From the NCBI GenBank assembly GCA_001769195.1, contig MEOK01000008.1, positions 1-64,000 of the forward strand: a stretch of 64,000 nucleotides of DNA, read 5' to 3'. This stretch comes from Bacteroidetes bacterium GWF2_40_14. GTDB lineage: Bacteria; Bacteroidota; Bacteroidia; Bacteroidales; UBA932. The stretch's first letter is position 1, and the number at the start of each line of letters is the position of its first letter. This document shows positions 1 to 64,000 of this stretch, in pieces. Both the position numbers and the translations under genes were made by a program. The notes beneath the pieces are model-generated. The model made no database searches. It was not told where the DNA came from and worked only from the letters and a program-made list of their open reading frames with translations.

Positions 1-82
1 ACAAGTTTTACGGAAAAAGAGAGAGTAACGTTCTAAGAAACAAGTTTTTGTTAAAACAACTGGCAGATCAAAAAAATAGTTT

Positions 83-109
83 TACATTTGCAGACCAAAC
101 GGTCGGTTT
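83..109 (+). promoter_or_regulatory. Promoter -7 box and candidate TetR operator
   Basis: TACATTTG at 83-90 is a perfect match to the Bacteroidetes -7 element TAnnTTTG; I see no good TTTG box at the expected distance upstream. Directly after it, 93-104 is the inverted repeat GACC-N4-GGTC, overlapped by AAAC-N5-GTTT (97-109), ending at the ATG of the TetR gene at 110. A palindrome over the expected transcription start, next to a TetR gene, suggests autorepression and control of the efflux operon. The box is seen in the sequence; the operator role is inferred. Confidence 0.55.
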
Positions 110-721
110 ATGAAAGAATCTAAAGAACATATAATTATTGTTGCCTCAAGGCTTTTCATGCAGAAAAGCTATAAGGAGGTTACTATGAGCGAGATAGTTA
201 AGGAGACGGGTCTCTCTAAGGGGGCGTTTTATTACCATTTCAAAAGTAAGGAGGAGCTCTTTTCGGAGGTACTTACATATTTCTTCCTGAATGTGACAGA
301 GCTTACTTATGACAAATATACCTCGGAGTCACTTGATCAGTTCTATCATGATGTTGCAAAAGGGATAAACTCCCTGACAGGGTTTTACATAGAGAAATTT
401 AAGGGAAGCATGGAGGTGGGTGAGCTCTCAATCAACTACTTTACCCTTATGTTTGATGCAATAAAGCTCTTTCCGGAATTAAGAAAAAAAATTATCGATC
501 TTCTGACAAATGAAAACAAAAAATGGACAGAGGTCATTAGAATAGCACGCCAGAAAGGCGAGATAAAATCGGTAATGAGCGACGAACAGCTTGCAAAGAT
601 ATTTGTAAGTATAAGTGACGGAGTAGGAATGCATCTTGTTATACAAGGGGTGCCTTTCGATAAGATAACAGAACCGCTGGTAGAGTTATGGGACAAACTC
701 TACGAACAAATAAAAGCCTGA
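110..721 (+). CDS. TetR/AcrR-family transcriptional regulator
   Basis: 203 residues. The N-terminal TetR helix-turn-helix lies at about residues 8-50 and includes the typical segment GLSKGAFYYHFKSKEEL. The remaining helical domain would bind a ligand and dimerise; its ligand cannot be predicted. The gene starts almost on top of the predicted transcript start and of a palindrome that is a good candidate operator. It is followed after 8 bases by a TolC-like gene, then membrane-fusion and RND genes, so it most likely represses its own efflux operon and is released by a pump substrate. Family assignment is sure; the regulatory target is inferred from position. Confidence 0.9.
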   Translation: MKESKEHIIIVASRLFMQKSYKEVTMSEIVKETGLSKGAFYYHFKSKEELFSEVLTYFFLNVTELTYDKYTSESLDQFYHDVAKGINSLTGFYIEKFKGSMEVGELSINYFTLMFDAIKLFPELRKKIIDLLTNENKKWTEVIRIARQKGEIKSVMSDEQLAKIFVSISDGVGMHLVIQGVPFDKITEPLVELWDKLYEQIKA

Positions 722-729
722 TACAAAAA

Positions 730-2067
730 ATGAACAAAACATTAATGACCATTCTTGCAATATTTTCGGTATTGCAGGGTTACTCACAAAGCAACACCAA
801 CGTTGTTGCACTCTCCCTCGAAAAGGCGTCTCTGTTAGGGATTGAGAGAAATGTGAACGTAAAGAACGCCGAACTTGAAACAGAGAAGAGCCGCTTTCAG
901 CTTAAGGAGGCACAAAGCAAGCTTTATCCGCAACTTGAGGGATACAGCACATTCAGTTACTATTTTGCAATACCCAAAATGATTGTTCCGGGAGAAATAT
1001 TTGGACAGACAGGTCTTATTCCAATAGAGATTGGGACAAAATTTGACTGGAACAACGGATTCAAGGCCACACAACTTTTATACAGTCAGAGCTACTTTAC
1101 ATCTATAAAGATAGCCAGAGAGATGGAGAACCTTACCAGACTCTCGCTTGAGAAGCAGAAGGAGGAGGTAGTGCAGCAGGTTTCACAGATATACTACTTG
1201 TGTATGAACACCTCAAAACAGGCAGAACTTCTGAGGAAGACACTTTCCAGGATAGACCAGCTGCTTGAGATAACAAAGCTACAGAGCCAGAACGGCGTGA
1301 TACGCAAGGTGGACCACTCAAGGGTGCAGGTTAACAGGAGCAATCTCCAGACCCAGATAGACAACATAGATCAATTGCATGTTCAGCAGCTTGGACTTCT
1401 GAAGTACTTGATTGGCATTGAGCAATCCAAAAATATTATTCTTACGGACACACTCTCGGGTGGTGCCCATATGACCCCGTCTGACAGTACTGATACGCAG
1501 AAAAGATTTGAAATACAGTTGCTTGAAAACAGAATTAAACTGACGGAGCTTACCCGTAAAAGCGTTAATGCAGCCAATGTACCTACTTTGGCAGGATTTG
1601 GACAGTACTATATTCAGGGACAGAGAAACGAGTTCGACTACTTTAAAAGCGGGGGAGGCAACAAGTTCTATCAGGTAGGTGTGCTGGGAATCAGTCTCAA
1701 TGTACCCATATTTGACGGTTTTGCGAGAAAATCAAAGACAAAACAATATGACATTGAACTGACCCAATTGCAAAACACAAAAAAGAGCTCAATGGAATTC
1801 TTCTCAAAGGAGTATTCCGATGCAGTAAGGCAATATAAAAACAGTTACAACGCACTTACAAGGCAAAGAGAAAACATAGCCGTTGCAGAAGAGACATATA
1901 AGATAAGTCTGGATGGTTACAGGCAGCAGGTGTTGTCGTTGTCGGACCTGCTATTGTCGGAGAGCAGTCTTACAGAGGCCCGGCTTTCATACTATAATTC
2001 AGTCATGCAGTTCAATTATGCGGAGCTGGAACTTAAAAAAGCAAAAGGAGAACTATTAAAATTCTAA
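730..2067 (+). CDS. TolC-family outer-membrane efflux protein
   Basis: 445 residues from the ATG at 730. An upstream alternative at 688 overlaps the TetR gene and would put 14 residues before a clear signal peptide (MNKTLMTILAIFSVLQGYSQS). The protein has the two-fold TolC/OEP layout, with long helical stretches near residues 30-75, 130-225 and 340-440, and a C-terminal half containing ISLNVPIFDGFARKSK, typical of the second OEP repeat. It would form the trimeric outer-membrane exit duct for the membrane-fusion protein and RND pump encoded directly downstream. Confidence 0.92.
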   Translation: MNKTLMTILAIFSVLQGYSQSNTNVVALSLEKASLLGIERNVNVKNAELETEKSRFQLKEAQSKLYPQLEGYSTFSYYFAIPKMIVPGEIFGQTGLIPIEIGTKFDWNNGFKATQLLYSQSYFTSIKIAREMENLTRLSLEKQKEEVVQQVSQIYYLCMNTSKQAELLRKTLSRIDQLLEITKLQSQNGVIRKVDHSRVQVNRSNLQTQIDNIDQLHVQQLGLLKYLIGIEQSKNIILTDTLSGGAHMTPSDSTDTQKRFEIQLLENRIKLTELTRKSVNAANVPTLAGFGQYYIQGQRNEFDYFKSGGGNKFYQVGVLGISLNVPIFDGFARKSKTKQYDIELTQLQNTKKSSMEFFSKEYSDAVRQYKNSYNALTRQRENIAVAEETYKISLDGYRQQVLSLSDLLLSESSLTEARLSYYNSVMQFNYAELELKKAKGELLKF

Positions 2068-2082
2068 AGAAAAATAACAGAT

Positions 2083-3147
2083 ATGAAAATCCTGAAAAAA
2101 TACTCAATTATCCTGATAATCCTGGTGATAGTAGCACTGGTGGTTTTCAGACTATTCGGCAACAAGGCCAAAATGGATACAGAACTAAAACAGATGAGCG
2201 AATACAGCTCGGTAATACCAATAGAGGTGATAACACCAGAGGTTCAGGAGTCGTCGGTTTCTATTGAAGAGAACGGAGTGACAAAGTCCGGTGCGGAGAT
2301 TAATATATTGTCGGAAACAGCGGGTAAGGTTGTCTATGTCTATGGTAAACCGGGCGATCAGGTCTCTGTGGGGCAGACGCTTGTCAGGGTAGAAAAGGTG
2401 GTTGTGGAGAGTCAGTACAAGCTTGCAAGGCTCAATCTTGAGAACGCAGAGAAGGATTATTCCCGTTTCAGTAACCTGGCAGGAGGCGATGCTATCACTC
2501 AGCAACAACTTGAGGCAGCAAGACTAAATCTTCAGAATGCTCAGGCCACATATACTGCTGCAAACAAGCAGCTTCAAGATACAGAGATAAAATCTACTGT
2601 AAATGGAGTAATTGCAAAACGAATGATTGAGGTTGGGGACAATCTTCTGCCTGCTTTGCCTGTATTCTCTGTTCTGGAGAAGAACAGGATGGTGTTTTTA
2701 GTGAAGCTTGCAGAAAATGACCTTAGCAAGATAAGCAGGGGGCAGAAAGCAGAACTGACTTTAGATGCCATTAAGGGAAAGGTTTTAAGAGGAGAGGTGC
2801 AGACAGTGGGGGTTGTTGCTGATATGTCCGGCAGGTATGATACAGAAATAAAGATTTTTGACCAGGATAAGAACCTGAGGAGCGGACTAAGCGGGAAAGT
2901 AAGATTTGCCGATGTTGTTTCATATAAGGGAGTTACAATACCAAGGAAGTGCATCACAGGTAGCATAAACAATGCGTCGGTATATCTGTTACAGGGCGAC
3001 TCCGTAATATCGAGAAAGGTTCTTGCAACATCTATAGACGATACTAAGGTTTTGGTGACCGAGGGTCTTGGTACAAATGAGAAAGTTGTACTTACGGGTC
3101 AGATAAACCTGCAGGATGGTACTAAGGTGAGGGTATTAAACAAATGA
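2083..3147 (+). CDS. RND efflux membrane-fusion protein (HlyD/AcrA type)
   Basis: 354 residues. An N-terminal membrane anchor (about residues 7-25) precedes a biotinyl-lipoyl-like half domain (GKVVYVYGKPGDQVSVGQTL), a helical hairpin (about 105-165), the second lipoyl half (TEIKSTVNGVIAKRMIEVGD) and beta-barrel and membrane-proximal domains to the C terminus. This is the periplasmic adaptor linking the RND pump to the TolC duct. It starts 15 bases after the TolC gene and is followed after 10 bases by the pump gene, so all are co-transcribed. Confidence 0.92.
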   Translation: MKILKKYSIILIILVIVALVVFRLFGNKAKMDTELKQMSEYSSVIPIEVITPEVQESSVSIEENGVTKSGAEINILSETAGKVVYVYGKPGDQVSVGQTLVRVEKVVVESQYKLARLNLENAEKDYSRFSNLAGGDAITQQQLEAARLNLQNAQATYTAANKQLQDTEIKSTVNGVIAKRMIEVGDNLLPALPVFSVLEKNRMVFLVKLAENDLSKISRGQKAELTLDAIKGKVLRGEVQTVGVVADMSGRYDTEIKIFDQDKNLRSGLSGKVRFADVVSYKGVTIPRKCITGSINNASVYLLQGDSVISRKVLATSIDDTKVLVTEGLGTNEKVVLTGQINLQDGTKVRVLNK

Positions 3148-3157
3148 TTTGAGAGTT

Positions 3158-6100
3158 ATGAATTTATCAGATATATCAATAAAGCGACCCACGCTTATTG
3201 TGGTACTTTTTACCACGATACTGTTTCTTGGGTACATGAGCTTCAATTCGCTCAACTACGAGCTTTTTCCTAAGTTTTCATCTCCGGTCTTTACTATATC
3301 GGCAGTTTACCCCGGGGCCGGTCCGCTTGAAGTAGAGAACAGTGTCTCAAAAAAGATAGAGGAGGCAATATCGGGACTCCCAAGCATAGACGTTATCCGT
3401 TCGGTTTCGCAGGAGGGGGTCTCCGTGGTTATAGTAACCCTTAAAACCGGAGCAGATGTTGATGCAATTGTAAGTGACGCGGTACGCAAGGTGCAATCTA
3501 TAAGAGGATTGTTGCCGCCTCAGGTTCTTGAGCCTGTGATCACTAAGTTTTCTATGACCGACTTCCCGGTAATGATACTCAGTGCCAGTTCAGACATGCC
3601 GGCCGCAAAGTTTTACGACGAGCTCAACTACCGGATAAAGCCCTCTCTCACAAAGCTTGACGGTGTTGGTGAGATAACCATGCTGGGTGGTACGGAGAGG
3701 GAGATACAGGTCAACATCAACCATAATAAGCTCGATAACTATAATTTGTCAATATTGCAGGCAGTGCAGGCAATTCAGACTTCAAACATAGACTTTCCGG
3801 CAGGAAAGATTGCCAGCTCAACCAGTCAGACCCTTTTAAGGATCTCATCCAAATACAGAAAGGTGAGCGATATTGCGGAGATCACTGTAGCTCAGAAGCC
3901 CGACGGCTCTCTTGTAAAGCTTAAGGATATTGCAGAAGTTATTGACACCGAGAAGGATGTGACCTCGCTGTATCGTGTGAATGGAGCACAGTCTGTCGGG
4001 CTCCAGATAAGAAAACAGGATGATGCCAACACAGTTACAGTCTGCAGTGCAATAAAGGAGGAGATTACCAAGCTGGAGAAGCAGTACGAGGGTGTTAATA
4101 TGAAATTTTCAATATCGCAGGATGGCTCTGTTGTAATTCTGGATGCAGCAAAATCTGTAGCGAAGGATCTGTTGATGGCTATTGTGCTGGTTACAATTAT
4201 CATGATCTTTTTCCTGCACAGTATAAGAAATGCAATCATTGTGATGATTGCGGTTCCACTCTCACTGGTCGGATCCTTTATTGGCATGGAGGTGTTCGGA
4301 TATACACTTAACCTTATGACCCTGCTGGCGATGTCGCTGGTAATAGGCACACTTGTGGACGACGCAATTGTTGTTCTTGAAAATATATACCGACACCTGG
4401 AGATGGGTAAAACCAGAATGCAGGCGACAGTAGATGCTGTTAAGGAGATTGGACTGAGTGTTGTTTCAATAACAATGGTGCTTGTAGTGGTTTTCCTCCC
4501 TGTGGCATTGTCGGAGAGTATGATTACACCCATAATTGCGCCGTTCGCAATGGTAATTGTAATTACGGTGATGATAAGCCTGTTGGTTGCCTTTACTGTT
4601 GTTCCGCTTTTAACCTCAAGGTTCTCTAAGCTTGAGAGGTTCGACAAGCGAACATTGTGGGGGAGGATAATATCGGTATTTGAATCGGGAGTAGACATTT
4701 TTACCAAGGCTATCTTACAAATTCTGGGATGGTCGCTGCGACATAAATTTGCAACTATGGCTGTTGCCACGGTACTGTTTATAAGCTCGTTGATGCTTCC
4801 TGCCGCAGGATTTATAGGGAGCGAGTTCATAAATGTGGGTGATGTGGGTGAGTGTATCATATCTATAGAGTATCCAAAAAGCTATACCCTTGAACAGAAT
4901 AATGCTCTAACCAGGAAGATAGAGGATGTGATAAGCAAAAAGCCGGAGGTTACAAAACTCTACACAACTGTTGGTAGCGTGTCCGGTATACTTATGTCTC
5001 AAAGCGGTAACTACAAATCTGAGATAAACATAAAGCTGACCGATAAAAACAACCGCAATATATCATCAGCGTTGTTTATAAAAAAGCTTGAAAGAGAGCT
5101 CAATGAGAATTTTACAGACATAAAGGTGCGTTCTGCTGTTGTGAGTATGGTAGGAGGGGCAGATGAGGCTCCTATCCAGATTGTGTTTCAGTCTGCCAAC
5201 ACCGACACTCTCTATGCATTTGCAGAAAGAATGAGATTGGCAATAGCTAAGGTGCCGGGAGCAAACAATGTGAAGTTGAGTATCGAGGGTGGTATCCCGG
5301 AGATTGTCATAAAGCTGGACAAGGACAAAATGGCAAGACTAAGCCTCTCCCCGGAGATTGTGGGGGCCACAATACAGACATCGTTCAGTGGAAATAACAA
5401 CAGCAAGTTCCAGTCAGGTGAATTTGAGTATGACATTAATGTCCGTCTCGATGCTTTTAACCGCCGGTCCCTCTCCGATGTTGAGAACCTCACTTTTGTA
5501 AACAATTTTGGGCAGACCGTCAAGCTGAAACAAATTGCAGACATAAGTGAGCAGGACGGTACAACAAAACTGGAAAGATACGGACGTATCTCATCAATAG
5601 TTCTTGAGGGTCAGGCTTTGGGCAGAACAGTGGGAGACATTGGTAATGATATTTTCGCCCTTCTCGATAACACTAAGTTCCCTGAGGGGGTCACCTATCT
5701 TCCGGAAGCCGATCTTAAATATCAGAGTGATGCCTTTGGTAGTCTGGGAGCTGCAATGCTTATAGCAATCGTGCTTGTGTACCTTATTATGGTTGCTTTG
5801 TATGAGAGCTACCTCCATCCGTTTGTAATTCTCTTTTCAATTCCGCTCTCGGTTATAGGCGCACTATACGCACTGGCTCTCTCTCAGCAGTCACTTAGTA
5901 TATTCAGTATCATAGGGATGATAATTCTTGTGGGGCTGGTGGCGAAGAACGCTATTCTTGTGGTGGACTTCACCAACACCCTCAGAAAAGAGGGCAAGGA
6001 GCTTAAGGATGCTCTTATTACTGCGGTACATCTGCGTCTGAGGCCAATACTCATGACAGCAATCTCTACGGTTGTGGGAATGTTGCCAATAGCTCTCTCG

Positions 6101-6250
6101 CATGGAACCGGAAGTGAGTGGAAAAGTGGTCTCGGATGGGTGTTGATTGGAGGAATGACCAGTTCGATGCTACTCTCTCTGATTATAGTTCCTGTGGTGT
6201 ATATAATGGCAGAAGATGTTAAAACCCGGGTAAAGAGATGGATCAGATAG
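3158..6250 (+). CDS. RND-family efflux transporter permease (AcrB/MdtBC-like)
   Basis: 1030 residues from the ATG at 3158; a TTG three codons upstream is possible but less likely. It has the duplicated RND fold: TM1 at the N terminus (SIKRPTLIVVLFTTILFLGY), a large periplasmic loop, TM2-6 around residues 335-490 with the TM4 proton-relay segment GTLVDDAIVVLENIYRH, then the second half with TM7 near 530 and TM8-12 near 865-1020. The double Asp in TM4 indicates proton-driven export. Substrate is unknown; the hydrophobe/amphiphile-type RND group is most likely. Its last 13 bases overlap the next gene. Confidence 0.93.
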   Translation: MNLSDISIKRPTLIVVLFTTILFLGYMSFNSLNYELFPKFSSPVFTISAVYPGAGPLEVENSVSKKIEEAISGLPSIDVIRSVSQEGVSVVIVTLKTGADVDAIVSDAVRKVQSIRGLLPPQVLEPVITKFSMTDFPVMILSASSDMPAAKFYDELNYRIKPSLTKLDGVGEITMLGGTEREIQVNINHNKLDNYNLSILQAVQAIQTSNIDFPAGKIASSTSQTLLRISSKYRKVSDIAEITVAQKPDGSLVKLKDIAEVIDTEKDVTSLYRVNGAQSVGLQIRKQDDANTVTVCSAIKEEITKLEKQYEGVNMKFSISQDGSVVILDAAKSVAKDLLMAIVLVTIIMIFFLHSIRNAIIVMIAVPLSLVGSFIGMEVFGYTLNLMTLLAMSLVIGTLVDDAIVVLENIYRHLEMGKTRMQATVDAVKEIGLSVVSITMVLVVVFLPVALSESMITPIIAPFAMVIVITVMISLLVAFTVVPLLTSRFSKLERFDKRTLWGRIISVFESGVDIFTKAILQILGWSLRHKFATMAVATVLFISSLMLPAAGFIGSEFINVGDVGECIISIEYPKSYTLEQNNALTRKIEDVISKKPEVTKLYTTVGSVSGILMSQSGNYKSEINIKLTDKNNRNISSALFIKKLERELNENFTDIKVRSAVVSMVGGADEAPIQIVFQSANTDTLYAFAERMRLAIAKVPGANNVKLSIEGGIPEIVIKLDKDKMARLSLSPEIVGATIQTSFSGNNNSKFQSGEFEYDINVRLDAFNRRSLSDVENLTFVNNFGQTVKLKQIADISEQDGTTKLERYGRISSIVLEGQALGRTVGDIGNDIFALLDNTKFPEGVTYLPEADLKYQSDAFGSLGAAMLIAIVLVYLIMVALYESYLHPFVILFSIPLSVIGALYALALSQQSLSIFSIIGMIILVGLVAKNAILVVDFTNTLRKEGKELKDALITAVHLRLRPILMTAISTVVGMLPIALSHGTGSEWKSGLGWVLIGGMTSSMLLSLIIVPVVYIMAEDVKTRVKRWIR

Positions 6251-7338
6251 TAATAATGCTGATTTTCGGATCGCTTATAACTCTCTCTTTCCTGAAGTTT
6301 ACGAATCCGCTAAAGGTCAATAAGAGGGCAAATTTTTGGCTTGGAGTCACTTTTCTCATATGGGCATCCTTTTGGATGGAAGAGGTATTGCTACTTGCAG
6401 ATATAAAGGCTGCAAGTGGCAATATCGTTCTCGTAGTGCGGTTAATTCAGTTTCTTTCACCTCCTATATTCTTTTTTAGTGTTATATTCTTCACAAACCC
6501 TCTGTATAAATTTGGTTTCAAAGATTTGAAATATACGATATTACCTGTTGTCTATTTTGTAATTATTTCAATTGAGTACTATGGAGACTGGAAGAATAAA
6601 GAGGCTATCAGGATCATAATTTTATCTCTTATTCTTTTTCAATCGCTTTTATATACCGGTATTTCATACCTCGTTATCCGGAACCATCAAAAAAAGATCT
6701 TGCTGTTCTCTTCAGATACCAAAGGAATCAATCTTAGCTGGCTCGAATATATAATTGTTGTAACTGCTTTAATGTGTTTAATAATAACTGGGTATAATAT
6801 AATTTTTTACACAGCCAGCCTCAATTTTCAACTTAATTTGTTCATTCTGGCAGTTATTTTCTTTATTGCCTATTATTCATTGAAACAAAAGGAAATTTAC
6901 CCGGTAGATGAAAAGTACAGGCGGGAACTGATTTCAATAAATCAGCAGCAGTATGTATCCGGGACAAAAAGAAAGCTTATGACGGATGAAGAGCTGGTTG
7001 ATGTTGTTCGTCGGATAAATGACGTGATGCAACTTAATAAACCCTATCTGGACAGCGAGTTGAATCTGATAAAATTATCAGAATTACTCTCTGTCACACC
7101 TCATCAGTTATCGTATGTGATCAATACTGGTTTTAGCGGGAATTTTTTTCATTTTATCAATAAATTCAGGGTAGAAGAGGCCAAAAAGTTACTTTTAGAT
7201 AACAAAAAGGACAATCTCTCCATTCTGGGAATAGCTTATGAGTCGGGGTTCAATTCCAAAACCTCTTTTAATACGACATTCAAGAAAATAACCGGACAAA
7301 CTCCGTCTGAATTCAAAAAAAGGAGTTCTATCTTATAA
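6238..7338 (+). CDS. Membrane-anchored AraC-family regulator
   Basis: 366 residues. The N-terminal half (about 1-225) holds about seven hydrophobic helices; the C-terminal 110 residues are an AraC/XylS double helix-turn-helix (LIKLSELLSVTPHQLSYVIN, then LSILGIAYESGFNSKTSFNT, then ITGQTPSEFKK). This arrangement is common in Bacteroidota, where the membrane part is thought to sense an envelope signal. It overlaps the pump gene by 13 bases, so translation is probably coupled and the regulator is made with the pump. Its DNA targets cannot be read from the sequence; the efflux operon or the reductase genes after it are the obvious candidates. Confidence 0.88.
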   Translation: MDQIVIMLIFGSLITLSFLKFTNPLKVNKRANFWLGVTFLIWASFWMEEVLLLADIKAASGNIVLVVRLIQFLSPPIFFFSVIFFTNPLYKFGFKDLKYTILPVVYFVIISIEYYGDWKNKEAIRIIILSLILFQSLLYTGISYLVIRNHQKKILLFSSDTKGINLSWLEYIIVVTALMCLIITGYNIIFYTASLNFQLNLFILAVIFFIAYYSLKQKEIYPVDEKYRRELISINQQQYVSGTKRKLMTDEELVDVVRRINDVMQLNKPYLDSELNLIKLSELLSVTPHQLSYVINTGFSGNFFHFINKFRVEEAKKLLLDNKKDNLSILGIAYESGFNSKTSFNTTFKKITGQTPSEFKKRSSIL

Positions 7339-7416
7339 TTCTGAACATTTCTTCCAGTGCTGCCCTATACTTTTGCTTTGCGAAACGATGATGTCAGCAA
7401 AAGAAAAATTAGAAAA

Positions 7417-8217
7417 ATGTCAGAATCAGAAAATTCAAAAGAGTTATTTGCAGTTGTCACAGGTGCCAGTCAGGGGCTGGGGAAAGCTTTTTCCTCTGAA
7501 CTGGCTAAGAGGAAGATAAATTTAATTCTTGTAAGTCTTCCCAACCAGAATCTTGCAGAATTGTCAGCAGAAATTGGTGAGGAGTACAAAGTCAAAACTC
7601 ATTATTACGAGACTGATCTTACCGTTAATGAAAATGTCCTGAAGTTGTCGGAATGGATCAACCGGAATTTTTCTGTTAATCTTCTGATAAATAATGCCGG
7701 AATGGGAGGGAGTAAGAGGTTCATTGATGCAGATGTAAATTACATTAATAATATCATGCAATTGAACGTAGTAGCCACATCCATTCTTTCTCATCAGTTG
7801 TTGCCCAATCTTATGAGCCAGTCAAAGTCCTACATTCTGAACGTTTCAAGTATGGCGGCCTTTTCGCCGATTGGTTATAAAACCGTTTATCCTGCTTCAA
7901 AATCATTTGTCCATTCATTCTCCAGGGGACTTTACGAAGAGCTGAAGGATACAAACGTATTTGTGAGTGTAGTAAATCCGGGAGCTATGAAGACTAATGA
8001 CGAGATTACCAGCAGAATTGAAAAACAAGGTTTTTTTGGAAAACTGACCCTTCTTGAACCGGAAAAGGTGGCAAAATATTGTATCACTCAATTGTTCAAC
8101 AGAGATACTGTAATCATGGTCAACTCTTTTAGTTGGTTAATGTTACACCTGCTCCCTATATGGATAAGGTTGCCCTTGATGACAAGGGCAATAAAGCGTG
8201 AAGTAATTAATTGTTAA
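7417..8217 (+). CDS. Short-chain dehydrogenase/reductase (SDR)
   Basis: 266 residues from the ATG at 7417; a GTG in frame at 7357 would add 20 residues of no SDR character. Classical SDR features are visible: the cofactor motif TGASQGLGKAF near the N terminus, LLINNAGMGG, the catalytic serine in NVSSMAAFSP and the YPASK catalytic Tyr/Lys. It resembles the YqjQ/DltE-type group acting on lipophilic carbonyls, but the substrate is unknown. Its end nearly meets the next reductase gene (17-base gap), so the pair is probably co-transcribed. Confidence 0.85.
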   Translation: MSESENSKELFAVVTGASQGLGKAFSSELAKRKINLILVSLPNQNLAELSAEIGEEYKVKTHYYETDLTVNENVLKLSEWINRNFSVNLLINNAGMGGSKRFIDADVNYINNIMQLNVVATSILSHQLLPNLMSQSKSYILNVSSMAAFSPIGYKTVYPASKSFVHSFSRGLYEELKDTNVFVSVVNPGAMKTNDEITSRIEKQGFFGKLTLLEPEKVAKYCITQLFNRDTVIMVNSFSWLMLHLLPIWIRLPLMTRAIKREVINC

Positions 8218-8234
8218 ACCATTGGAGATTGCAG

Positions 8235-9236
8235 ATGGAAAAAATCTTTGTGACTGGAGTGAATGGTCTGCTTGGGACAAATCTGGTTAATACATTACTT
8301 GAAAGAGGTTTTTACGTAATAGGATTGGTTAGAAACAGAGCAAAATATCATGGCTCTGTAAGCAAAAATCTGGAGTTGGTGGAGGGTGGTCTAACAGACG
8401 ATTCTATTGAAACCCTGGTTCCTATTCTAATGGATTGCGATTATATTGTTCACGTTGCTGCGGAAACGAGCCAGAGCATGCTCAGATATTCAGATTATAG
8501 AAAAATCAATTACGAGGCAACAGTTCACCTGTTTGAAGCAGCAGTAATGTGTAATATAAAGAGATTCATATTCGTAAGCACTGCAAATACATTAGGATAC
8601 GGCTCTTGTAACAGGGTCAATGATTTCCAGGGTAATTCAGGGTCAGAACTTGCCGGTATCAGGGCTCCTTTTGATAAATCCTTCTACGCGCAAAGCAAAC
8701 GTGAAGCAGAGATTTATCTTTTAGAGAACAAGCATAGGACAGATGTCATAATTGTCAACCCTACATTCATGCTGGGAGCATATGACTCAAAGCCAGGTTC
8801 AGGTAAGATAATCACTATGTTCTGGAAGAAGCCTGTAATATTTTATCCTCCGGGAGGAAAGAACTTTGTTCACGTTGCAGATGTGGCAGATAGTATTATA
8901 AAAAGCTTCTCTCAGGGGATAAATGGTGAAAAATACCTTTTGGCAAATGAAAACCTGAGTTATCGGGAGTTTTTTGAAAAATTGAACACCCAGACAAAAC
9001 GGAACTCGCTGATGATAAAAATTCCAGCTTTTGTATTGTTGTTTTTAGGATTCATAGGAGACATTATCAGGATTTTCAATATTAAAACCAGTATTAGCTC
9101 GGTCAATATGAAGATTCTTTGTATATATAATTTCTATTCCAATAAAAAATCGGTTGCAGATCTACATGTTACTTATCAGCCTATTGATATGGCTATAAGC
9201 GATGCAATAAAATATTTTATGCGTAAGGGAGAATAA
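8235..9236 (+). CDS. NAD-dependent epimerase/dehydratase-family protein
   Basis: 333 residues from the ATG at 8235, which has GGAG eight bases upstream; a TTG at 8211 inside the previous gene is less likely. The N terminus has the extended-SDR motif GVNGLLGTNL (GxxGxxG), followed by HVAAETS and a YAQSKREAE segment carrying the YxxxK pair. It is closest to the dihydroflavonol-4-reductase/3-beta-HSD-like group often found with lipid or terpenoid modification. Substrate is not predictable. It forms a likely two-gene unit with the preceding SDR. Confidence 0.82.
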   Translation: MEKIFVTGVNGLLGTNLVNTLLERGFYVIGLVRNRAKYHGSVSKNLELVEGGLTDDSIETLVPILMDCDYIVHVAAETSQSMLRYSDYRKINYEATVHLFEAAVMCNIKRFIFVSTANTLGYGSCNRVNDFQGNSGSELAGIRAPFDKSFYAQSKREAEIYLLENKHRTDVIIVNPTFMLGAYDSKPGSGKIITMFWKKPVIFYPPGGKNFVHVADVADSIIKSFSQGINGEKYLLANENLSYREFFEKLNTQTKRNSLMIKIPAFVLLFLGFIGDIIRIFNIKTSISSVNMKILCIYNFYSNKKSVADLHVTYQPIDMAISDAIKYFMRKGE

Positions 9237-9267
9237 ACCGGTATGGATCTTAATGTTTTAATCCAGA

Positions 9268-10068
9268 CTAATTCTTTCTTTTATAACGGATTACCTGCTT
9301 AACCGTAGCGATTTTGTCTAAAGGGATTGCTCCTTGGCTCTCGATTTTATAGTAATCTATGTTTTTGAACAGGGTAAGTTCCTGGCTATTACAGAAATAA
9401 TTGTGGGTCTGTATTATTTTGTCGTAAGAATATTCCGGTTTCATTTTGAGAGTTATTTTCGATGAATTGCCAGACCAAGTGCCGGTGAAAGATGACCTTA
9501 TATCGCCCAATGCAACATCGCCTGAAATTCTGGTGGGGGATAGAAATTTCAGATTATTAACGGCTTGGTCCTGAGACCACCTGTTGTCCCTTATCGGATA
9601 TTCGACACCTTTCTTCAAAGTAGTCATCGGTGCCTTTAAGTCTATTTTGATATTAACTATATTGTTGTCTGTTGTAGTGAAAGTAAACTCTGTGTTAATA
9701 ATTCCGGTTTTAATAATGTTCCAGTTTATTGAAGATTCATATATTTTATATTTGTAAGCCAGCTTTGCAGGTGACCCTGAGAAAAGCAGATATATTTCCG
9801 GAGTTAAACGAAAAGTCGGGTTCATATATGTTGACATATGATTGTCGCTGCAATCCTGTTCTACACCGTTAACCGTAACAGTTCCCGTCCAGGGCTTGTA
9901 ATAAAAATCTAAAAAGGTAACATCGGCATTTGTTGTAACCAGACACTCACCTTTGTCTATTTCCCACTCCCCCCGTAGCTTGTCTAGCAGTAATGCCTCC
10001 TTTATACATCCGGTTAAAAAAAGAGTGGCTAATGTGATCGAAACTAAAATTATTCTGTCTGTCTTCAT
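9268..10068 (-). CDS. Hypothetical lipoprotein
   Basis: 266 residues. An N-terminal signal with lipobox LFLTGC (Cys about residue 21) predicts an outer-membrane or periplasmic lipoprotein. The stretch LDKLRGEWEIDKGE resembles the opening of lipocalin-like domains seen in Bacteroidota, and the rest alternates short beta strands. I do not recognise a specific family. It is convergent with the epimerase gene (31 bases apart) and divergent from the aminopeptidase gene. Confidence 0.72.
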   Translation of the reverse strand: MKTDRIILVSITLATLFLTGCIKEALLLDKLRGEWEIDKGECLVTTNADVTFLDFYYKPWTGTVTVNGVEQDCSDNHMSTYMNPTFRLTPEIYLLFSGSPAKLAYKYKIYESSINWNIIKTGIINTEFTFTTTDNNIVNIKIDLKAPMTTLKKGVEYPIRDNRWSQDQAVNNLKFLSPTRISGDVALGDIRSSFTGTWSGNSSKITLKMKPEYSYDKIIQTHNYFCNSQELTLFKNIDYYKIESQGAIPLDKIATVKQVIRYKRKN

Positions 10069-10155
10069 ATATACTTTTGAGTGATACTACACTATAGATG
10101 AAAAAAGGTGTCATTTCGTTGCAAACGAACAAATAAAGTAATTAACTTTACAAAT

Positions 10156-11184
10156 ATGAAGCTCGGCATTATTTTAGTTTTATCGGCAATTCTGTTGATT
10201 GCTCTGTTTGGATGCGCTAATGTGTGCTATCTTTCGCAGGCTGCAGTGGGTCACTTCCGTGTAATGGGAGCGAGGGTTCCTATAGAAAAGATACTCACTA
10301 AAAAAATGCTGGACAGTACATCACGTGAGAAGTTGAGATTGGTTCTGGATGTGCGGGAGTTTGCCTCAAAGGAACTTGGGCTGCCTGCCAACAAGAGTTA
10401 TACTGTCTATTCTGAAATTAAGGGAGAATATCTTGGCTGGAACGTATATTGTGCACCCGAGTTTTCCGTGGAACCAAAAACGTGGTGCTTTCCTGTAGCG
10501 GGATGTGTTGTTTACAGGGGCTATTTTTCACAAAAGGCAGCCCGCCGCTTTGCTTTAAAAATGGAGAAAGAGGGTTTTGATGTATATGTCTCCCCAATAG
10601 GCGCTTATTCTACATTGGGTTGGTACAACGACCCTGTGTTGAGCACTCATTTGCAAAGGGGCCCTATAAGCCTTGCCGGTCTAATTATTCATGAACTGGC
10701 TCATCAGCAGCTGTATGTAAAGGGTGATTCACAATTCAACGAGGGCTTTGCGGTTTGTGTGGAGCGGGCCGGGGTTTTGCGTTGGCTCAGAGAGTCGACA
10801 TTGCTTAGTACATCTACCTTGTTCAATTTGTCGGACAGGGACTCTCTCATTAGAGAGGCATTAAAAATGTGGGAAGAACAAGATCTGTATAACTCAAAAA
10901 TGCTTGCTGCCCGCTCCCGGTTGAAGGTGATTTATTCTGATTATAAGTCAGATATACAGAAGATGAGACAAAAAAAGGATTCCTTGCTCAAGTCTCTGGA
11001 GAAGGAATTTTTTAGTCGAAATAATGAAAAAGGGAATAAAATAAGGCTGAACAACGCTTTTTTTGTGCCAGTCAGCACATATTACGAAACTGTACCTAAA
11101 TTCCGGGAGATGCTGGACAGTGTGGGTGGTAACTTTCCGGAATTCTACAAAAAAGCAGAGGAAACATTCATTAAAAATCTATAA
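10156..11184 (+). CDS. Putative zinc aminopeptidase lipoprotein (PF10023-like)
   Basis: 342 residues from the ATG at 10156; a start at 10108 would put 16 non-signal residues before the lipoprotein signal LIALFGC. The zincin motif HELAHQ lies near residue 180 and NEGFA, a likely third metal ligand, follows about 15 residues later. The layout (YLSQAAVGH near the N terminus, LGWYNDP, HELAHQ) matches the 'putative aminopeptidase' family PF10023. A -7-like TAACTTTA box (10143-10150) sits only a few bases before the ATG, so the transcript leader would be very short. The next gene begins two bases after its stop. Confidence 0.82.
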   Translation: MKLGIILVLSAILLIALFGCANVCYLSQAAVGHFRVMGARVPIEKILTKKMLDSTSREKLRLVLDVREFASKELGLPANKSYTVYSEIKGEYLGWNVYCAPEFSVEPKTWCFPVAGCVVYRGYFSQKAARRFALKMEKEGFDVYVSPIGAYSTLGWYNDPVLSTHLQRGPISLAGLIIHELAHQQLYVKGDSQFNEGFAVCVERAGVLRWLRESTLLSTSTLFNLSDRDSLIREALKMWEEQDLYNSKMLAARSRLKVIYSDYKSDIQKMRQKKDSLLKSLEKEFFSRNNEKGNKIRLNNAFFVPVSTYYETVPKFREMLDSVGGNFPEFYKKAEETFIKNL

Positions 11185-11186
11185 TT

Positions 11187-11846
11187 ATGAAACAGTTATT
11201 ATTCATTTTGACTTTCAGCTTGTTGTTTGTGACAGGTTTTGCGCAAAACAAGAATATCTTCATATTCCATTATGTCTTTCAGAACTTCAAACCGGGTGTA
11301 GTTTACATGAAAAGTGGAATCATAGACAAGTATATGCTCAATTATAATTCGATAACAGAGGAGATGTTGTTCGATGAGAAAAACCAGATACTGGCAATAG
11401 GGAAAACAGAGATAGGACTTATAGATTCTGTGGTTATAGAGGGAAGGAAATTTGTCGTTCTTAATGATAAGTTTGTTGAGTTATTATACCATGCAAACAA
11501 CTGTGAACTGTTTGCTTCGTATACATGCAGTGTAATACCTCCGGGGAAACCGTCGGCATATGGAGGGGTATCTCATACATCGGCGTCAATATCCCTGTCT
11601 GCTATGAACTTTGGGGGGTTGTTATATAACCTGGAACTGCCTGACGGATATACTACCAAACCAAGGACACACTATCTGATAAAGAAAAATGGAGAGTTGC
11701 ACAAGTTTCTGAGCATGCAGCAAATAAAGAATTTCTACAATAAAAGAAAGAGTTTATTCAATGAATTCGTCAGAGAAAACAAATTAAAATACGAAGATCG
11801 GAACGACATCGCTAAACTGATTGAATTCATGGATACAGCAAATTGA
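11187..11846 (+). CDS. Hypothetical secreted protein
   Basis: 219 residues with an N-terminal signal peptide (LLFILTFSLLFVTGFAQ). The mature part has mixed alpha/beta character with a charged helical C terminus (about residues 165-219). I recognise no family. Separated from the aminopeptidase stop by two bases, it is almost certainly co-transcribed with it. Similar small secreted proteins are common in Bacteroidota, but nothing here fixes a role. Confidence 0.7.
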   Translation: MKQLLFILTFSLLFVTGFAQNKNIFIFHYVFQNFKPGVVYMKSGIIDKYMLNYNSITEEMLFDEKNQILAIGKTEIGLIDSVVIEGRKFVVLNDKFVELLYHANNCELFASYTCSVIPPGKPSAYGGVSHTSASISLSAMNFGGLLYNLELPDGYTTKPRTHYLIKKNGELHKFLSMQQIKNFYNKRKSLFNEFVRENKLKYEDRNDIAKLIEFMDTAN

Positions 11847-11870
11847 CATTTTTAAAAATGATGCAACTTA

Positions 11871-11901
11871 TTTGAGGGTTTTTACGTCTAAATTATATTG
11901 A
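11871..11901 (+). promoter_or_regulatory. Candidate promoter of the GIN-domain gene
   Basis: TTTG at 11871-11874 is followed, after a 19-base spacer, by TATATTGA (11894-11901), a partial match to the Bacteroidetes -7 box TAnnTTTG. The ATG of the downstream gene is at 11930. Spacing fits; the -7 match is 6 of 8. Confidence 0.4.
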
Positions 11902-11929
11902 CTAAATTATTTTTATTAATAAAATTCCT

Positions 11930-12652
11930 ATGAAAAAACAGATTTTCTTTTTTGCTGCATTATTATCTATAGCAGTATCATCATGCTCATATGTGGGCTT
12001 CGTCTCTGTTCATCCTTCCGGCGATTACATAGCCAAGAAAATTAATATTGGTGCCTTCGATAATGTTTCTGTATCCAGTGGGTTTGAGCTTATTCTCACT
12101 CAGGACTCAGTTTCAAGCCTAAGCATTGAGACCTATGAAAATCTCCAGAATTATATTATTGTGGAGGTTGAAGGGAAAACTCTTGAAATTTACAGAGAAA
12201 ACGGTGTGAATTTTTCAGGCAGGCCCGACGTTAAAATTTACCTTTCATGCAAGAATCTTAACAGAATATCTTCGAGTGGGGGTGGACGAGTAAATCTCGA
12301 AAACGGCTGGAATGCAGATGAATTGGACATTAGCCTGAGTGGTGGAGGCAAAGTATTTGGTAAGGTACAACTTGGTTCTCTTGACTTGAGCATGTCGGGA
12401 GGATCACGCTCTGACATAGAGGGTATTGCTGAATACTTGTCAATCAGTTCATCGGGTGGCAGTGACCACAAACACTTTGCTCTTGAGTCAAGAAAGTGCC
12501 GCGCCGACATGTCTGGAGGAGCCTCAGCTGAGCTCAATGTTAGCGAAAGTCTTGAAGTTGATGGATCGGGAGGAACAAGGGTGCGCTACAAGGGCAATCC
12601 AAAGCTGGAGCTAAGGCTGACCGGCGGTTCCAGTGTCAATAAAGCCGACTGA
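11930..12652 (+). CDS. Putative auto-transporter adhesin head GIN domain lipoprotein (DUF2807)
   Basis: 240 residues with a lipobox ending in SSC near residue 19. The mature protein opens with the DUF2807 signature (INIGAFDNVSVSSGFELILTQ) and then shows repeated short strands with SGGG/SGGS turns (for example SSGGGRVNL, SGGGKVFG, MSGGSRSD), as expected for a right-handed parallel beta helix. Members are widespread in Bacteroidota as surface or periplasmic proteins of unknown function. It is monocistronic here, with 211 bases to the next gene. Confidence 0.87.
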   Translation: MKKQIFFFAALLSIAVSSCSYVGFVSVHPSGDYIAKKINIGAFDNVSVSSGFELILTQDSVSSLSIETYENLQNYIIVEVEGKTLEIYRENGVNFSGRPDVKIYLSCKNLNRISSSGGGRVNLENGWNADELDISLSGGGKVFGKVQLGSLDLSMSGGSRSDIEGIAEYLSISSSGGSDHKHFALESRKCRADMSGGASAELNVSESLEVDGSGGTRVRYKGNPKLELRLTGGSSVNKAD

Positions 12653-12863
12653 AGTAACGGGTAATGATACGGAAACTCTTCATGTTCTCATTAAGAGGAT
12701 TCTGGACATTTTCGCAAATAACAATAAACTAGCAAAATAAGTACCTCTTTTTGTTATAATCCAAATTTTATATATAAAAATGGGATTATAAATTCTGGTG
12801 CCATTGTATTTTTACCAGTGGATTTTCTTCATATCTTTAGTGAGAAATTTCAAATGACAGACT
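12653..12863 (+). promoter_or_regulatory. Intergenic region upstream of the 5-oxoproline/hpd cluster
   Basis: This 211-base AT-rich gap holds the likely start of the long downstream transcript. TATCTTTA at 12832-12839 is a 7-of-8 match to the -7 box, 24 bases before the transporter ATG; no convincing TTTG box lies at the right distance. I see no strong terminator for the GIN-domain gene and no recognisable riboswitch. Confidence 0.35.
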
Positions 12864-14084
12864 ATGAAAAAACCGCTTCGTTTCAAATTTGGGCCGGGTG
12901 CGCTGGTCACAGCAGCATTTATAGGCCCCGGAACTATAACAACATGCTCACTGGCAGGTGCCAAGTTCGGCTATGCACTTCTCTGGGGCATGGTTTTTTC
13001 AATTATAGCAACAATCGTTTTGCAGGAGATGTCGGCGCGTCTTGGCATAATCACACGACAGGGTCTGGGAGAGGCCCTGAGGAAACATTTTTCGAATCCG
13101 GTAGTTAAGGTTGTTACTGCGATACTGGTTATTTCTGCAATCGCAATCGGAAATGCGGCTTTCGAAACCGGTAATCTGCTTGGTGCTTCACTCGGAATGC
13201 AATCGCTCGTATCTGCAAATGATATCAATATTGGCGTATGGGCAATTATCATAGGTGTAATAACCTTCATTGTTCTATATTTAGGAAGTTATAAACTAAT
13301 TGAAAGAGTGTTGATTGGTCTTGTGATTCTTATGAGTCTCACATTCCTTACAACGACACTTGTAATATCTCCACCATGGGCCGACATTCTCAAAGGGATG
13401 TTTGTTCCGGCAATACCAAACGGGTCCCTTCTGGCTTTGGTCGGCCTTATAGGAACCACAGTCGTTCCATACAACCTTTTTCTTCACGCTTCTGCAGTAC
13501 AGGAGAGGTGGAAAAACGCCGGTGATCTGCCCGAAGCTCGTCTTGATATTTCAGTTTCAGTAATCCTTGGAGGACTGATATCTATGGCCATTATCATAAC
13601 ATCTGCAGTTGCTTTTTTCGGAACGGACTTCATTCTCAAAAACGGTTCTGATCTTGGGGTACAGCTGGAACCTGTGCTAGGCAGCTGGGCTAAGTACTTT
13701 ATAGGAGCAGGACTCTTTGCCGCAGGGATATCTTCGGCAATAACTGCCCCTTTGGCTGCTGCTTATGCAACATCTGGAATACTTGGCTGGAAGAGGGACC
13801 TCAAATCATGGAAGTTCAGAGCCGTATGGATACTGATTCTTCTCACTGGTGTCACATTTTCTGTGATAGGGTTCAAACCTATAGAGGCCATAATTTTTGC
13901 ACAGGCTGCCAACGGGATATTATTGCCGGTTATTGCAATCTACCTGCTTTGGGTAGTGAACAGTAAGAAGGTTATGGGAACTAATACCAATTCCTTACTA
14001 TCTAATGCGGTTGGTATACTGGTTGTGCTTGTTGCTCTTGGATTAGGGTTGCGAAGCCTTTTCCATGTTTTTGGAATATTTTGA
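12864..14084 (+). CDS. Nramp-related transporter lacking canonical metal motifs (YcsG-like)
   Basis: 406 residues, about eleven membrane helices. It belongs to the Nramp superfamily, but the helix-1 motif DPGN is replaced by GPGT (residues 21-24, FIGPGTITT) and the helix-6 MPH motif by LFLHAS (within PYNLFLHASAVQERW). The residues that bind Mn/Fe in true Nramp proteins are therefore absent. In Bacillus subtilis, the Nramp-like ycsG lies beside ycsF (pxpA) and kipI/kipA (pxpB/pxpC), the same partners as here. I infer a role tied to 5-oxoproline metabolism, possibly uptake of the substrate or of an ion it needs; this is unproven. Confidence 0.85.
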   Translation: MKKPLRFKFGPGALVTAAFIGPGTITTCSLAGAKFGYALLWGMVFSIIATIVLQEMSARLGIITRQGLGEALRKHFSNPVVKVVTAILVISAIAIGNAAFETGNLLGASLGMQSLVSANDINIGVWAIIIGVITFIVLYLGSYKLIERVLIGLVILMSLTFLTTTLVISPPWADILKGMFVPAIPNGSLLALVGLIGTTVVPYNLFLHASAVQERWKNAGDLPEARLDISVSVILGGLISMAIIITSAVAFFGTDFILKNGSDLGVQLEPVLGSWAKYFIGAGLFAAGISSAITAPLAAAYATSGILGWKRDLKSWKFRAVWILILLTGVTFSVIGFKPIEAIIFAQAANGILLPVIAIYLLWVVNSKKVMGTNTNSLLSNAVGILVVLVALGLGLRSLFHVFGIF

Positions 14085-14103
14085 CAATCTGATATTTAGC
14101 AAT

Positions 14104-14820
14104 ATGAAAATTGACATAAACTGCGATATGGGCGAAAGTTATGGCGACATCATCGTTGGCAACGATGAGGCTATAATGCCATATATCACCTCAGCAAACA
14201 TAGCCTGCGGGTTTCATGGAGGGGACCCCCTTACTATTGAAAAAACAATCCTGCTTGCATTGAAACATGGTGTTGCTATTGGCGCACACCCCGGTTATCA
14301 TGATCTTAAGGGTTTTGGTCGTCAGCCAATGACCCTGACTCCCGGGGAGCTGAGGACGTCCATTCTTTATCAGGTAGGAGCGTTAAAAAGCATGACCATC
14401 GCCCTGGGAGGCAGGCTCAGGCACGTGAAGCCTCACGGGGCTATGTACAACTCAGCTGCGTCTGATTTTGATATGGCGATGGTTATAGCCAAAGCAGTCA
14501 GGGATATTGACAGCTCACTTATTCTGGTAGGTTTATCACAGTCGGAATTGATAAATGCCGCAAAAAAGGTTGGTCTGGCATATGCTTCTGAGGTTTTTGC
14601 CGACAGGGCATATAACGACGATGGTTCGTTGGTTTCACGGAACCTTCCCGGGGCGGTTATTCACGATACCAAAGTTTTGATTGACAGGGTTATCAGAATG
14701 GTCAGGGAAAATGTGGTTGAGTCTGTGAGTGGAAAGATTATTCCAATACAGGCCGACACAATATGCATTCATGGCGACAACGAAATGGCAGTGGAATTTG
14801 TGAGGGGCTTTAGGCAATAG
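14104..14820 (+). CDS. pxpA: 5-oxoprolinase subunit A (LamB/YcsF family)
   Basis: 238 residues from the ATG at 14104, where the conserved family start [14 protein letters not shown] begins; an upstream ATG at 14065 overlaps the transporter gene. Family signatures include [27 protein letters not shown] and VKPHGAMYN. PxpA acts with PxpB and PxpC in ATP-dependent opening of 5-oxoproline (pyroglutamate) to glutamate. The C-terminal codons and TAG stop lie inside the start of a heptamer repeat, so the last residues are set by the repeat. Confidence 0.95.
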
Positions 14821-14896
14821 GCAATGGGCATTAGGCAATGGGCATTAGGCAATGGGCAATAGGCAATAGGCAATAGGCATTAGGCATTAGGCAATA
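14813..14896 (+). repeat. Twelve-copy 7-bp tandem repeat between pxpA and pxpB
   Basis: The segment divides exactly into 12 heptamers of three kinds: GGCAATA, GGCAATG and GGCATTA (consensus GGCAWTR). It begins within the last codons of pxpA, contains the pxpA stop (14818-14820), and ends two bases before the pxpB ATG at 14899. Because 7 is not a multiple of 3, gain or loss of a unit would shift any reading through it and would change the pxpA-pxpB spacing. There are no palindromic units or spacers, so it is not a CRISPR array. Confidence 0.95.
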
Positions 14897-14898
14897 GT

Positions 14899-15624
14899 AT
14901 GGGTATTATGAAGCTGGGATATTTATGGGCGGGAGATTCCGCAATAATCATAAAGGCAGGGGACGAGATTTCGGTTGAGATTAACCGGACCATCGCTGCA
15001 TTGCTTGCAACAATTGAGAAGGAAAATATTGCAGGAATAACCGACTTTATTCCCTCTTACAATGAACTGATGATTTGCTACGATTCCACAATTATAAGTT
15101 TTGACAAACTAAAGGATGCAATAATCACTCTGGAAGCAAAGATTGATATAACTGCCATGACCAAATCGGCAACCATTTTAGTTCCTGTTATATATGGTGG
15201 CGAGTATGGTCCGGATCTTCAAGATGTAGCAAAACATAACAATCTGTCGCCAGAAGATGTGATAAGAATCCACTCTTCGACAGAATATCTGGTTTATATG
15301 CTAGGGTTCACTCCCGGTTTTTGTTATCTGGGCGGAATGGACCAACGAATTGCAATGCCCCGCAAACAGACTCCCCGTTTGAAAATACCCGAGGGAGCAG
15401 TCGGTATTGCCGACCAGCAGACTGGAATTTATCCGATAGAGAGCCCCGGAGGGTGGCAGCTGATAGGTCGGACCCCTCTAAAACTATTCGATGCACATAG
15501 AAAACCGGAATTTCTGTTCAAAATGGGTGACATTCTTAGATTTACGCCTGTAACAAAGGAAGAGTTTCAGAGAATAAAGGCGAAGGAGGAAGATGGGCGT
15601 CAGGGGAAAAATATTGGCTACTAA
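14899..15624 (+). CDS. pxpB: 5-oxoprolinase subunit B (KipI family)
   Basis: 241 residues; the start may be the ATG at 14899 or 14908. KipI/PxpB (carboxyltransferase domain, subdomain C/D) features are clear: the VPVIYGGEYGPDL segment, YMLGFTPGFCYLGG and TPRLKIPEGAVGIA, then IYPIESPGGWQLIGRTP. It pairs with PxpC to form the part of 5-oxoprolinase related to allophanate hydrolase subunits. In other genomes pxpB and pxpC are usually adjacent or fused; here they are separated by a two-gene AT-rich cassette of about 2.1 kb. Confidence 0.95.
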   Translation: MGIMKLGYLWAGDSAIIIKAGDEISVEINRTIAALLATIEKENIAGITDFIPSYNELMICYDSTIISFDKLKDAIITLEAKIDITAMTKSATILVPVIYGGEYGPDLQDVAKHNNLSPEDVIRIHSSTEYLVYMLGFTPGFCYLGGMDQRIAMPRKQTPRLKIPEGAVGIADQQTGIYPIESPGGWQLIGRTPLKLFDAHRKPEFLFKMGDILRFTPVTKEEFQRIKAKEEDGRQGKNIGY

Positions 15625-15693
15625 AAAAAATATTCAGAAAAACACCTAAGATGTGATATTATCACTACATTTACACAATAAAACAACAATATA

Positions 15694-17064
15694 ATGTTAA
15701 TTAGATTCACAATTGAGAATTTTCTGTCATTTAGAGAAAAACAAGTCTTTTCAATGATACCAGGAAAAGGCTCTCTTAAATCACATCATAAATCGACGCC
15801 AATAAAAGGAGTAACTGCCTTAAAAGCAGGTGTTATCTTTGGAGCAAATGCTTCGGGAAAATCTAATTTGATAAAGGCAATAGATTTTGGGAGAGAGATA
15901 GTTTTGAAAGGAACAAAGCCCGAACAGCCAATATCTACAAATTTTTACAAACTAGATAAAAGGTTTCTAAATAAACCGACATATGTAGAGTATGAAATCC
16001 AGAGTAAAAGAAAGAATTATGCTTATGGGTTCATCTTAAATTCTAAAGAAATTATTGACGAATGGCTTTTTGAAATAAACAAATCAGGAGAAACAAAAAT
16101 ATTTGAAAGGAAGAGTACTAATGTTTACGACTTAGATTTTCTTTTTAAGAAAAATAAAACTAATAATGAAAAACAATTTTTAGAATTTACAGCAAAAGGC
16201 ACACCCAGAAATCAGCTATTAATTACACAAATAAGAAATACGAATGTCACCGACAATGTGACCGATATTTCAGACATTTTAAATGTAATTGATTGGTTTC
16301 AGAATTCCTTAACTGTTATATATCCGGGAACCAAAAATATAAGTAAAAAATTTGAGTTGCACAAAGACACAAATCTTCAACAAGTGTTCAAAGAAATGCT
16401 TGATTATTTTGACACTGGAATTGATGGAATTGAATTTAAAGAGGTTGATTTTGAGAAAATGGATATACCATCTGAAGTTAAAGAGGATATTAAAAACGAT
16501 TTATTCAGCGAGAAATCTGAAAAAACAAGTGCTTTTCTATCAAATCCCCAAGATGATAAATATTATGTCATTTCTAAAAGTGACAATACTACTGTTCAGG
16601 CTAAACTACTTAAAACCAAACACAAGATTGTTGGAGGAGGTTACGAGCTCTTCGATTTGAAAGATGAATCCGATGGCACAAGAAGAATTATGGATTTAAT
16701 ACCATTGGTAATAGATTATTTTAAAGGTGGTAATGTGTTTATTGTTGATGAAATTGAAAGAAGTTTACATCCAAATCTAGTTCTTGATTTTTTTGAATTC
16801 ATACTGGATAAATGCGCCAAAATTAATAGTCAACTGATTGTTTCTAGTCACGAAGCTACCTTATTAACTCAAAAAATACTTAGAAAAGACGAAATATGGT
16901 TTGCTGTTAAGAACGAAGAAGGAGCAACACATCTTCATTCGCTAGAAGATTATAAAGTGCGTTTTGATAAAGAAATAATGAAGGATTATTTAATAGGACG
17001 ATTTAAGGGGATTCCAAAATTAGGTAATAGGAATATGTTATCAGTTTTATCTATTAATGAATAA
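15694..17064 (+). CDS. AAA-family ATPase, RloA/AbiLi-like
   Basis: 456 residues of the SMC/ABC-like ATPase group (AAA_15/AAA_21). It starts MLIRFTIENFLSFREKQVFS, typical of the family, has Walker A GANASGKSN near residue 55, an ABC-signature-like segment DESDGTRRIMDLIPL near residue 330, Walker B VFIVDEIERSLHPNL and the switch histidine in LIVSSHEATLL. Such ATPases pair with a nuclease-like partner in OLD/Gabija/PARIS/AbiL-type defence. Its partner here is an RloB protein starting three bases after its stop. Family is sure; antiphage function is inferred. Confidence 0.88.
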   Translation: MLIRFTIENFLSFREKQVFSMIPGKGSLKSHHKSTPIKGVTALKAGVIFGANASGKSNLIKAIDFGREIVLKGTKPEQPISTNFYKLDKRFLNKPTYVEYEIQSKRKNYAYGFILNSKEIIDEWLFEINKSGETKIFERKSTNVYDLDFLFKKNKTNNEKQFLEFTAKGTPRNQLLITQIRNTNVTDNVTDISDILNVIDWFQNSLTVIYPGTKNISKKFELHKDTNLQQVFKEMLDYFDTGIDGIEFKEVDFEKMDIPSEVKEDIKNDLFSEKSEKTSAFLSNPQDDKYYVISKSDNTTVQAKLLKTKHKIVGGGYELFDLKDESDGTRRIMDLIPLVIDYFKGGNVFIVDEIERSLHPNLVLDFFEFILDKCAKINSQLIVSSHEATLLTQKILRKDEIWFAVKNEEGATHLHSLEDYKVRFDKEIMKDYLIGRFKGIPKLGNRNMLSVLSINE

Positions 17065-17067
17065 GCT

Positions 17068-17736
17068 ATGCCAAGAGAACCTTTTCCATTAGTTCGTGAA
17101 GGTGGATTCCTAGAAGCTGAAAAAATGTTTGTTTTGTCGTATGAGGGGAAAGTTAGTGAAAAGAAGTATTTTGAAGATTTCAGAAAATCTGAGTTATTTA
17201 ACGATAGTGGTTTAATTGAAATTATTTCTTTAAAAAGACCATCAAATAGAGGTTCTGACCCGATTAGTGTAAAAAAACTTCTTCAAGAAGCCAAGAATGA
17301 ATATCGCTTCAAAGATACAGATGAGTTTAGGTTGATTATTGATAGAGATAATTGGGAAGAAATTCATAATCACAATTTTGACAAACTGGTAGATGATTGT
17401 AAAAAAGAAAATAATTTTTTCCTGGCAATGAGCAACCCTTGTTTTGAAATATGGCTAATCCTTCATCTGAAAGATATCAATGAGTATGATGATGAAGAAA
17501 AGCAAAGAATGATTGTTAACGCGAGAATTAGCAATAGTAAAAATTATATTGATATGGTTCTAAGCGAAATTCAAGGAAGAGGATATAATAAAAGACCAAA
17601 ACCGAGAGTGTTTCTTCCATTGACAAAAACGGCTATTAAGAGAGCAAAAGAACTTGACAGTGAAAATGAAGATTACCCAAAACAATTAGGGACACACATT
17701 TATAAATTGATTGAAAAACTAATTGTTGAAAAATGA
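17068..17736 (+). CDS. RloB-family protein, AbiLii-like putative effector
   Basis: 222 residues. RloB signatures include SYEGKVSEKKYFEDF near the N terminus (acidic residue after a beta strand), LIIDRDNW near residue 90 and the family hallmark SNPCFEIWLILH near residue 120. The acidic motif order suggests a TOPRIM-like nuclease fold. Genes of this type follow RloA-like ATPases in restriction-linked islands and match the second component of AbiL abortive-infection systems. The tight spacing to the ATPase gene (3 bases) supports a two-protein system. The nuclease activity is inferred. Confidence 0.85.
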   Translation: MPREPFPLVREGGFLEAEKMFVLSYEGKVSEKKYFEDFRKSELFNDSGLIEIISLKRPSNRGSDPISVKKLLQEAKNEYRFKDTDEFRLIIDRDNWEEIHNHNFDKLVDDCKKENNFFLAMSNPCFEIWLILHLKDINEYDDEEKQRMIVNARISNSKNYIDMVLSEIQGRGYNKRPKPRVFLPLTKTAIKRAKELDSENEDYPKQLGTHIYKLIEKLIVEK

Positions 17737-17761
17737 AGTCCGAATACTTATCAAGGTTTAT

Positions 17762-18718
17762 ATGGCAGAAATAGTTATTGAAAAGGCGGGATTGCTCAGT
17801 ACAATTCAGGATTGCGGAAGGGTTGGCTACCAACGTTTCGGAATGCCTGTTTCGGGTGCAATGGATGTTTATTCGCTACAGCTTGCCAATATCATAGTCG
17901 GAAACGAACCCGGAGCTGCTGCAATTGAAGCCACCCTCCTTGGTCCGGAAATCATTTTTTCCTCAGACACGGTTTTCGCTGTCTGTGGGTCGGGTATGAC
18001 CCCTTCTGTCAATGGCAATGCTGTTCCCATGTATACCGCCACCAGCGTTAATGGTGGCGACAAACTTGCATTTTCTGCCCTGTGCTATGGTTGCCGTGCC
18101 TACATAGCTTTTGCCGGTGGACTGGATGTTCCGTTGGTTATGGGAAGCCGGTCGACATATCTGCGAGCTAAGATTGGCGGATTGAATGGTGGAGCTTTGG
18201 TTGCAGGAGACAGTATTCCACTCGGCAGGGTAAATTCAACCACTGGCAAGGCTAAGCCGCATTTACCGGAATTTTTAATACCGGATTATCAATCTCACAA
18301 ACCTATCAGAATTATTCCCGGCCCGGAGGTAAAAAGGCTGGGTTTTGATGGTATTCGTACACTCCTTACCTCAGAATACCAGATCACCCCTCAGAGCGAC
18401 AGAATGGGAATTCGTCTATCCGGGCCGGCCATTCAAATTAAAACGGGAGAAGGGAGTGCCGGGGGGCACGATATTATTTCAGCAGGGATCTCCCGGGGCA
18501 CAATACAGCTCCCGGGCAATGGCCAGCCAATAATACTTATGGCCGACCGTCAGACTACCGGAGGATATGTACGTATTGCAAATGTTGCCAGTGCAGATCT
18601 TACACGAGTGGCACAACTCAGACCCGGCGACAAAATCCGGTTTCAGGAAATTTCAATAGAAAGAGCACAAGAAGAATTATTATATTTGTATTATCAACAG
18701 TGCCCCTCTAATATTTGA
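17762..18718 (+). CDS. pxpC: 5-oxoprolinase subunit C (KipA/biotin-dependent carboxyltransferase family)
   Basis: 318 residues from the ATG at 17762; the in-frame TTG at 17723 overlaps the RloB gene. Family motifs: GLLSTIQDCGRVGYQRFGMPVSGAMD at the N terminus (two parts of the conserved opening), LANIIVGNEPGAAAIE, YIAFAGGLDVPLVMGSRSTY and IRIIPGPEV, ending with GNGQPIILMADRQTTGGY. With PxpA and PxpB it completes 5-oxoprolinase. The glycyl-radical enzyme gene starts three bases after its stop, so the pxp and hpd genes are one transcription unit. Confidence 0.95.
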   Translation: MAEIVIEKAGLLSTIQDCGRVGYQRFGMPVSGAMDVYSLQLANIIVGNEPGAAAIEATLLGPEIIFSSDTVFAVCGSGMTPSVNGNAVPMYTATSVNGGDKLAFSALCYGCRAYIAFAGGLDVPLVMGSRSTYLRAKIGGLNGGALVAGDSIPLGRVNSTTGKAKPHLPEFLIPDYQSHKPIRIIPGPEVKRLGFDGIRTLLTSEYQITPQSDRMGIRLSGPAIQIKTGEGSAGGHDIISAGISRGTIQLPGNGQPIILMADRQTTGGYVRIANVASADLTRVAQLRPGDKIRFQEISIERAQEELLYLYYQQCPSNI

Positions 18719-18721
18719 GTC

Positions 18722-21385
18722 ATGGCAGAAGATATCTACAACTATTACGGAACAAAGCCCCGCGAGGAGGTTCAAGCGAGGGAGGCAAAAAAAAATCCAA
18801 CACCGCGTGTGGAAAAGGCACGCCAGATTTATTTTGACACAAAATCCTCTGCATCTATGGAGTTTCCATACTGGTATACACGCAGGTGGGAGGAGCTGGA
18901 AGGTGATGTGCCAATAATCAGAAGAGCAGAAGCATTAAAATCGGGTTTCAGTCACCTTACTCCGTACATTTTACCGGGTGAGCTGCTGGCTATGAGAAAA
19001 GCTGTTTATTTGCGTGGCTCCTTTCCAATGCCTTGGCTATCTGAAGCTTTCTTTCTCTCGAAGGAAGACGACTTATACAAGGAGGCCCAGAAAGCTGGCA
19101 AGGCAAGTGCCGACGAAGTTACTACGATGGGGCAGGGCGGAGGCAATGTCACCAAAAGCATCGGCAACATAATATCAATTGCAGGTAAATTCGGACTTCG
19201 GAAAGAAGAGATGCCGGTTTTAATTAAAACGGCAAAAAAATGGTACAACAAATCGGTAGAAGATGTCGGCCATAAATATGAACAACTTGTCCCCGGTTAT
19301 GGTACAAAAGAGGAGATAATGCGTGCAGTTATCTGTATGTTCGACTCCGGTTATACTCTTCCGCAAGGCAGGGAGGTCATTAATTATTACTACCCTCTGC
19401 AGTACGGGATTGAGGGGATAAAAAACATTTGTAAAGAGAAGCAAGACCAGTCAGCGGGATATCCAGACATGGAGAGGTTATACTTTTACAAAGCGGTGTA
19501 CACGATGCTTGAGGGTCTTCAGAACTGGATAATGAACTATGCTGCCGAAGCCCGGTTTATGGCTTCGCTTGAAAATGAAGCAAATCAAAAAGATGAATTT
19601 ACCGACATTGCAGAACGGTTGGAATGGCTATCGTCGGAAAAACCACGGACATTTCACGATGCGCTTCAGCTGGTGTGGATATTTCATGTAGCGGTGCTTA
19701 ACGAGGATGCCATATCCGGTCTGTCTCCGGGACGCCTGGGTCAGGTTCTCTATCCTTTCTGGAAACAGGACATGGACAAGGGCATTATAACAAAGGAGCG
19801 TACTACGGAGCTTCTTGAATGTATGCGCATGAAGTTTACCGAACTGGATTGTTTTGCATCTATGGGAGTTGTTGGAGGAGTTCTAAGCGGAAATACATTC
19901 AATAACCTGTGCATTGGAGGTTTGGATAAAGATGGGGAGAGCGCGGCGAATGAGCTGGAGATGCTGATTCTGGAGTCCGCCATGTCGTGCGATACTCCTC
20001 AGCCTACGTTGAGCCTGCTTTTTGACGAGAAATTGTCTGAGGAGTTCTTACTCAAGGGAATAGAGTGCACAAAAATAGGTACAGGATATCCTGCCTGGAT
20101 AAGTAACAGGGTTGCAATGGACTTTCTTATGAAAAATTTCAGGAATGAGGGTATGCACCTTGAGGAGGCCAGAGCCTGGTCCATTGGCGGCTGTCTTGAG
20201 ACATCTCCAGGGTGCTGGATGCCTCTTGATCTTGAAGGAGAGAAGTGGTTCATTCCGGGAGGATCGGCCCCTGCCACTAGTGTTGGCGTTCATTTTATTT
20301 CACTTCCCAAGGTTCTTGAAGCTGTTTTGTTCGATGGTCTGGATAAGCGGACAGGAATAAGGGTCTATCCTGCACATGGTTTAAAATTAGAGACATACGA
20401 AGAGATATGGACAACATTCAAAGCGTATTTCAGCCGCACGGTAGAACTGCTTACTCTTACAAACAACATTCAGCATAGTATATGGGGGAAAGTTTCGCCT
20501 TCTATTATAAATAGTATGTTAAAACCGGACTGTCTGGAAACGGGAAAGGATATCAGCAATAAAGGGTGCAGGTATAACAGGACATTTAACGTGGAGATCT
20601 GCGGAGGTGTAAATCTTGTGAATTCGCTGGCATCTATTAAGAAAAATGTATTTGAAGAAAAATCTATCACTTTGTCAGAGCTTAAGTCTGCAATAGAATC
20701 AAACTTCGGTTACCATTCGGCACTTGAGAGCGGCTCCTATAGTCTTATTGATCAGGTTAAAACTGAACATTACAGAGATTGGCTTAAAATTCACAAGCTG
20801 TGTCTGGACGCTCCAAAGTATGGAAATGACGACAGGTATGTTGATTCTATTTTCCGGGAGTGGCAGGTGTGGTTCAGCAACATGTGTGAAAATTACCGTT
20901 CGATTTACGACCATCCTCTCTATTCGTGTCAGATTTCTGTTTCCACTCATGCTCCAATGGGGGCAGTGACTCTGGCAACACCTGACGGAAGGTTGTGCGG
21001 TACCACGTTTGCCGACGGCTCAGTATCGGCATATCCCGGAACAGACAGGAACGGACCTTATGCACTATTTAACTCTGCTACCTGCTACGACCATTCACAG
21101 TCTCAAAATTCTCAGCTGAACATGAAGATTCATCCCTCTGTAGTTATGGGCAGGGAGGGTTCCCGTAAGTTTCTTGAGATGATTAAGGCATATCTTCGTA
21201 AGGGTGCTTTCCATGTTCAGTTTAATGTGGTGGATTCCAGAATGCTCAGAGATGCGCAGATGCATCCGGAGCAATACAGGGGGTTGATGGTTCGTGTGGC
21301 CGGTTTTACACAGTATTGGGTGGAACTAGGTAAACAAATTCAGGATGAGGTTATTGCGCGTACGGAATATGAACAGTTAGGTTAA
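18722..21385 (+). CDS. hpdB: 4-hydroxyphenylacetate decarboxylase large (glycyl-radical) subunit
   Basis: 887 residues. The glycyl-radical loop RVAGFTQYW near the C terminus places the radical at Gly861, and the thiyl Cys491 sits in GGCLETSPG with Glu493 two residues on. From my knowledge of the clostridial enzyme (Cys503, Glu505, His536, Glu637, Ser344, Gly873), every key residue is found at a constant offset of 12: Cys491, Glu493, His524, Glu625, Ser332, Gly861. Together with the HpdC-like small subunit encoded next, this points to decarboxylation of 4-hydroxyphenylacetate to p-cresol. Related aryl-acetates (indoleacetate, phenylacetate) remain possible. Tannerella forsythia, also Bacteroidales, has such an enzyme. 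Confidence 0.88.
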   Translation: MAEDIYNYYGTKPREEVQAREAKKNPTPRVEKARQIYFDTKSSASMEFPYWYTRRWEELEGDVPIIRRAEALKSGFSHLTPYILPGELLAMRKAVYLRGSFPMPWLSEAFFLSKEDDLYKEAQKAGKASADEVTTMGQGGGNVTKSIGNIISIAGKFGLRKEEMPVLIKTAKKWYNKSVEDVGHKYEQLVPGYGTKEEIMRAVICMFDSGYTLPQGREVINYYYPLQYGIEGIKNICKEKQDQSAGYPDMERLYFYKAVYTMLEGLQNWIMNYAAEARFMASLENEANQKDEFTDIAERLEWLSSEKPRTFHDALQLVWIFHVAVLNEDAISGLSPGRLGQVLYPFWKQDMDKGIITKERTTELLECMRMKFTELDCFASMGVVGGVLSGNTFNNLCIGGLDKDGESAANELEMLILESAMSCDTPQPTLSLLFDEKLSEEFLLKGIECTKIGTGYPAWISNRVAMDFLMKNFRNEGMHLEEARAWSIGGCLETSPGCWMPLDLEGEKWFIPGGSAPATSVGVHFISLPKVLEAVLFDGLDKRTGIRVYPAHGLKLETYEEIWTTFKAYFSRTVELLTLTNNIQHSIWGKVSPSIINSMLKPDCLETGKDISNKGCRYNRTFNVEICGGVNLVNSLASIKKNVFEEKSITLSELKSAIESNFGYHSALESGSYSLIDQVKTEHYRDWLKIHKLCLDAPKYGNDDRYVDSIFREWQVWFSNMCENYRSIYDHPLYSCQISVSTHAPMGAVTLATPDGRLCGTTFADGSVSAYPGTDRNGPYALFNSATCYDHSQSQNSQLNMKIHPSVVMGREGSRKFLEMIKAYLRKGAFHVQFNVVDSRMLRDAQMHPEQYRGLMVRVAGFTQYWVELGKQIQDEVIARTEYEQLG

Positions 21386-21396
21386 AAATTGCATAT

Positions 21397-21633
21397 ATGA
21401 AACACTACGATTGTAAATTTTATCTTGCCACCGATGTCTTTAAGGGTATGTGCAAAAGAGATAAAACCAGCATAAATGCCGACGACAACAGCTGTCAGAA
21501 TTTTGAAAAGGCTCAGAAATGCAGGCATTGTTTAAACTTTTCATATACTTCAGAAGATCTTGGAACATGCATGGGAAGGTATGATGCTTATCCAGAGATG
21601 AATGCTGTTACCTGCAAGGAATTTACCACATAA
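21397..21633 (+). CDS. hpdC: 4-hydroxyphenylacetate decarboxylase small subunit (two Fe-S clusters)
   Basis: 78 residues beginning MKHYDCKFY, like the clostridial HpdC start. It has His3 plus Cys6, Cys19, Cys33 (first cluster) and Cys42, Cys45, Cys58, Cys73 (second cluster), exactly the eight ligands of the known two-[4Fe-4S] subunit, one site using histidine. HpdC holds the large subunit in its regulated hetero-octameric form. This small subunit is restricted to the arylacetate decarboxylase branch of glycyl-radical enzymes and is the strongest single pointer to the operon's function. Eleven bases separate it from hpdB. Confidence 0.9.
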   Translation: MKHYDCKFYLATDVFKGMCKRDKTSINADDNSCQNFEKAQKCRHCLNFSYTSEDLGTCMGRYDAYPEMNAVTCKEFTT

Positions 21634-22579
21634 TATTTTGGGTATACAAGGCTATATTTTTGATATTCAGGGCCTTTCTGTTCATGATGGTCCCGGCTGC
21701 AGGACCCTGATATTTCTGAAGGGGTGTCCGCTTAACTGTTTATGGTGCTCCAATCCTGAGGGAATCAGTCCGTTGCCCTCGCTTATGTACTTCTCTTCCA
21801 AATGTATTGCATGTGGCAATTGTGCAGCGTCCTGCAAAGATAAAGCAATAGAGATAGTGAATGGTTCTCTTAAAATTTCAAGAGAACTATGTAGTGTGTG
21901 TAAAAATCAAGACTGTGTAAAAGAGTGCTATACCGATGCCTTAAAGTTATGCGGATACAAAATAACGACGGCCAGACTTATGGAGATTATCAGGCGAGAC
22001 AGACAGTTCTGGGGCAATGGAGGAGGCGTTACGTTAACCGGGGGTGAGCCGCTTCTGCAGATTGATTTTGCAAAAGAGATATTGCAGGAATGTCACCGTG
22101 CATATATACACACTGCCGTTGAAACCTGTGGTAATGTTCCATGGGAAAACTTTACAGAGATACTTCCTTATCTGGACTGGATATTTTTCGACATTAAACA
22201 TCTTGACAATGTAGAGCACAAAAAAGCTACTGGTTGCGGTAATTCACAGATACTTGAAAATGCACGAATGCTTTCAAAAGTGTTTCCCGGTAGAATTATC
22301 TTTCGCATGCCGCTGGTTCCCGGCTTTAACGACTCAGAAGAGAACATTGACTCATTATTTGCCTTTTTAAAAGAGACGGGCCGTAACGAAATAAACATTC
22401 TACCACTGCACCATTTAGGGCGCGAAAAGTATAGAATGTTAAATAAAAATTATTCTGGGGACACCTATTTTACACAAGACGCTCAAAATCACAATAAAGC
22501 AAGAAGCCTTACTGAAATACAGACACTTTTTCGAGCCAATGGAATTGCATGCTACACAGGCAGTGAAACACCATTTTGA
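21602..22579 (+). CDS. hpdA: Glycyl-radical enzyme activase (radical SAM)
   Basis: 325 residues from the ATG at 21602, which overlaps hpdC by 32 bases; a TTG at 21638 giving MGIQGYIFDIQ is a good alternative, closer to the usual family start. The radical-SAM cluster motif is CPLNCLWC (CX3CX2C). An inserted ferredoxin-like domain follows, with CIACGNCAASC and CSVCKNQDCVKEC, as in activases of the HpdA/BssD/CutD type, then GGVTLTGGEPLLQ. It would abstract hydrogen from Gly861 of HpdB to make the radical. The order hpdB-hpdC-hpdA matches clostridia. Confidence 0.92.
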   Translation: MLLPARNLPHNILGIQGYIFDIQGLSVHDGPGCRTLIFLKGCPLNCLWCSNPEGISPLPSLMYFSSKCIACGNCAASCKDKAIEIVNGSLKISRELCSVCKNQDCVKECYTDALKLCGYKITTARLMEIIRRDRQFWGNGGGVTLTGGEPLLQIDFAKEILQECHRAYIHTAVETCGNVPWENFTEILPYLDWIFFDIKHLDNVEHKKATGCGNSQILENARMLSKVFPGRIIFRMPLVPGFNDSEENIDSLFAFLKETGRNEINILPLHHLGREKYRMLNKNYSGDTYFTQDAQNHNKARSLTEIQTLFRANGIACYTGSETPF

Positions 22580-22619
22580 TAATTTTTTTAGTTAACTTTA
22601 GTAAATAAAACACATTATC

Positions 22620-22853
22620 ATGAAAAAAGACGAAGATATAGTTAAGATTTTCACAGGCAGCACAATAACAGTTAATATTCTTAAGGAAGAGTTAGAAGAA
22701 GCTGGGATACCTTCGTTGGTTAAAAATGACTTCGAAGCAGGAATAGTGGCAGGATTTGCAGGAGGCATTCCTAATTTGGCAGATCTTTATGTAAATGAAT
22801 CAGATAAGAAAAGGGCGGAACCTTTTGTGAAAGAAATAAGCGGAACCAATTAA
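22620..22853 (+). CDS. DUF2007-like small protein
   Basis: 77 residues, no signal. It begins DEDIVKIFTGSTITVNILKEELEEAGIPSLVKND, which fits the DUF2007 'putative signal transducing protein' pattern: a transport-like motif on a ferredoxin-like fold with a conserved ELEEAGI helix. Function is unknown. It lies 40 bases after hpdA and may be the last gene of the operon. Its stop overlaps by four bases the stop of the convergent substrate-binding protein gene. Confidence 0.75.
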   Translation: MKKDEDIVKIFTGSTITVNILKEELEEAGIPSLVKNDFEAGIVAGFAGGIPNLADLYVNESDKKRAEPFVKEISGTN

Positions 22854-23866
22854 AATGATATGCGCCCTACGATGGAATCGGTTCGGGCAAGTAATTCCTC
22901 GGGAAGCAACCACTTGTCTTTCATGAGGATTCGTACGGAATCATTTATAAACAGTTGTTCCGGAACAACACTGTTAATGGTTGTCTTGTCTGCAGGAGTT
23001 CCACTTATTATTGAATAAACCAGGTCTCCTGCAGCGGCTCCAACTTCAAAGTAATTTGCTCCCAGGTTTGCCATTGCTCCCTTAAATGCGTGTACCGGAT
23101 TGTTTGTAAGTACAGGTATACGGTATTTATTAGCAGCCCGGACATATTTGTCAATAACTGGTTCAACAACATTATCTCCGCCAATCCAGAGAGCTCCAAC
23201 CCCTTTCTCACATACTGCAATTGCAGCATCATATACCTGGGTGTCTTTTTCTACAGTCATTTCCACCAATTCAATACCTAGTTCTTCACATATCAAACGT
23301 GCCTTGCCGACACAGGCCTTTGAACAGGTTTCTACTGTACACCACACTACACCCACCTTTTTTAGCTCCGGGTTCATCTGTCGGGCAATCCTGAATATTG
23401 ATTCCACCGGCTGGAAAGTGCTTATCCCTGCCATATAATGAGGATGTTCTGCTGGTCCGGTACCTGAAATTCCAACCCCGGCAGCAATAGGGTCGGTGAC
23501 CGCACAAAATACATGTGTTACCTTACCTTTCTTATTTTCCCGGGCCATCACCTGTAACATTGGTGTACTTATAGATACAACCATATCAAACCTGGCTTTC
23601 AGAATCTCCTGCGCAATTTTCTTTGCAGCAGACAAGTCGCCCTCTGCACAGAAATTTTCAATTTTAATACGATTTTTTAGAAATGCATCGGAGTTAATGA
23701 GTTTATCAAGCAACCCTTTTTCTGCTTCTACCTGAAGCATGTTTGAATTAAACCTGAATACAGCAATACTGGTCTTTGGAATTTTGGGTTCATCGCACTT
23801 TTTGCTTAGCAAAACAGGGATAAGAATCATGCCAAACAAAGCGATTACAATTGCAAGCTTTTTCAT
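22850..23866 (-). CDS. ABC-type substrate-binding protein (PF04392/TrpX-like), copy 1
   Basis: 338 residues from the ATG at 23866, where a hydrophobic N-terminal anchor or signal begins (KKLAIVIALFGMILIPVLL). The rest fits the two-lobe ABC_sub_bind family: IAVFRFNSNMLQVEAEKGL, MVVSISTPMLQVMARENK, VFCAVTDPIAAGVG, IGGDNVVEPVIDKYV, VPVLTNNPVHAFKGAMANLGANYFEVG. Members are usually encoded with a permease and ATPase; none is nearby, so this is an orphan. A close paralogue lies at 27339-28358 on the same strand, with a TonB receptor between them. Ligand unknown. Confidence 0.85.
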   Translation of the reverse strand: MKKLAIVIALFGMILIPVLLSKKCDEPKIPKTSIAVFRFNSNMLQVEAEKGLLDKLINSDAFLKNRIKIENFCAEGDLSAAKKIAQEILKARFDMVVSISTPMLQVMARENKKGKVTHVFCAVTDPIAAGVGISGTGPAEHPHYMAGISTFQPVESIFRIARQMNPELKKVGVVWCTVETCSKACVGKARLICEELGIELVEMTVEKDTQVYDAAIAVCEKGVGALWIGGDNVVEPVIDKYVRAANKYRIPVLTNNPVHAFKGAMANLGANYFEVGAAAGDLVYSIISGTPADKTTINSVVPEQLFINDSVRILMKDKWLLPEELLARTDSIVGRISF

Positions 23867-23979
23867 TTGTATGTAAAATTTAATGGCTATTAAAGGTAAA
23901 GAAAAAAAGCAGATGAACAATTATTGAGACAATATGTTGTTATGAATAAATTTTTAAATGATATCAATCGGTTCAATAA

Positions 23980-26382
23980 ATGAAACTTCTACTGACATTT
24001 ACAAACATAATACTATCTTTTAGCCTGCTTCTTCCCTTGCAGGCAAATGCAGAAACAATCAAGACATTTTCCATTAGCGGAGTTGTAATTGACAAAATCA
24101 CCAGAGAGCCGGTCTCCTTTGCAACGGTTTCTGTATGGAAGGGCAACAAATATGCGACCACAAATCTACAAGGGCAATTTACAATTGAGGGTCTGCCGGC
24201 AGGTGCGTACAGAGTGCAGGTAGATTTACTTGGGTACAGCCAATACATATCTGAAGAGTTCATGGTTTCTACCATGGGTTACTTTGTCAGGGCAGAGATA
24301 GAGGAGGAGAGTATGTTACTCAATCAGGTTGTTGTTAAGCCAAAGGCCGATCCTTACAAGAGGGTTCTTGAAAGTCCCCTTTCGCAGCGCACACTTGGGG
24401 TTCAGGAGATTGAACGTAATCCGGGTTCAAACAGAGATATTTCCAGAGTGGTAAGCACCCTGCCGGGTGTTGGGACTCCGACGGGAGGGGGATACCGTAA
24501 CGATCTTCTTGTAAGAGGAGGAGGCCCTTCTGAAAACCGTTTCTATCTTGACGGCATAGAGATACCATCTATAAACCACTTTAGTACCCAGGGTTCATCC
24601 GGAGGTCCGGTAGGAATAATAGATGCCGATTTCATAAGAGAGGTTGATTTTTATGCAGGTTCTTTTCCAGTTGCCAGGGGAGGAGGTATTAGTTCTATCC
24701 TGGATTTCAAACTTAAAGAGGGAGACCCTGTAAAAAACAGATATAAATTTACTATTGGTGCTTCTGAGGCAGGTATAACATCAAGCGGACACTTTACGGA
24801 GAAGACAAACTATCTTGTGTCTGTAAGACAGTCGTATCTTCAGCTGCTTTTTAAGGCTATCGGTCTGCCCTTTCTTACTACTTTTACAGATGCACAGTTT
24901 AAAATAAAGACTCGCATAGACAATAAGCATGAGCTCACTTTTATAGGACTGGCAGGATTCGACGATATGACTCTTAACGAGGATACCGGAGGAAAGGAGT
25001 CTAATGAGTATATTCTTGCATATCTGCCTGTAATTCAGCAGGAGGTATTCACATTAGGTACAATTTACCGCCACTATTACGGGAACAACACATTGAACCT
25101 GTATCTGAGCCACAGTTATCTGAACAACCGCAATACCAAGTACAAAGACAACGACGAATCATCTGAGCAGAATCTATCTTTGAAGTATCGTTCAATAGAA
25201 CAGGAGACAAAGTTCCGTGCAGAAAACATAACAAAACTGTCGGATTTCAGGATAACTGCCGGCTTTGGTGCTGAGGTTCCTCAGTATTCGAACGATACAT
25301 ATCAAAAGGTATTTCTTGCAACCCCTGTAACTGTAAACTACGATACTAAACTGTCGATGTTCAAGTATTCCCTTTTTGCAAATATGAACTACACATCGCC
25401 GGACAAAAAGCTGACTGCCAATATAGGGGCCAGAGTAGACGGAAACAGTTACTCTGCACAAATGGCTAATCCATTTAAACAGTTTTCGCCAAGAGGATCG
25501 GTTTCGTACGAGGTTGCCGATAAATTTTACCTGAATGCAAGTGCCGGACGATATTACCAGCTTCCACCCTATACAGCCATGGGCTACAAGAATGCAAACG
25601 GCCATTTCACAAACGAGGCGATAAAATATCTGGGTTCTGACCAGATTGTGGCAGGGGTCGATTACAGGAGTGGATCCGGACTTCAGATGACACTTGAATT
25701 TTTCCAAAAGTGGAACTTTAATGGTCTTTATTCTGTTGCTGATGGTATTCCTGTTGAGGGCAAAGGTATAAACTACGGAACGGTAGGTAATGAAGAGGTA
25801 ACCTCGACAATAAAGAGCCGCGCCTACGGTTCGGAATTTTCAATCAGGTGGTTTGTTACAGATAAATTTAATATGCTGGGCTCTGTTACTATCTTCCGTA
25901 GCGAGTTCCGCGCGGCAAACGGAAACTGGACATCAAAAACCTGGGATACACGCAGGCTAATGAACATATCGGCCGGGTACAAGTTACCAGCAAACTTCCT
26001 TATAGGGGCCAAGTTCCGCTATTCAGGTGGCAATCCCTACACACCTCTGGACGAAGAAAAATCATCTCTTGTTGCTGCATGGAATGCCAGTGGGCGCGCA
26101 TATCTAAATTATGGCCTTTACAACTCTCTCTATCTTAAACAGTTTAATCAACTTGATGTAAGAATTGACAAAGAGTTCTTCTTTAATAAGTTTGCTCTTA
26201 AAATTTATATCGACATCCAGAATGCCCTAAACAAAAAGTTCAGCAATGCCGACGTACTTGTGAGTACAGGAACAATACTGAATCCGGATGCACCGTACAG
26301 TGAGCAACGTTACCAGATGAAGAGGATCCAGCTCACAGATGGAACAATTGTTCCCACTATCGGAATCACAGTTGAATTTTAA
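23980..26382 (+). CDS. TonB-dependent receptor with carboxypeptidase-regulatory N-domain
   Basis: 800 residues. A signal peptide ending at QANA precedes a CarboxypepD_reg-like domain (ISGVVIDKITREPVSFATV to about residue 110), then the plug (NRDISRVVSTLPGVG, LLVRGGGPSENRFYLDGIEIP) and a 22-stranded-type barrel ending in a terminal phenylalanine (GITVEF). It would import a large or scarce ligand with TonB energy. No SusD partner follows; instead there are two small lipoproteins. The gene is divergent from substrate-binding copy 1. Confidence 0.9.
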   Translation: MKLLLTFTNIILSFSLLLPLQANAETIKTFSISGVVIDKITREPVSFATVSVWKGNKYATTNLQGQFTIEGLPAGAYRVQVDLLGYSQYISEEFMVSTMGYFVRAEIEEESMLLNQVVVKPKADPYKRVLESPLSQRTLGVQEIERNPGSNRDISRVVSTLPGVGTPTGGGYRNDLLVRGGGPSENRFYLDGIEIPSINHFSTQGSSGGPVGIIDADFIREVDFYAGSFPVARGGGISSILDFKLKEGDPVKNRYKFTIGASEAGITSSGHFTEKTNYLVSVRQSYLQLLFKAIGLPFLTTFTDAQFKIKTRIDNKHELTFIGLAGFDDMTLNEDTGGKESNEYILAYLPVIQQEVFTLGTIYRHYYGNNTLNLYLSHSYLNNRNTKYKDNDESSEQNLSLKYRSIEQETKFRAENITKLSDFRITAGFGAEVPQYSNDTYQKVFLATPVTVNYDTKLSMFKYSLFANMNYTSPDKKLTANIGARVDGNSYSAQMANPFKQFSPRGSVSYEVADKFYLNASAGRYYQLPPYTAMGYKNANGHFTNEAIKYLGSDQIVAGVDYRSGSGLQMTLEFFQKWNFNGLYSVADGIPVEGKGINYGTVGNEEVTSTIKSRAYGSEFSIRWFVTDKFNMLGSVTIFRSEFRAANGNWTSKTWDTRRLMNISAGYKLPANFLIGAKFRYSGGNPYTPLDEEKSSLVAAWNASGRAYLNYGLYNSLYLKQFNQLDVRIDKEFFFNKFALKIYIDIQNALNKKFSNADVLVSTGTILNPDAPYSEQRYQMKRIQLTDGTIVPTIGITVEF

Positions 26383-26470
26383 CATAACACATGCAGCGAT
26401 TTGACTGATTTCAGCGTCTTAATATTAGTCGGACTTATTAATTAACTTAAATAAAAGGGTTTATACTATT

Positions 26471-26929
26471 ATGAAGGCGTCTATTTTGTTGGTTATCAGT
26501 ATAATTGCATTAATGTTGGTTTCATGCAATAAATTTAGCAACGACAGACATGTCTATCTGGAATTCAAGACATTTGATTCATTTAATATAAAAAACAGAG
26601 ACTTAACTGTGAGTATTTACGGCTTCGATATGTCTGTGAGTGGACCTCCTGCCACATTGATAGCACAAAAAAAGTTTAGCGCATCGGCGGTACCTTTTAA
26701 AGAGAGTATGCGGGTACCGGGCAATGCCGCAGATTTGATTAAATATATTGATAGAAAAGAGAATGCTCTTTACTATATTGTTGTCGAGTGGGACTCAGAC
26801 GGCAATGGAAAAATTGAACCGGGAGATATTTCACTGGATTATTCCAAATCGATGGATATACTGTTGAAAAGTAACCTTAGACAAACATTTTACCTGAAAA
26901 CCATCCCTGATTATGCATCTATTGAATAA
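26471..26929 (+). CDS. Hypothetical lipoprotein
   Basis: 152 residues with lipobox MLVSC (Cys about residue 19). The mature part is short and strand-rich; it includes DSDGNGKIEPGDISLDYSK, an EF-hand-like acidic loop (D-D-N-K spacing) seen in many Bacteroidota surface lipoproteins and possibly calcium-binding. No family recognised. It lies 88 bases after the TonB receptor and may be a surface partner of it. Confidence 0.65.
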   Translation: MKASILLVISIIALMLVSCNKFSNDRHVYLEFKTFDSFNIKNRDLTVSIYGFDMSVSGPPATLIAQKKFSASAVPFKESMRVPGNAADLIKYIDRKENALYYIVVEWDSDGNGKIEPGDISLDYSKSMDILLKSNLRQTFYLKTIPDYASIE

Positions 26930-26963
26930 ATTTCAAATTGAAAAAACTTAATTATACGTTGAT

Positions 26964-27323
26964 ATGAAAAAGATTAAGAGAACTATATTTTTTATGTTAA
27001 CACTTTTTGTGTTGGCATCGTGTGAAGATCTTTACAGGTCAGAAGCTTTACCGGAGCTCATAACAAAAAAAATTGAGCAGATTAAGAACGAGCCGGTACG
27101 AAATCCGCCAGCAGAGGTTTGGCAGTTTGACTATAAAGGTGCGGTTGTTTACTATATTCCTCCCTATTGCTGCGATATTTACAGCGACCTGTATGACGCA
27201 ACAGGCAAATTGCTTGGTCATCCGGACGGAGGATTCAGTGGCATGGGTGACGGTAAGTACTCAGATTTTGGTTCGACCCGGACAAATGGAAAGTTGCTCT
27301 GGAAAGATCAAAGAAAAAAATAA
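26964..27323 (+). CDS. Hypothetical lipoprotein
   Basis: 119 residues with lipobox VLASC (Cys about residue 20). The C-terminal part, with YIPPYCCDIYSDLYDATGKLLGHPDGGFSGMGDG, resembles the DUF6970-type fold of small Bacteroidota lipoproteins, but I am unsure of the family. Paired cysteines (CC) may form a disulfide. It is the last plus-strand gene of the TonB receptor group and is convergent with substrate-binding copy 2 (15 bases apart). Confidence 0.68.
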   Translation: MKKIKRTIFFMLTLFVLASCEDLYRSEALPELITKKIEQIKNEPVRNPPAEVWQFDYKGAVVYYIPPYCCDIYSDLYDATGKLLGHPDGGFSGMGDGKYSDFGSTRTNGKLLWKDQRKK

Positions 27324-27338
27324 AGACTCTCTCATCAG

Positions 27339-28358
27339 CTATTTCTTGTGCCAGTCGGTACTTCTGGCTCGCAACTCTTCCGGATAGTTCCACTTCTCTT
27401 TCATAAGCGTTCTCACAGAGTCGTTAATGAACAACTGTTCGGGAACTACATTCTTAATCTCAATTTTATTTGTCGGCATACCCTCTATTAGGGAAATCAC
27501 CATAGCCCCGGCAGTGGATCCTACCTCGTAATAGTTGGCCCCAAGGTTTGCCATTGCCCCTTTTAGGGCGTGCTTTGGATTATTTGTGAATACTGGAATC
27601 TTATATTTGTTTGCTGCTGCTATATACATCTCAATTGCCGACTCAACTACATTGTCTCCGCCTATCCAGAGGGCTTCCACTCCCTTCTCACCAACAGCCA
27701 GAGCAGCTTCATAAACTTGTGATACAGTCTCTACACTCATTTCAACCAGCTCTATTCCAAGCTCTTTGCAGGTAACGCGGGCCTTTTTGACGCAGGCTTC
27801 TGAGCAAGTTTCTCCCGTACACCATACAACTCCCAGTTTTTTGAGTTTGGGATTCATCTCTCTGGCAATCCTGATAATCGACTCAACTGGTTGAAATGTG
27901 CCAATACCTACAAGATGCGCCGGATGTTCGTTTGTTGCAGTACCGGTAATACCAACACCAGATACGACAGGGTCGGTCACTGCGCAGAACACATGTAAAA
28001 CCTTGCCCTCCTTGTTGGCATTTGCCATAACCTGGAGTCCGGGAGTACTTATGGAAACTACCATGTCGAATTTTTCGTTTACAATATTAAGCGCAATCAT
28101 ATTTGCCGTTGGCATGTCTCCCTCGGAGCAGTATCTTTGAATTTCCAGGCGTCCTTCTAAAAATTCCTTTGATGTCTGAATTTTATTCAGGAGCCCCTTT
28201 TCGGTCTCCTCCTGAAGCTGATTTGAATTGAAACGGAAGACCGCAATCCTTGTTTTTGGGGCGCTATTACCTGTTCCTCTGCGGTTAAGGAAATCGGAGA
28301 AAACTAAAATTGAAACTAAGGCTAACACTGTCAGCAAAGGTCGAATGTACTTTTTCAT
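27339..28358 (-). CDS. ABC-type substrate-binding protein (PF04392/TrpX-like), copy 2
   Basis: 339 residues from the ATG at 28358; an in-frame TTG at 28373 is less likely. An N-terminal hydrophobic anchor (LLTVLALVSILVFSDFL) is followed by the same landmarks as copy 1: TRIAVFRFNSNQLQEETEKGLLNK, VSISTPGLQVMANANKEGK, VFCAVTDPVVSGVG, GVVWCTGETCSEACVKKARV, IGGDNVVESAIEMY. The two copies are alike along the whole length, so they arose by duplication. Both keep the cysteine-containing CTxETCxxACV segment. No permease or ATPase is nearby. Confidence 0.85.
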   Translation of the reverse strand: MKKYIRPLLTVLALVSILVFSDFLNRRGTGNSAPKTRIAVFRFNSNQLQEETEKGLLNKIQTSKEFLEGRLEIQRYCSEGDMPTANMIALNIVNEKFDMVVSISTPGLQVMANANKEGKVLHVFCAVTDPVVSGVGITGTATNEHPAHLVGIGTFQPVESIIRIAREMNPKLKKLGVVWCTGETCSEACVKKARVTCKELGIELVEMSVETVSQVYEAALAVGEKGVEALWIGGDNVVESAIEMYIAAANKYKIPVFTNNPKHALKGAMANLGANYYEVGSTAGAMVISLIEGMPTNKIEIKNVVPEQLFINDSVRTLMKEKWNYPEELRARSTDWHKK

Positions 28359-28424
28359 AAAATTTAATTTCAAATCGAAATTTAAGGAATTTCCTTTAAT
28401 AAAAATATTTAATACATTTACCTA

Positions 28425-29108
28425 ATGAAAATCATAGATCTTACACGCACAATCTCTTCTGAGATGCCGGTTTTTCCCGGAACTGAACCTCCGGTTATAA
28501 CCAATGCAACGACTATAGATAAAGAGGGTTATGCAGAAAAACTGATTTCATTCTTCACTCATACCGGAACTCATATAGATGCTCCCGCTCATATTTTAAA
28601 AGGAAAATATACTCTTGACCATTTTAGTGCAGATAAATTTATTGGCAAAGGTGTTGTTATAGATGTAAGCACGAGGCCAAAAGAAGGTGACGGCGATAGT
28701 GTAAGTGACGGAAAAGAGTGGATTATAGAGAAAAGCAATCTGGAAAAGCACGCTGTACGTATTGCCGCTTCTGACTTTATTCTCCTTAGGACAGGTTGGG
28801 ACAGGAAATGGGGAAGTGCCGGTTACTTTCAAGATTTTCCGACTCTCTCCGAGAATGCTGTAAAATGGCTTTGCACCTTCAAGTTGAAGGGAATAGGATT
28901 TGATTGCATTTCGGCGGACCCTGTCAGTTCTACAAATTTGCCTAATCACAGAATAATTCTTGGCAAAAATTTAGTTATAATAGAGAACCTCTGCAATCTG
29001 GAACCCTTAATAGATCAGTTTTTCCGATTCTCCTGTCTCCCTTTGAAAATTGCAGACAGCGACGGATCTCCGGTGAGAGCAGTGGCTATTTGTGCCGATA
29101 CCATTTAG
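28425..29108 (+). CDS. Cyclase-family protein (kynurenine formamidase-like hydrolase)
   Basis: 227 residues of the PF04199 cyclase family. The metal-binding motif HTGTHIDAPAH (HxGTHxDxPxH) near residue 46 is intact, and the start MKIIDLTRTISSEMPVFPG is typical. Characterised members hydrolyse N-formylkynurenine, isatin or similar amides with Mn or Zn; the substrate here is unknown. A -7-like box TACATTTA (28413-28420) lies only four bases before the ATG, so the transcript may be leaderless or nearly so. Confidence 0.85.
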   Translation: MKIIDLTRTISSEMPVFPGTEPPVITNATTIDKEGYAEKLISFFTHTGTHIDAPAHILKGKYTLDHFSADKFIGKGVVIDVSTRPKEGDGDSVSDGKEWIIEKSNLEKHAVRIAASDFILLRTGWDRKWGSAGYFQDFPTLSENAVKWLCTFKLKGIGFDCISADPVSSTNLPNHRIILGKNLVIIENLCNLEPLIDQFFRFSCLPLKIADSDGSPVRAVAICADTI

Positions 29109-29157
29109 TTGCCGTATATTTAGCTAATACTAATCAATACAATAAAGGAGCAATAAT

Positions 29158-29856
29158 ATGTGTTTTTCAGCCGAAGCCAGTTTTGTGGGAGGAGTAGTCA
29201 TTTCTGCAATAGGCATTTTAGCAGTCAAGAAGGTAAAAAATCCTTCGCAGAAAATATTCGCACTTATTCCTTTGGTGTTTGCATTTCAGCAATTTGCAGA
29301 AGGTTTTGTGTGGCTCTCCCTGAGGTATCAAGAGTATGAGACTGTTCAAAAAATAAGCACTTACATTTTTTTGACAATGGCAGAGGTTCTATGGCCTACC
29401 ATGATTCCCCTCTCTGTTCTTCTTATGGAGAAGAATGACGGAAGGAGAAAATTACTCAGAATCCTGCTGGTTCTTGGAATTTTATTGTCGGCCTATTATG
29501 CCTTTTGTTTATTGACATTCGATGTGAATCCGCAAATTTCGGGGTTTCATATCCAATATCTCAACGACTTCCCGGAACAGCTGAGAATGCCTGCATTCTA
29601 TCTGTATGTTATTGTTTCTATCTCTCCATTGTTTGTCTCCAGCATAAAAAGGACGCATATGCTTGGCATATTGATGTTCCTTTCGTGTCTGGTAACCGTA
29701 ATTTTTTTTACTCAATATCTTACCTCTGTGTGGTGTTTCTTTGCCGCTCTTATTAGTGGCGTTATCTTATGGATACTAAGTGATATAAACAAGAAATTCA
29801 GCATACATGCAATCAGAAAAACCGGAAAAACCAGAAAAACCGGACAAGCTGGCTAA
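29158..29856 (+). CDS. Integral membrane protein (DUF6629-like)
   Basis: 232 residues with about seven hydrophobic helices. The opening MCFSAEASFVGGVVISAIG, with Cys2 and a Ser/Ala-rich first helix, resembles the DUF6629 family; function unknown. An unusually clear Shine-Dalgarno (AAAGGAG, eight bases before the ATG) decides the start. The C terminus turns into a basic tail (RKTGKTRKTG) encoded by a short DNA repeat that also encodes the N terminus of the next gene in another frame; the overlap is 50 bases. Confidence 0.72.
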   Translation: MCFSAEASFVGGVVISAIGILAVKKVKNPSQKIFALIPLVFAFQQFAEGFVWLSLRYQEYETVQKISTYIFLTMAEVLWPTMIPLSVLLMEKNDGRRKLLRILLVLGILLSAYYAFCLLTFDVNPQISGFHIQYLNDFPEQLRMPAFYLYVIVSISPLFVSSIKRTHMLGILMFLSCLVTVIFFTQYLTSVWCFFAALISGVILWILSDINKKFSIHAIRKTGKTRKTGQAG

Positions 29857-30991
29857 TCCTGACAGATTCAGCCGTCAGGCAAGCTATCAGGAGGGGCTTC
29901 CAGAGAATTCCTTGGTGGGCACTGCCTCTTCCGGCAGCATTTCCCTCCGCCGGGTGCATTGCCTGCTTTGTCCTCACAATTGCATTATCAATGTGGGAAG
30001 GTCCGGAGTATGCAAAACAAGGGTCAACAAAAACGGAGTGTTATATACAATGGCATACGGTAATCCATGTTCAATTTCTGTGGACCCGATGGAAAAGAAA
30101 CCTCTTTTTCACTTCTTTCCGGGCTCAGGGATATTTTCTCTTTCTACTGCTGGATGCAATTTCCGTTGTCTTAATTGCCAGAACTGGTCCATCTCGCAGA
30201 AGGCACCTTCGGATTTACAGTATTACGACATGAAGCCTCAGGAGGTTGTGGCTGAAGCATTGCGCCATAAATCATCCAACAAAGAACTACATATTACCAG
30301 TAGTATTGCATTCACCTATACAGAGCCAACCGTTTTCTTCGAGTATATGTATGATATTGCCAGGGAGGCACATAAGCAAGGAGTAAAAACGGTAATGATA
30401 TCAAATGGATACATTAACCGTCAACCTTTGCTCGACCTTGTTCCGTATCTGGATGCCGCCAACATAGACCTCAAATGTTTTGACGATGCTATATACCATA
30501 AGCTCACCGGTGGTTCTCTGCAACCGGTACTCGATACACTCAAAACGCTCAAAGAGAGAGGTGTCTGGCTGGAAATCACTAACCTGATTATCCCTTCACT
30601 CACCGATGACCCAGACATGATTAAGGCTATGTGTGAATGGCTTGCCGAGAATGGATTTGCAGATACCCCACTCCATTTCAGCCGGTTCTTTCCAACCTTC
30701 AAGCTGACGCAACTACTGCCAACATCTCCGGAGTGTCTGATAAACTCCAAAGAGATTGCAGAACGAGCAGGACTCAAATATGTCTACATTGGAAATCTTC
30801 CATATCTTCGCGGAGAGAATACTCATTGTCCAAAGTGTGGAAAAACATTAGTTGAGCGAGAGGGATATCGGGTAACAGAGATGAAAATAGAGACACACAT
30901 AGATAAGAACTTCGATGCAGATGCCGCAATAAATGACAGTACAGGATTATGCGGGTTTTGCGGTGAAAAAATCGCAGGAGTCTGGGGTTGA
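29807..30991 (+). CDS. amrS: AmmeMemoRadiSam system radical SAM enzyme
   Basis: 394 residues. The core fits the AmrS/PflA-like family: an N-terminal cysteine cluster (CLLCPHNCIINVGRSGVC), GNPCSISVDPMEKKPLFHF, the radical-SAM motif CNFRCLNC, YTEPTVFFEYM, and a C-terminal zinc-ribbon-like pair CPKCGKT and CGFCGEK. It is always found with AMMECR1 and MEMO1 homologues, as here. The first 20 or so residues (EKPEKPEKPDK) come from a DNA repeat overlapping the previous gene and are not conserved in the family, so the true start may be further in. The reaction is unknown. Confidence 0.92.
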   Translation: MQSEKPEKPEKPDKLANPDRFSRQASYQEGLPENSLVGTASSGSISLRRVHCLLCPHNCIINVGRSGVCKTRVNKNGVLYTMAYGNPCSISVDPMEKKPLFHFFPGSGIFSLSTAGCNFRCLNCQNWSISQKAPSDLQYYDMKPQEVVAEALRHKSSNKELHITSSIAFTYTEPTVFFEYMYDIAREAHKQGVKTVMISNGYINRQPLLDLVPYLDAANIDLKCFDDAIYHKLTGGSLQPVLDTLKTLKERGVWLEITNLIIPSLTDDPDMIKAMCEWLAENGFADTPLHFSRFFPTFKLTQLLPTSPECLINSKEIAERAGLKYVYIGNLPYLRGENTHCPKCGKTLVEREGYRVTEMKIETHIDKNFDADAAINDSTGLCGFCGEKIAGVWG

Positions 30992-31582
30992 TCAATCACC
31001 AGATGTGAGTATGGTAGCGGTAAAGATGTAGACATCGGCGCTCTTCCAGCCGGTCCAGCCTAAGCCGGCCTTGTCGCGGGAGCAATGTCCAAGAAAATCT
31101 TCACGGCTCCAGCCGGTTTCGGTAGCAACCTGAGGGAGAAACACTCCGGAGTCGACACCCTTCTGTATAAAGATGCCATGCTTTCCTAGCTCAATCTCTG
31201 TAATATCGTCTATCCTGGTCATGGGAGAGAGCACCGATATCTCGATATCTATTTTTGACAGTTCGTCCGGCCCTATAGGGGTAAACCGATAATCGTAAAG
31301 CGATGCAGATATTGCCATCTCCTGAATCATTTTGTAAAGGGGCAGGTCGCCGGTCATACGGCCGAGGCAACCGCGTAGCTTTCCTTTGTTGTGCAGCGTT
31401 ACAAATGCTCCGCAGGTTGTTTTGAGAATATCAGAGTATTCATCGGGGGTCACCTTGAATTTTTTCCCTCCAAGAACTGCCGAATGTATAGATTCACGAG
31501 CTATGTCCAACAGGGTTTGTTTATCTGTTTCTGAAAGTGGATTTGATGAGTCTGTGGATGGAGTGGTTATATCAGATATCAT
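30992..31582 (-). CDS. amrA: AmmeMemoRadiSam system protein A (AMMECR1 domain)
   Basis: 196 residues. The AMMECR1 hallmark LRGCLGRMTGDLPL is present near residue 70, with the downstream FTPIGPDELSKIDIEISVLSPM and GVFLPQVATETGWSREDFLGHCSRKAG-like segment. Its stop abuts the stop of the radical-SAM gene, so the two are convergent. It pairs with the MEMO gene upstream on the same strand. Molecular function is not established; the group is thought to carry out a linked modification reaction. Confidence 0.92.
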   Translation of the reverse strand: MISDITTPSTDSSNPLSETDKQTLLDIARESIHSAVLGGKKFKVTPDEYSDILKTTCGAFVTLHNKGKLRGCLGRMTGDLPLYKMIQEMAISASLYDYRFTPIGPDELSKIDIEISVLSPMTRIDDITEIELGKHGIFIQKGVDSGVFLPQVATETGWSREDFLGHCSRDKAGLGWTGWKSADVYIFTATILTSGD

Positions 31583-31687
31583 GATTTTTATAGATTGTTA
31601 GGGGTAGTTTGTGTATTAGGGATCGTATGTATAGGGATAGTTTATGTAATAAGAGTATTGGTTCTGCATTTTATGATACGATGCTGC
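31583..31687. other. Intergenic gap between amrA and amrB
   Basis: A 105-base AT- and G-rich stretch on the plus strand with loosely repeated TATAGGGAT/TATTAGGGAT words. I see no convincing gene, hairpin terminator or promoter box. Its translation contains a peptide familiar from an adapter artefact, but the bases do not match the adapter. Confidence 0.4.
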
Positions 31688-32572
31688 TTAATGGGGCGGT
31701 TGTTTTCCACAAACAGCTATGCCCCAGTAGCCAACAACCCTGTTGGTTTCGCCATAGTATTCGACGTCACCGGAGTTTCTGTAGTCGACAGCAATATATT
31801 CCAGGGATTTTTCATTTGAGGTCATGTATAGAAGCGTCAATACAGATGTCCAACCACAGAGGCTTGTTACGAGGTGCGGAATCTTTTTTTCTGCTGTCTT
31901 TTTGATAGAGGCAAGCAGGACATCAGGATTATTTGCCAGGATAGCCTCCTTTGTAATGTCGTCTACCTTCTGGGCATCTGCATAGTTAGGGTAGTGCGAA
32001 AAGTCGGAGCTTATTATGAATAGATTTTCAGGAGTAAAATAAGGTTTAAGTGTCAAGGCAATCTCTTTGCAAATATCCTTGTCGGAGGTGCCGATAATTA
32101 TTGGGACAATGCTGTACTCACTTTTAAGAATATGGTTGAGAAAGGGGAGCTGCACCTCCAGACTGTGTTCTTTCTGATGAGGGCCGCGATCGGAGGTGAA
32201 CAATACCGGAAATCTTTCGACAAGCATCTTCCCGAAAGAGCGGTCTACCGGAACTGTTCCAAAAGGCATAATAAAATCACCGTCGCAGTATACCGCGGCC
32301 CCTTCGAACCACTCCTGGTGAGATGAAGCTATTACAAATATCCTCTTATAGGCGATGTCCGTATCAATCTGATTGAAGGCAGATGCTGCTACTTCGCCTG
32401 AATATATATACCCGGCGTGCGGGCAGATGATAGCTCTTACATTGCTGCAACGTTTGGGAATTGCAGAAGCAAATATGTTTTCGAGCTCCTTGTGCAGTTT
32501 TTGCTTGTCTGCAGGATAAAAACTTCCCGCTACAGCGGGTTGCCTGTCAATCTCTTCTGAAACTGTTTTCAT
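31688..32572 (-). CDS. amrB: AmmeMemoRadiSam system protein B (MEMO1 family)
   Basis: 294 residues. It starts with REP-like segment DRQPAVAGSFYPADKQKL and continues ICPHAGYIYSGEVAA, VPIIIGTSDKD and SSDFSHYPNY, all typical of the MEMO/LigB-like fold with a His-rich metal site. The ATG at 32572 has a strong GGAGG eight bases upstream. A 105-base gap separates it from AMMECR1; the two are probably one transcript. The divergent region upstream holds the asnA promoter and leader. Confidence 0.92.
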   Translation of the reverse strand: MKTVSEEIDRQPAVAGSFYPADKQKLHKELENIFASAIPKRCSNVRAIICPHAGYIYSGEVAASAFNQIDTDIAYKRIFVIASSHQEWFEGAAVYCDGDFIMPFGTVPVDRSFGKMLVERFPVLFTSDRGPHQKEHSLEVQLPFLNHILKSEYSIVPIIIGTSDKDICKEIALTLKPYFTPENLFIISSDFSHYPNYADAQKVDDITKEAILANNPDVLLASIKKTAEKKIPHLVTSLCGWTSVLTLLYMTSNEKSLEYIAVDYRNSGDVEYYGETNRVVGYWGIAVCGKQPPH

Positions 32573-32618
32573 GATTTATCCTCCATTGTTAAAATGTTAG
32601 CAAAATATAGTAACATTT

Positions 32619-32649
32619 TTTGGCAATTAAAAACAAATGTATACTTTTA
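32619..32649 (+). promoter_or_regulatory. asnA leader promoter
   Basis: TTTG at 32619-32622 and TACTTTTA at 32642-32649 (7 of 8 to TAnnTTTG) are separated by 19 bases, the standard Bacteroidetes spacing. Transcription would begin around 32656, about 20 bases before the leader-peptide ATG. Confidence 0.65.
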
Positions 32650-32675
32650 CGCACTGGAAACACTATAAAAAAAGA

Positions 32676-32765
32676 ATGACCTTTTTAAGGAATAATAATA
32701 ATCTCTTTAATAATTCGAATAATAATCATATTCGGACAGGGAGGTTATTGTTGTTAAACAAGTAA
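32676..32765 (+). CDS. Asparagine-rich leader peptide of asnA
   Basis: A 29-codon reading frame between the asnA promoter and its terminator, too short for usual gene calling. After MTFLR come four AAT codons, LF, two AAT, S, three AAT, then HIRTGRLLLL, N, K and the TAA at 32763-32765. Ten of 29 residues are asparagine, nine of them in a 12-codon block at 32691-32726. The block ends 12 bases before the first arm of the antiterminator (32739), where a stalled ribosome's front edge would lie. I infer a leader peptide whose translation measures charged tRNA-Asn. Confidence 0.8.
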   Translation: MTFLRNNNNLFNNSNNNHIRTGRLLLLNK

Positions 32766-32816
32766 ATTATTAACAATATATATGACAAGCCTCCCGCATC
32801 CCGGGGGGCTTTTTTT
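32739..32816 (+). terminator. Transcription attenuator (antiterminator/terminator switch) of asnA
   Basis: Terminator: a 10-bp stem with arms 32787-32796 (AAGCCTCCCG) and 32802-32811 (CGGGGGGCTT), loop CATCC, then a T run to 32816. Antiterminator: GGGAGGTT (32739-32746) can pair with AGCCTCCC (32788-32795), which is the 5' arm of the terminator, extended by ATTGTT (32747-32752) with AACAAT (32772-32777). The two structures exclude each other. The leader-peptide stop at 32763 lies in the antiterminator loop, so a ribosome reaching it blocks the antiterminator and allows termination. asnA begins 21 bases past the T run. Confidence 0.82.
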
Positions 32817-32836
32817 ATGTGCAAAACTCAATAGAA

Positions 32837-33841
32837 ATGAAACAGGAAATTCTAAAAACAGAAAAGGCAATCACTCTTGTCAAGAAGACATTCGAGGGAG
32901 AGTTGTCGCGTCAGCTTAAGCTGGTAAAAGTATCATCACCAATAGCCGTTCTTGACGGAACAGGTATTAATGACGACCTTAACGGTATTGAACGACCCGT
33001 CTCTTTTCCGGTTAAGGCTCTGGAAGATAAAAGAGCTGTTGTTGTGCACTCCCTTGCAAAGTGGAAGCGTCTTAGACTTAAACAGCTGGAGATGGAACCT
33101 AACAGTGGTATTCTTACCGACATGAGGGCTCTCAGACCTGACGAAGATTTTACTGCACTGCACTCTATTTATGTGGATCAGTGGGATTGGGAGCAGCGTA
33201 TCTGGCCCGGCGACAGAACACTTGACCGGTTAAAGGATACAGTAAGGAAAATCTACTCTGCACTTAGGGCAACGGAACTCGCAGTTTATGAGCAATACCC
33301 TCAAATTGAGCCGGTTTTGCCTGCAGACATCACCTTTATCCATTCGGAGGAGCTTCTTTGTTGCTATCCATGGCTTTCTCCAAAGGAGAGAGAGTATGCC
33401 GCGGCTAAGGAGTATGGTGCAATATTCATTATTGGAATAGGGGGATTACTGTCCAACGGGGAACGTCATGATGGCCGGGCACCGGACTATGACGACTGGA
33501 GCACACTCAACGAAGAGGGATATTCAGGAATCAACGGTGATATTATTGTCTGGAACCCTGTATTACAGTGTGCGTTTGAACTCTCCTCAATGGGGGTGAG
33601 GGTAGATAAAGTGGCACTTGTCCGCCAGCTGGAGGAGAGAGGTTGTTCAGACCGGTCGTTGCTTACATTTCACAGTATGCTGCTTGCAGGAGAACTTCCG
33701 GAGAGCATCGGTGGAGGAATAGGACAATCCAGGGTATGTATGTTCATGCTCAAGAAACAACACATTGGAGAGGTTCAGGTTAGCATCTGGCCGGAGGTAG
33801 AGATGAGAAAACTTGCCGCAGCGGGTGTAACTCTTCTGTAA
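32837..33841 (+). CDS. asnA: Aspartate-ammonia ligase (asparagine synthetase A)
   Basis: 334 residues from the ATG at 32837; a GTG six codons upstream lies right behind the terminator and is less likely. AsnA makes asparagine from aspartate, ammonia and ATP and has a class II aminoacyl-tRNA synthetase fold. Family stretches include KVSSPIAVLDGTGINDDLNG, VVHSLAKWKRLRLKQ, YVDQWDWEQ and GGGIGQSRVCMFMLKK. It is preceded by an asparagine-codon leader peptide and an attenuator, so its expression should rise when tRNA-Asn charging falls. Confidence 0.97.
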   Translation: MKQEILKTEKAITLVKKTFEGELSRQLKLVKVSSPIAVLDGTGINDDLNGIERPVSFPVKALEDKRAVVVHSLAKWKRLRLKQLEMEPNSGILTDMRALRPDEDFTALHSIYVDQWDWEQRIWPGDRTLDRLKDTVRKIYSALRATELAVYEQYPQIEPVLPADITFIHSEELLCCYPWLSPKEREYAAAKEYGAIFIIGIGGLLSNGERHDGRAPDYDDWSTLNEEGYSGINGDIIVWNPVLQCAFELSSMGVRVDKVALVRQLEERGCSDRSLLTFHSMLLAGELPESIGGGIGQSRVCMFMLKKQHIGEVQVSIWPEVEMRKLAAAGVTLL

Positions 33842-33857
33842 CCGGCTGGCATAAAAT

Positions 33858-36689
33858 TTACCTGACAAATATCTCTCCTCTGCCATTTTCGAAAACCATA
33901 CTATTCGCATTCCCTCTCATGCCTCTTGAGCTACCCGGAAACTTGCCGAACTTATATGAGAGTGACAGCATGAAGTATTGTTTCTGAGTGTAGAACTCTG
34001 TATCCTCAATATAGTTTTCTGTGGTTGTACGCCTTATGCCCCTCGCCTGATTAAGTATGTCGTACATACGAAGCTTGAGGGCAAACTTGTTCTTGAACAG
34101 GCCTTTATTGATGTCGGCATTAAAGATTGTGAAGGGCTTATCTCTGTCGCCACCATAACCCTTGCTCACAGAGAAATCCATACCTGCAATCATGGAAAAG
34201 TCATAAGGAAGCCTCAGGTTAAGGTTAGCCGATGCTGTGTAGTTCCACATTTCCGGTTTGCTCTGGTTTGCTATAGAGTACCAGGTGTCTCGGTAGCTTA
34301 TATTGCTGCTTAAAGAGAAATCGGCCTTGTTGAACTTATAAGTAAGGCGAAGGCCATTTCTTATAAAGAGAGTGTTTGTTGTATTTGCAACTATGTTTTT
34401 AAAGTTGTCTATAGTCACATCTCTTGGGTCGGCCTGAGGATCAGCCTCTATTTTAGCAGTATAGCTCAGGTTATTATTGTAATTTGCACTTCCGCTTATA
34501 TTCACAAAGAACTTCTTGGTAAAAAGAGGGGTGTTGTACATTAGTCTTATAGAACCACTGTAGATAGGGTCTGTATTGACGGGCACTGAGTACTGAATTC
34601 CTCCTGTACTGTATGCTGTGATATTGCTGAATGAATTTGTTCGGTAATTTCCGTCTATTGATATATCGAATGATCGTGACTTCTCCCTGTTGCCGCCATT
34701 CAGGGAGAGAGAAAGGTTATTATTAAATCCGGGTAAAAGCCGGGGATTTCCGATTCTGATATACAGAGGATTAGAATTGTCCGGTACGGGTTCCTTTTGA
34801 CTGATGGATGGTTGTGAAGAACCGCCTCGGTAAGAGAATCTGAGAAAAGTAGTTTTATTCAGAGTATATTGCATTGTAAGAGATGGAGCGTAGTTGAATA
34901 CAGAACTTGTGTAATCTCTGTTTGTTCCGGTACTTTTTGTATATGTCGGCTGCAGGCTGAATCCCAGGGAGTAATTGTACTTTTTTTCCATTCTGTTTAT
35001 GTTCAGCCCAATATTCTGGTTTAAACTAATGTCCTGATAATCGTTACTGTAAACATCATCCCTGCTATCATAACTTTCTGTCAAGGCGTTCCAGTTGAAT
35101 GTATTTTTGTCAGAAATCCTGTATCCGTATTGTAAGTTGTATGAGAGGTCAAGAACATATTTGCTGCTCAAGGGCTCTGTATAGGAGGTTCTTATGTTGA
35201 AGTTGTAATTATCACTTATTGTATTGGATTTTTGTCTTACGGAATCGATAATTGTTGAGTTGTTGTCATACCTCGTTGTTGAAGACTGGTTAAGACCGTC
35301 CATGTTGCTGCTAGACAATCCATAACTGACATTTAAAGAAAGAGATCTTCTTTTTTTCTTGAAAGAATACATTAAAATCAATGAGCCTCCGAAATTTTTC
35401 GTCAGCCCTTCTGAGTAGTTGCTGGAGTTTCCTTCGTTTACAGGAACACCCGATACTCCATTTGTTGTATAGTCGCTCCTGTTTAAAGAAGAAGACCGTG
35501 TTATATCAAAATTAGGTCTGAAAAACATCAGCACCTTATCAGATGGTCTCCACTCAAGTATGCCGGCAAACCTGTCAGACTTGTTGCCACTCTTGCCTGT
35601 TGATACCTGATTGTAAATAAAAGAGCTATCCTCCAGGAATGTCTGTCTGGTTCTGTTTGTCATGGTTTCTGTGTCATATTCCGAATAGGAGTAGCTCCCC
35701 CCTAATTTTACCTTACCCTTGTTGAATTCTGTATTTCCGTTCAGACCTATATTTGAAGTAGTGGTCTTTCCTCCGTTGTCAGACATAAAATAGATAACCT
35801 CCTGACCTCCGCCATCTATCATTATTCCACCACCAAATCCTGGTGTGTTAGAGGAGCTGCCCACCAACCCGAAATTTGTGTTTTTATCAAATCTTGCAGT
35901 AAACAGATTAGCTGTATAGGTATCCTGTGTACCATATCCGCCGGTTGCGTTGCCAAACAATCCGTTTTTAAATCCATCCTTAAGGGTCACATCCATTACG
36001 GTCTCCCTGGTTCCGTCGTCAACCCCTGTAAATTTAGCCTGTTCCGTTTTCTGGTCAATAACCTTGACCTTGTCAACGATGCGGGCGGGGAGATTGGAGG
36101 TTAATGTCTTTGAATCATTGGCAAAAAAATCCTTGCCGTCAACCATTATTTTGTTGATGGTTTTGCCGTTATATGAAAATTTTCCCTTGCTGTCCATCTC
36201 AAGACCGGGCATCTTTTTAAGAAGCTGTTCAAGCACATCCCCCTCAGCAACAGGAAAGGCCGCAGCAGTGAATTCTATTGTGTCTTGTTTGACAACAATA
36301 GGGTTGGCCAGAGCAGTAATGGTAACCGATTGCATAGATGTAAGCTTTTCGCGAACCCGAACCTTGCCGAAATCATGAGTCTCCTTGTTTATTGTAATCT
36401 CTTTACTGAAAGACCTATAGTTAAGATGATTGACATTAAGAAGGTACTTGCCATACGGAACATTTAGAATCTCCGCTTTACCTGTTGAATCTGATTCGTC
36501 ATATTTGAAAACATGGCTCTGGCCAACCTGACTCTAAGTGGCTGCGGCAAACTCCACCCCTTTGTTGCTTACACTATCTACTATCTGAATTTTGAATTTT
36601 GATTGACCAAGCAGGCCCGAGGCAATAAAAAGAGACAAAATAGTTACAAACCCGTGACCACGGCGGATGAGGTAAAGTAGTGATTTCAT
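33858..36689 (-). pseudogene. Outer-membrane beta-barrel protein (TonB receptor-like) with an in-frame amber codon
   Basis: The open frame of 825 codons from 36335 continues upstream without a shift to an ATG at 36689, giving 943 codons, but codon 52 is TAG (complement 36534-36536). Before it lie a signal-like segment (ILSLFIASGLLGQ) and the start of a CarboxypepD_reg domain (VDSVSNKGVEFAAAT); after it the domain continues (GKAEILNVPYGKYLLNV) into a plug-like region (LLKKMPGLEMDSKGKFSYNG) and a long barrel. An internal start at 36335 would give a protein with no signal peptide. So the gene is disrupted by one nonsense codon, unless it is a sequencing error or suppressed. Confidence 0.8.
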
Positions 36690-36797
36690 AATATTTATGT
36701 TGTAAAAATGTGGTCAACAAAAATGCTGCCACAACCACTGGAACAAATAACCTTTTTTCGATTATCTTTGCTATCCGAAATGAAAGAAAAATTAAAT

Positions 36798-38489
36798 ATG
36801 AAAAAATCACATCTGCTTATTTTTACACTCCTGCTTTTGGTGGTTACTCCAAAAACGGGAAGTACTTGTACTAACTTGCTCATTACTAAAGGCGCAAGCA
36901 AAGATGGTTCAGTAATGGTTACTTACTCTGCTGATTCTCACCAACTTTACGGAGAGCTCTATTTTACCAAAGGAGCAAATTTTACTCCCGGAACAATGAT
37001 GAAAATTTATGAGTGGGACAGCGGAAAATATTTAGGAGATATACCGCAGGCCTCAAAAACATACAATACTGTTGGTAATATGAACGAACACCAGGTAATT
37101 ATCACAGAGACCACATACGGAGGGCTTGAACAGCTGGTCGACACTACAGGAAAGATAGACTACGGGTCACTTATATATATTGCCCTGCAAAGAGCAACAA
37201 CAGCCAGAGAGGCCATCAGGATAATGATAGACCTTGCCAATACACACGGATATATCTCTTCCGGGGAGTCTTTCTCTGTTGCAGATAAGAACGAGGTGTG
37301 GATTTTCGAGATTATTGGCAAGGGTGTAAAGATGGTCAATGGAAAAAATGTCAACAAGGGAGTGGTATGGGTAGCTGTTCGTATACCTGACGGTTATATA
37401 TCGGCACATGCCAACCATGCCAGAATAACACAGTTCCCGCTCAACGACCCTGAAAATTGTCTGTATGCACCAGATGTAATATTCTATGCAAAGGATAACG
37501 GACTTTACAAAGGGGCCGACAAGGATTTCAGCTTTTCTGACGTATACGCGCCTCTGGATTTTGGATCTATGAGAGGTTGCGAGGCCAGAGTGTGGGCAGC
37601 TTTCAATATACTTGGTGGAGGAATGATTGGTGACAAACCATACACAGACTATCTTGACTATGCAATGGGCCATAATGCAAAGAACAGACTTCCTCTTTAT
37701 ATTAAGCCAAAGGAGAAGGTGACTGTTAAAATGATAGCAGATGTAATGCGTGACCACTACGACGGAACAGCTCTTGACATGACCAAGGATGTTGGTGCCG
37801 GTGGACATGCTCTTCCATACAGGTGGAGACCTATGACCTTCAAAGTGGACGACAAGAGTTATACTAATGAGAGGGCGATAGCCACACAACAGACCGGATT
37901 CTGGCTTCTGGGACAGGCCCGCAACTGGCTGCCAGATGAGATTGGAGGTATCTTCTGGTTTGGAGTGGATGATGCCGCAACATCGGCACTTACTCCTATT
38001 TATTCAAGCTCTTTAAGGGTTCCGGAGTGCTTCAGGGTAGGAAACGGAGATATGCTCACATATTCACCAACATCTGCTTTCTGGATTTTCAACAGAGTTA
38101 CCAACTTTGCATACTTAAGATATGACATGCTTGCTCCGGAGATCAGAAAGGTAGGTGACGATCATGAAATAAAGGCCATTGAGAGAACCGCGGCAATAGA
38201 CGCGGCAGCTATGATGCTTTACAAAGAGTCACCGGCAAAGGCAAGAGAGTTTCTTACAGATTACTCGGTAAATACAGCACAGGAGTTGTTTGACAAGTGG
38301 GTGAACCTCGACAGATACCTTCTGGTTAAATACATAGACGGAAATATTAAAAACCAGGATGCCGACGGTTGCTTCCTCAATAACGGATTCAGCAAATCTA
38401 TACCGGCTTTTCCAAAGCAGCCGGGCTATTCTGAGGAGTGGAAAAGAGCAGTTAAGGAGAACGCAGGAGAAAAACTTATTGTTAAATAG
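36798..38489 (+). CDS. C69-family dipeptidase (PepD-like), secreted
   Basis: 563 residues from the ATG at 36798; upstream in-frame ATGs precede a clear signal peptide (MKKSHLLIFTLLLLVVTPKTGS) and are unlikely. The N-terminal nucleophile is the Cys in TCTNLLITKGASKDGS, which becomes residue 1 of the mature enzyme, as in the Ntn-hydrolase C69 family. Other landmarks: ITETTYGG, SFSVADKNEVWIFEI and ISAHANHARI. It would cleave dipeptides in the periplasm. The next gene's GTG overlaps its stop by one base. Confidence 0.92.
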   Translation: MKKSHLLIFTLLLLVVTPKTGSTCTNLLITKGASKDGSVMVTYSADSHQLYGELYFTKGANFTPGTMMKIYEWDSGKYLGDIPQASKTYNTVGNMNEHQVIITETTYGGLEQLVDTTGKIDYGSLIYIALQRATTAREAIRIMIDLANTHGYISSGESFSVADKNEVWIFEIIGKGVKMVNGKNVNKGVVWVAVRIPDGYISAHANHARITQFPLNDPENCLYAPDVIFYAKDNGLYKGADKDFSFSDVYAPLDFGSMRGCEARVWAAFNILGGGMIGDKPYTDYLDYAMGHNAKNRLPLYIKPKEKVTVKMIADVMRDHYDGTALDMTKDVGAGGHALPYRWRPMTFKVDDKSYTNERAIATQQTGFWLLGQARNWLPDEIGGIFWFGVDDAATSALTPIYSSSLRVPECFRVGNGDMLTYSPTSAFWIFNRVTNFAYLRYDMLAPEIRKVGDDHEIKAIERTAAIDAAAMMLYKESPAKAREFLTDYSVNTAQELFDKWVNLDRYLLVKYIDGNIKNQDADGCFLNNGFSKSIPAFPKQPGYSEEWKRAVKENAGEKLIVK

Positions 38490-40291
38490 TGAAATATCTT
38501 CTATATAGGATAAGAGTTTTTTTTAGCAAAATCAGATCGTCCCTTTTGATAGCCTCGACATGGATAGCCTTTTTTTGCAGTATAATTACCTTATTGATAG
38601 TGGGATATAACATAGGATTCAACGTCTCTCAGGATCAAAAAGAGTTTGTTTTTTCCATACTAAAGATTATTTTACTTGCATTGAGTATTGTTTCTGTTTT
38701 AAGAATTGTTTACAAACATGACAGAAGGGTAAGAACAAAAACAAAATCGGAGTGGCTGTCTCTGGCTCTCCTTTTTTTTACAGCTCTTGGAGTTTTTAAG
38801 ATAGATGCTATTGCATTATACAGTATGATTCCATTTTCATGGTCATACTGGATTGTAATTTCGGTACTTTTATATTTTGCTTTGGTTGAGATATCCGGCG
38901 ATATTATTGCAGTCCTGGCAAAGGAGGCAAATCCTCTTATAATTTTTGTAGTCAGTTTTTTATTGCTGATAATAGCAGGAACAACCCTGTTGATGTTGCC
39001 GAACTCCACCTATAGCGGAATTACCATTGTGGATGCTCTGTTTACAACCACATCTGCAGTTTGTGTGACAGGACTGAATTGTGTGCCATTTGACCAGACA
39101 TTTACAATAAGCGGTCAGATTATAGTCTTGTTACTGATTCAGATGGGAGGGCTTGGAGTAGTAACCATAACTTCGTTTTTTGCACTCTTCTTTTTAAAAG
39201 GAATTACTGCCAACAGCGAATTTATGATAAAGGACATTGTAGCAGGTAACAGAAGTGCCGACCTTGTCTCACTACTGAGAAAGATTATCAAGCTTACCTT
39301 TGTTGTTGAATTTGTAGGAGCAATTTGTATATACGCTTTTACCTCTACCCACTTAAACATGGGCTTCTCCGGCAAAGTTTTCTTTTCTGTATTTCATTCT
39401 GTATCTGCTTTTTGTAATGCCGGTTTTTCAACCTTGCACAACGGCTTGGCAGACAGCAGGATTATAGATATTGGACCACTCTATCTGGTAATTTCAGTTC
39501 TTGTTATTGTGGGAGGTATCGGATTTCCAATTCTTTCAAATATAGTAAAAGTCTTTCATCACAAGACAAGGCAATTTTTCAGAATCCTCAGAGGAAGAAA
39601 ATATAGAAAATATGTTCACGACTGGGATGTAAGTTCAATAGTAGTTATAAAGACCACGGCCTATCTCCTGTTGTTTGGGTCAATTTACTTTTTTGTATTC
39701 GAAGGAAACGGCATTCTGGCTCAGTTCAAAGGAGGCGATAAAATTATTCAGGCATTCTTTCATTCAGTTGTACCCAGAACAGCCGGGTTCAATTCTACAG
39801 ACACAGGAGCCTTAACTCCTGTTACATTTATAGTGATCCTTTTTCTGATGTGGATTGGTGCAGCTCCTCAATCAACAGGAGGGGGGATAAAAGTTACCAC
39901 ATTTGCCCTTATGGTAAGAAATTTCTCCCAGCTTTTAAAAGGTAACGACCGTGTAGAACTCTTTGGAAGAGAAGTATCTCCGATTTCTGTTACGAGAGCA
40001 TTTGCCACGATCTCTCTCTCTCTGTTGTTTATTGCACTTGCTCAAATTGCAATTATTTCAATTGAACCTGCCCTGGATCCCCAGAAAATAATTTTTGAAG
40101 TTGTCTCTGCAATAAGTACTGTTGGTCTCTCAATGGGGATAACAACCGAGCTACAACCGGCCAGTAAGTTGGTATTGACCATCTTGATGTTTGTGGGCAG
40201 GGTTGGTGTAGTTACATTTCTGTCGGCCTTTATAAGAGCTCCTAAGGGACAGAGATACAAGTATCCTAAAACAGACATTATGATTAGTTAG
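38489..40291 (+). CDS. trkH: TrkH-family potassium uptake protein
   Basis: 600 residues from a GTG that shares one base with the preceding stop. Several extra N-terminal helices (about 1-150) precede the four-repeat TrkH/KtrB core: TTSAVCVTGLNCV (first filter loop), FHSVSAFCNAGFSTL, FHSVVPRTAGFNSTD and VSAISTVGLSMG, each carrying the filter glycine. It is the ion-conducting subunit of a Trk/Ktr potassium system and is gated by the TrkA-like protein encoded 15 bases downstream. Confidence 0.93.
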   Translation: MKYLLYRIRVFFSKIRSSLLIASTWIAFFCSIITLLIVGYNIGFNVSQDQKEFVFSILKIILLALSIVSVLRIVYKHDRRVRTKTKSEWLSLALLFFTALGVFKIDAIALYSMIPFSWSYWIVISVLLYFALVEISGDIIAVLAKEANPLIIFVVSFLLLIIAGTTLLMLPNSTYSGITIVDALFTTTSAVCVTGLNCVPFDQTFTISGQIIVLLLIQMGGLGVVTITSFFALFFLKGITANSEFMIKDIVAGNRSADLVSLLRKIIKLTFVVEFVGAICIYAFTSTHLNMGFSGKVFFSVFHSVSAFCNAGFSTLHNGLADSRIIDIGPLYLVISVLVIVGGIGFPILSNIVKVFHHKTRQFFRILRGRKYRKYVHDWDVSSIVVIKTTAYLLLFGSIYFFVFEGNGILAQFKGGDKIIQAFFHSVVPRTAGFNSTDTGALTPVTFIVILFLMWIGAAPQSTGGGIKVTTFALMVRNFSQLLKGNDRVELFGREVSPISVTRAFATISLSLLFIALAQIAIISIEPALDPQKIIFEVVSAISTVGLSMGITTELQPASKLVLTILMFVGRVGVVTFLSAFIRAPKGQRYKYPKTDIMIS

Positions 40292-40306
40292 AAAAATTTT
40301 AAAGCG

Positions 40307-40987
40307 ATGAAATATATTATTTTAGGTTTGGGAAACTTTGGTTCTGTACTTGCAGAGCGCTTTACTCAGATGGGTTACGAAGTAGTGGGTGTAGACAAGA
40401 ATATAGAGAAGGTAGAGGATATAAAGTCAAAAATATCTCTGGCAGTGTGTCTGAATGTCATTGACAGGAACAGCTTGAGGATATTACCGGTTCATAACGC
40501 TGATGGTGTGATAATTGCCTTGGGCAGGGAGTTTGACGAATCTCTTATGGCTTATGCAATTTTCAGGGAGTTTGGGGTAAAGAAAATAATCGTGAGAGCA
40601 GTGAGTGACCTTCATGCAACCGTGTTAACGTCTCTGGGTGTTGAGAATGTAATATTTCCTGAAAAGGATGCCGCCCAGAAGTATGTAATGACACTGGAAC
40701 TGGAAAGATATGTCAGCTCATATAAGCTAGATGAAGAGACATATATAGTTCAGATGCAGGTTCCCAGAAGATTTATGGGAATAAGATTGTCAAAAATCAA
40801 CTTTAAGGCTGAGCATAATGTTAAATTGATTGGCCTAAAAAGGAAGATTGATGTTCCCAACCTATTCGGAATGACTCATAAAGAACTAAGAGTTATAGAT
40901 ACAGCCAAGGGAGAAGTAGATCTGCTGGAGGGTGATATAATTGTAGTTATGGGAGAGTTGACCAACCTGGCAAAATTTGGTAAGTAA
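40307..40987 (+). CDS. trkA: TrkA-family potassium channel regulator
   Basis: 226 residues: an RCK_N Rossmann domain (YIILGLGNFGSVLAERFTQMG, binding NAD(H) or ATP; then YEVVGVDKN with the acidic ribose-binding residue) and an RCK_C domain (about 140-226, ending DLLEGDIIVVMGE). A single RCK pair is KtrA-like. It controls the TrkH-like subunit encoded directly upstream. Confidence 0.93.
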   Translation: MKYIILGLGNFGSVLAERFTQMGYEVVGVDKNIEKVEDIKSKISLAVCLNVIDRNSLRILPVHNADGVIIALGREFDESLMAYAIFREFGVKKIIVRAVSDLHATVLTSLGVENVIFPEKDAAQKYVMTLELERYVSSYKLDEETYIVQMQVPRRFMGIRLSKINFKAEHNVKLIGLKRKIDVPNLFGMTHKELRVIDTAKGEVDLLEGDIIVVMGELTNLAKFGK

Positions 40988-40990
40988 GTT

Positions 40991-43600
40991 ATGAAAAAGA
41001 AAATAGCACTGATGTTTTTTTTGTCCCTTATCTTCTGCGCCCTTCAGGGGCAGACAGAAAAGAAGCTGCTTACAGTAGACGATCTGTTGAAGTGGAACAG
41101 AATCACTGAGAAAGTAATTTCAGATGACGGTAAGTGGATTGCAGCAAAGCATGAGCCTTGGAAGGGGACTGCTGTTGTAAAACTTTTTGACTCCAAAGCC
41201 AGGGAGCTTCTCTCTGTTGATTCTGCAACAAGTATCAGCTTTAGTCCTGACTCAAGGTTTCTGGTATATAAAATATCAAAAGCCAAAAATGAATCACTGA
41301 ACATTTTTAATATCATAAGCAGGACATCCAAGGTAGTAGATAGCCTTAAATCCTTTCAGTTACCTCAGAAGTGGAATGGATTTATTGTATACCTTACAAA
41401 GGATTCCGTAATGACAATCTCCACAATTGACGGAGGAGCGGCTAAAACATTCGAGAAAGTTACAGGTTATGTTTTGGCAAAGGAGAGTGCCGTTACTCTC
41501 ATAACAACTCCAAAGTTCATTTTAAGATATGATGCCTCAATTGGATTGACAGACACCATTTCCAGACTAGGGAAAAAGGTTCTGAAGAGCACAATTTCAG
41601 AAGATGGAGAGAGTGTGGCCCTTCTTATAAAGGATACAATATTTCTTTGGGGCAACGGAGGAACGGGACTGAAAACAGTTGTTACTCAAAAAAGCAGAGG
41701 TATATACGAGGGTTGGAGATTATCGGCAGAGAGGGAACTCAAATTTTCCAAAAACGGGGAGAAACTCTACTTTGGTACCATCCCTGCAGCAAGACAAAAA
41801 GACACCTCAATTGCAGAAGCCGATTTTCCAAAGGTTCACATCTGGCACTGGAAAGAGGGAGTTCAGTTCACTCAGCAGGTGATAGACAAGAAGACAGAGA
41901 TGAACAGAAGTTATCAGGCTGTTTACAATATCGGGCAAGGCAGTATTTTCCAGATAACGAATGAAGATATGCCGGAAGTTACACTCATAGAAAACGGTAA
42001 TTCTGATTTTGTGCTCGCTGCAACCAACAAAAGGTTTCAGCTTGAAGAGATGTGGGAGGGAAAAAGCAGGTACGATGTCTATCTGATAAATACAGCACTT
42101 GAAAGAGCAAATCTTCTTAAGGAGGGACTTCTGGCCAATGTTCTTGTGTCGCCGGCGGGAAAATATCTCTACTGGTACAGTGCCCCTGACAGCTCTTGGT
42201 TCACATACTCGATAGGAGGAAGCAAATTCTCTAAGATTACCAGACCTGATGAAATAAGGACCTATGACGAACTTAACGATGTTCCAGAGTGGCCGGTCTC
42301 TTACTCTTTTGCGGGTTGGACAGAGGGTGATAGGGAGATTCTTATATATGATCGTTACGATATCTGGAATGTAGATCCGCTGGCTGGCAGGAAAGCCCGC
42401 AGGATTACATTAAACGGGAGGGAAAATAATCTGGTTTACAGAGTTATAAAGTTGGTAGAAGAGACAAGATTCATAGATGCAGAAAAAGAGCTTCTGTTAA
42501 GTGGATTTAATGAAAAGACAAAGGGAAGCGGGTACTATTCACTAAAAATTAATGGAGAGAAAGCTCCTGTAGAGTTACTGTCCGGCCCCTTCTCCTTATC
42601 GGAACCGCTCAAGGCCAAAAAATCTGACGCTGTTGTTTTCTCAATGGAGACCTTCGAACAATTTCCTGACTTATGGTTAAGCAACTTGTCATTCAAAAAG
42701 CCGGTTAAAATCACCAATGCCAATCCTCAACAGTCGCAATTCAACTGGGGTACCGCTGAACTGATAAACTGGACCTCTCTGGATGGTAAGGAGCTTGAGG
42801 GAGTTGTTTATAAACCGGCAGACTTTGACCCCGGCAAAAAGTATCCAATGATCGCTAACTTTTACGAAAGAAACTCATCTACACTATATTCATATAGAAT
42901 TCCTGAGGCTCATCGGTCGACTGTGGATTATCACATGTATACAAGCAATGGATATATAATATTCAACCCCGACATCGTATACAAAGAGGGCTATCCGGGC
43001 GAAAGTGCTTACAACTGCATTATGCCGGGAATCACCACTATACTAAATGCCGGTTATGTGGACAAGGCAAGGATAGGTGCGCAGGGGCACAGCTGGGGAG
43101 GATATCAGGTTGCCTATCTTGCCACAAGGACAAATCTCTTTGCAGCAATAGAATCGGGAGCTCCGGTAGTAAATATGTTCAGCGCCTATGGCGGAATCAG
43201 ATGGGGCACCGGTCTTAACAGATCGTTCCAGTATGAGCACGAGCAGAGCCGCATTGGGAAGACTCCATGGGAAGCTCAACAGAGGTATGTGGAAAATTCA
43301 CCGATATTCTTTATGGACAAGGTCACTACTCCAATTCTGATAATGTCCAACGACCAGGACGGACATGTTCCATGGTACCAGGGAATAGAGTATTTTGAGG
43401 CACTTAAGAGACTTCAGAAACCGGTATGGCTACTTAATTATACAGGTGAGGTGCACTGGCCCCAGAAACTCCCTAACAAGGCAGATTTCCAGAAGAGGAT
43501 GTTGCAGTTTTTCAACCACTTCCTAAAAGGAGAAAAGATGCCTGAATGGATGGACAAAGGTCTCTCTGCAATAGTTCTGGACTATAGGCTAGGGTATTGA
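40991..43600 (+). CDS. S9-family serine peptidase (prolyl oligopeptidase type), secreted
   Basis: 869 residues with a signal peptide (MFFLSLIFCALQGQ). The first about 620 residues form a beta-propeller-like domain (for example SISFSPDSRFLVYKIS). The C-terminal alpha/beta-hydrolase domain has the nucleophile Ser701 in GHSWGG, a likely catalytic Asp in SNDQDGHVPW (residues 786-795) and the His in GEVHWPQK. It belongs with periplasmic dipeptidyl/oligopeptidases of Bacteroidota. It starts three bases after trkA but is functionally separate; the C69 dipeptidase nearby is another peptide-degrading enzyme. Confidence 0.92.
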   Translation: MKKKIALMFFLSLIFCALQGQTEKKLLTVDDLLKWNRITEKVISDDGKWIAAKHEPWKGTAVVKLFDSKARELLSVDSATSISFSPDSRFLVYKISKAKNESLNIFNIISRTSKVVDSLKSFQLPQKWNGFIVYLTKDSVMTISTIDGGAAKTFEKVTGYVLAKESAVTLITTPKFILRYDASIGLTDTISRLGKKVLKSTISEDGESVALLIKDTIFLWGNGGTGLKTVVTQKSRGIYEGWRLSAERELKFSKNGEKLYFGTIPAARQKDTSIAEADFPKVHIWHWKEGVQFTQQVIDKKTEMNRSYQAVYNIGQGSIFQITNEDMPEVTLIENGNSDFVLAATNKRFQLEEMWEGKSRYDVYLINTALERANLLKEGLLANVLVSPAGKYLYWYSAPDSSWFTYSIGGSKFSKITRPDEIRTYDELNDVPEWPVSYSFAGWTEGDREILIYDRYDIWNVDPLAGRKARRITLNGRENNLVYRVIKLVEETRFIDAEKELLLSGFNEKTKGSGYYSLKINGEKAPVELLSGPFSLSEPLKAKKSDAVVFSMETFEQFPDLWLSNLSFKKPVKITNANPQQSQFNWGTAELINWTSLDGKELEGVVYKPADFDPGKKYPMIANFYERNSSTLYSYRIPEAHRSTVDYHMYTSNGYIIFNPDIVYKEGYPGESAYNCIMPGITTILNAGYVDKARIGAQGHSWGGYQVAYLATRTNLFAAIESGAPVVNMFSAYGGIRWGTGLNRSFQYEHEQSRIGKTPWEAQQRYVENSPIFFMDKVTTPILIMSNDQDGHVPWYQGIEYFEALKRLQKPVWLLNYTGEVHWPQKLPNKADFQKRMLQFFNHFLKGEKMPEWMDKGLSAIVLDYRLGY

Positions 43601-43626
43601 TTTGTATTCACTTTTTTATATCTTTG
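43597..43626 (+). promoter_or_regulatory. Promoter of the nrf operon
   Basis: TATCTTTG at 43619-43626 is a perfect TAnnTTTG -7 box. TTG at 43597-43599 lies 19 bases upstream and serves as a partial -33 element; a better TTTG at 43601 is too close (14 bases). Transcription would begin near 43633, 24 bases before the nrfH ATG. I see no obvious Fnr-type palindrome. Confidence 0.55.
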
Positions 43627-43656
43627 TAATGGGTCATAATAAAGACACATACAGAG

Positions 43657-44217
43657 ATGAGATTTCCTTCACGTTTAGTTGTGCCTGTAGTAATTCTGCT
43701 CGGTTGTGCCGTGGGTATTTTCATCTATCTTGTTTATGTCTCCAGGATGACATCCTACCTCTCACATGACCCTTCCTCCTGTGTAAACTGCCATATAATG
43801 GCGCCCTATTACCAATCGTGGCAAAAGAGTTCCCATTCACCGTGGACCAATTGCAATGACTGCCATGTTCCCCAGGACAATATGATTAGAGGATATGCCT
43901 TTAAAGCAAAGGATGGCCTTTATCATGCTGCGGTATTTACAGCCAGAATGGAACCACAGGTAATCAGGCCGAGAGATGCGAGTTATACAGCAATAATGGA
44001 GAACTGCGTAAGATGTCACACCCAGCTTAATACAGAATTCGTTAAAACAGGAATGATAAGCTATTCGCAAGTTAAGAGAGGAGAGGGGAAGGCTTGTTGG
44101 AATTGTCACAGAGAGGTTACTCACGGCAGGCTTTCGAATCTGGCCATGAGTCCGAATGCAATTGTCCCGCTGCCCGAATCGCCGGTTCCCAAATGGCTTA
44201 AAAAGATAATGCAATAA
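43657..44217 (+). CDS. nrfH: Cytochrome c nitrite reductase small subunit
   Basis: 186 residues. One N-terminal membrane helix (about 8-28) is followed by four haem c sites: CVNCH, CNDCH, CVRCH and CWNCH. This is the NapC/NirT-family quinol dehydrogenase that passes electrons from menaquinol to NrfA in the periplasm. It is 12 bases upstream of nrfA and first in an operon that also carries cytochrome c maturation genes. Confidence 0.96.
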   Translation: MRFPSRLVVPVVILLGCAVGIFIYLVYVSRMTSYLSHDPSSCVNCHIMAPYYQSWQKSSHSPWTNCNDCHVPQDNMIRGYAFKAKDGLYHAAVFTARMEPQVIRPRDASYTAIMENCVRCHTQLNTEFVKTGMISYSQVKRGEGKACWNCHREVTHGRLSNLAMSPNAIVPLPESPVPKWLKKIMQ

Positions 44218-44229
44218 AAACATATCCCT

Positions 44230-45720
44230 ATGAAACTTAAACAATTCTTTGAAAAACATCGAGGAGCTCTGCTTTGGACCCTTTTTTTCACAACAGTAGT
44301 TGTCGTCTTTCTGCTGGGACTGCTTGCTGCTTCAATAAACGAGAGAAGGGCAGAAATTGCCACTCTGTTTAACAACAAAAAGGTGGAGATTAAGGGAATC
44401 GAAGCCAGAAACGAGATATGGGGAGAGAACTATCCTCGGGAATTTGAGACATGGAAGAAGACAGAAGAGACCGGATTCAAAAGCAAGCACAATGGCAATA
44501 TTGAGCAGGATGTACTGGAGATGAGGCCCGATATGGTTGTTTTGTGGGCCGGTTATGCATTCTCAATGGATTACTCGGCACCTCGTGGTCACTATCACGC
44601 AATAGAAGATGTAAGGCGCACACTCAGGACCGGCTCTCCAATGACCGATACCGAGGGGCCCCAACCGGCAACCTGCTGGAGCTGTAAAAGTCCGGATGTC
44701 CCGAGAATGATGGCAGAGATAGGAATCGCAGGATTCTATTCAAAAAAATGGGGAGCAATGGGGCCGGAGATAGTGAACACAATTGGATGTGCCGACTGCC
44801 ACAACCCGGAAAACATGAATGTAAATATCTCCAGACCAGCTCTTATAGAGGCATTTCTGAGAATAGGGAAAGATGTAGAGAAAGCCACAATTCAGGATCT
44901 GCGGACGCTTGCCTGTGCCCAGTGCCATGTTGAGTATTATTTCAAGGGGGACGAAAAGTATCTGACCTTTCCGTGGGACAAGGGTATGACAGTTGAAACA
45001 ATAGAACAGTATTACGACTCCATTGGCTTCAGCGACTGGACTCACAAACTCAGCAGGGCTCCTATGCTTAAGGCACAGCATCCGGATTATGAGCTTTTCC
45101 TTCTGGGGCCACATGCCCAGAGAGGACTCTCCTGTGCAGATTGCCACATGCCTTACAAGACCGACGGAGCAATAAAATACAGCGACCACCATCTGGTGTC
45201 GCCTCTTATGAACATAGACCGTACCTGTCTCACCTGTCACAGGGATACTCCTGAAAAGCTGACAGGATATGTTACCGATTATCAGGATAAGGTGCTGGAA
45301 ATAAGAGATAGGGTAGAGAAGGAGCTTGTAAAGGCTCATATTGGAGCAAAATATGCATGGGATAACGGAGCAAATGAAAAACAGATGGAACCTGTTCTTA
45401 AGCTTTTAAGAGCTGCACAATGGAGATGGGATTTTGCAGTGGCCTCGCACGGAGCGTCGTTCCATGCACCGGTGGAGACCCAGAGGATAATGGCACATTC
45501 GCTCGACAAAAGTTATCAGGCGCAGTTGGAGGTACAGAAAGTGCTTGCATCTCTTGGTGTGAAGGGTGAGGTGCCAACTCCGGATATCTCTACAAAAGCC
45601 AAGGCTCAAGAGTATATAGGGTTGGATATGAAGACCCTGAGGGAGAAAAAAGAGGAGTTTAAATCAGTAATGGTTCCCAAATGGATAGAGAAGGCAAAGG
45701 CAGGAAAAAAACTTATATAA
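44230..45720 (+). CDS. nrfA: Ammonia-forming cytochrome c nitrite reductase catalytic subunit
   Basis: 496 residues with an N-terminal signal/anchor. Five haem sites: the active-site haem CWSCK (Cys149-Lys153, lysine ligand), then CADCH, CAQCH, CADCH and CLTCH. This is the pentahaem enzyme that reduces nitrite to ammonium in six electrons. With NrfH it forms the membrane-bound complex for respiratory ammonification. Its 3' end overlaps the ResB-like gene by 40 bases. Confidence 0.97.
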   Translation: MKLKQFFEKHRGALLWTLFFTTVVVVFLLGLLAASINERRAEIATLFNNKKVEIKGIEARNEIWGENYPREFETWKKTEETGFKSKHNGNIEQDVLEMRPDMVVLWAGYAFSMDYSAPRGHYHAIEDVRRTLRTGSPMTDTEGPQPATCWSCKSPDVPRMMAEIGIAGFYSKKWGAMGPEIVNTIGCADCHNPENMNVNISRPALIEAFLRIGKDVEKATIQDLRTLACAQCHVEYYFKGDEKYLTFPWDKGMTVETIEQYYDSIGFSDWTHKLSRAPMLKAQHPDYELFLLGPHAQRGLSCADCHMPYKTDGAIKYSDHHLVSPLMNIDRTCLTCHRDTPEKLTGYVTDYQDKVLEIRDRVEKELVKAHIGAKYAWDNGANEKQMEPVLKLLRAAQWRWDFAVASHGASFHAPVETQRIMAHSLDKSYQAQLEVQKVLASLGVKGEVPTPDISTKAKAQEYIGLDMKTLREKKEEFKSVMVPKWIEKAKAGKKLI

Positions 45721-46757
45721 CAGAACTGACAATAGTACTTGCAGTAATTGTTGCCGGAGCTGCCCTGCAAATAGTGACAGGACCCTTTAATTCTGCCATA
45801 GTAAGATTTCCTGCAAATGCTGTCTTTCTGCTCATTTTTCTGGTAGCTGCGGCATTGCCTCCAAACAGTGTGGTTGCACGATTAGGGACACTTAGCTTGT
45901 CGGTCATTCTCATCTCTTCATTCTTGATACTGTCTCTTATCATGGGGCTGATACCTCAAAGTGGTATAGTCAACTCATGGCCATTCGCCCTTACTTACCT
46001 TATGCTTTTGACAAACCTCGTTCTGGTTGCAGGAAGGAGAGCAAGAGCCTTCAGACTTAAGGATTCAGGGTTCATGCTAAACCACGCGGGTCTTTTCATC
46101 CTTCTTTTTTCTGCCGGTTTTGGCTCTGCAGATTCGGGCAAGTATTTCATGACTGTATATGAGGGGAGGGTAGAGTGGAGAGGGGAGAATATAAAAACAG
46201 GTCAGATTGATGAGCTTCCTGTCGCTATCCTGCTCAAGAACTTTGACATGGAGGAGTATTTCCCCAAATCAATTATAATAGACAAAAGGAGCGGTGATGC
46301 CATCCCTTCCTATGACTGGGTAATAGTGTCGGATTCTCTGGTCGACAATGACAATCACGCGCCTGCTGCGTACATTCGTGCAAGTAACAACAAAACAGGT
46401 GATAAATATGAAGGTTGGGTAAGTTGTGGCAATTATTCACAACCGTTCAGGGTATTGGACCTTACAGAGAGAATTTGTGTGGCAATGGCATATCCGGAGC
46501 CAAAATCCTTCTCATCTGAAATTGAGGTGAAGAGAGAGAGGGGTAGCTCCAAATCCGGAGTGGTTCAGGTGAACCATCCTCTTACTGTGGGAAGCTGGAA
46601 AATTTATCAGTATTCATACGACATGCAAAAAGGGAGGGACTCCGGATACTCTGTCTTTCAGCTTGTCCATGACCCCTGGCTTATTCCTGCATATATCGGG
46701 ATATTTATGTTATTTATCGGTTCTGTGACACTTTTCTGGAAAGGAGGTAAAAGATGA
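45681..46757 (+). CDS. ResB-like cytochrome c biogenesis protein
   Basis: 358 residues. The first four hydrophobic helices (about 12-30, 38-60, 70-90, 100-120) and a fifth near 130-150 precede a periplasmic domain (about 155-325) and a last helix (LIPAYIGIFMLFIGSVTLFW). This is the ResB/Ccs1 layout, the partner that delivers and keeps apocytochrome reduced for haem attachment. It overlaps nrfA by 40 bases and the next gene by four. It presumably matures the nine haems of NrfHA. Confidence 0.85.
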   Translation: MDREGKGRKKTYITELTIVLAVIVAGAALQIVTGPFNSAIVRFPANAVFLLIFLVAAALPPNSVVARLGTLSLSVILISSFLILSLIMGLIPQSGIVNSWPFALTYLMLLTNLVLVAGRRARAFRLKDSGFMLNHAGLFILLFSAGFGSADSGKYFMTVYEGRVEWRGENIKTGQIDELPVAILLKNFDMEEYFPKSIIIDKRSGDAIPSYDWVIVSDSLVDNDNHAPAAYIRASNNKTGDKYEGWVSCGNYSQPFRVLDLTERICVAMAYPEPKSFSSEIEVKRERGSSKSGVVQVNHPLTVGSWKIYQYSYDMQKGRDSGYSVFQLVHDPWLIPAYIGIFMLFIGSVTLFWKGGKR

Positions 46758-47527
46758 GCTGGAATGAATTCATATACTTTGCAGCAGCGGCACTTGTTCT
46801 GTGGTTTTCTGGTGTGGTAGCTCTCTATCTGTTTAAAAAAAGGTACTTTTCTGATCTGCTCATATCGGCCGGTTTAATTGTATTTGCTTCATTTATTGTA
46901 TTATTGTGGATATGGCTCAAACATCCGCCATTGAGAACCATGGGCGAGACCAGACTCTGGTACTCCTTCTTTCTGGTCATTGTCGGCTACCTTACTTACC
47001 TGAGGTGGCGGTACAAATGGCTGGTAGCATACAGCACCCTGGTCTCGGCAGTATTCATTCTCATTAACCTTCTCAAACCGGAAATCCATACGGCCAACCT
47101 TATGCCGGCACTTCAAAGCCCGTGGTTCGTACCTCATGTAACAGTCTATATTCTTGCCTATGCAATGATGGGTGCGGCAACTATTGCTGCTTTGATTGCC
47201 CTTTACGGTTCCTCTGCCGAGAGTGAAAAACTTATTAATATGATTGATAATCTGGTCTATATAGGACTTGCTTTTCTTATGGCCGGAATACTTATGGGAG
47301 CCTTGTGGGCAAAGGCTGCGTGGGGCGACTACTGGTCGTGGGATATCAAGGAGACCTGGGCACTCATAACGGTTTGTGCCTACCTGTTGTATATTCACTC
47401 AAGAAGGGGGGGTTACAGCCGGAAAATCACTCTCTGGATAATACCGATCGGTTTTGTCCTACTTATGATAACATGGTTAGGAGTAAGTTATCTGCCAGCA
47501 GCTCAGGGAAGTATTCATGTATATTAA
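46754..47527 (+). CDS. ccsA: CcsA/ResC-type cytochrome c synthase subunit
   Basis: 257 residues, about eight helices. The haem-handling tryptophan-rich motif is WGDYWSWDIKETWAL, with conserved histidines on flanking loops (for example WFVPHVTVYILAYAMMG and YIHSRRGGYS). With the ResB-like protein it forms the system II cytochrome c synthase. It overlaps the ResB-like gene by four bases (ATGA). It is the last gene of the nrf operon; the his promoter begins 18 bases later. Confidence 0.92.
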   Translation: MSWNEFIYFAAAALVLWFSGVVALYLFKKRYFSDLLISAGLIVFASFIVLLWIWLKHPPLRTMGETRLWYSFFLVIVGYLTYLRWRYKWLVAYSTLVSAVFILINLLKPEIHTANLMPALQSPWFVPHVTVYILAYAMMGAATIAALIALYGSSAESEKLINMIDNLVYIGLAFLMAGILMGALWAKAAWGDYWSWDIKETWALITVCAYLLYIHSRRGGYSRKITLWIIPIGFVLLMITWLGVSYLPAAQGSIHVY

Positions 47528-47544
47528 AGTTTTTCAATAAAATA

Positions 47545-47577
47545 TTTGGATGCCACATTTTTTTTAACTTAACTTTA
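47545..47577 (+). promoter_or_regulatory. Promoter of the his operon leader
   Basis: TTTG at 47545-47548 and TAACTTTA at 47570-47577 (7 of 8 to TAnnTTTG) are 21 bases apart. Transcription would begin near 47584, about 15 bases before the leader-peptide GTG. Confidence 0.55.
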
Positions 47578-47598
47578 CGCCAACAAAAACAAACAATA

Positions 47599-47694
47599 GT
47601 GTCTTTTTTAGCAAACACAAACGTACTCCATCATCATCACCTTCATTCCCATGGTAGGCGTTGTTTTATGTTTGCATATATCTCAAATGAATAA
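47599..47694 (+). CDS. Histidine leader peptide of the his operon
   Basis: A 31-codon frame starting at GTG 47599 and ending with TAA 47692-47694. It contains HHHHLHSH (codons at 47629-47652), six histidines in eight codons, directly ahead of the antiterminator arm. This is the classical signature of ribosome-mediated attenuation by charged tRNA-His, as in enterobacterial hisL, though the rest of the peptide is unrelated. The non-ATG start is the weak point; no in-frame ATG lies upstream within the predicted transcript. Confidence 0.78.
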   Translation: MSFLANTNVLHHHHLHSHGRRCFMFAYISNE

Positions 47695-47755
47695 TCGTTA
47701 AATATATATAAATCACAAAAAAAGGGCTTACCAGACAGGTAGGCCCTTTTTTTTA
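47653..47755 (+). terminator. Transcription attenuator of the his operon
   Basis: Terminator: 9-bp stem, arms GGGCTTACC (47724-47732) and GGTAGGCCC (47738-47746), loop AGACA, flanked by an A run before and a T run to about 47754. Antiterminator: GGTAGGC at 47653-47659 repeats the 3' arm and can pair with GCTTACC at 47726-47732, which would break the terminator. This arm follows the last His codon (47650-47652) directly. hisG starts 20 bases after the T run. The leader stop lies 33 bases beyond the antiterminator arm, so timing must differ in detail from E. coli his. Confidence 0.8.
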
Positions 47756-47774
47756 TTCAAAAAAATCAGAAAAA

Positions 47775-48626
47775 ATGATCAGATTGGCAATTCAGGCAAA
47801 AGGCAGGTTAAACGAAGAGAGCCTGGATCTTCTTAAAGAGAGCGGGCTCGTAGTAGAGCCAAGCAAGAAAAAACTCCTTACAAAATGCGGGGACTTTCCT
47901 TTGGAGATACTTTTCCTGAGAGATGACGACATCCCTCAGGCTGTATCGATGGGCGTGGCAGACATAGGAATTGTGGGTCTGAACGAGGTAGAGGAGCGTT
48001 CATTTATAGTTGACAAGGTCCACAACCTTGCTTTTGGAAAGTGCAGATTGTCGCTGGCAATTCCTAAAAGCGAGATCTATAATGGAATAGGATACTTTCA
48101 GGGTAAAAGGATTGCCACATCCTATCCTGTCCTTCTGGAGAGATATTTCAAAAAAGAGGGAATCACAGCTGAGATACACCAGATAGCCGGGTCTGTGGAA
48201 ATTGCACCTTCGGTGGGACTTGCAGATGCAATATTTGATATAGTAAGTTCAGGAGGGACACTCATCACCAACGGACTCAAGGAGGTTGTGTCGGTTATGG
48301 ATTCCCAGGCGGTGTTGATAGCAACCCCGAACATGGAGAGTGACAAAAGGGATATCCTTAAGCAGTTGATGATGCGGTTCGAGGCAGTGGAGAGAAGTAA
48401 GGGGATGAAGTATCTGCTTATGAATCTTCCGCTTGACAGACTGGACGATGCAACAGAGATGTTGCCCGGAATGAGGAGCCCGACAATTCTTCCACTGGCC
48501 CAGAAGGGGTGGTGCTCGGTTCACGTTGTGGTGGAGGAGAAGCAGCTGTGGGACAGGATAGAGGGGCTTAAATCAATTGGAGCAGAGGGAATACTTGTAT
48601 TGTCACTAGAAAAGATGATGCCATGA
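47775..48626 (+). CDS. hisG: ATP phosphoribosyltransferase (long form)
   Basis: 283 residues, the length of the long HisG form with a C-terminal regulatory domain, so no HisZ is needed. Landmarks: MIRLAIQAKGRLNEESLDLL, DIPQAVSMGVADIGIVG and the phosphoribosyl-binding region IFDIVSSGGTLITNGL, then the C-terminal domain with RSPTILPLAQKGWCSVHVVV. It catalyses the first step, joining ATP and PRPP, and is feedback-inhibited by histidine. First gene of an overlapping his operon; it overlaps hisD by four bases. Confidence 0.97.
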   Translation: MIRLAIQAKGRLNEESLDLLKESGLVVEPSKKKLLTKCGDFPLEILFLRDDDIPQAVSMGVADIGIVGLNEVEERSFIVDKVHNLAFGKCRLSLAIPKSEIYNGIGYFQGKRIATSYPVLLERYFKKEGITAEIHQIAGSVEIAPSVGLADAIFDIVSSGGTLITNGLKEVVSVMDSQAVLIATPNMESDKRDILKQLMMRFEAVERSKGMKYLLMNLPLDRLDDATEMLPGMRSPTILPLAQKGWCSVHVVVEEKQLWDRIEGLKSIGAEGILVLSLEKMMP

Positions 48627-49915
48627 AGGATATTCTGACTTACCCCGAAAGAACCCGCTGGACAGAGATTTGTTCCAGACCCGGAACAAACCGCGAAGCT
48701 GTATCTAAAAGCGTATCGGATACGATGGCTCGTATAAGAGAGGGGGGAGATGCTGCTTTAAGAGAACTGACATTACAATACGACGGAGCGACAACTGAAT
48801 CACTGATTGTAACTCTACCGGAGTTTGATGCCGCCAATAACCAAGTTGATAATGGTTTGAAAGCTGCAATAGATATTGCTGTCTCCAACATAGAAAAATT
48901 CCATTCTGTACAGAGACCCCAAAACGTGGAGACAGAGACATGCGAAGGGGTTCGTTGTTATCAAAAATCACTCCCAATAAAGAGGATTGGACTTTATATC
49001 CCGGGAGGAACTGCACCACTCTTCTCAACTGTACTGATGCTTGTCATACCCGCAAAGATTGCCGGATGCAGCGACATTACTCTCTTCACCCCTCCTTTTA
49101 AAGATGGCTCTGTCTCGCCTGTAATTCTTTATGTGGCTCAACTTCTTGGAATAACAGAGGTGGTAAGGGCCGGCGGGGCTCAGGCAATTGCAGCAATGGC
49201 ATTTGGAACAGAGAGTATTAGAAAGGTTGACAAGATATTTGGTCCGGGGAACAGCTATGTTGCCGAAGCAAAGTTACAGGTAAGCAACTTCGTCTCAATT
49301 GACATGATCGCCGGCCCCTCAGAACTTATGATAATTGCCGATAACACCGCCAACCCATCGTTCATTGCTGCCGATCTGCTTTCACAAGCAGAGCACGGAC
49401 CGGACTCGCAACTTTTTCTCTTGACAAGTGAACGGGAGCTTGCAGATAGAGTAATGCTACAGCTTGCAATCCAGCTTGATAACCTTCCAAGAAAGGAGAT
49501 TGCCGCTATGGCCTTGCTAAACAGCAAAATAGTGATGCTAAGGAACGAAGAGGAAATGATTGACTTTGCAAATCTTTATGGAGCTGAGCACCTTATGATA
49601 TCAACAGAAGATCCGTGGAGTATAGCAGACAAAATTGAGAGTGCAGGCAGCATCTTTCTTGGAAGCTTTTCGCCCGAGAGCGCGGGTGACTATGCATCGG
49701 GAACAAACCACAGCCTTCCGACAAACGGATGGACAAAATCTGTAAGTGGAATTTCGGTAGAGAGCTTTCTTCACAAGATAAGCTATCAGGAGATTTCCAC
49801 AAATGGGCTACAGGCAATAGGACCGGCAGTTGAGACCATGGCTGAGGCAGAGGGTCTCTTTGCTCACAAAAATGCAGTAACAATACGACTAAAGGAGATA
49901 CAAAATGGACTATAG
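48623..49915 (+). CDS. hisD: Histidinol dehydrogenase
   Basis: 430 residues, the usual length. Signatures include LYIPGGTAPLFSTVLM, GGAQAIAAMAFGTESI, KIFGPGNSYVAEAK, DMIAGPSELMIIAD and AEHGPDSQLFLLT, with the C-terminal GTNHSLPT metal-binding histidine. It oxidises histidinol twice to histidine, the final pathway step, using NAD and zinc. It overlaps hisG by four bases and the next gene by 11. Confidence 0.98.
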   Translation: MKDILTYPERTRWTEICSRPGTNREAVSKSVSDTMARIREGGDAALRELTLQYDGATTESLIVTLPEFDAANNQVDNGLKAAIDIAVSNIEKFHSVQRPQNVETETCEGVRCYQKSLPIKRIGLYIPGGTAPLFSTVLMLVIPAKIAGCSDITLFTPPFKDGSVSPVILYVAQLLGITEVVRAGGAQAIAAMAFGTESIRKVDKIFGPGNSYVAEAKLQVSNFVSIDMIAGPSELMIIADNTANPSFIAADLLSQAEHGPDSQLFLLTSERELADRVMLQLAIQLDNLPRKEIAAMALLNSKIVMLRNEEEMIDFANLYGAEHLMISTEDPWSIADKIESAGSIFLGSFSPESAGDYASGTNHSLPTNGWTKSVSGISVESFLHKISYQEISTNGLQAIGPAVETMAEAEGLFAHKNAVTIRLKEIQNGL

Positions 49916-51515
49916 TAACATCGTAAGAAAAAATATTCAGAAACTGGCTCCCTACTCAACAGCAAGAGATGAGGCTCAGAGCGGGCTCTCCGTATATCTC
50001 GATGCCAACGAGAGTCCATATGAGAACGGAGTGAACAGGTATCCCGATCCTAAGCAGAGGGAACTAAAGGAAACAATCTCAAAAATCAAGTGTGTACCAT
50101 CAGAAAACATATTCATAGGCAATGGCAGCGACGAGGCAATAGATTTGCTCTTCAGGGTGTTCTGTGAGCCCGGGAAAGACAATGTAGTTGCTATTTCTCC
50201 CACATACGGCATGTACAAGGTTGCTGCACAGATAAACGATGTGGAGTACAGGGAGGTTCTTCTTGAAGAAGATTTTTCGCTGAATGCCGGAAAGATCCTT
50301 GCAGCTACAGACTCATGCTCCAAACTTATCTTTTTATGCTCGCCAAACAATCCGACAGGCAATATGCTTGATAGTGCGGAAATTGAGAGAATAGCATCGG
50401 AATTTAAAGGGATCGTTGTTGTAGATGAGGCATATATCGATTTTTCTAGCGAGGAGGGATTCTTAAGGAGATTGAATGAGTTTCCCAATATGGTTGTCTT
50501 GCAGACACTTTCCAAAGCCTGGGCTATGGCCGGTCTCAGAATAGGGTTTGCATTTGCAGACGCAGCAATAATATCACTCCTCTCCAATGTAAAGTACCCA
50601 TACAATATAGGTTCTGACACTCAGGAGAGAGCTCAGAAGCTGCTTGGTTCCCTTCCATATGAGAAGATAAAAACGATTAAAAATGAAAGAGGAAGATTGT
50701 CTGAAGTGTTGAAAACTATCCCGGGGGTAGAGGGGATATACGAGAGCGACGCCAACTTTCTGCTGGTTAAATTCAAAAACCCAAGGGAGGTTTACGATAA
50801 ACTTGTAAACGCGGGTATCGTGGTAAGAGACAGGTCCTCACAGCCATTGTGCGGAGGATGCCTGAGAATCAGCATCGGCCTTGCAAGGGAGAATGACAAG
50901 GTTTTAAAGGTACTCAAGGGGGAGAGTTATACTAACTCCAGATTTGTCAGTTTGACCAGAGTTACCAAAGAGACAAACATTTCGCTTGATGTAGACATTG
51001 ACGGCTCATTTGAATCAAAAAACGATACCGGCATTCCTTTTTTTGACCACATGCTCGACCAGCTGGCCTTCCACTCAGGAGTATCTATAAGACTCAATGT
51101 CATTGGTGACCTTGAGGTGGATGAACACCACACTGTGGAGGATGTTGCAATAATTCTCGGCGATGCCGTTAACAAAGCATTGGGCTCCAAGGAGGGAATC
51201 GGCCGGTATGGTTTTGTGCTTCCCATGGACGACTCTCTGGCTGAGGTTGCCATAGATATGGGAGGCAGGGCATGGCTCAACTGGAACGTATCCTTCGACA
51301 ATAATCAGATTGGGACATTTCCCACCGAGATGTTCCGCCACTTCTTCTATTCTCTGGCAATAGCAATGAAATCTACAATTTATATCTCTGCTACAGGCCA
51401 AAACGATCACCATAAGGCGGAATGCATATTCAAGGCATTCGCAAGATCGCTTAAGATGGCAGTCAAAAAAGAGCAGTTCAATTACAAACTTCCGACAACA
51501 AAAGGGATATTATGA
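49905..51515 (+). CDS. hisCB: Fused histidinol-phosphate aminotransferase / imidazoleglycerol-phosphate dehydratase
   Basis: 536 residues in one uninterrupted frame. Residues 1 to about 340 are HisC: LDANESPYENGVNRYPDP, NIFIGNGSDEAIDLLF, SPNNPTGN, VVDEAYIDFS and the PLP lysine in TLSKAWAMAGLRIGF. From about 343 the chain is imidazoleglycerol-phosphate dehydratase: FFDHMLDQLAFHSG, VDEHHTVEDVAIILGDA, MFRHFFYSLA and NDHHKAECIFKAFARSLK, with all metal-binding His/Glu motifs. The HAD-type histidinol-phosphatase domain that normally precedes the dehydratase in bifunctional HisB is absent. HisC is fused in its place. Confidence 0.93.
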   Translation: MDYSNIVRKNIQKLAPYSTARDEAQSGLSVYLDANESPYENGVNRYPDPKQRELKETISKIKCVPSENIFIGNGSDEAIDLLFRVFCEPGKDNVVAISPTYGMYKVAAQINDVEYREVLLEEDFSLNAGKILAATDSCSKLIFLCSPNNPTGNMLDSAEIERIASEFKGIVVVDEAYIDFSSEEGFLRRLNEFPNMVVLQTLSKAWAMAGLRIGFAFADAAIISLLSNVKYPYNIGSDTQERAQKLLGSLPYEKIKTIKNERGRLSEVLKTIPGVEGIYESDANFLLVKFKNPREVYDKLVNAGIVVRDRSSQPLCGGCLRISIGLARENDKVLKVLKGESYTNSRFVSLTRVTKETNISLDVDIDGSFESKNDTGIPFFDHMLDQLAFHSGVSIRLNVIGDLEVDEHHTVEDVAIILGDAVNKALGSKEGIGRYGFVLPMDDSLAEVAIDMGGRAWLNWNVSFDNNQIGTFPTEMFRHFFYSLAIAMKSTIYISATGQNDHHKAECIFKAFARSLKMAVKKEQFNYKLPTTKGIL

Positions 51516-52114
51516 TTGCAATAATTGATTACAACACGGGTAACCTTTTTTCCCTGACCAGCTCTCTCGAAAGGCTTGGTGCGGAATATGTCGTGACATC
51601 ATCGCCCGAGGTTATAAGAGCTGCAGATTATGTGATTCTTCCGGGAGTGGGAGAGGCATCCTCTGCAATGGCAAAGCTTGTGGAGAGAGGTCTGGACATA
51701 CTCATCCCAACACTTGAGATGCCGGTGCTTGGTATCTGTATAGGTATGCAGCTTATGTGTAAGTCAAGCGAGGAGGGAGCAGCAAAATGTATGGGAATCT
51801 TTGACAATGAGGTTGTCAGATTACAGGGAGATGCAATAAAGGTTCCGCACATGGGCTGGAACAGAATCACAAAATTGAAATCGGAGCTTTTTGCCGGCAT
51901 AGATGAGGGAGAGTACCTCTACTTCGTCCACTCTTATGCACCCAATGTGGGCTCTTGCACAATAGCCTCAACGGAACATGGTGCTGAGTTCAGTTCTGCA
52001 CTCTCTTTCAGGAATTTTTACAGTACACAGTTTCATCCGGAAAAGAGCGGTGCAGCCGGAGAAAAGATACTCCGCAATTTTATAAATATTAAAGCCAAAA
52101 GAGAATGTATATAA
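51512..52114 (+). CDS. hisH: Imidazole glycerol phosphate synthase glutaminase subunit
   Basis: 200 residues of class I glutamine amidotransferase. The nucleophile is the Cys in VLGICIGMQLM, and the His/Glu pair is in YSTQFHPEKSG; YNTGNLFSL marks the N terminus. It supplies ammonia from glutamine to HisF. It overlaps hisCB by four bases and hisA by ten. Confidence 0.97.
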   Translation: MIAIIDYNTGNLFSLTSSLERLGAEYVVTSSPEVIRAADYVILPGVGEASSAMAKLVERGLDILIPTLEMPVLGICIGMQLMCKSSEEGAAKCMGIFDNEVVRLQGDAIKVPHMGWNRITKLKSELFAGIDEGEYLYFVHSYAPNVGSCTIASTEHGAEFSSALSFRNFYSTQFHPEKSGAAGEKILRNFINIKAKRECI

Positions 52115-52818
52115 TTCCTGCCATAGATTTAATTGAAGGAGAGTGCGTAAGGCTTTCCAAGGGAGAATACGACACAAAGAAGGTCTATTCGAAAACACCT
52201 GTAGATATTGCAAAAAAGTATGAGGATCTTGGGTTTGAGAGGTTACATATTGTCGATCTGGATGGAGCAAAGTCGTCAGGGCCAAAAAATCTGAATGTGC
52301 TGGAGAGTATAGCCAGGGCAACATCTCTGGAGATACAGTACGGGGGTGGGGTAAAGAGTATAAAATCGCTGCAAAGTATAATTGATGCAGGAGCAAAAAG
52401 GGTAATCTGTGGAAGTATTGCGGTAACAAACCCCTCCCTTTTTCTGGATTGGCTCAGGGACTTCGGTCCGGAAGTTCTCATACTTGGAGCCGATTTTAGA
52501 GATGCGAACGTAGCAATAGACGGCTGGAAAACACAGACCAACAAGACTCTGTATGATATTGTAGGTGAATTTTACCAAGCTGGTCTCAAACAACTGATAT
52601 CTACTGATATTTCTAAGGATGGCACCCTGAGCGGGCCCTCTTACGAGCGGTACTACTCACTAAAGGAGAGGTTTCCCGACCTGCGTATAACCATAAGCGG
52701 AGGGGTCTCCTCAATACAAGACATCAGAATAATTGACAAATCCCTCATAGACGGAGTGATTGTGGGAAAGGCTATATACGAGGGAAGAATTGACATGGAG
52801 GAGTTAAGCAGATGTTAG
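52105..52818 (+). CDS. hisA: Phosphoribosylformimino-5-aminoimidazole carboxamide ribotide isomerase
   Basis: 237 residues, (beta-alpha)8 barrel. Catalytic Asp8 in [10 protein letters not shown] and the second Asp in [13 protein letters not shown], plus IQYGGGVKS and ISGGVSS phosphate-binding loops. It catalyses the Amadori rearrangement before HisHF. It overlaps hisH by ten bases and hisF by seven. Confidence 0.97.
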
Positions 52819-53567
52819 CAAAAAGAATAATTCCGTGTCTCGATGTAAGAGACGGTAAAACGGTAAAAGGGGTAAATTTTCTGGGCCTCAGGGAGGTTGG
52901 AGATCCTGTGGAGATGGGTAAAAGATACGCAGCCGATGGTGCCGATGAGCTTGTCTACCTAGATATCAGCGCAACCCTTGAGGGCAGGGGCACATTTCTC
53001 CGGCTTGTATCTTCAGTGGCCAAAAATATCAGTATCCCGTTCACGGTAGGCGGAGGAATATCCACTATCGAAGATGCATCAGCGTTGTTGCTTGCAGGCG
53101 CCGACAAGATAAGCATCAACAGCGCAGCTGTAAATAACCCGGGACTAATAACGCAGATAGCAGACAAGTATGGATCACAGTTTCTGGTTGTGGCAATAGA
53201 TGCCATGTTAATAGACAATAAGTGGACAGTGGTTACTCACAGCGGGAACAAAAAGACCACTCTGGAGCTCTTCTCATGGGCAAAGGAGGCAGAAAACCGC
53301 GGCGCAGGGGAGATACTGTTCACATCTATGGATCATGATGGAACCAAGAGAGGTTACCCTTGCAGTGAGTTGCGAAGGCTCTCGGAGATGCTTTCGATTC
53401 CGCTCATAGCTTCCGGAGGTGCTGGTTGTGTGGGGCACTTTATTGAGTTGTTCAAGGGAGATTGTGCCGATGCTGCTCTGGCATCATCCGTTTTTCACTA
53501 TAACCAGATATGTATCCCGGATTTAAAGAGAAAGCTACAAGAAAATAAAATAGAGATAAGATTATGA
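52812..53567 (+). CDS. hisF: Imidazole glycerol phosphate synthase cyclase subunit
   Basis: 251 residues, the usual length. Catalytic Asp11 in [19 protein letters not shown] and the second Asp in [13 protein letters not shown]; phosphate loops FTVGGGIST and LIASGGAGC. With HisH it forms imidazole glycerol phosphate and AICAR. It overlaps hisA by seven bases and hisIE by four. Confidence 0.98.
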
Positions 53568-54166
53568 AGAATTTTAATGAACTTGATTTTGACAAGAACA
53601 AAGACGGCCTCATTCCTGCTATCATTCAGGACAGCCGCACACTACGGGTGCTAATGTTAGGCTATATGAGCAAGGGCTCTCTTGCCCTTAGCATGGAGAG
53701 CTGTAATGTGACATTTTACAGCAGGAGCATTCAAAAGCTCTGGACAAAGGGAGAGACAAGTGGCAACTTCCTTAGGTTGGTTAGTATCGATGCAGATTGC
53801 GACGGTGATACTCTTTTGATTAAGGCGGAACCACGCGGTGTTGTGTGTCACAAAGGGACCGTAAGCTGCTTTGGAGATGCCGACAGCCAGGGTTTCATCC
53901 GCCAACTTGCCAAAACCATAAAGGAGAGACATGAAGCCATGCCTGAGGGGTCGTATACAACAAGCCTTTTCCGTGACGGTATCTCAAAAATTGCCCAGAA
54001 GGTGGGAGAGGAGGCAGTAGAGACGGTCATTGAAGCCTTGAAAGGCGACAAGGAGAGGTTGAAATACGAAATTTCAGACCTGGTGTTTCACCTGTTGGTA
54101 CTAATGGAAAATGAAAATCTAACAATTTCCGATATAGAGGAGGAACTTCTCCGTCGCAGTAAGTGA
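53564..54166 (+). CDS. hisIE: Bifunctional phosphoribosyl-AMP cyclohydrolase / phosphoribosyl-ATP pyrophosphatase
   Basis: 200 residues. HisI half (1-105): [36 protein letters not shown], and the metal-binding Asp/Cys residues in [10 protein letters not shown] and [10 protein letters not shown]. HisE half (from about 115): [25 protein letters not shown]. It catalyses steps 2 and 3. Last gene of the operon; all steps are covered except histidinol-phosphate phosphatase, which must be encoded elsewhere. Confidence 0.97.
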
Positions 54167-54194
54167 GATAATCTTATAGTTACTACTTACTGCG
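54155..54194. terminator. Inverted repeat between convergent hisIE and fhs
   Basis: CGCAGTAAGT (54155-54164) and ACTTACTGCG (54185-54194) are perfect complements around a 20-base loop, and the stem can extend outward imperfectly into CTTCTCCG and GGAGGAG. It overlaps the hisIE stop codon. No T run follows on either strand, so a classic intrinsic terminator is doubtful; it may stabilise the 3' ends of both convergent transcripts. Confidence 0.5.
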
Positions 54195-54202
54195 GAGGAG
54201 AT

Positions 54203-55864
54203 TTAAAAAAGCCCTGTTATATTACCATCATTGTCTATGTCTATTCGCTCCGAAGATGGCTCTTCAGGCAATCCGGGCATACGCATTATATCTCCTGTGA
54301 TGGGAATAAGGAAGCCGGCACCTGAGGCTATCTCTATCTCCCTCACTGTAATTATAAAATCTTTCGGGCGGCCCAGAAGTTCCGGATTATCCGAAAGAGA
54401 TTTCTGTGTTTTAGCCATGCATATAGCCAGGTCATTAAGTCCGAGGTTTGCTATTTTTACAAGATTTGCCTTTGCTTTTGCTGTATAGTCCACAGCTTCT
54501 GCACCGTAGATTTTTTTTGCAATAGTTTCAATCTTCTTCTCTACGCTGTCTGTAAGGGGATAAAGCGGCAGGAAGTTAGGACAGCAGTCGTCGGACGCAG
54601 TTACGACGAGTCGCGCCAATTCCTCAGCACCGGCACCACCTTTGCCCCATACATCAATAATTGATACCGGTATGTTTTTCTGTTTGCAGAACTCTGCAAT
54701 AAAGTCCAGCTCTGCCTGAGTGTCTGTGAGGAACCTGTTAACAGCAACAACGGGTGCAAGACTGAACTGCCTTATGTTCTCCACGTGTTTTTCCAGGTTG
54801 ACGATACCTTTTTCAAGTGCTGCAAGGTTTTCGTTTTTAATCTCTTTCAGTGGTTGACCTCCATGATACTTGAGCGCCCTTACTGTAGCCACCAGAACTG
54901 CCGCATTAGGCGACAATTTTGCACTGCGGCACTTTATGTCCAGAAACTTTTCGGCGCCCAGGTCAAAACCGAAGCCGGCTTCGGTAACTGTGTAATCTGT
55001 GAGCGACATTGCAGTCTGGGTTGCAATCACTGAGTTTGTCCCTTGTGCAATATTTGCAAAAGGACCGCCATGAATGATTGCAGGGGTTCCCTCTATTGTC
55101 TGCACCAGGTTAGGTTTTATTGCTTCTTTCAGAAGTGCAGCCATTGCACCGTTGGCCTTGAGGTCACGGGCATATATGGGTTTCTTGTCAAATGTAAATC
55201 CGATGAAAATGTTCCCAAGTCGTTGCTTGAGGTCGTTAATATCGTTTGATAAACAAAGAATTGCCATAACTTCCGAGGCAGCGGTGATATCAAATCCAGT
55301 CTCCCGGGGAATTCCGTTTCCGGTACCTCCCAAACCCAGTACCATAGACCTGAGGGAGCGGTCATTCATATCCATAACCCTCCTCCAAGAGATTGTACGA
55401 GGGTCCAGGTTGAGCGATCTTGTTTTGCTTTGTATATTGTTGTCTATGAGTGCTGCCAGTAGATTATGTGCCTTTTCGATTGCCGCAAAATCACCTGTAA
55501 AATGGAGATTTATATCTTCCATTGGCAAAACCTGAGAGTATCCTCCACCGGTTGCTCCCCCCTTGATTCCAAAAACCGGGCCCAGAGATGGTTCCCTCAG
55601 AACTACAACAGACTTTTTACCGATTCTGTTCAGCGCCTGGGAAAGCCCGATAGAAACTGTTGTTTTGCCCTCTCCGGCAGGTGTCGGGGAGATTGCAGAA
55701 ACAAGTATCAACTTTCCGAACTTTGTCCTGTCTATATACTTTAGCGGAAGTTTTGCCTTGTATTTGCCATAGAGTTCCAACTCTTCAGGATCAATTCCAA
55801 GCTGTTTTGCCACCTCTCCTATTGGCCGCATTTTGATAGTATGCGCTATCTGTTGATCTGTCAT
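54203..55864 (-). CDS. fhs: Formate-tetrahydrofolate ligase
   Basis: 553 residues, normal length. The ATP-binding motif PTPAGEGKTT is near residue 63; the family runs GGATGGGYSQVLPMEDINLHFTGD, LNLDPRTISWRRVMDMNDR and PGLPEEPSSERIDID follow in parts. It makes 10-formyl-THF from formate, ATP and THF. With a glycyl-radical-rich anaerobic lifestyle, formate is a likely one-carbon source. It stands alone, convergent with the his operon and divergent from dsrC. Confidence 0.97.
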   Translation of the reverse strand: MTDQQIAHTIKMRPIGEVAKQLGIDPEELELYGKYKAKLPLKYIDRTKFGKLILVSAISPTPAGEGKTTVSIGLSQALNRIGKKSVVVLREPSLGPVFGIKGGATGGGYSQVLPMEDINLHFTGDFAAIEKAHNLLAALIDNNIQSKTRSLNLDPRTISWRRVMDMNDRSLRSMVLGLGGTGNGIPRETGFDITAASEVMAILCLSNDINDLKQRLGNIFIGFTFDKKPIYARDLKANGAMAALLKEAIKPNLVQTIEGTPAIIHGGPFANIAQGTNSVIATQTAMSLTDYTVTEAGFGFDLGAEKFLDIKCRSAKLSPNAAVLVATVRALKYHGGQPLKEIKNENLAALEKGIVNLEKHVENIRQFSLAPVVAVNRFLTDTQAELDFIAEFCKQKNIPVSIIDVWGKGGAGAEELARLVVTASDDCCPNFLPLYPLTDSVEKKIETIAKKIYGAEAVDYTAKAKANLVKIANLGLNDLAICMAKTQKSLSDNPELLGRPKDFIITVREIEIASGAGFLIPITGDIMRMPGLPEEPSSERIDIDNDGNITGLF

Positions 55865-56003
55865 AATTAGTAATGGTTTGGGTGTTAAGTTGTTTTAAAA
55901 AGTAATTATTATATAACAAATTAATATAAATAAAGTTTTTTTAAAGTGATTTTTTTTTATTTATCTTCGTAAACAGTATTAACGCTAAAAGAATAAAATA
56001 ATA
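55865..56003 (+). promoter_or_regulatory. Divergent fhs/dsrC intergenic region with -7-like box
   Basis: AT-rich 139 bases. TATCTTCG at 55962-55969 matches TAnnTTTG in 7 of 8 positions and lies 34 bases before the dsrC ATG; several T runs upstream could act as a -33 element but none is a clean TTTG. I see no clear promoter for fhs and no riboswitch. Confidence 0.4.
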
Positions 56004-56321
56004 ATGGCAACATTTGAAGTAGAAGGAAAGGTATTTGAAGTAGATGGTGATGGATTTTTAACTGATCCGAATATTTGGAATGATGATGTAGCAAAATTGT
56101 TTGCGAAATCAGATGGTATCGAAGAATTAACAGACAAGCATTGGGCTATTGTCAGAATTATCAGAAGCAATTTCGAAGAGAAGGGAAATGCTCCAATGAT
56201 TCGTACCATTTGCCAGGAAACCGGTCTCAAACTGCGTGAAATTTACGAGTTGTTTCCACTCGGCCCTGCAAGAGGAGCATGCAAAGTTGCAGGTTTGCCA
56301 AAACCGGATGGTTGCGTTTAA
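56004..56321 (+). CDS. dsrC: DsrC/TusE-family sulfur carrier protein
   Basis: 105 residues. The flexible C-terminal arm carries both redox cysteines: Cys93 (in RGACKVAG) and the penultimate Cys104 (PDGCV), spaced by ten residues. TusE proteins for tRNA thiolation have only the last one, so this is a genuine DsrC type able to form an internal or trisulfide link. Family landmarks also include VDGDGFLTDPNIWN and DKHWAIVRIIRSNF. It is followed directly by DsrM- and DsrK-like genes, as expected for a substrate of a heterodisulfide-reductase-like complex. No dsrAB is present in the window. Confidence 0.93.
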   Translation: MATFEVEGKVFEVDGDGFLTDPNIWNDDVAKLFAKSDGIEELTDKHWAIVRIIRSNFEEKGNAPMIRTICQETGLKLREIYELFPLGPARGACKVAGLPKPDGCV

Positions 56322-56333
56322 CATCATGTGAAT

Positions 56334-56966
56334 ATGGAGTGGTATAAATTGATTGCTGTTGCAGCTCTTTTTATCTGTATTATGGTTTTTGCCATTCAGT
56401 TTATCAGACTGATCAAACTCGGTGTCCCTAAAGATCTCTCAAAAAGAGACGGAGATGTTAAAGGCGCTGTAATTTATTCTTTTACAAATGCAATGGCACC
56501 TGCTCAAAAAGAATCGGCATATATGCATCTGCCTACATATGCAGCGGGTCTTGTATATCATATGGGGACGTTTGCCGCACTTCTTCTGTTTGTCTTGCTT
56601 ATGATTTTCTCATTTGCCGGTATTATGCTCCCGGTCTTTATATCAACAGTAGTTTCCGGAGCATTTCTCTTTACCTCATTGTCCGGAATAGGAATTCTCT
56701 TTAAAAGGATATTGAACCGGGAGTTGAGATCTCTTTCAGGATTTGACGATTATATTTCAAATATTCTAACAAGCGGAATACAGCTTGTTAGTGCTCTCTA
56801 TCTGCTTTTTCCTTCAGTAGAGATTTTTTATTTTCTGACTTCTGCACTTTTGTTTATTTGGTTGCCGTTAGGTAAGACAAAGCATCTCATGTACTTCTTT
56901 TTCGCCAGGTTTCACCTCGGATTTTTCTATGGGTGGAGAGGAACATGGCCACAAAAACAGCATTAA
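56334..56966 (+). CDS. DsrM/HdrE-like cytochrome b membrane subunit
   Basis: 210 residues from the ATG at 56334 (GTG at 56328 also possible). About five to six helices with histidines placed as in NarI/DsrM-type dihaem cytochromes b: HLPTYAAGLVYHMGTF and LGKTKHLMYFFFARFHLGF. It would link the menaquinone pool to the Fe-S subunit encoded six bases downstream. Shorter than typical DsrM (about 320-400 residues), so it may be a reduced form. Identification rests on topology and neighbours. Confidence 0.75.
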   Translation: MEWYKLIAVAALFICIMVFAIQFIRLIKLGVPKDLSKRDGDVKGAVIYSFTNAMAPAQKESAYMHLPTYAAGLVYHMGTFAALLLFVLLMIFSFAGIMLPVFISTVVSGAFLFTSLSGIGILFKRILNRELRSLSGFDDYISNILTSGIQLVSALYLLFPSVEIFYFLTSALLFIWLPLGKTKHLMYFFFARFHLGFFYGWRGTWPQKQH

Positions 56967-56972
56967 GATAAT

Positions 56973-58277
56973 ATGGAAAAAATAGATAAAGAAAAAAGAG
57001 AGAAGGCTATAGATCTGCTCAGATCAAAATCTGACAGTAAGCTTATAACTCATCTCAACTCATGTGTAAGATGCGGGTTATGTGCAGGCAGTTGTATGTA
57101 CTACATAACAATGAAGGAGGCAAAGTACATTCCGGCAAAAAAGATTGACCTTGTAAGTTCCATATACAGAAGGTATTGCACCTTGGCCGGAAAAACAGTT
57201 CCTGCCTTGGTGAATGCAAAGGATCTGGATGAATCTATGGCAGAAGAGATGATTGATTCATTATACGGATCATGCACAATGTGTGGAAGGTGTGTCAAAC
57301 ACTGCTCTATAGGCGTGGATATTCCTTATATAGTGAAAAAAGGGAGAGAGATGCTGGCAACTATGGATATGGTTCCAAAAACCCTTCAGGCCACAGTTGA
57401 TGCTGCTATTAATACCGGCAACAATATGGGTATACCTACAGTGGAGTTTGTTGATACTATAAAATGGATGGAAGAAGAGCTGATTGACGAGATGCAGGAT
57501 GATAAAGCAAGGATTCCTCTGGATGAGATTGATAAGGATATTTTTTACACTCTTAATCCCAGGGAACCTAAGTTTTTTCCTCTGTCGATATCTGCTATGG
57601 CTAAGGTCTTATATGCAGCAGAAGCAAGCTGGACCCTTTCATCCAAATACTACGATGTTACAAACTACGGTTTTTTCAACGCCAATATGGCAGAAGCCAC
57701 ACAGATAGCAAAAAATTTATATGACGAGATTCACAAACTCAGAGGGAAGAGACTTATACTTGGAGAGTGCGGGCACGGATCGAGGGCCAACAGATGGGAT
57801 GGTCCCAACTATCTAAAAAAAGCATATGATTTTGATACAATTACTGCTGTTGAGCTCATTGGCGGTTATATAAGAGACGGTAAAATAAAGCTTGACAAAT
57901 CTCTTAACAAGGAGCTCTACACAATTCACGACCCATGCAACCTTGTAAGAAATGGCGGAATGCTTGAAGAACTCAGATTTGTGGTCAAAAGCTCGGTTGC
58001 AAACTTCATTGAGATGAACCCTTTCGGAAATGATAATTTCTGTTGCGGAGGAGGAGGAGGAGCTCTTGCGATGAGCGAGTACAACGACAGAAGGCTTAAA
58101 ATAGGAGAGATAAAAGCTGACCAGATAAGAAAAACCGGAGCAAAGGTTGTTATAACCCCATGCCATAATTGTGTAGATCAGTTACTCCAATTGAATCATA
58201 CATATAAACTTGGCGTTCAGATTAAAACCATATCAGAAGTAGTGGCTGATGCATTGATAATCATAAAAACAAACTAA
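56973..58277 (+). CDS. DsrK/HdrD-like Fe-S disulfide reductase subunit
   Basis: 434 residues. Two [4Fe-4S] sites at the N terminus (CVRCGLCAGSCMYY and CTMCGRCVKHCSIG) precede two CCG-type domains: ECGHGSRANRW with HDPCNLVRNGG, and FCCGGGGGALAMSE followed by TPCHNCVDQL, as in the noncubane-cluster subunits DsrK and HdrD. In sulfate reducers DsrK acts on the DsrC trisulfide. With dsrC and a cytochrome b gene upstream, I infer a small DsrMK complex that oxidises or reduces DsrC cysteines against the quinone pool. Confidence 0.88.
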   Translation: MEKIDKEKREKAIDLLRSKSDSKLITHLNSCVRCGLCAGSCMYYITMKEAKYIPAKKIDLVSSIYRRYCTLAGKTVPALVNAKDLDESMAEEMIDSLYGSCTMCGRCVKHCSIGVDIPYIVKKGREMLATMDMVPKTLQATVDAAINTGNNMGIPTVEFVDTIKWMEEELIDEMQDDKARIPLDEIDKDIFYTLNPREPKFFPLSISAMAKVLYAAEASWTLSSKYYDVTNYGFFNANMAEATQIAKNLYDEIHKLRGKRLILGECGHGSRANRWDGPNYLKKAYDFDTITAVELIGGYIRDGKIKLDKSLNKELYTIHDPCNLVRNGGMLEELRFVVKSSVANFIEMNPFGNDNFCCGGGGGALAMSEYNDRRLKIGEIKADQIRKTGAKVVITPCHNCVDQLLQLNHTYKLGVQIKTISEVVADALIIIKTN

Positions 58278-58288
58278 AAAATACAATT

Positions 58289-59452
58289 ATGAGTAAACTG
58301 ATTTACCTGGATAACTCAGCAACAAGCTTTCCAAAGCCGGATTCTGTCTATGACTTTATGAACACCTTTTTCAGAACCAAAGGAGTTAGCCCGGGCCGCT
58401 CCGGATTTGATGCTGCAGTGGAGACAGAAGAGGTGGTAAATAACACACGTAAAATGTTGACAACCCTTTTTAACGGAGGACCAGACCATAATAGGCTGAC
58501 ATTCAGCTATAATGCAACAGATTCACTTAATCTTATTATTAATGGACTGGTTGAGAAGGGCACTCATGTAGTAACAACATTGCTTGAGCACAACTCTGTC
58601 CTGAGGCCTCTGTATGTTCATGAGCAGGAAGGAACCATAGAAGTAGCATACGTTCCTTTTGACAATAACGGTTATGTAAACCCGGACGATATTAAAAATG
58701 CAATAAAGAAAAATACCAAATTCGTCATAGTTACTCATTGCTCAAACGTGCTGGGAACAATTCAACCTATAGCAGAAATAGGTAAAATATGCAAGGAGAA
58801 GGGAGTCATATTTGTTGTAGACGGCAGTCAGGGCGCAGGTTCTGTAGACTTTGACATGCAGGCTTGCAACGTAGATGTTTACTGTTTTACCGGACACAAA
58901 TGTCTTATGGGGCCAACAGGTATAGGTGGGTCTTATGTAAGGGATGGAATTGTGATAAAGCATACACGTGCTGGAGGAACTGGGGTTCGTTCGGCATATC
59001 CTGCTCATCTTGAGGAGTATCCTTACAGGTTGGAGTATGGAACACTAAATCTTCTGGGAGTCAGTGGACTTTATGCCGGCGTGAAATGGATCACAGAGCA
59101 GGGGATAATGAACATTCACAACAGAGAGATAGAACTTTGGGATAAACTACGTAAAGCTGCTCAGAGTATCGAAGGCGTAACAACATATTGCGCAAACGGA
59201 AAAGAGAATAAAAATCCAGTTCTATCGTTCAATATTAAAGGGTTCGAAGCAGGAGATGTTGGCACAATGCTTGACGTAGATTATAATATTGCAGTAAGGA
59301 CAGGATTGCAGTGTGCCCCTAAAGTCCACCAACATATCGGCACTGCAGACATACATGGAACAGTCAGAATGAGCATAGGAGCCTTTACGACGGAAGCAGA
59401 GGTAGATGCAGCAATAGAAGCCATAAAAGAGATAGCATCTATAAAAAACTAA
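58289..59452 (+). CDS. Cysteine desulfurase-like PLP enzyme (aminotransferase class V)
   Basis: 387 residues. Opening YLDNSATSFPKPDSVYDFM and RSGFDAAVETEEVV match the class V subgroup annotated as cysteine desulfurase family (TIGR01977-like). The PLP lysine is in CFTGHKCLMGPTGIG with VDGSQGAG before it; the catalytic cysteine is in VRTGLQCAPKVHQ near the C terminus. Such enzymes free sulfur (or selenium) from cysteine as a persulfide. It follows the DsrK-like gene by 11 bases, so a cysteine-to-DsrC sulfur relay is a reasonable inference. Confidence 0.88.
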   Translation: MSKLIYLDNSATSFPKPDSVYDFMNTFFRTKGVSPGRSGFDAAVETEEVVNNTRKMLTTLFNGGPDHNRLTFSYNATDSLNLIINGLVEKGTHVVTTLLEHNSVLRPLYVHEQEGTIEVAYVPFDNNGYVNPDDIKNAIKKNTKFVIVTHCSNVLGTIQPIAEIGKICKEKGVIFVVDGSQGAGSVDFDMQACNVDVYCFTGHKCLMGPTGIGGSYVRDGIVIKHTRAGGTGVRSAYPAHLEEYPYRLEYGTLNLLGVSGLYAGVKWITEQGIMNIHNREIELWDKLRKAAQSIEGVTTYCANGKENKNPVLSFNIKGFEAGDVGTMLDVDYNIAVRTGLQCAPKVHQHIGTADIHGTVRMSIGAFTTEAEVDAAIEAIKEIASIKN

Positions 59453-59466
59453 CAGAACTTAAATTA

Positions 59467-59493
59467 GAGGAGCCGGAAGGCTCCTTTTTTTTT
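59467..59493 (+). terminator. Intrinsic terminator after the dsr-like cluster
   Basis: Stem GGAGCC (59469-59474) with GGCTCC (59479-59484), loop GGAA, extended by A and G on the 5' side, followed by a run of nine T. It lies 14 bases after the stop of the cysteine desulfurase-like gene and closes that operon. Confidence 0.88.
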
Positions 59494-59528
59494 AGGCAAT
59501 GATATATTATTGTCAACTATAATTTTAT

Positions 59529-59536
59529 TATCTTTG
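59529..59536 (+). promoter_or_regulatory. Promoter -7 box of ugd
   Basis: TATCTTTG is a perfect TAnnTTTG element, 31 bases before the ugd ATG. ATTG at 59509-59512 is a weak -33 candidate with a short 16-base spacer. It lies just downstream of the terminator of the previous operon. Confidence 0.55.
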
Positions 59537-59566
59537 CTTATTACGATAAATGTTATACTTAAGCCT

Positions 59567-60886
59567 ATGAAAATTGCAATAGTAGGAACAGGATATGTTG
59601 GTTTGGTAACCGGCGCTTGTTTCGCAGAGATGGGTCTTAACGTTGTCTGTGTAGACATCGATAAGAGTAAGATAGAAAAACTCAAGAATGGAGTGATGCC
59701 GATTTTTGAACCTGGCATTCAGGAACTGGTTAACAAAAATGCAGATGAGGGGCGTCTGAGTTTCACTACAAATCTGATAGACATTCTTGATGATGTTTCT
59801 GTTATTTTCAGCGCAGTGGGTACACCTCCGGACGAAGACGGAAGCGCAGACCTTAAGTATGTGCTTGATGTTGCCAGAAATGTTGGGAAACACATGAACA
59901 ACTATAAATTGCTTGTTACCAAGAGTACTGTTCCGGTAGGAACCGCCCCTAAAGTAAAAAAAGTGATTCAGGCTGAGCTCGATAAGAGAGGAGTGGACAT
60001 TCCTTTCGATGTTGCTTCAAATCCCGAGTTCCTTAAAGAAGGAGCTGCAATTAAAGATTTTATGTCTCCGGACAGAGTAGTAGTGGGGGTAGACAGCGAA
60101 AGAGCAAGACTACTAATGGAAAGATTGTATAAACCATTTTTATTGAATGGTTTCCCTATTATATTCATGGATATAGCATCAGCCGAGATGTCGAAATATG
60201 CAGCAAACGCTATGTTGGCAACCAGAATAAGCTTTATGAACGAGATTGCCGCTCTTTGCGAGGCAACAGGCGCCAATGTAGATTCTGTAAGAAAAGGAAT
60301 AGGCAGCGATAAAAGGATAGGCTCAAGTTTTCTATATGCAGGAGCGGGTTACGGTGGCTCATGCTTTCCTAAGGATGTTAAAGCTCTGATTACAACAGCA
60401 AAGGAGTTTGGCTTTCAAATGAAGATAGTTGAGGCTGTAGAACTTGTCAATGAACATCAGAAGGGAATAATTTTCAGGAAATTAAACGATGCATTCAAAA
60501 ACAAGATAAAGGGAAAGACAATTGCAATCTGGGGACTTACCTTCAAGCCAGATACAGACGACATGAGAGAGGCTCCATCTATGGTGGTAATAAACGATCT
60601 TTTAAACGCAGGAGTCAAAGTAAGAATCTTCGACCCTGTAGCAATGGAGGAGACAGCACAAAAATTAGGAAACAAAGTGACTTTTTGCAAAAACCCATAT
60701 GATGCGGTCGACGGTGCTGATGCAGTTGCTCTGGTAACAGAGTGGAAACCATTCAGACTTATCAACTGGTCACATATCAAACAGTTGATGAAGGGAAATG
60801 TAGTTGTAGACGGACGTAATATTTATGATCCTGCAGAACTCAAGGCAGAAGGACTCAACTACTACTCAATAGGGAAAAAACACTGA
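59567..60886 (+). CDS. ugd: UDP-glucose 6-dehydrogenase
   Basis: 439 residues from the ATG at 59567; the frame is open from 59510 but that segment holds the promoter. The NAD motif [17 protein letters not shown] opens the protein, and the catalytic cysteine is in [28 protein letters not shown] marks the C-terminal domain. It oxidises UDP-glucose to UDP-glucuronate. The next gene starts two bases later and uses that product. Confidence 0.97.
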
Positions 60887-60887
60887 C

Positions 60888-61841
60888 ATGAAAAGGATAC
60901 TGGTCACCGGGGGCGCAGGTTTCATAGGATCTCATCTATGCACAAGACTTGTCAATGAGGGAAACGATGTTATTTGCCTGGATAACTTTTTTACAGGTTC
61001 CAAGCAGAACATTATTAAACTTATAGGCAATCCAAACTTCGAACTTGTCAGGCACGATGTAATTAACCCTTTTCATGCCGAGGTGGATCAGATTTACAAT
61101 CTTGCCTGTCCCGCATCTCCTGTGCACTATCAGTACAATCCCATAAAAACAATAAAGACTTCTGTGATGGGAGCCATAAATATGCTTGGTCTGGCTAAAA
61201 GAACAAATGCAAAAATATTGCAGGCCTCTACAAGCGAAGTATATGGTGACCCGATAATCCACCCTCAGACAGAATCATACTGGGGAAACGTTAATACCAT
61301 AGGAATCCGTTCTTGTTATGACGAAGGTAAAAGATGTGCCGAGACTCTTTTTATGGATTATCATCGCCAGAACAGGGTAAGAATCAAAATTATAAGGATA
61401 TTCAACACCTATGGACCAAACATGAATGCCAACGATGGAAGGGTTGTTTCCAATTTTATTGTACAAGCTCTGCAAAACGAAGATATTACACTTTATGGAG
61501 AGGGCCTGCAGACCAGAAGCTTTCAATACATAGATGACCTGGTTGAGGGAATGATAAGGGTCATGAATTCTGGTGATGACTTCACCGGTCCCGTGAATAT
61601 AGGCAATCCAAACGAGTTTACAATCAGGGAGCTGGCAGAAAAGATCATAATGCTTACAGGTTCTGAATCTGCAATTGTTCATAAAGAGCTACCTCTGGAC
61701 GACCCTAAACAAAGACAACCTGATATTACGCTTGCAAAGAAACTTTTTGACTGGGAACCCGTAATACAATTAGATGAGGGGCTTGGGAAGACTATTGATT
61801 ATTTTAGAAAACAGATAACAAATCGTGATGGAGATAAATAA
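60888..61841 (+). CDS. uxs: UDP-glucuronate decarboxylase (UDP-xylose synthase)
   Basis: 317 residues of the extended SDR fold. [10 protein letters not shown] binds NAD; catalytic Thr/Ser in [11 protein letters not shown] and the pair Tyr/Lys in [12 protein letters not shown], a hallmark of [21 protein letters not shown] and [19 protein letters not shown] are also typical. It decarboxylates UDP-glucuronate to UDP-xylose through a 4-keto intermediate. With ugd it forms a two-step route to UDP-xylose for surface polysaccharide. Confidence 0.94.
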
Positions 61842-62952
61842 TTCTGAATTTACGATTTTAATCGTAGATGACGTTGATGCTAACGTCTTATTATTGAAGC
61901 TTTTAATATCAAAAGCCGGCTATAAGACATTAACTGCATTTAATGGCAGGGACGCACTGGAAATAGTAGAAAAACACAGGCCAGACCTTATATTGCTTGA
62001 TATTATGATGCCTATCATGGATGGGCACGAAGTTGCCAGACGTCTGAGAGAGATGCCGGATAAAGCAGAAATTCCAATTATTTTTCTTTCGGCACTTAAC
62101 TCTACCGAAGATATCGTACAAGGGTTCAAATTAGGCGCAGCAGACTATGTGTCGAAGCCTTTCAACAAGGATGAACTACTTACCCGCATAAACCATCAGG
62201 TATCACTTATTGCTGCCAAAAGACTAATATCGCGACAGACAGAAGAGCTCCGCAAGACAATCATAGGAAGGGATAAACTATATTCGGTTATTGCTCATGA
62301 TCTAAGGGCACCTATAGCATCCATAAGGATGGTCATGGAAGTATTGATTGCCGGAATAAAGAGGGAAAACATAGACGAGGATATGTATGAGTTGCTTATA
62401 ATGGCAAACAGGCTTACAGATGACAGCTTCACCCTTCTGGACAATCTTCTTAAATGGACAAAGAGTCAGACAGGACGTCTCAACACAGTTTTCCAGGATA
62501 ACGTGGATGTTATGAATCTGGTAAGTGGAGTGGTTGAGGTATTAAGAGCAGTAGCAAAGCTTAAGAATATTACAATCAATATTATAGGTAGTACAGAAAG
62601 GATTGCAAGGATAGATATCGACATGGTAAAGACAGCGCTAAGGAACCTTATAAGCAACGCAATAAAGTTCAGTTATGACGGTTCTGTCGTTGATGTGGAA
62701 ATTGTGGAAGAACCTGAAAGGATAGTTATTTTTGTAAAGGACCATGGGGCCGGTATCAGCATGGAGAACCAGGAGAGGCTGTTCAAATCAGAATCACATT
62801 TCACAAGTTTTGGCACAGACAACGAAGAGGGTTCAGGACTTGGCCTTCTGCTTTGCAACGAATTTGTCAAACGGAACGGAGGTACACTTGGCTTCACCTC
62901 GCAGGAGGGTATTGGATCTATCTTTAGTTTCGATATTCCAACTCAGCAATAA
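61828..62952 (+). CDS. Response regulator-histidine kinase hybrid
   Basis: 374 residues from the ATG at 61828 (GTG at 61825 also in frame), overlapping uxs by 14 bases. An N-terminal receiver domain ([16 protein letters not shown], phospho-Asp in [13 protein letters not shown], Lys in [11 protein letters not shown]) is followed by HisKA (His in [16 protein letters not shown]) and HATPase ([27 protein letters not shown]). No sensor or membrane segment, so it is cytoplasmic and likely controlled through its own receiver. Output partner unknown. Confidence 0.92.
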
Positions 62953-63967
62953 CAGGATTGTGATCGCTCCATTTCTGATAGCCGGAATTGTATCCTGTCC
63001 CTTTCAATTGCCTTGAATACATTATATAGTCTATTCTGAGCATGCTTGATTTATGCATGAATGTACTTCCTAGCCCAGATCCGGCTTCCTTGAACCCATC
63101 TATCAGATTACCTTTTGCTTTTTTGTATGTGTATGACGAAGGAGTGTCATTAAAATCGCCACATAAGACAACCGGCGTTTCTGAAGAGTCGATGAATGCA
63201 TTTAGAATATTTGCCTGTGTTGCTCTTAACTTATAGTTGTCTCCGATCAACTTTATGTTTCTTCTGAATCCAAGGTAATAGGAACGGCTGATTCCGGTTG
63301 TCTGGAGATGAGCATTTATTACCCTTATTATCCGTCCGCCGGGAAGTTCGACGTCTGCCCATATTACTCCGTTGGAGAGGGATTCAATTTTAAGCATTCC
63401 GTTAGCCTTAATTGGAAACCTGCTGAAAATAACAAGTCCTGCTTTTGGAGAAGCGTTGTTTACAAGCGTGGAATAGGGCAGAAAATCAAATGCCCCGGCA
63501 ACTTCGTTCATATTGAACAGGCTGTGTGAAGAGAACTCTTGCATGCAAAGAACGGTCACATTTTCTGTGGACATATAATTTGCAATGTAATTTACCGACA
63601 CATTGTTCCTGATATGTCTGAACCCATGGATATTATAAGTTCCAACTTTTATAGCAGGATTATTTGCAGCTGAATTTTTTCCGGAGAAGATATTAACCTG
63701 AATCATAGATGATACATACTGATAGTTGACTGCTATCGCAATGAGCGGGATAATAAACCAGAAACTTTTTCTGAACAGCTGAAAAACCACTAGTATAAAA
63801 GCAATTACCAGAATCAGCGGAAGGGCAAGAGCTATGAATGCTGAGTTTACATTAATGTTTGGGTCGGTATTGGAAGAGAGCATGGCTGCAATGCTAAATG
63901 CTAGAACCACGAAGCTAAAAACCACAACAGTGGCATTTACCAATAATCTGACAGCTTTCAAACCCAT
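62924..63967 (-). CDS. Endonuclease/exonuclease/phosphatase-family membrane protein
   Basis: 347 residues. Three N-terminal hydrophobic helices (about 8-30, 40-62, 68-88) anchor a C-terminal EEP domain: KVGTYNIHGFRH, CMQEFSSH (catalytic Glu), NAHLQTTG, LCGDFNDTPSSY and WSDHNPV (catalytic Asp-His). The active-site set is complete. Substrate may be a phosphodiester or phospholipid. Its 3' end overlaps the convergent kinase gene by 29 bases. The 33 bases after its start to the window end hold nothing I can call. Confidence 0.88.
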   Translation of the reverse strand: MGLKAVRLLVNATVVVFSFVVLAFSIAAMLSSNTDPNINVNSAFIALALPLILVIAFILVVFQLFRKSFWFIIPLIAIAVNYQYVSSMIQVNIFSGKNSAANNPAIKVGTYNIHGFRHIRNNVSVNYIANYMSTENVTVLCMQEFSSHSLFNMNEVAGAFDFLPYSTLVNNASPKAGLVIFSRFPIKANGMLKIESLSNGVIWADVELPGGRIIRVINAHLQTTGISRSYYLGFRRNIKLIGDNYKLRATQANILNAFIDSSETPVVLCGDFNDTPSSYTYKKAKGNLIDGFKEAGSGLGSTFMHKSSMLRIDYIMYSRQLKGTGYNSGYQKWSDHNPVIAELEYRN

Positions 63968-64000
63968 ATAACTAATGATTTAAATGTAACATAACCTAAA

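Follow-up and report, generated by a model that had tools for sequence, protein, structure and literature searches.

The question raised by this locus is whether a short reading frame crowded with asparagine codons, separated from asnA by what is, by sequence, an intrinsic terminator, could regulate asparagine synthesis in the window (by which we mean the whole stretch of 64,000 bases that was analysed). We propose, from the sequence, that asnA is controlled by transcription attenuation of the classical ribosome-mediated type, with charged tRNA-Asn as the signal, a reading to which we give a probability of roughly 0.9 and which builds on computed features of the leader, namely its anatomy, its mutually exclusive pairings, their conservation and covariation, and a match between leader codons and pathway that returns for His and Phe. 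The downstream gene was identified as asnA by TIGR00669 (408 bits versus a cut-off of 293) and PF03590, which also matches; the genome, 97.5% complete, contains AsnRS and no AsnB above the family cut-off (best score 47 bits versus 267). The features of the region are as follows:

31691-32572, strand opposite to asnA: Memo family gene (family match)
32619-32649, plus strand: promoter-like boxes, TTTG at -33 (32619-32622) and TACTTTTA at -7 (32642-32649), from the sequence
32676-32765, plus strand: leader peptide frame MTFLRNNNNLFNNSNNNHIRTGRLLLLNK, 29 codons including 10 Asn codons, from the sequence and kept in relatives
32691-32755, plus strand: 1:2 helix, the Asn-codon segment 32691-32708 paired to 32738-32755, with an inner hairpin, 32714-32721 with 32729-32736, in its loop (folding, covariation, partner swap)
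32739-32795, plus strand: 2:3 antiterminator, 32739-32746 with 32788-32795, 8 bp (folding; conservation of the 8-bp core)
within 32739-32795, plus strand: stem supporting the antiterminator, 32749-32757 with 32770-32778, 9 bp (folding, window sequence)
32787-32816, plus strand: 3:4 intrinsic terminator, stem 32787-32796 with 32802-32811, T-run 32810-32816 (folding, covariation)
32837-33841, plus strand: asnA, aspartate--ammonia ligase, 334 aa (TIGR00669, PF03590)

The sequence-only reading had claimed a promoter, an Asn-rich frame, an antiterminator with a supporting stem and a strong terminator sharing one arm with the antiterminator. Every one of these was recovered: the two putative promoter boxes are present 5' of the leader frame; the 29-codon frame with 10 Asn codons was confirmed base by base, nine of them falling within 12 codons (codons 6-17, 32691-32726); folding returned the 8-bp antiterminator and its supporting stem in the places listed above; and the antiterminator arm 32788-32795 lies inside the terminator stem arm 32787-32796. 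What that list lacked is the 1:2 helix. The TTTG and TACTTTTA boxes, from which transcription would presumably start, are 19 nt apart in the window, and the latter has one mismatch to TAnnTTTG, which we take to be the -7 consensus. Of 28 leader loci, 27 have a -7-like box with at most one mismatch 5' of the ATG of the frame, versus 51% of shuffled segments, and 7 have an exact one, versus 4%. The Memo gene runs in the opposite direction, and the terminator in front of asnA is therefore not the one that closes the Memo transcript. As a side observation, the segment adjoining asnA (29807-32572) holds AMMECR1-like and Memo-like genes that match proteins A and B of the AmmeMemoRadiSam system, together with a putative radical SAM protein gene, recognised by eye.

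The leader RNA offers three mutually exclusive pairings, 1:2, 2:3 and 3:4, with the Asn codons in region 1, where they themselves form the 5' arm of the protector helix that pairs with the antiterminator arm. The computed energies are -21.4 kcal/mol for 1:2 with the inner hairpin, -16.8 kcal/mol for 2:3 with the supporting stem and -17.4 kcal/mol for 3:4, and folding of the 161-nt stretch, which had been suggested as a check, gave a better result than 200 of 200 shuffles (z -4.86). The clustered Asn codons overlap region 1 and stop 5' of the start of region 2 (32738/32739). The footprint of a stalled ribosome reaches roughly 12-15 nt downstream. With a ribosome stalled on any of the clustered codons, either region 1 or the inner hairpin would be occupied and region 2 would stay largely free.

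We folded the RNA as a growing chain, in 3-nt steps with region 1 masked and at six lengths with region 1 free. With region 1 masked, the antiterminator was the best fold at 3' ends from 32796 to 32808, and the terminator took over at 32811. With region 1 free, the 1:2 helix was best at 32760, 32790, 32806, 32812 and 32816, accompanied at 32812 and 32816 by the full terminator, whereas at 32800 the antiterminator was the best fold instead (-24.4). Since at equilibrium the full-length RNA favours the terminator even when region 1 is masked (-24.5 versus -16.8 kcal/mol for the antiterminator), read-through must depend on kinetic, co-transcriptional folding, which limits the argument.

We envisage two outcomes, both conditional on the leader being translated. 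When asparagine is plentiful, the ribosome would clear the Asn codons and free region 1 (32691-32708), which would capture region 2 (32738-32755); terminator 3:4 would then form and transcription would end before asnA. When Asn-tRNA is short, the ribosome would stall on one of the nine clustered Asn codons and hide region 1, and the free region 2 would pair with region 3 as soon as this is transcribed, blocking the terminator and allowing asnA to be made. The direction of this response, as well as its size, is what we infer from the arrangement.

A reading frame of this kind might also be a by-product of A+T-rich sequence lying before an ordinary, fixed terminator, and the region is indeed A+T-rich, DNA that easily yields runs of AAT and AAC. 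We examined asnA loci sampled irrespective of the presence of a leader (n=138, of which 4 had too little upstream sequence, leaving 134 evaluable) from three sources: 80 named loci, the best-ranking ones of 590 that were confirmed; 60 relatives' genomes, one of them the window's own and 33 of them with asnA, from which 34 loci were used (4 of the 34 were added later, one of these through a covariance-model search); and 392 genomes of the phylum, 24 of them with asnA including the window's own, which gave 24 further loci. The detector called for a terminator together with a frame that starts at ATG, spans 8-60 codons and packs 4 or more Asn into 14, a threshold chosen after a first look at the leaders, and with near-identical loci kept in the counts (e.g., L071/L103, L010/L118 and L088/L089, with identical AsnA) it was positive at 31 of the 134 evaluable loci (25 single and 6 tandem, L086 being scored tandem by hand, as its second frame overruns its terminator; the named part is the best 80 of 590). 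The expectation that the Asn-rich frame is kept in relatives was thus borne out, versus none of 396 control fronts, each belonging to some other ORF of 150 aa or more at the same or at asnB loci (28 of these fronts have a terminator). Two of the positives are weak and doubtful: L113 has 4 Asn among 18 codons, and L127, from a distant genome, has a 48-codon frame and a long branch. In addition, 103/134 evaluable loci, including 4 in the window's genus, gave no detector signal. Dinucleotide shuffles gave 0 positives in 1020. Across the leaders, Asn is encoded by AAT 145 times and by AAC 36 times, mixed within most aligned Asn columns, and these columns are kept across genera despite the exchange. 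Together with the covariation of the helices, described below, the controls and the codon exchange already contradict the by-product explanation, to which we assign next to no probability.

The proposed attenuator was known to the sequence-only reading from one genome, in which it indeed stands, but it is found in three orders and is sometimes tandem. In the window's genus, 17 of the 21 evaluable asnA loci are positive, window included, and the four negatives (L100, L101, L103 and L104) have an AsnA of a different lineage. All five Hymenobacter/Solirubrum loci are positive. Among the named evaluable loci, drawn from the best 80 of 590, 7/78 are positive (Solirubrum, four Hymenobacter, the Bacteroidales MAG at L009 and Mesonia at L025), and these carriers span Cytophagales, Flavobacteriales and Bacteroidales. 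On an AsnA tree of 140 rows, made with a quick method and leaving many forks open, a single 38-row group (support 93) contains 28 of the 33 leader rows, along with 7 rows that have no leader and 3 that are not evaluable, and the leader state needs at least 6 changes. Leader rows outside the main group are L186 and L207, plus L109, L151 and L110, the last three forming a separate AsnA lineage within the same genus and family; given this scatter, either gain or transfer of the leader occurred more than once, or losses were frequent. Considered as a second target, asnB was set aside: among 30 fronts, taken from top-scoring asnB loci, none scored and only one had a terminator, and many of the sampled loci may be paralogs from sugar clusters.

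Two observations stand apart from these counts. One locus, L031, lies on a contig labelled Planctomycetaceae while its AsnA groups with Bacteroidales AsnA, pointing to a binning error or gene transfer. In genome G020, a strong leader match (107.7 bits) sits at one end of a contig (C149:8-156) and asnA (L095) begins another, the two perhaps being one locus split by assembly.

The pairings were examined in an alignment of 22 type I leaders (pattern NNxLLNNNxNNN...IRxGRLL), the shuffles and permutations used here ignoring relatedness, so that permutation counts are not probabilities. Both sides have changed in 15 of the 29 pairs of the 1:2, inner and 3:4 helices (41 such cells), a number reached in 0/500 shuffles and compared with 5 to 8 in slid versions, over which the tested structure is favoured because this alignment was also its source. 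In the antiterminator core, pairing reaches 94.3% versus 35-66% in slid versions, and only one of its 8 pairs changed on both sides (GC 12, AU 5, GU 4), no excess over the shuffle mean of 1.2; its covariation score was matched by 9/500 shuffles. The claim of compensating pairs in relatives consequently holds for the 1:2, inner and 3:4 helices, and for the antiterminator taken alone it is limited to one pair. Region 2 keeps both partners across the 22 leaders: at column 77 it has either U or C, to which region 1 responds with the matching A or G in 16/22 sequences, and region 3 offers a pairing base, nearly always G, in 21/22. All three helices became weaker when partners were swapped among 20 sequences (two near copies dropped): in 5000 permutations, swapped partners equalled the own ones 0 times for 1:2, once for 2:3 and 0 times for 3:4. 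The conserved Asn-rich frame and the pairs kept through compensating changes lend support to the earlier reading of ribosome-mediated attenuation.

The leader might instead be translated and yet lack specificity for charged tRNA-Asn, responding to anything that slows ribosomes or to the nascent peptide that it encodes. We noticed that many leaders also conserve IRxGRLL at their C-terminus, as a peptide effect would have it; these residues are largely encoded by the pairing arms, however, so that RNA pairing alone may account for their conservation. General slowing, for its part, does not agree with leader residues that track the pathway of the downstream gene: His before hisG, Phe/Tyr before pheA, Ile before an ilvN-like gene and Asn before asnA. 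We regard such a response as improbable.

These other leaders came to light partly in the window, where a frame rich in His codons precedes hisG, likely forming, to judge from its sequence, a His attenuator with its terminator (47599-47775):

47599-47694: His-rich frame MSFLANTNVLHHHHLHSHGRRCFMFAYISNE (HHHHLHSH), GTG start, followed by a terminator and then by hisG at 47775 (hisG over its cut-off)

Elsewhere in the genome, pheA (PF00800 over its cut-off, below the NCBIfam cut-offs) is preceded by a Phe/Tyr leader, MKIINTYFFRFCFCFPQERV, and an aminotransferase of unsure specificity (below its cut-offs) by MRLFNAFGFYYYFFYSKRGGSVIV. A covariance model (R2) built from asnA leaders only was run on 25 genomes of the genus and 395 of the class. 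Of its 18 best genus matches, 17 are at asnA, most of them members of the model, and one is at a contig end. The weaker matches that were inspected, a minority of all weak matches, included His-rich leaders before hisG, Phe-rich before pheA, Ile/Thr-rich before aspartokinase and Ile-rich before an acetolactate synthase small-subunit-like gene (below its cut-offs). At L173 (about 1500-1629) a Met/Cys-rich leader (MMMMCCMQNF) and a terminator precede phosphoadenylyl-sulfate reductase, and at L201 (487-622) a Cys-rich leader (MCSITCFCCN) and a terminator precede a serine acetyltransferase-like gene (below its cut-offs); many other inspected weak matches, still within that minority, had a terminator and no evident leader. 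In the window's own genome, 4 of the 8 matches have a leader that suits the gene, including the one before the unsure aminotransferase, and the other 4 have none. A model made from asnA leaders alone hence drew in leaders for other residues (His, Phe, Ile, Ile/Thr, Met/Cys and Cys) whose downstream genes match or probably match, which suggests, if true, that leader-peptide attenuation is widely used in Bacteroidota.

T-boxes precede asnA in some Firmicutes, and a T-box, another riboswitch or a protein-bound leader could in principle control asnA here too. The window gave 0 Rfam matches at gathering score over its 64,000 bases, with the known leader families (His, Leu, Phe, Thr, Trp and others) included, and hence none for the His leader of hisG either; the T-box covariance model had no match at that score. 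Moreover, the leader frame and its Asn codons are conserved and none of these mechanisms needs them, which makes control of this type most improbable.

Nine asnA loci carry two Asn leaders and two terminators in series (L082, L083, L086, L208, L009, L025, L167, L186 and L207), of which L167 and L186 came through the covariance model and stand outside the 31/134 counts, and L207 is counted there as single, its second terminator having escaped the detector. The distal leader is clearly type I in L082, L083, L086, L167 and L208, and only loosely so in L009, L025, L186 and L207. The proximal leader (type II) has a Pro-Pro that starts at most 4 codons after the Asn run in 8/9 loci, the exception being L025. 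For 8 type II leaders, with L083 dropped because it nearly duplicates L082, pairing between the sequence that follows the Asn run and the 5' terminator arm scored -13.15, versus -9.48 with swapped partners and -6.99 after shuffling; 0/5000 permutations, which again ignore relatedness and give no probability, were as strong. Several of these leaders have CC-rich Pro codons that can pair with an antiterminator arm rich in GG, and RNA pairing may therefore explain Pro-Pro, with the caveat that the post-Asn stretch folds weakly (-2.4 to -7.2 kcal/mol). Pro-Pro may thus reflect either RNA pairing or a slow step of the ribosome; in the latter case, it could act as an intrinsic pause site, holding the ribosome on the antiterminator arm while asparagine is plentiful.

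As a speculative extension, which we consider rather doubtful, the Asn attenuators of Bacteroidota may constitute a family of two-stage switches, with a distal type I stage (the pattern given above) and a proximal type II stage (Asn run, Pro-Pro), whose stages would multiply repression and sharpen the response. This idea is weakened by the proximal frames of L086 and L207, which, unlike a classical leader, run past or into their own terminator, and by the four distal leaders that are only loosely type I. The window's asnA has a stage I leader only. Tandem Phe-rich leaders with two terminators were found through the model before pheA-like genes (L168, L177 and L200), and tandem Ile-rich leaders with two terminators before an acetolactate synthase small-subunit-like (ilvN-like) gene (L169). 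A tandem arrangement as the rule for pheA was rejected, an even sample giving 9/27 single and 0 tandem. The serial asnA loci offer a ready-made system for asking why two attenuators serve one amino acid.

Among the papers listed by searches of an open library, none showed an Asn leader for asnA or its tandem form; the 2010 work of Lopatovskaya et al., outside that set and reportedly a comparative survey of attenuation in bacteria, could contain such a case. In Flavobacterium psychrophilum, leader-peptide attenuation was proposed 5' of amino-acid operons, and structured 5' elements at pheA and hisG are conserved and without Rfam matches, according to the available part of the source (PMC9723704). 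An article of 2010, whose authors knew of demonstrated systems of this kind only from Proteobacteria and Actinobacteria, adds a His leader in bacilli, its main text, in the part available, being without the words 'asnA', 'asparagine' and 'Bacteroid' (PMC2965389). For Bacteroides thetaiotaomicron, leader-like short frames are mentioned and asparagine is not, in the available part of that paper (PMC7366714), and in the available text of a paper on the his genes of the phylum the word 'leader' does not occur (PMC8305728). The suggestion of a new regulatory element in Bacteroidota therefore does not hold for the mechanism, as attenuation was already proposed in the phylum (PMC9723704, as available), but the Asn specificity and the tandem design are possibly new. 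If the reading is true, asparagine joins the amino acids read by leader-peptide attenuation.

Asparagine apart, this mode of control is familiar. Ribosome-mediated attenuators are known for the his, trp, thr, ilv, leu and phe operons, with leader peptides in Proteobacteria, and the asnA T-box of Firmicutes reads tRNA-Asn charging directly, without translation. Like the classical attenuators, the element described here has a short frame of cognate codons, 1:2/2:3/3:4 alternatives and a terminator before a biosynthetic gene; unlike them, it combines Asn with asnA, and its Asn codons are themselves the 5' arm of the protector helix. With the Firmicutes T-box it would share the reading of tRNA-Asn charging 5' of asnA, but the design proposed here uses a translated leader. 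The F. psychrophilum case belongs to the same phylum and to the same proposed mechanism, its main text having no word that starts with 'asn' or 'asparagine' (PMC9723704). Finally, the tandem attenuators of Salmonella mgtCBR, as far as the available part of the source describes them, likewise place two short frames in one transcription-controlling leader region (PMC3641672), but there the target is not amino-acid biosynthesis, whereas here two serial Asn leaders precede asnA.
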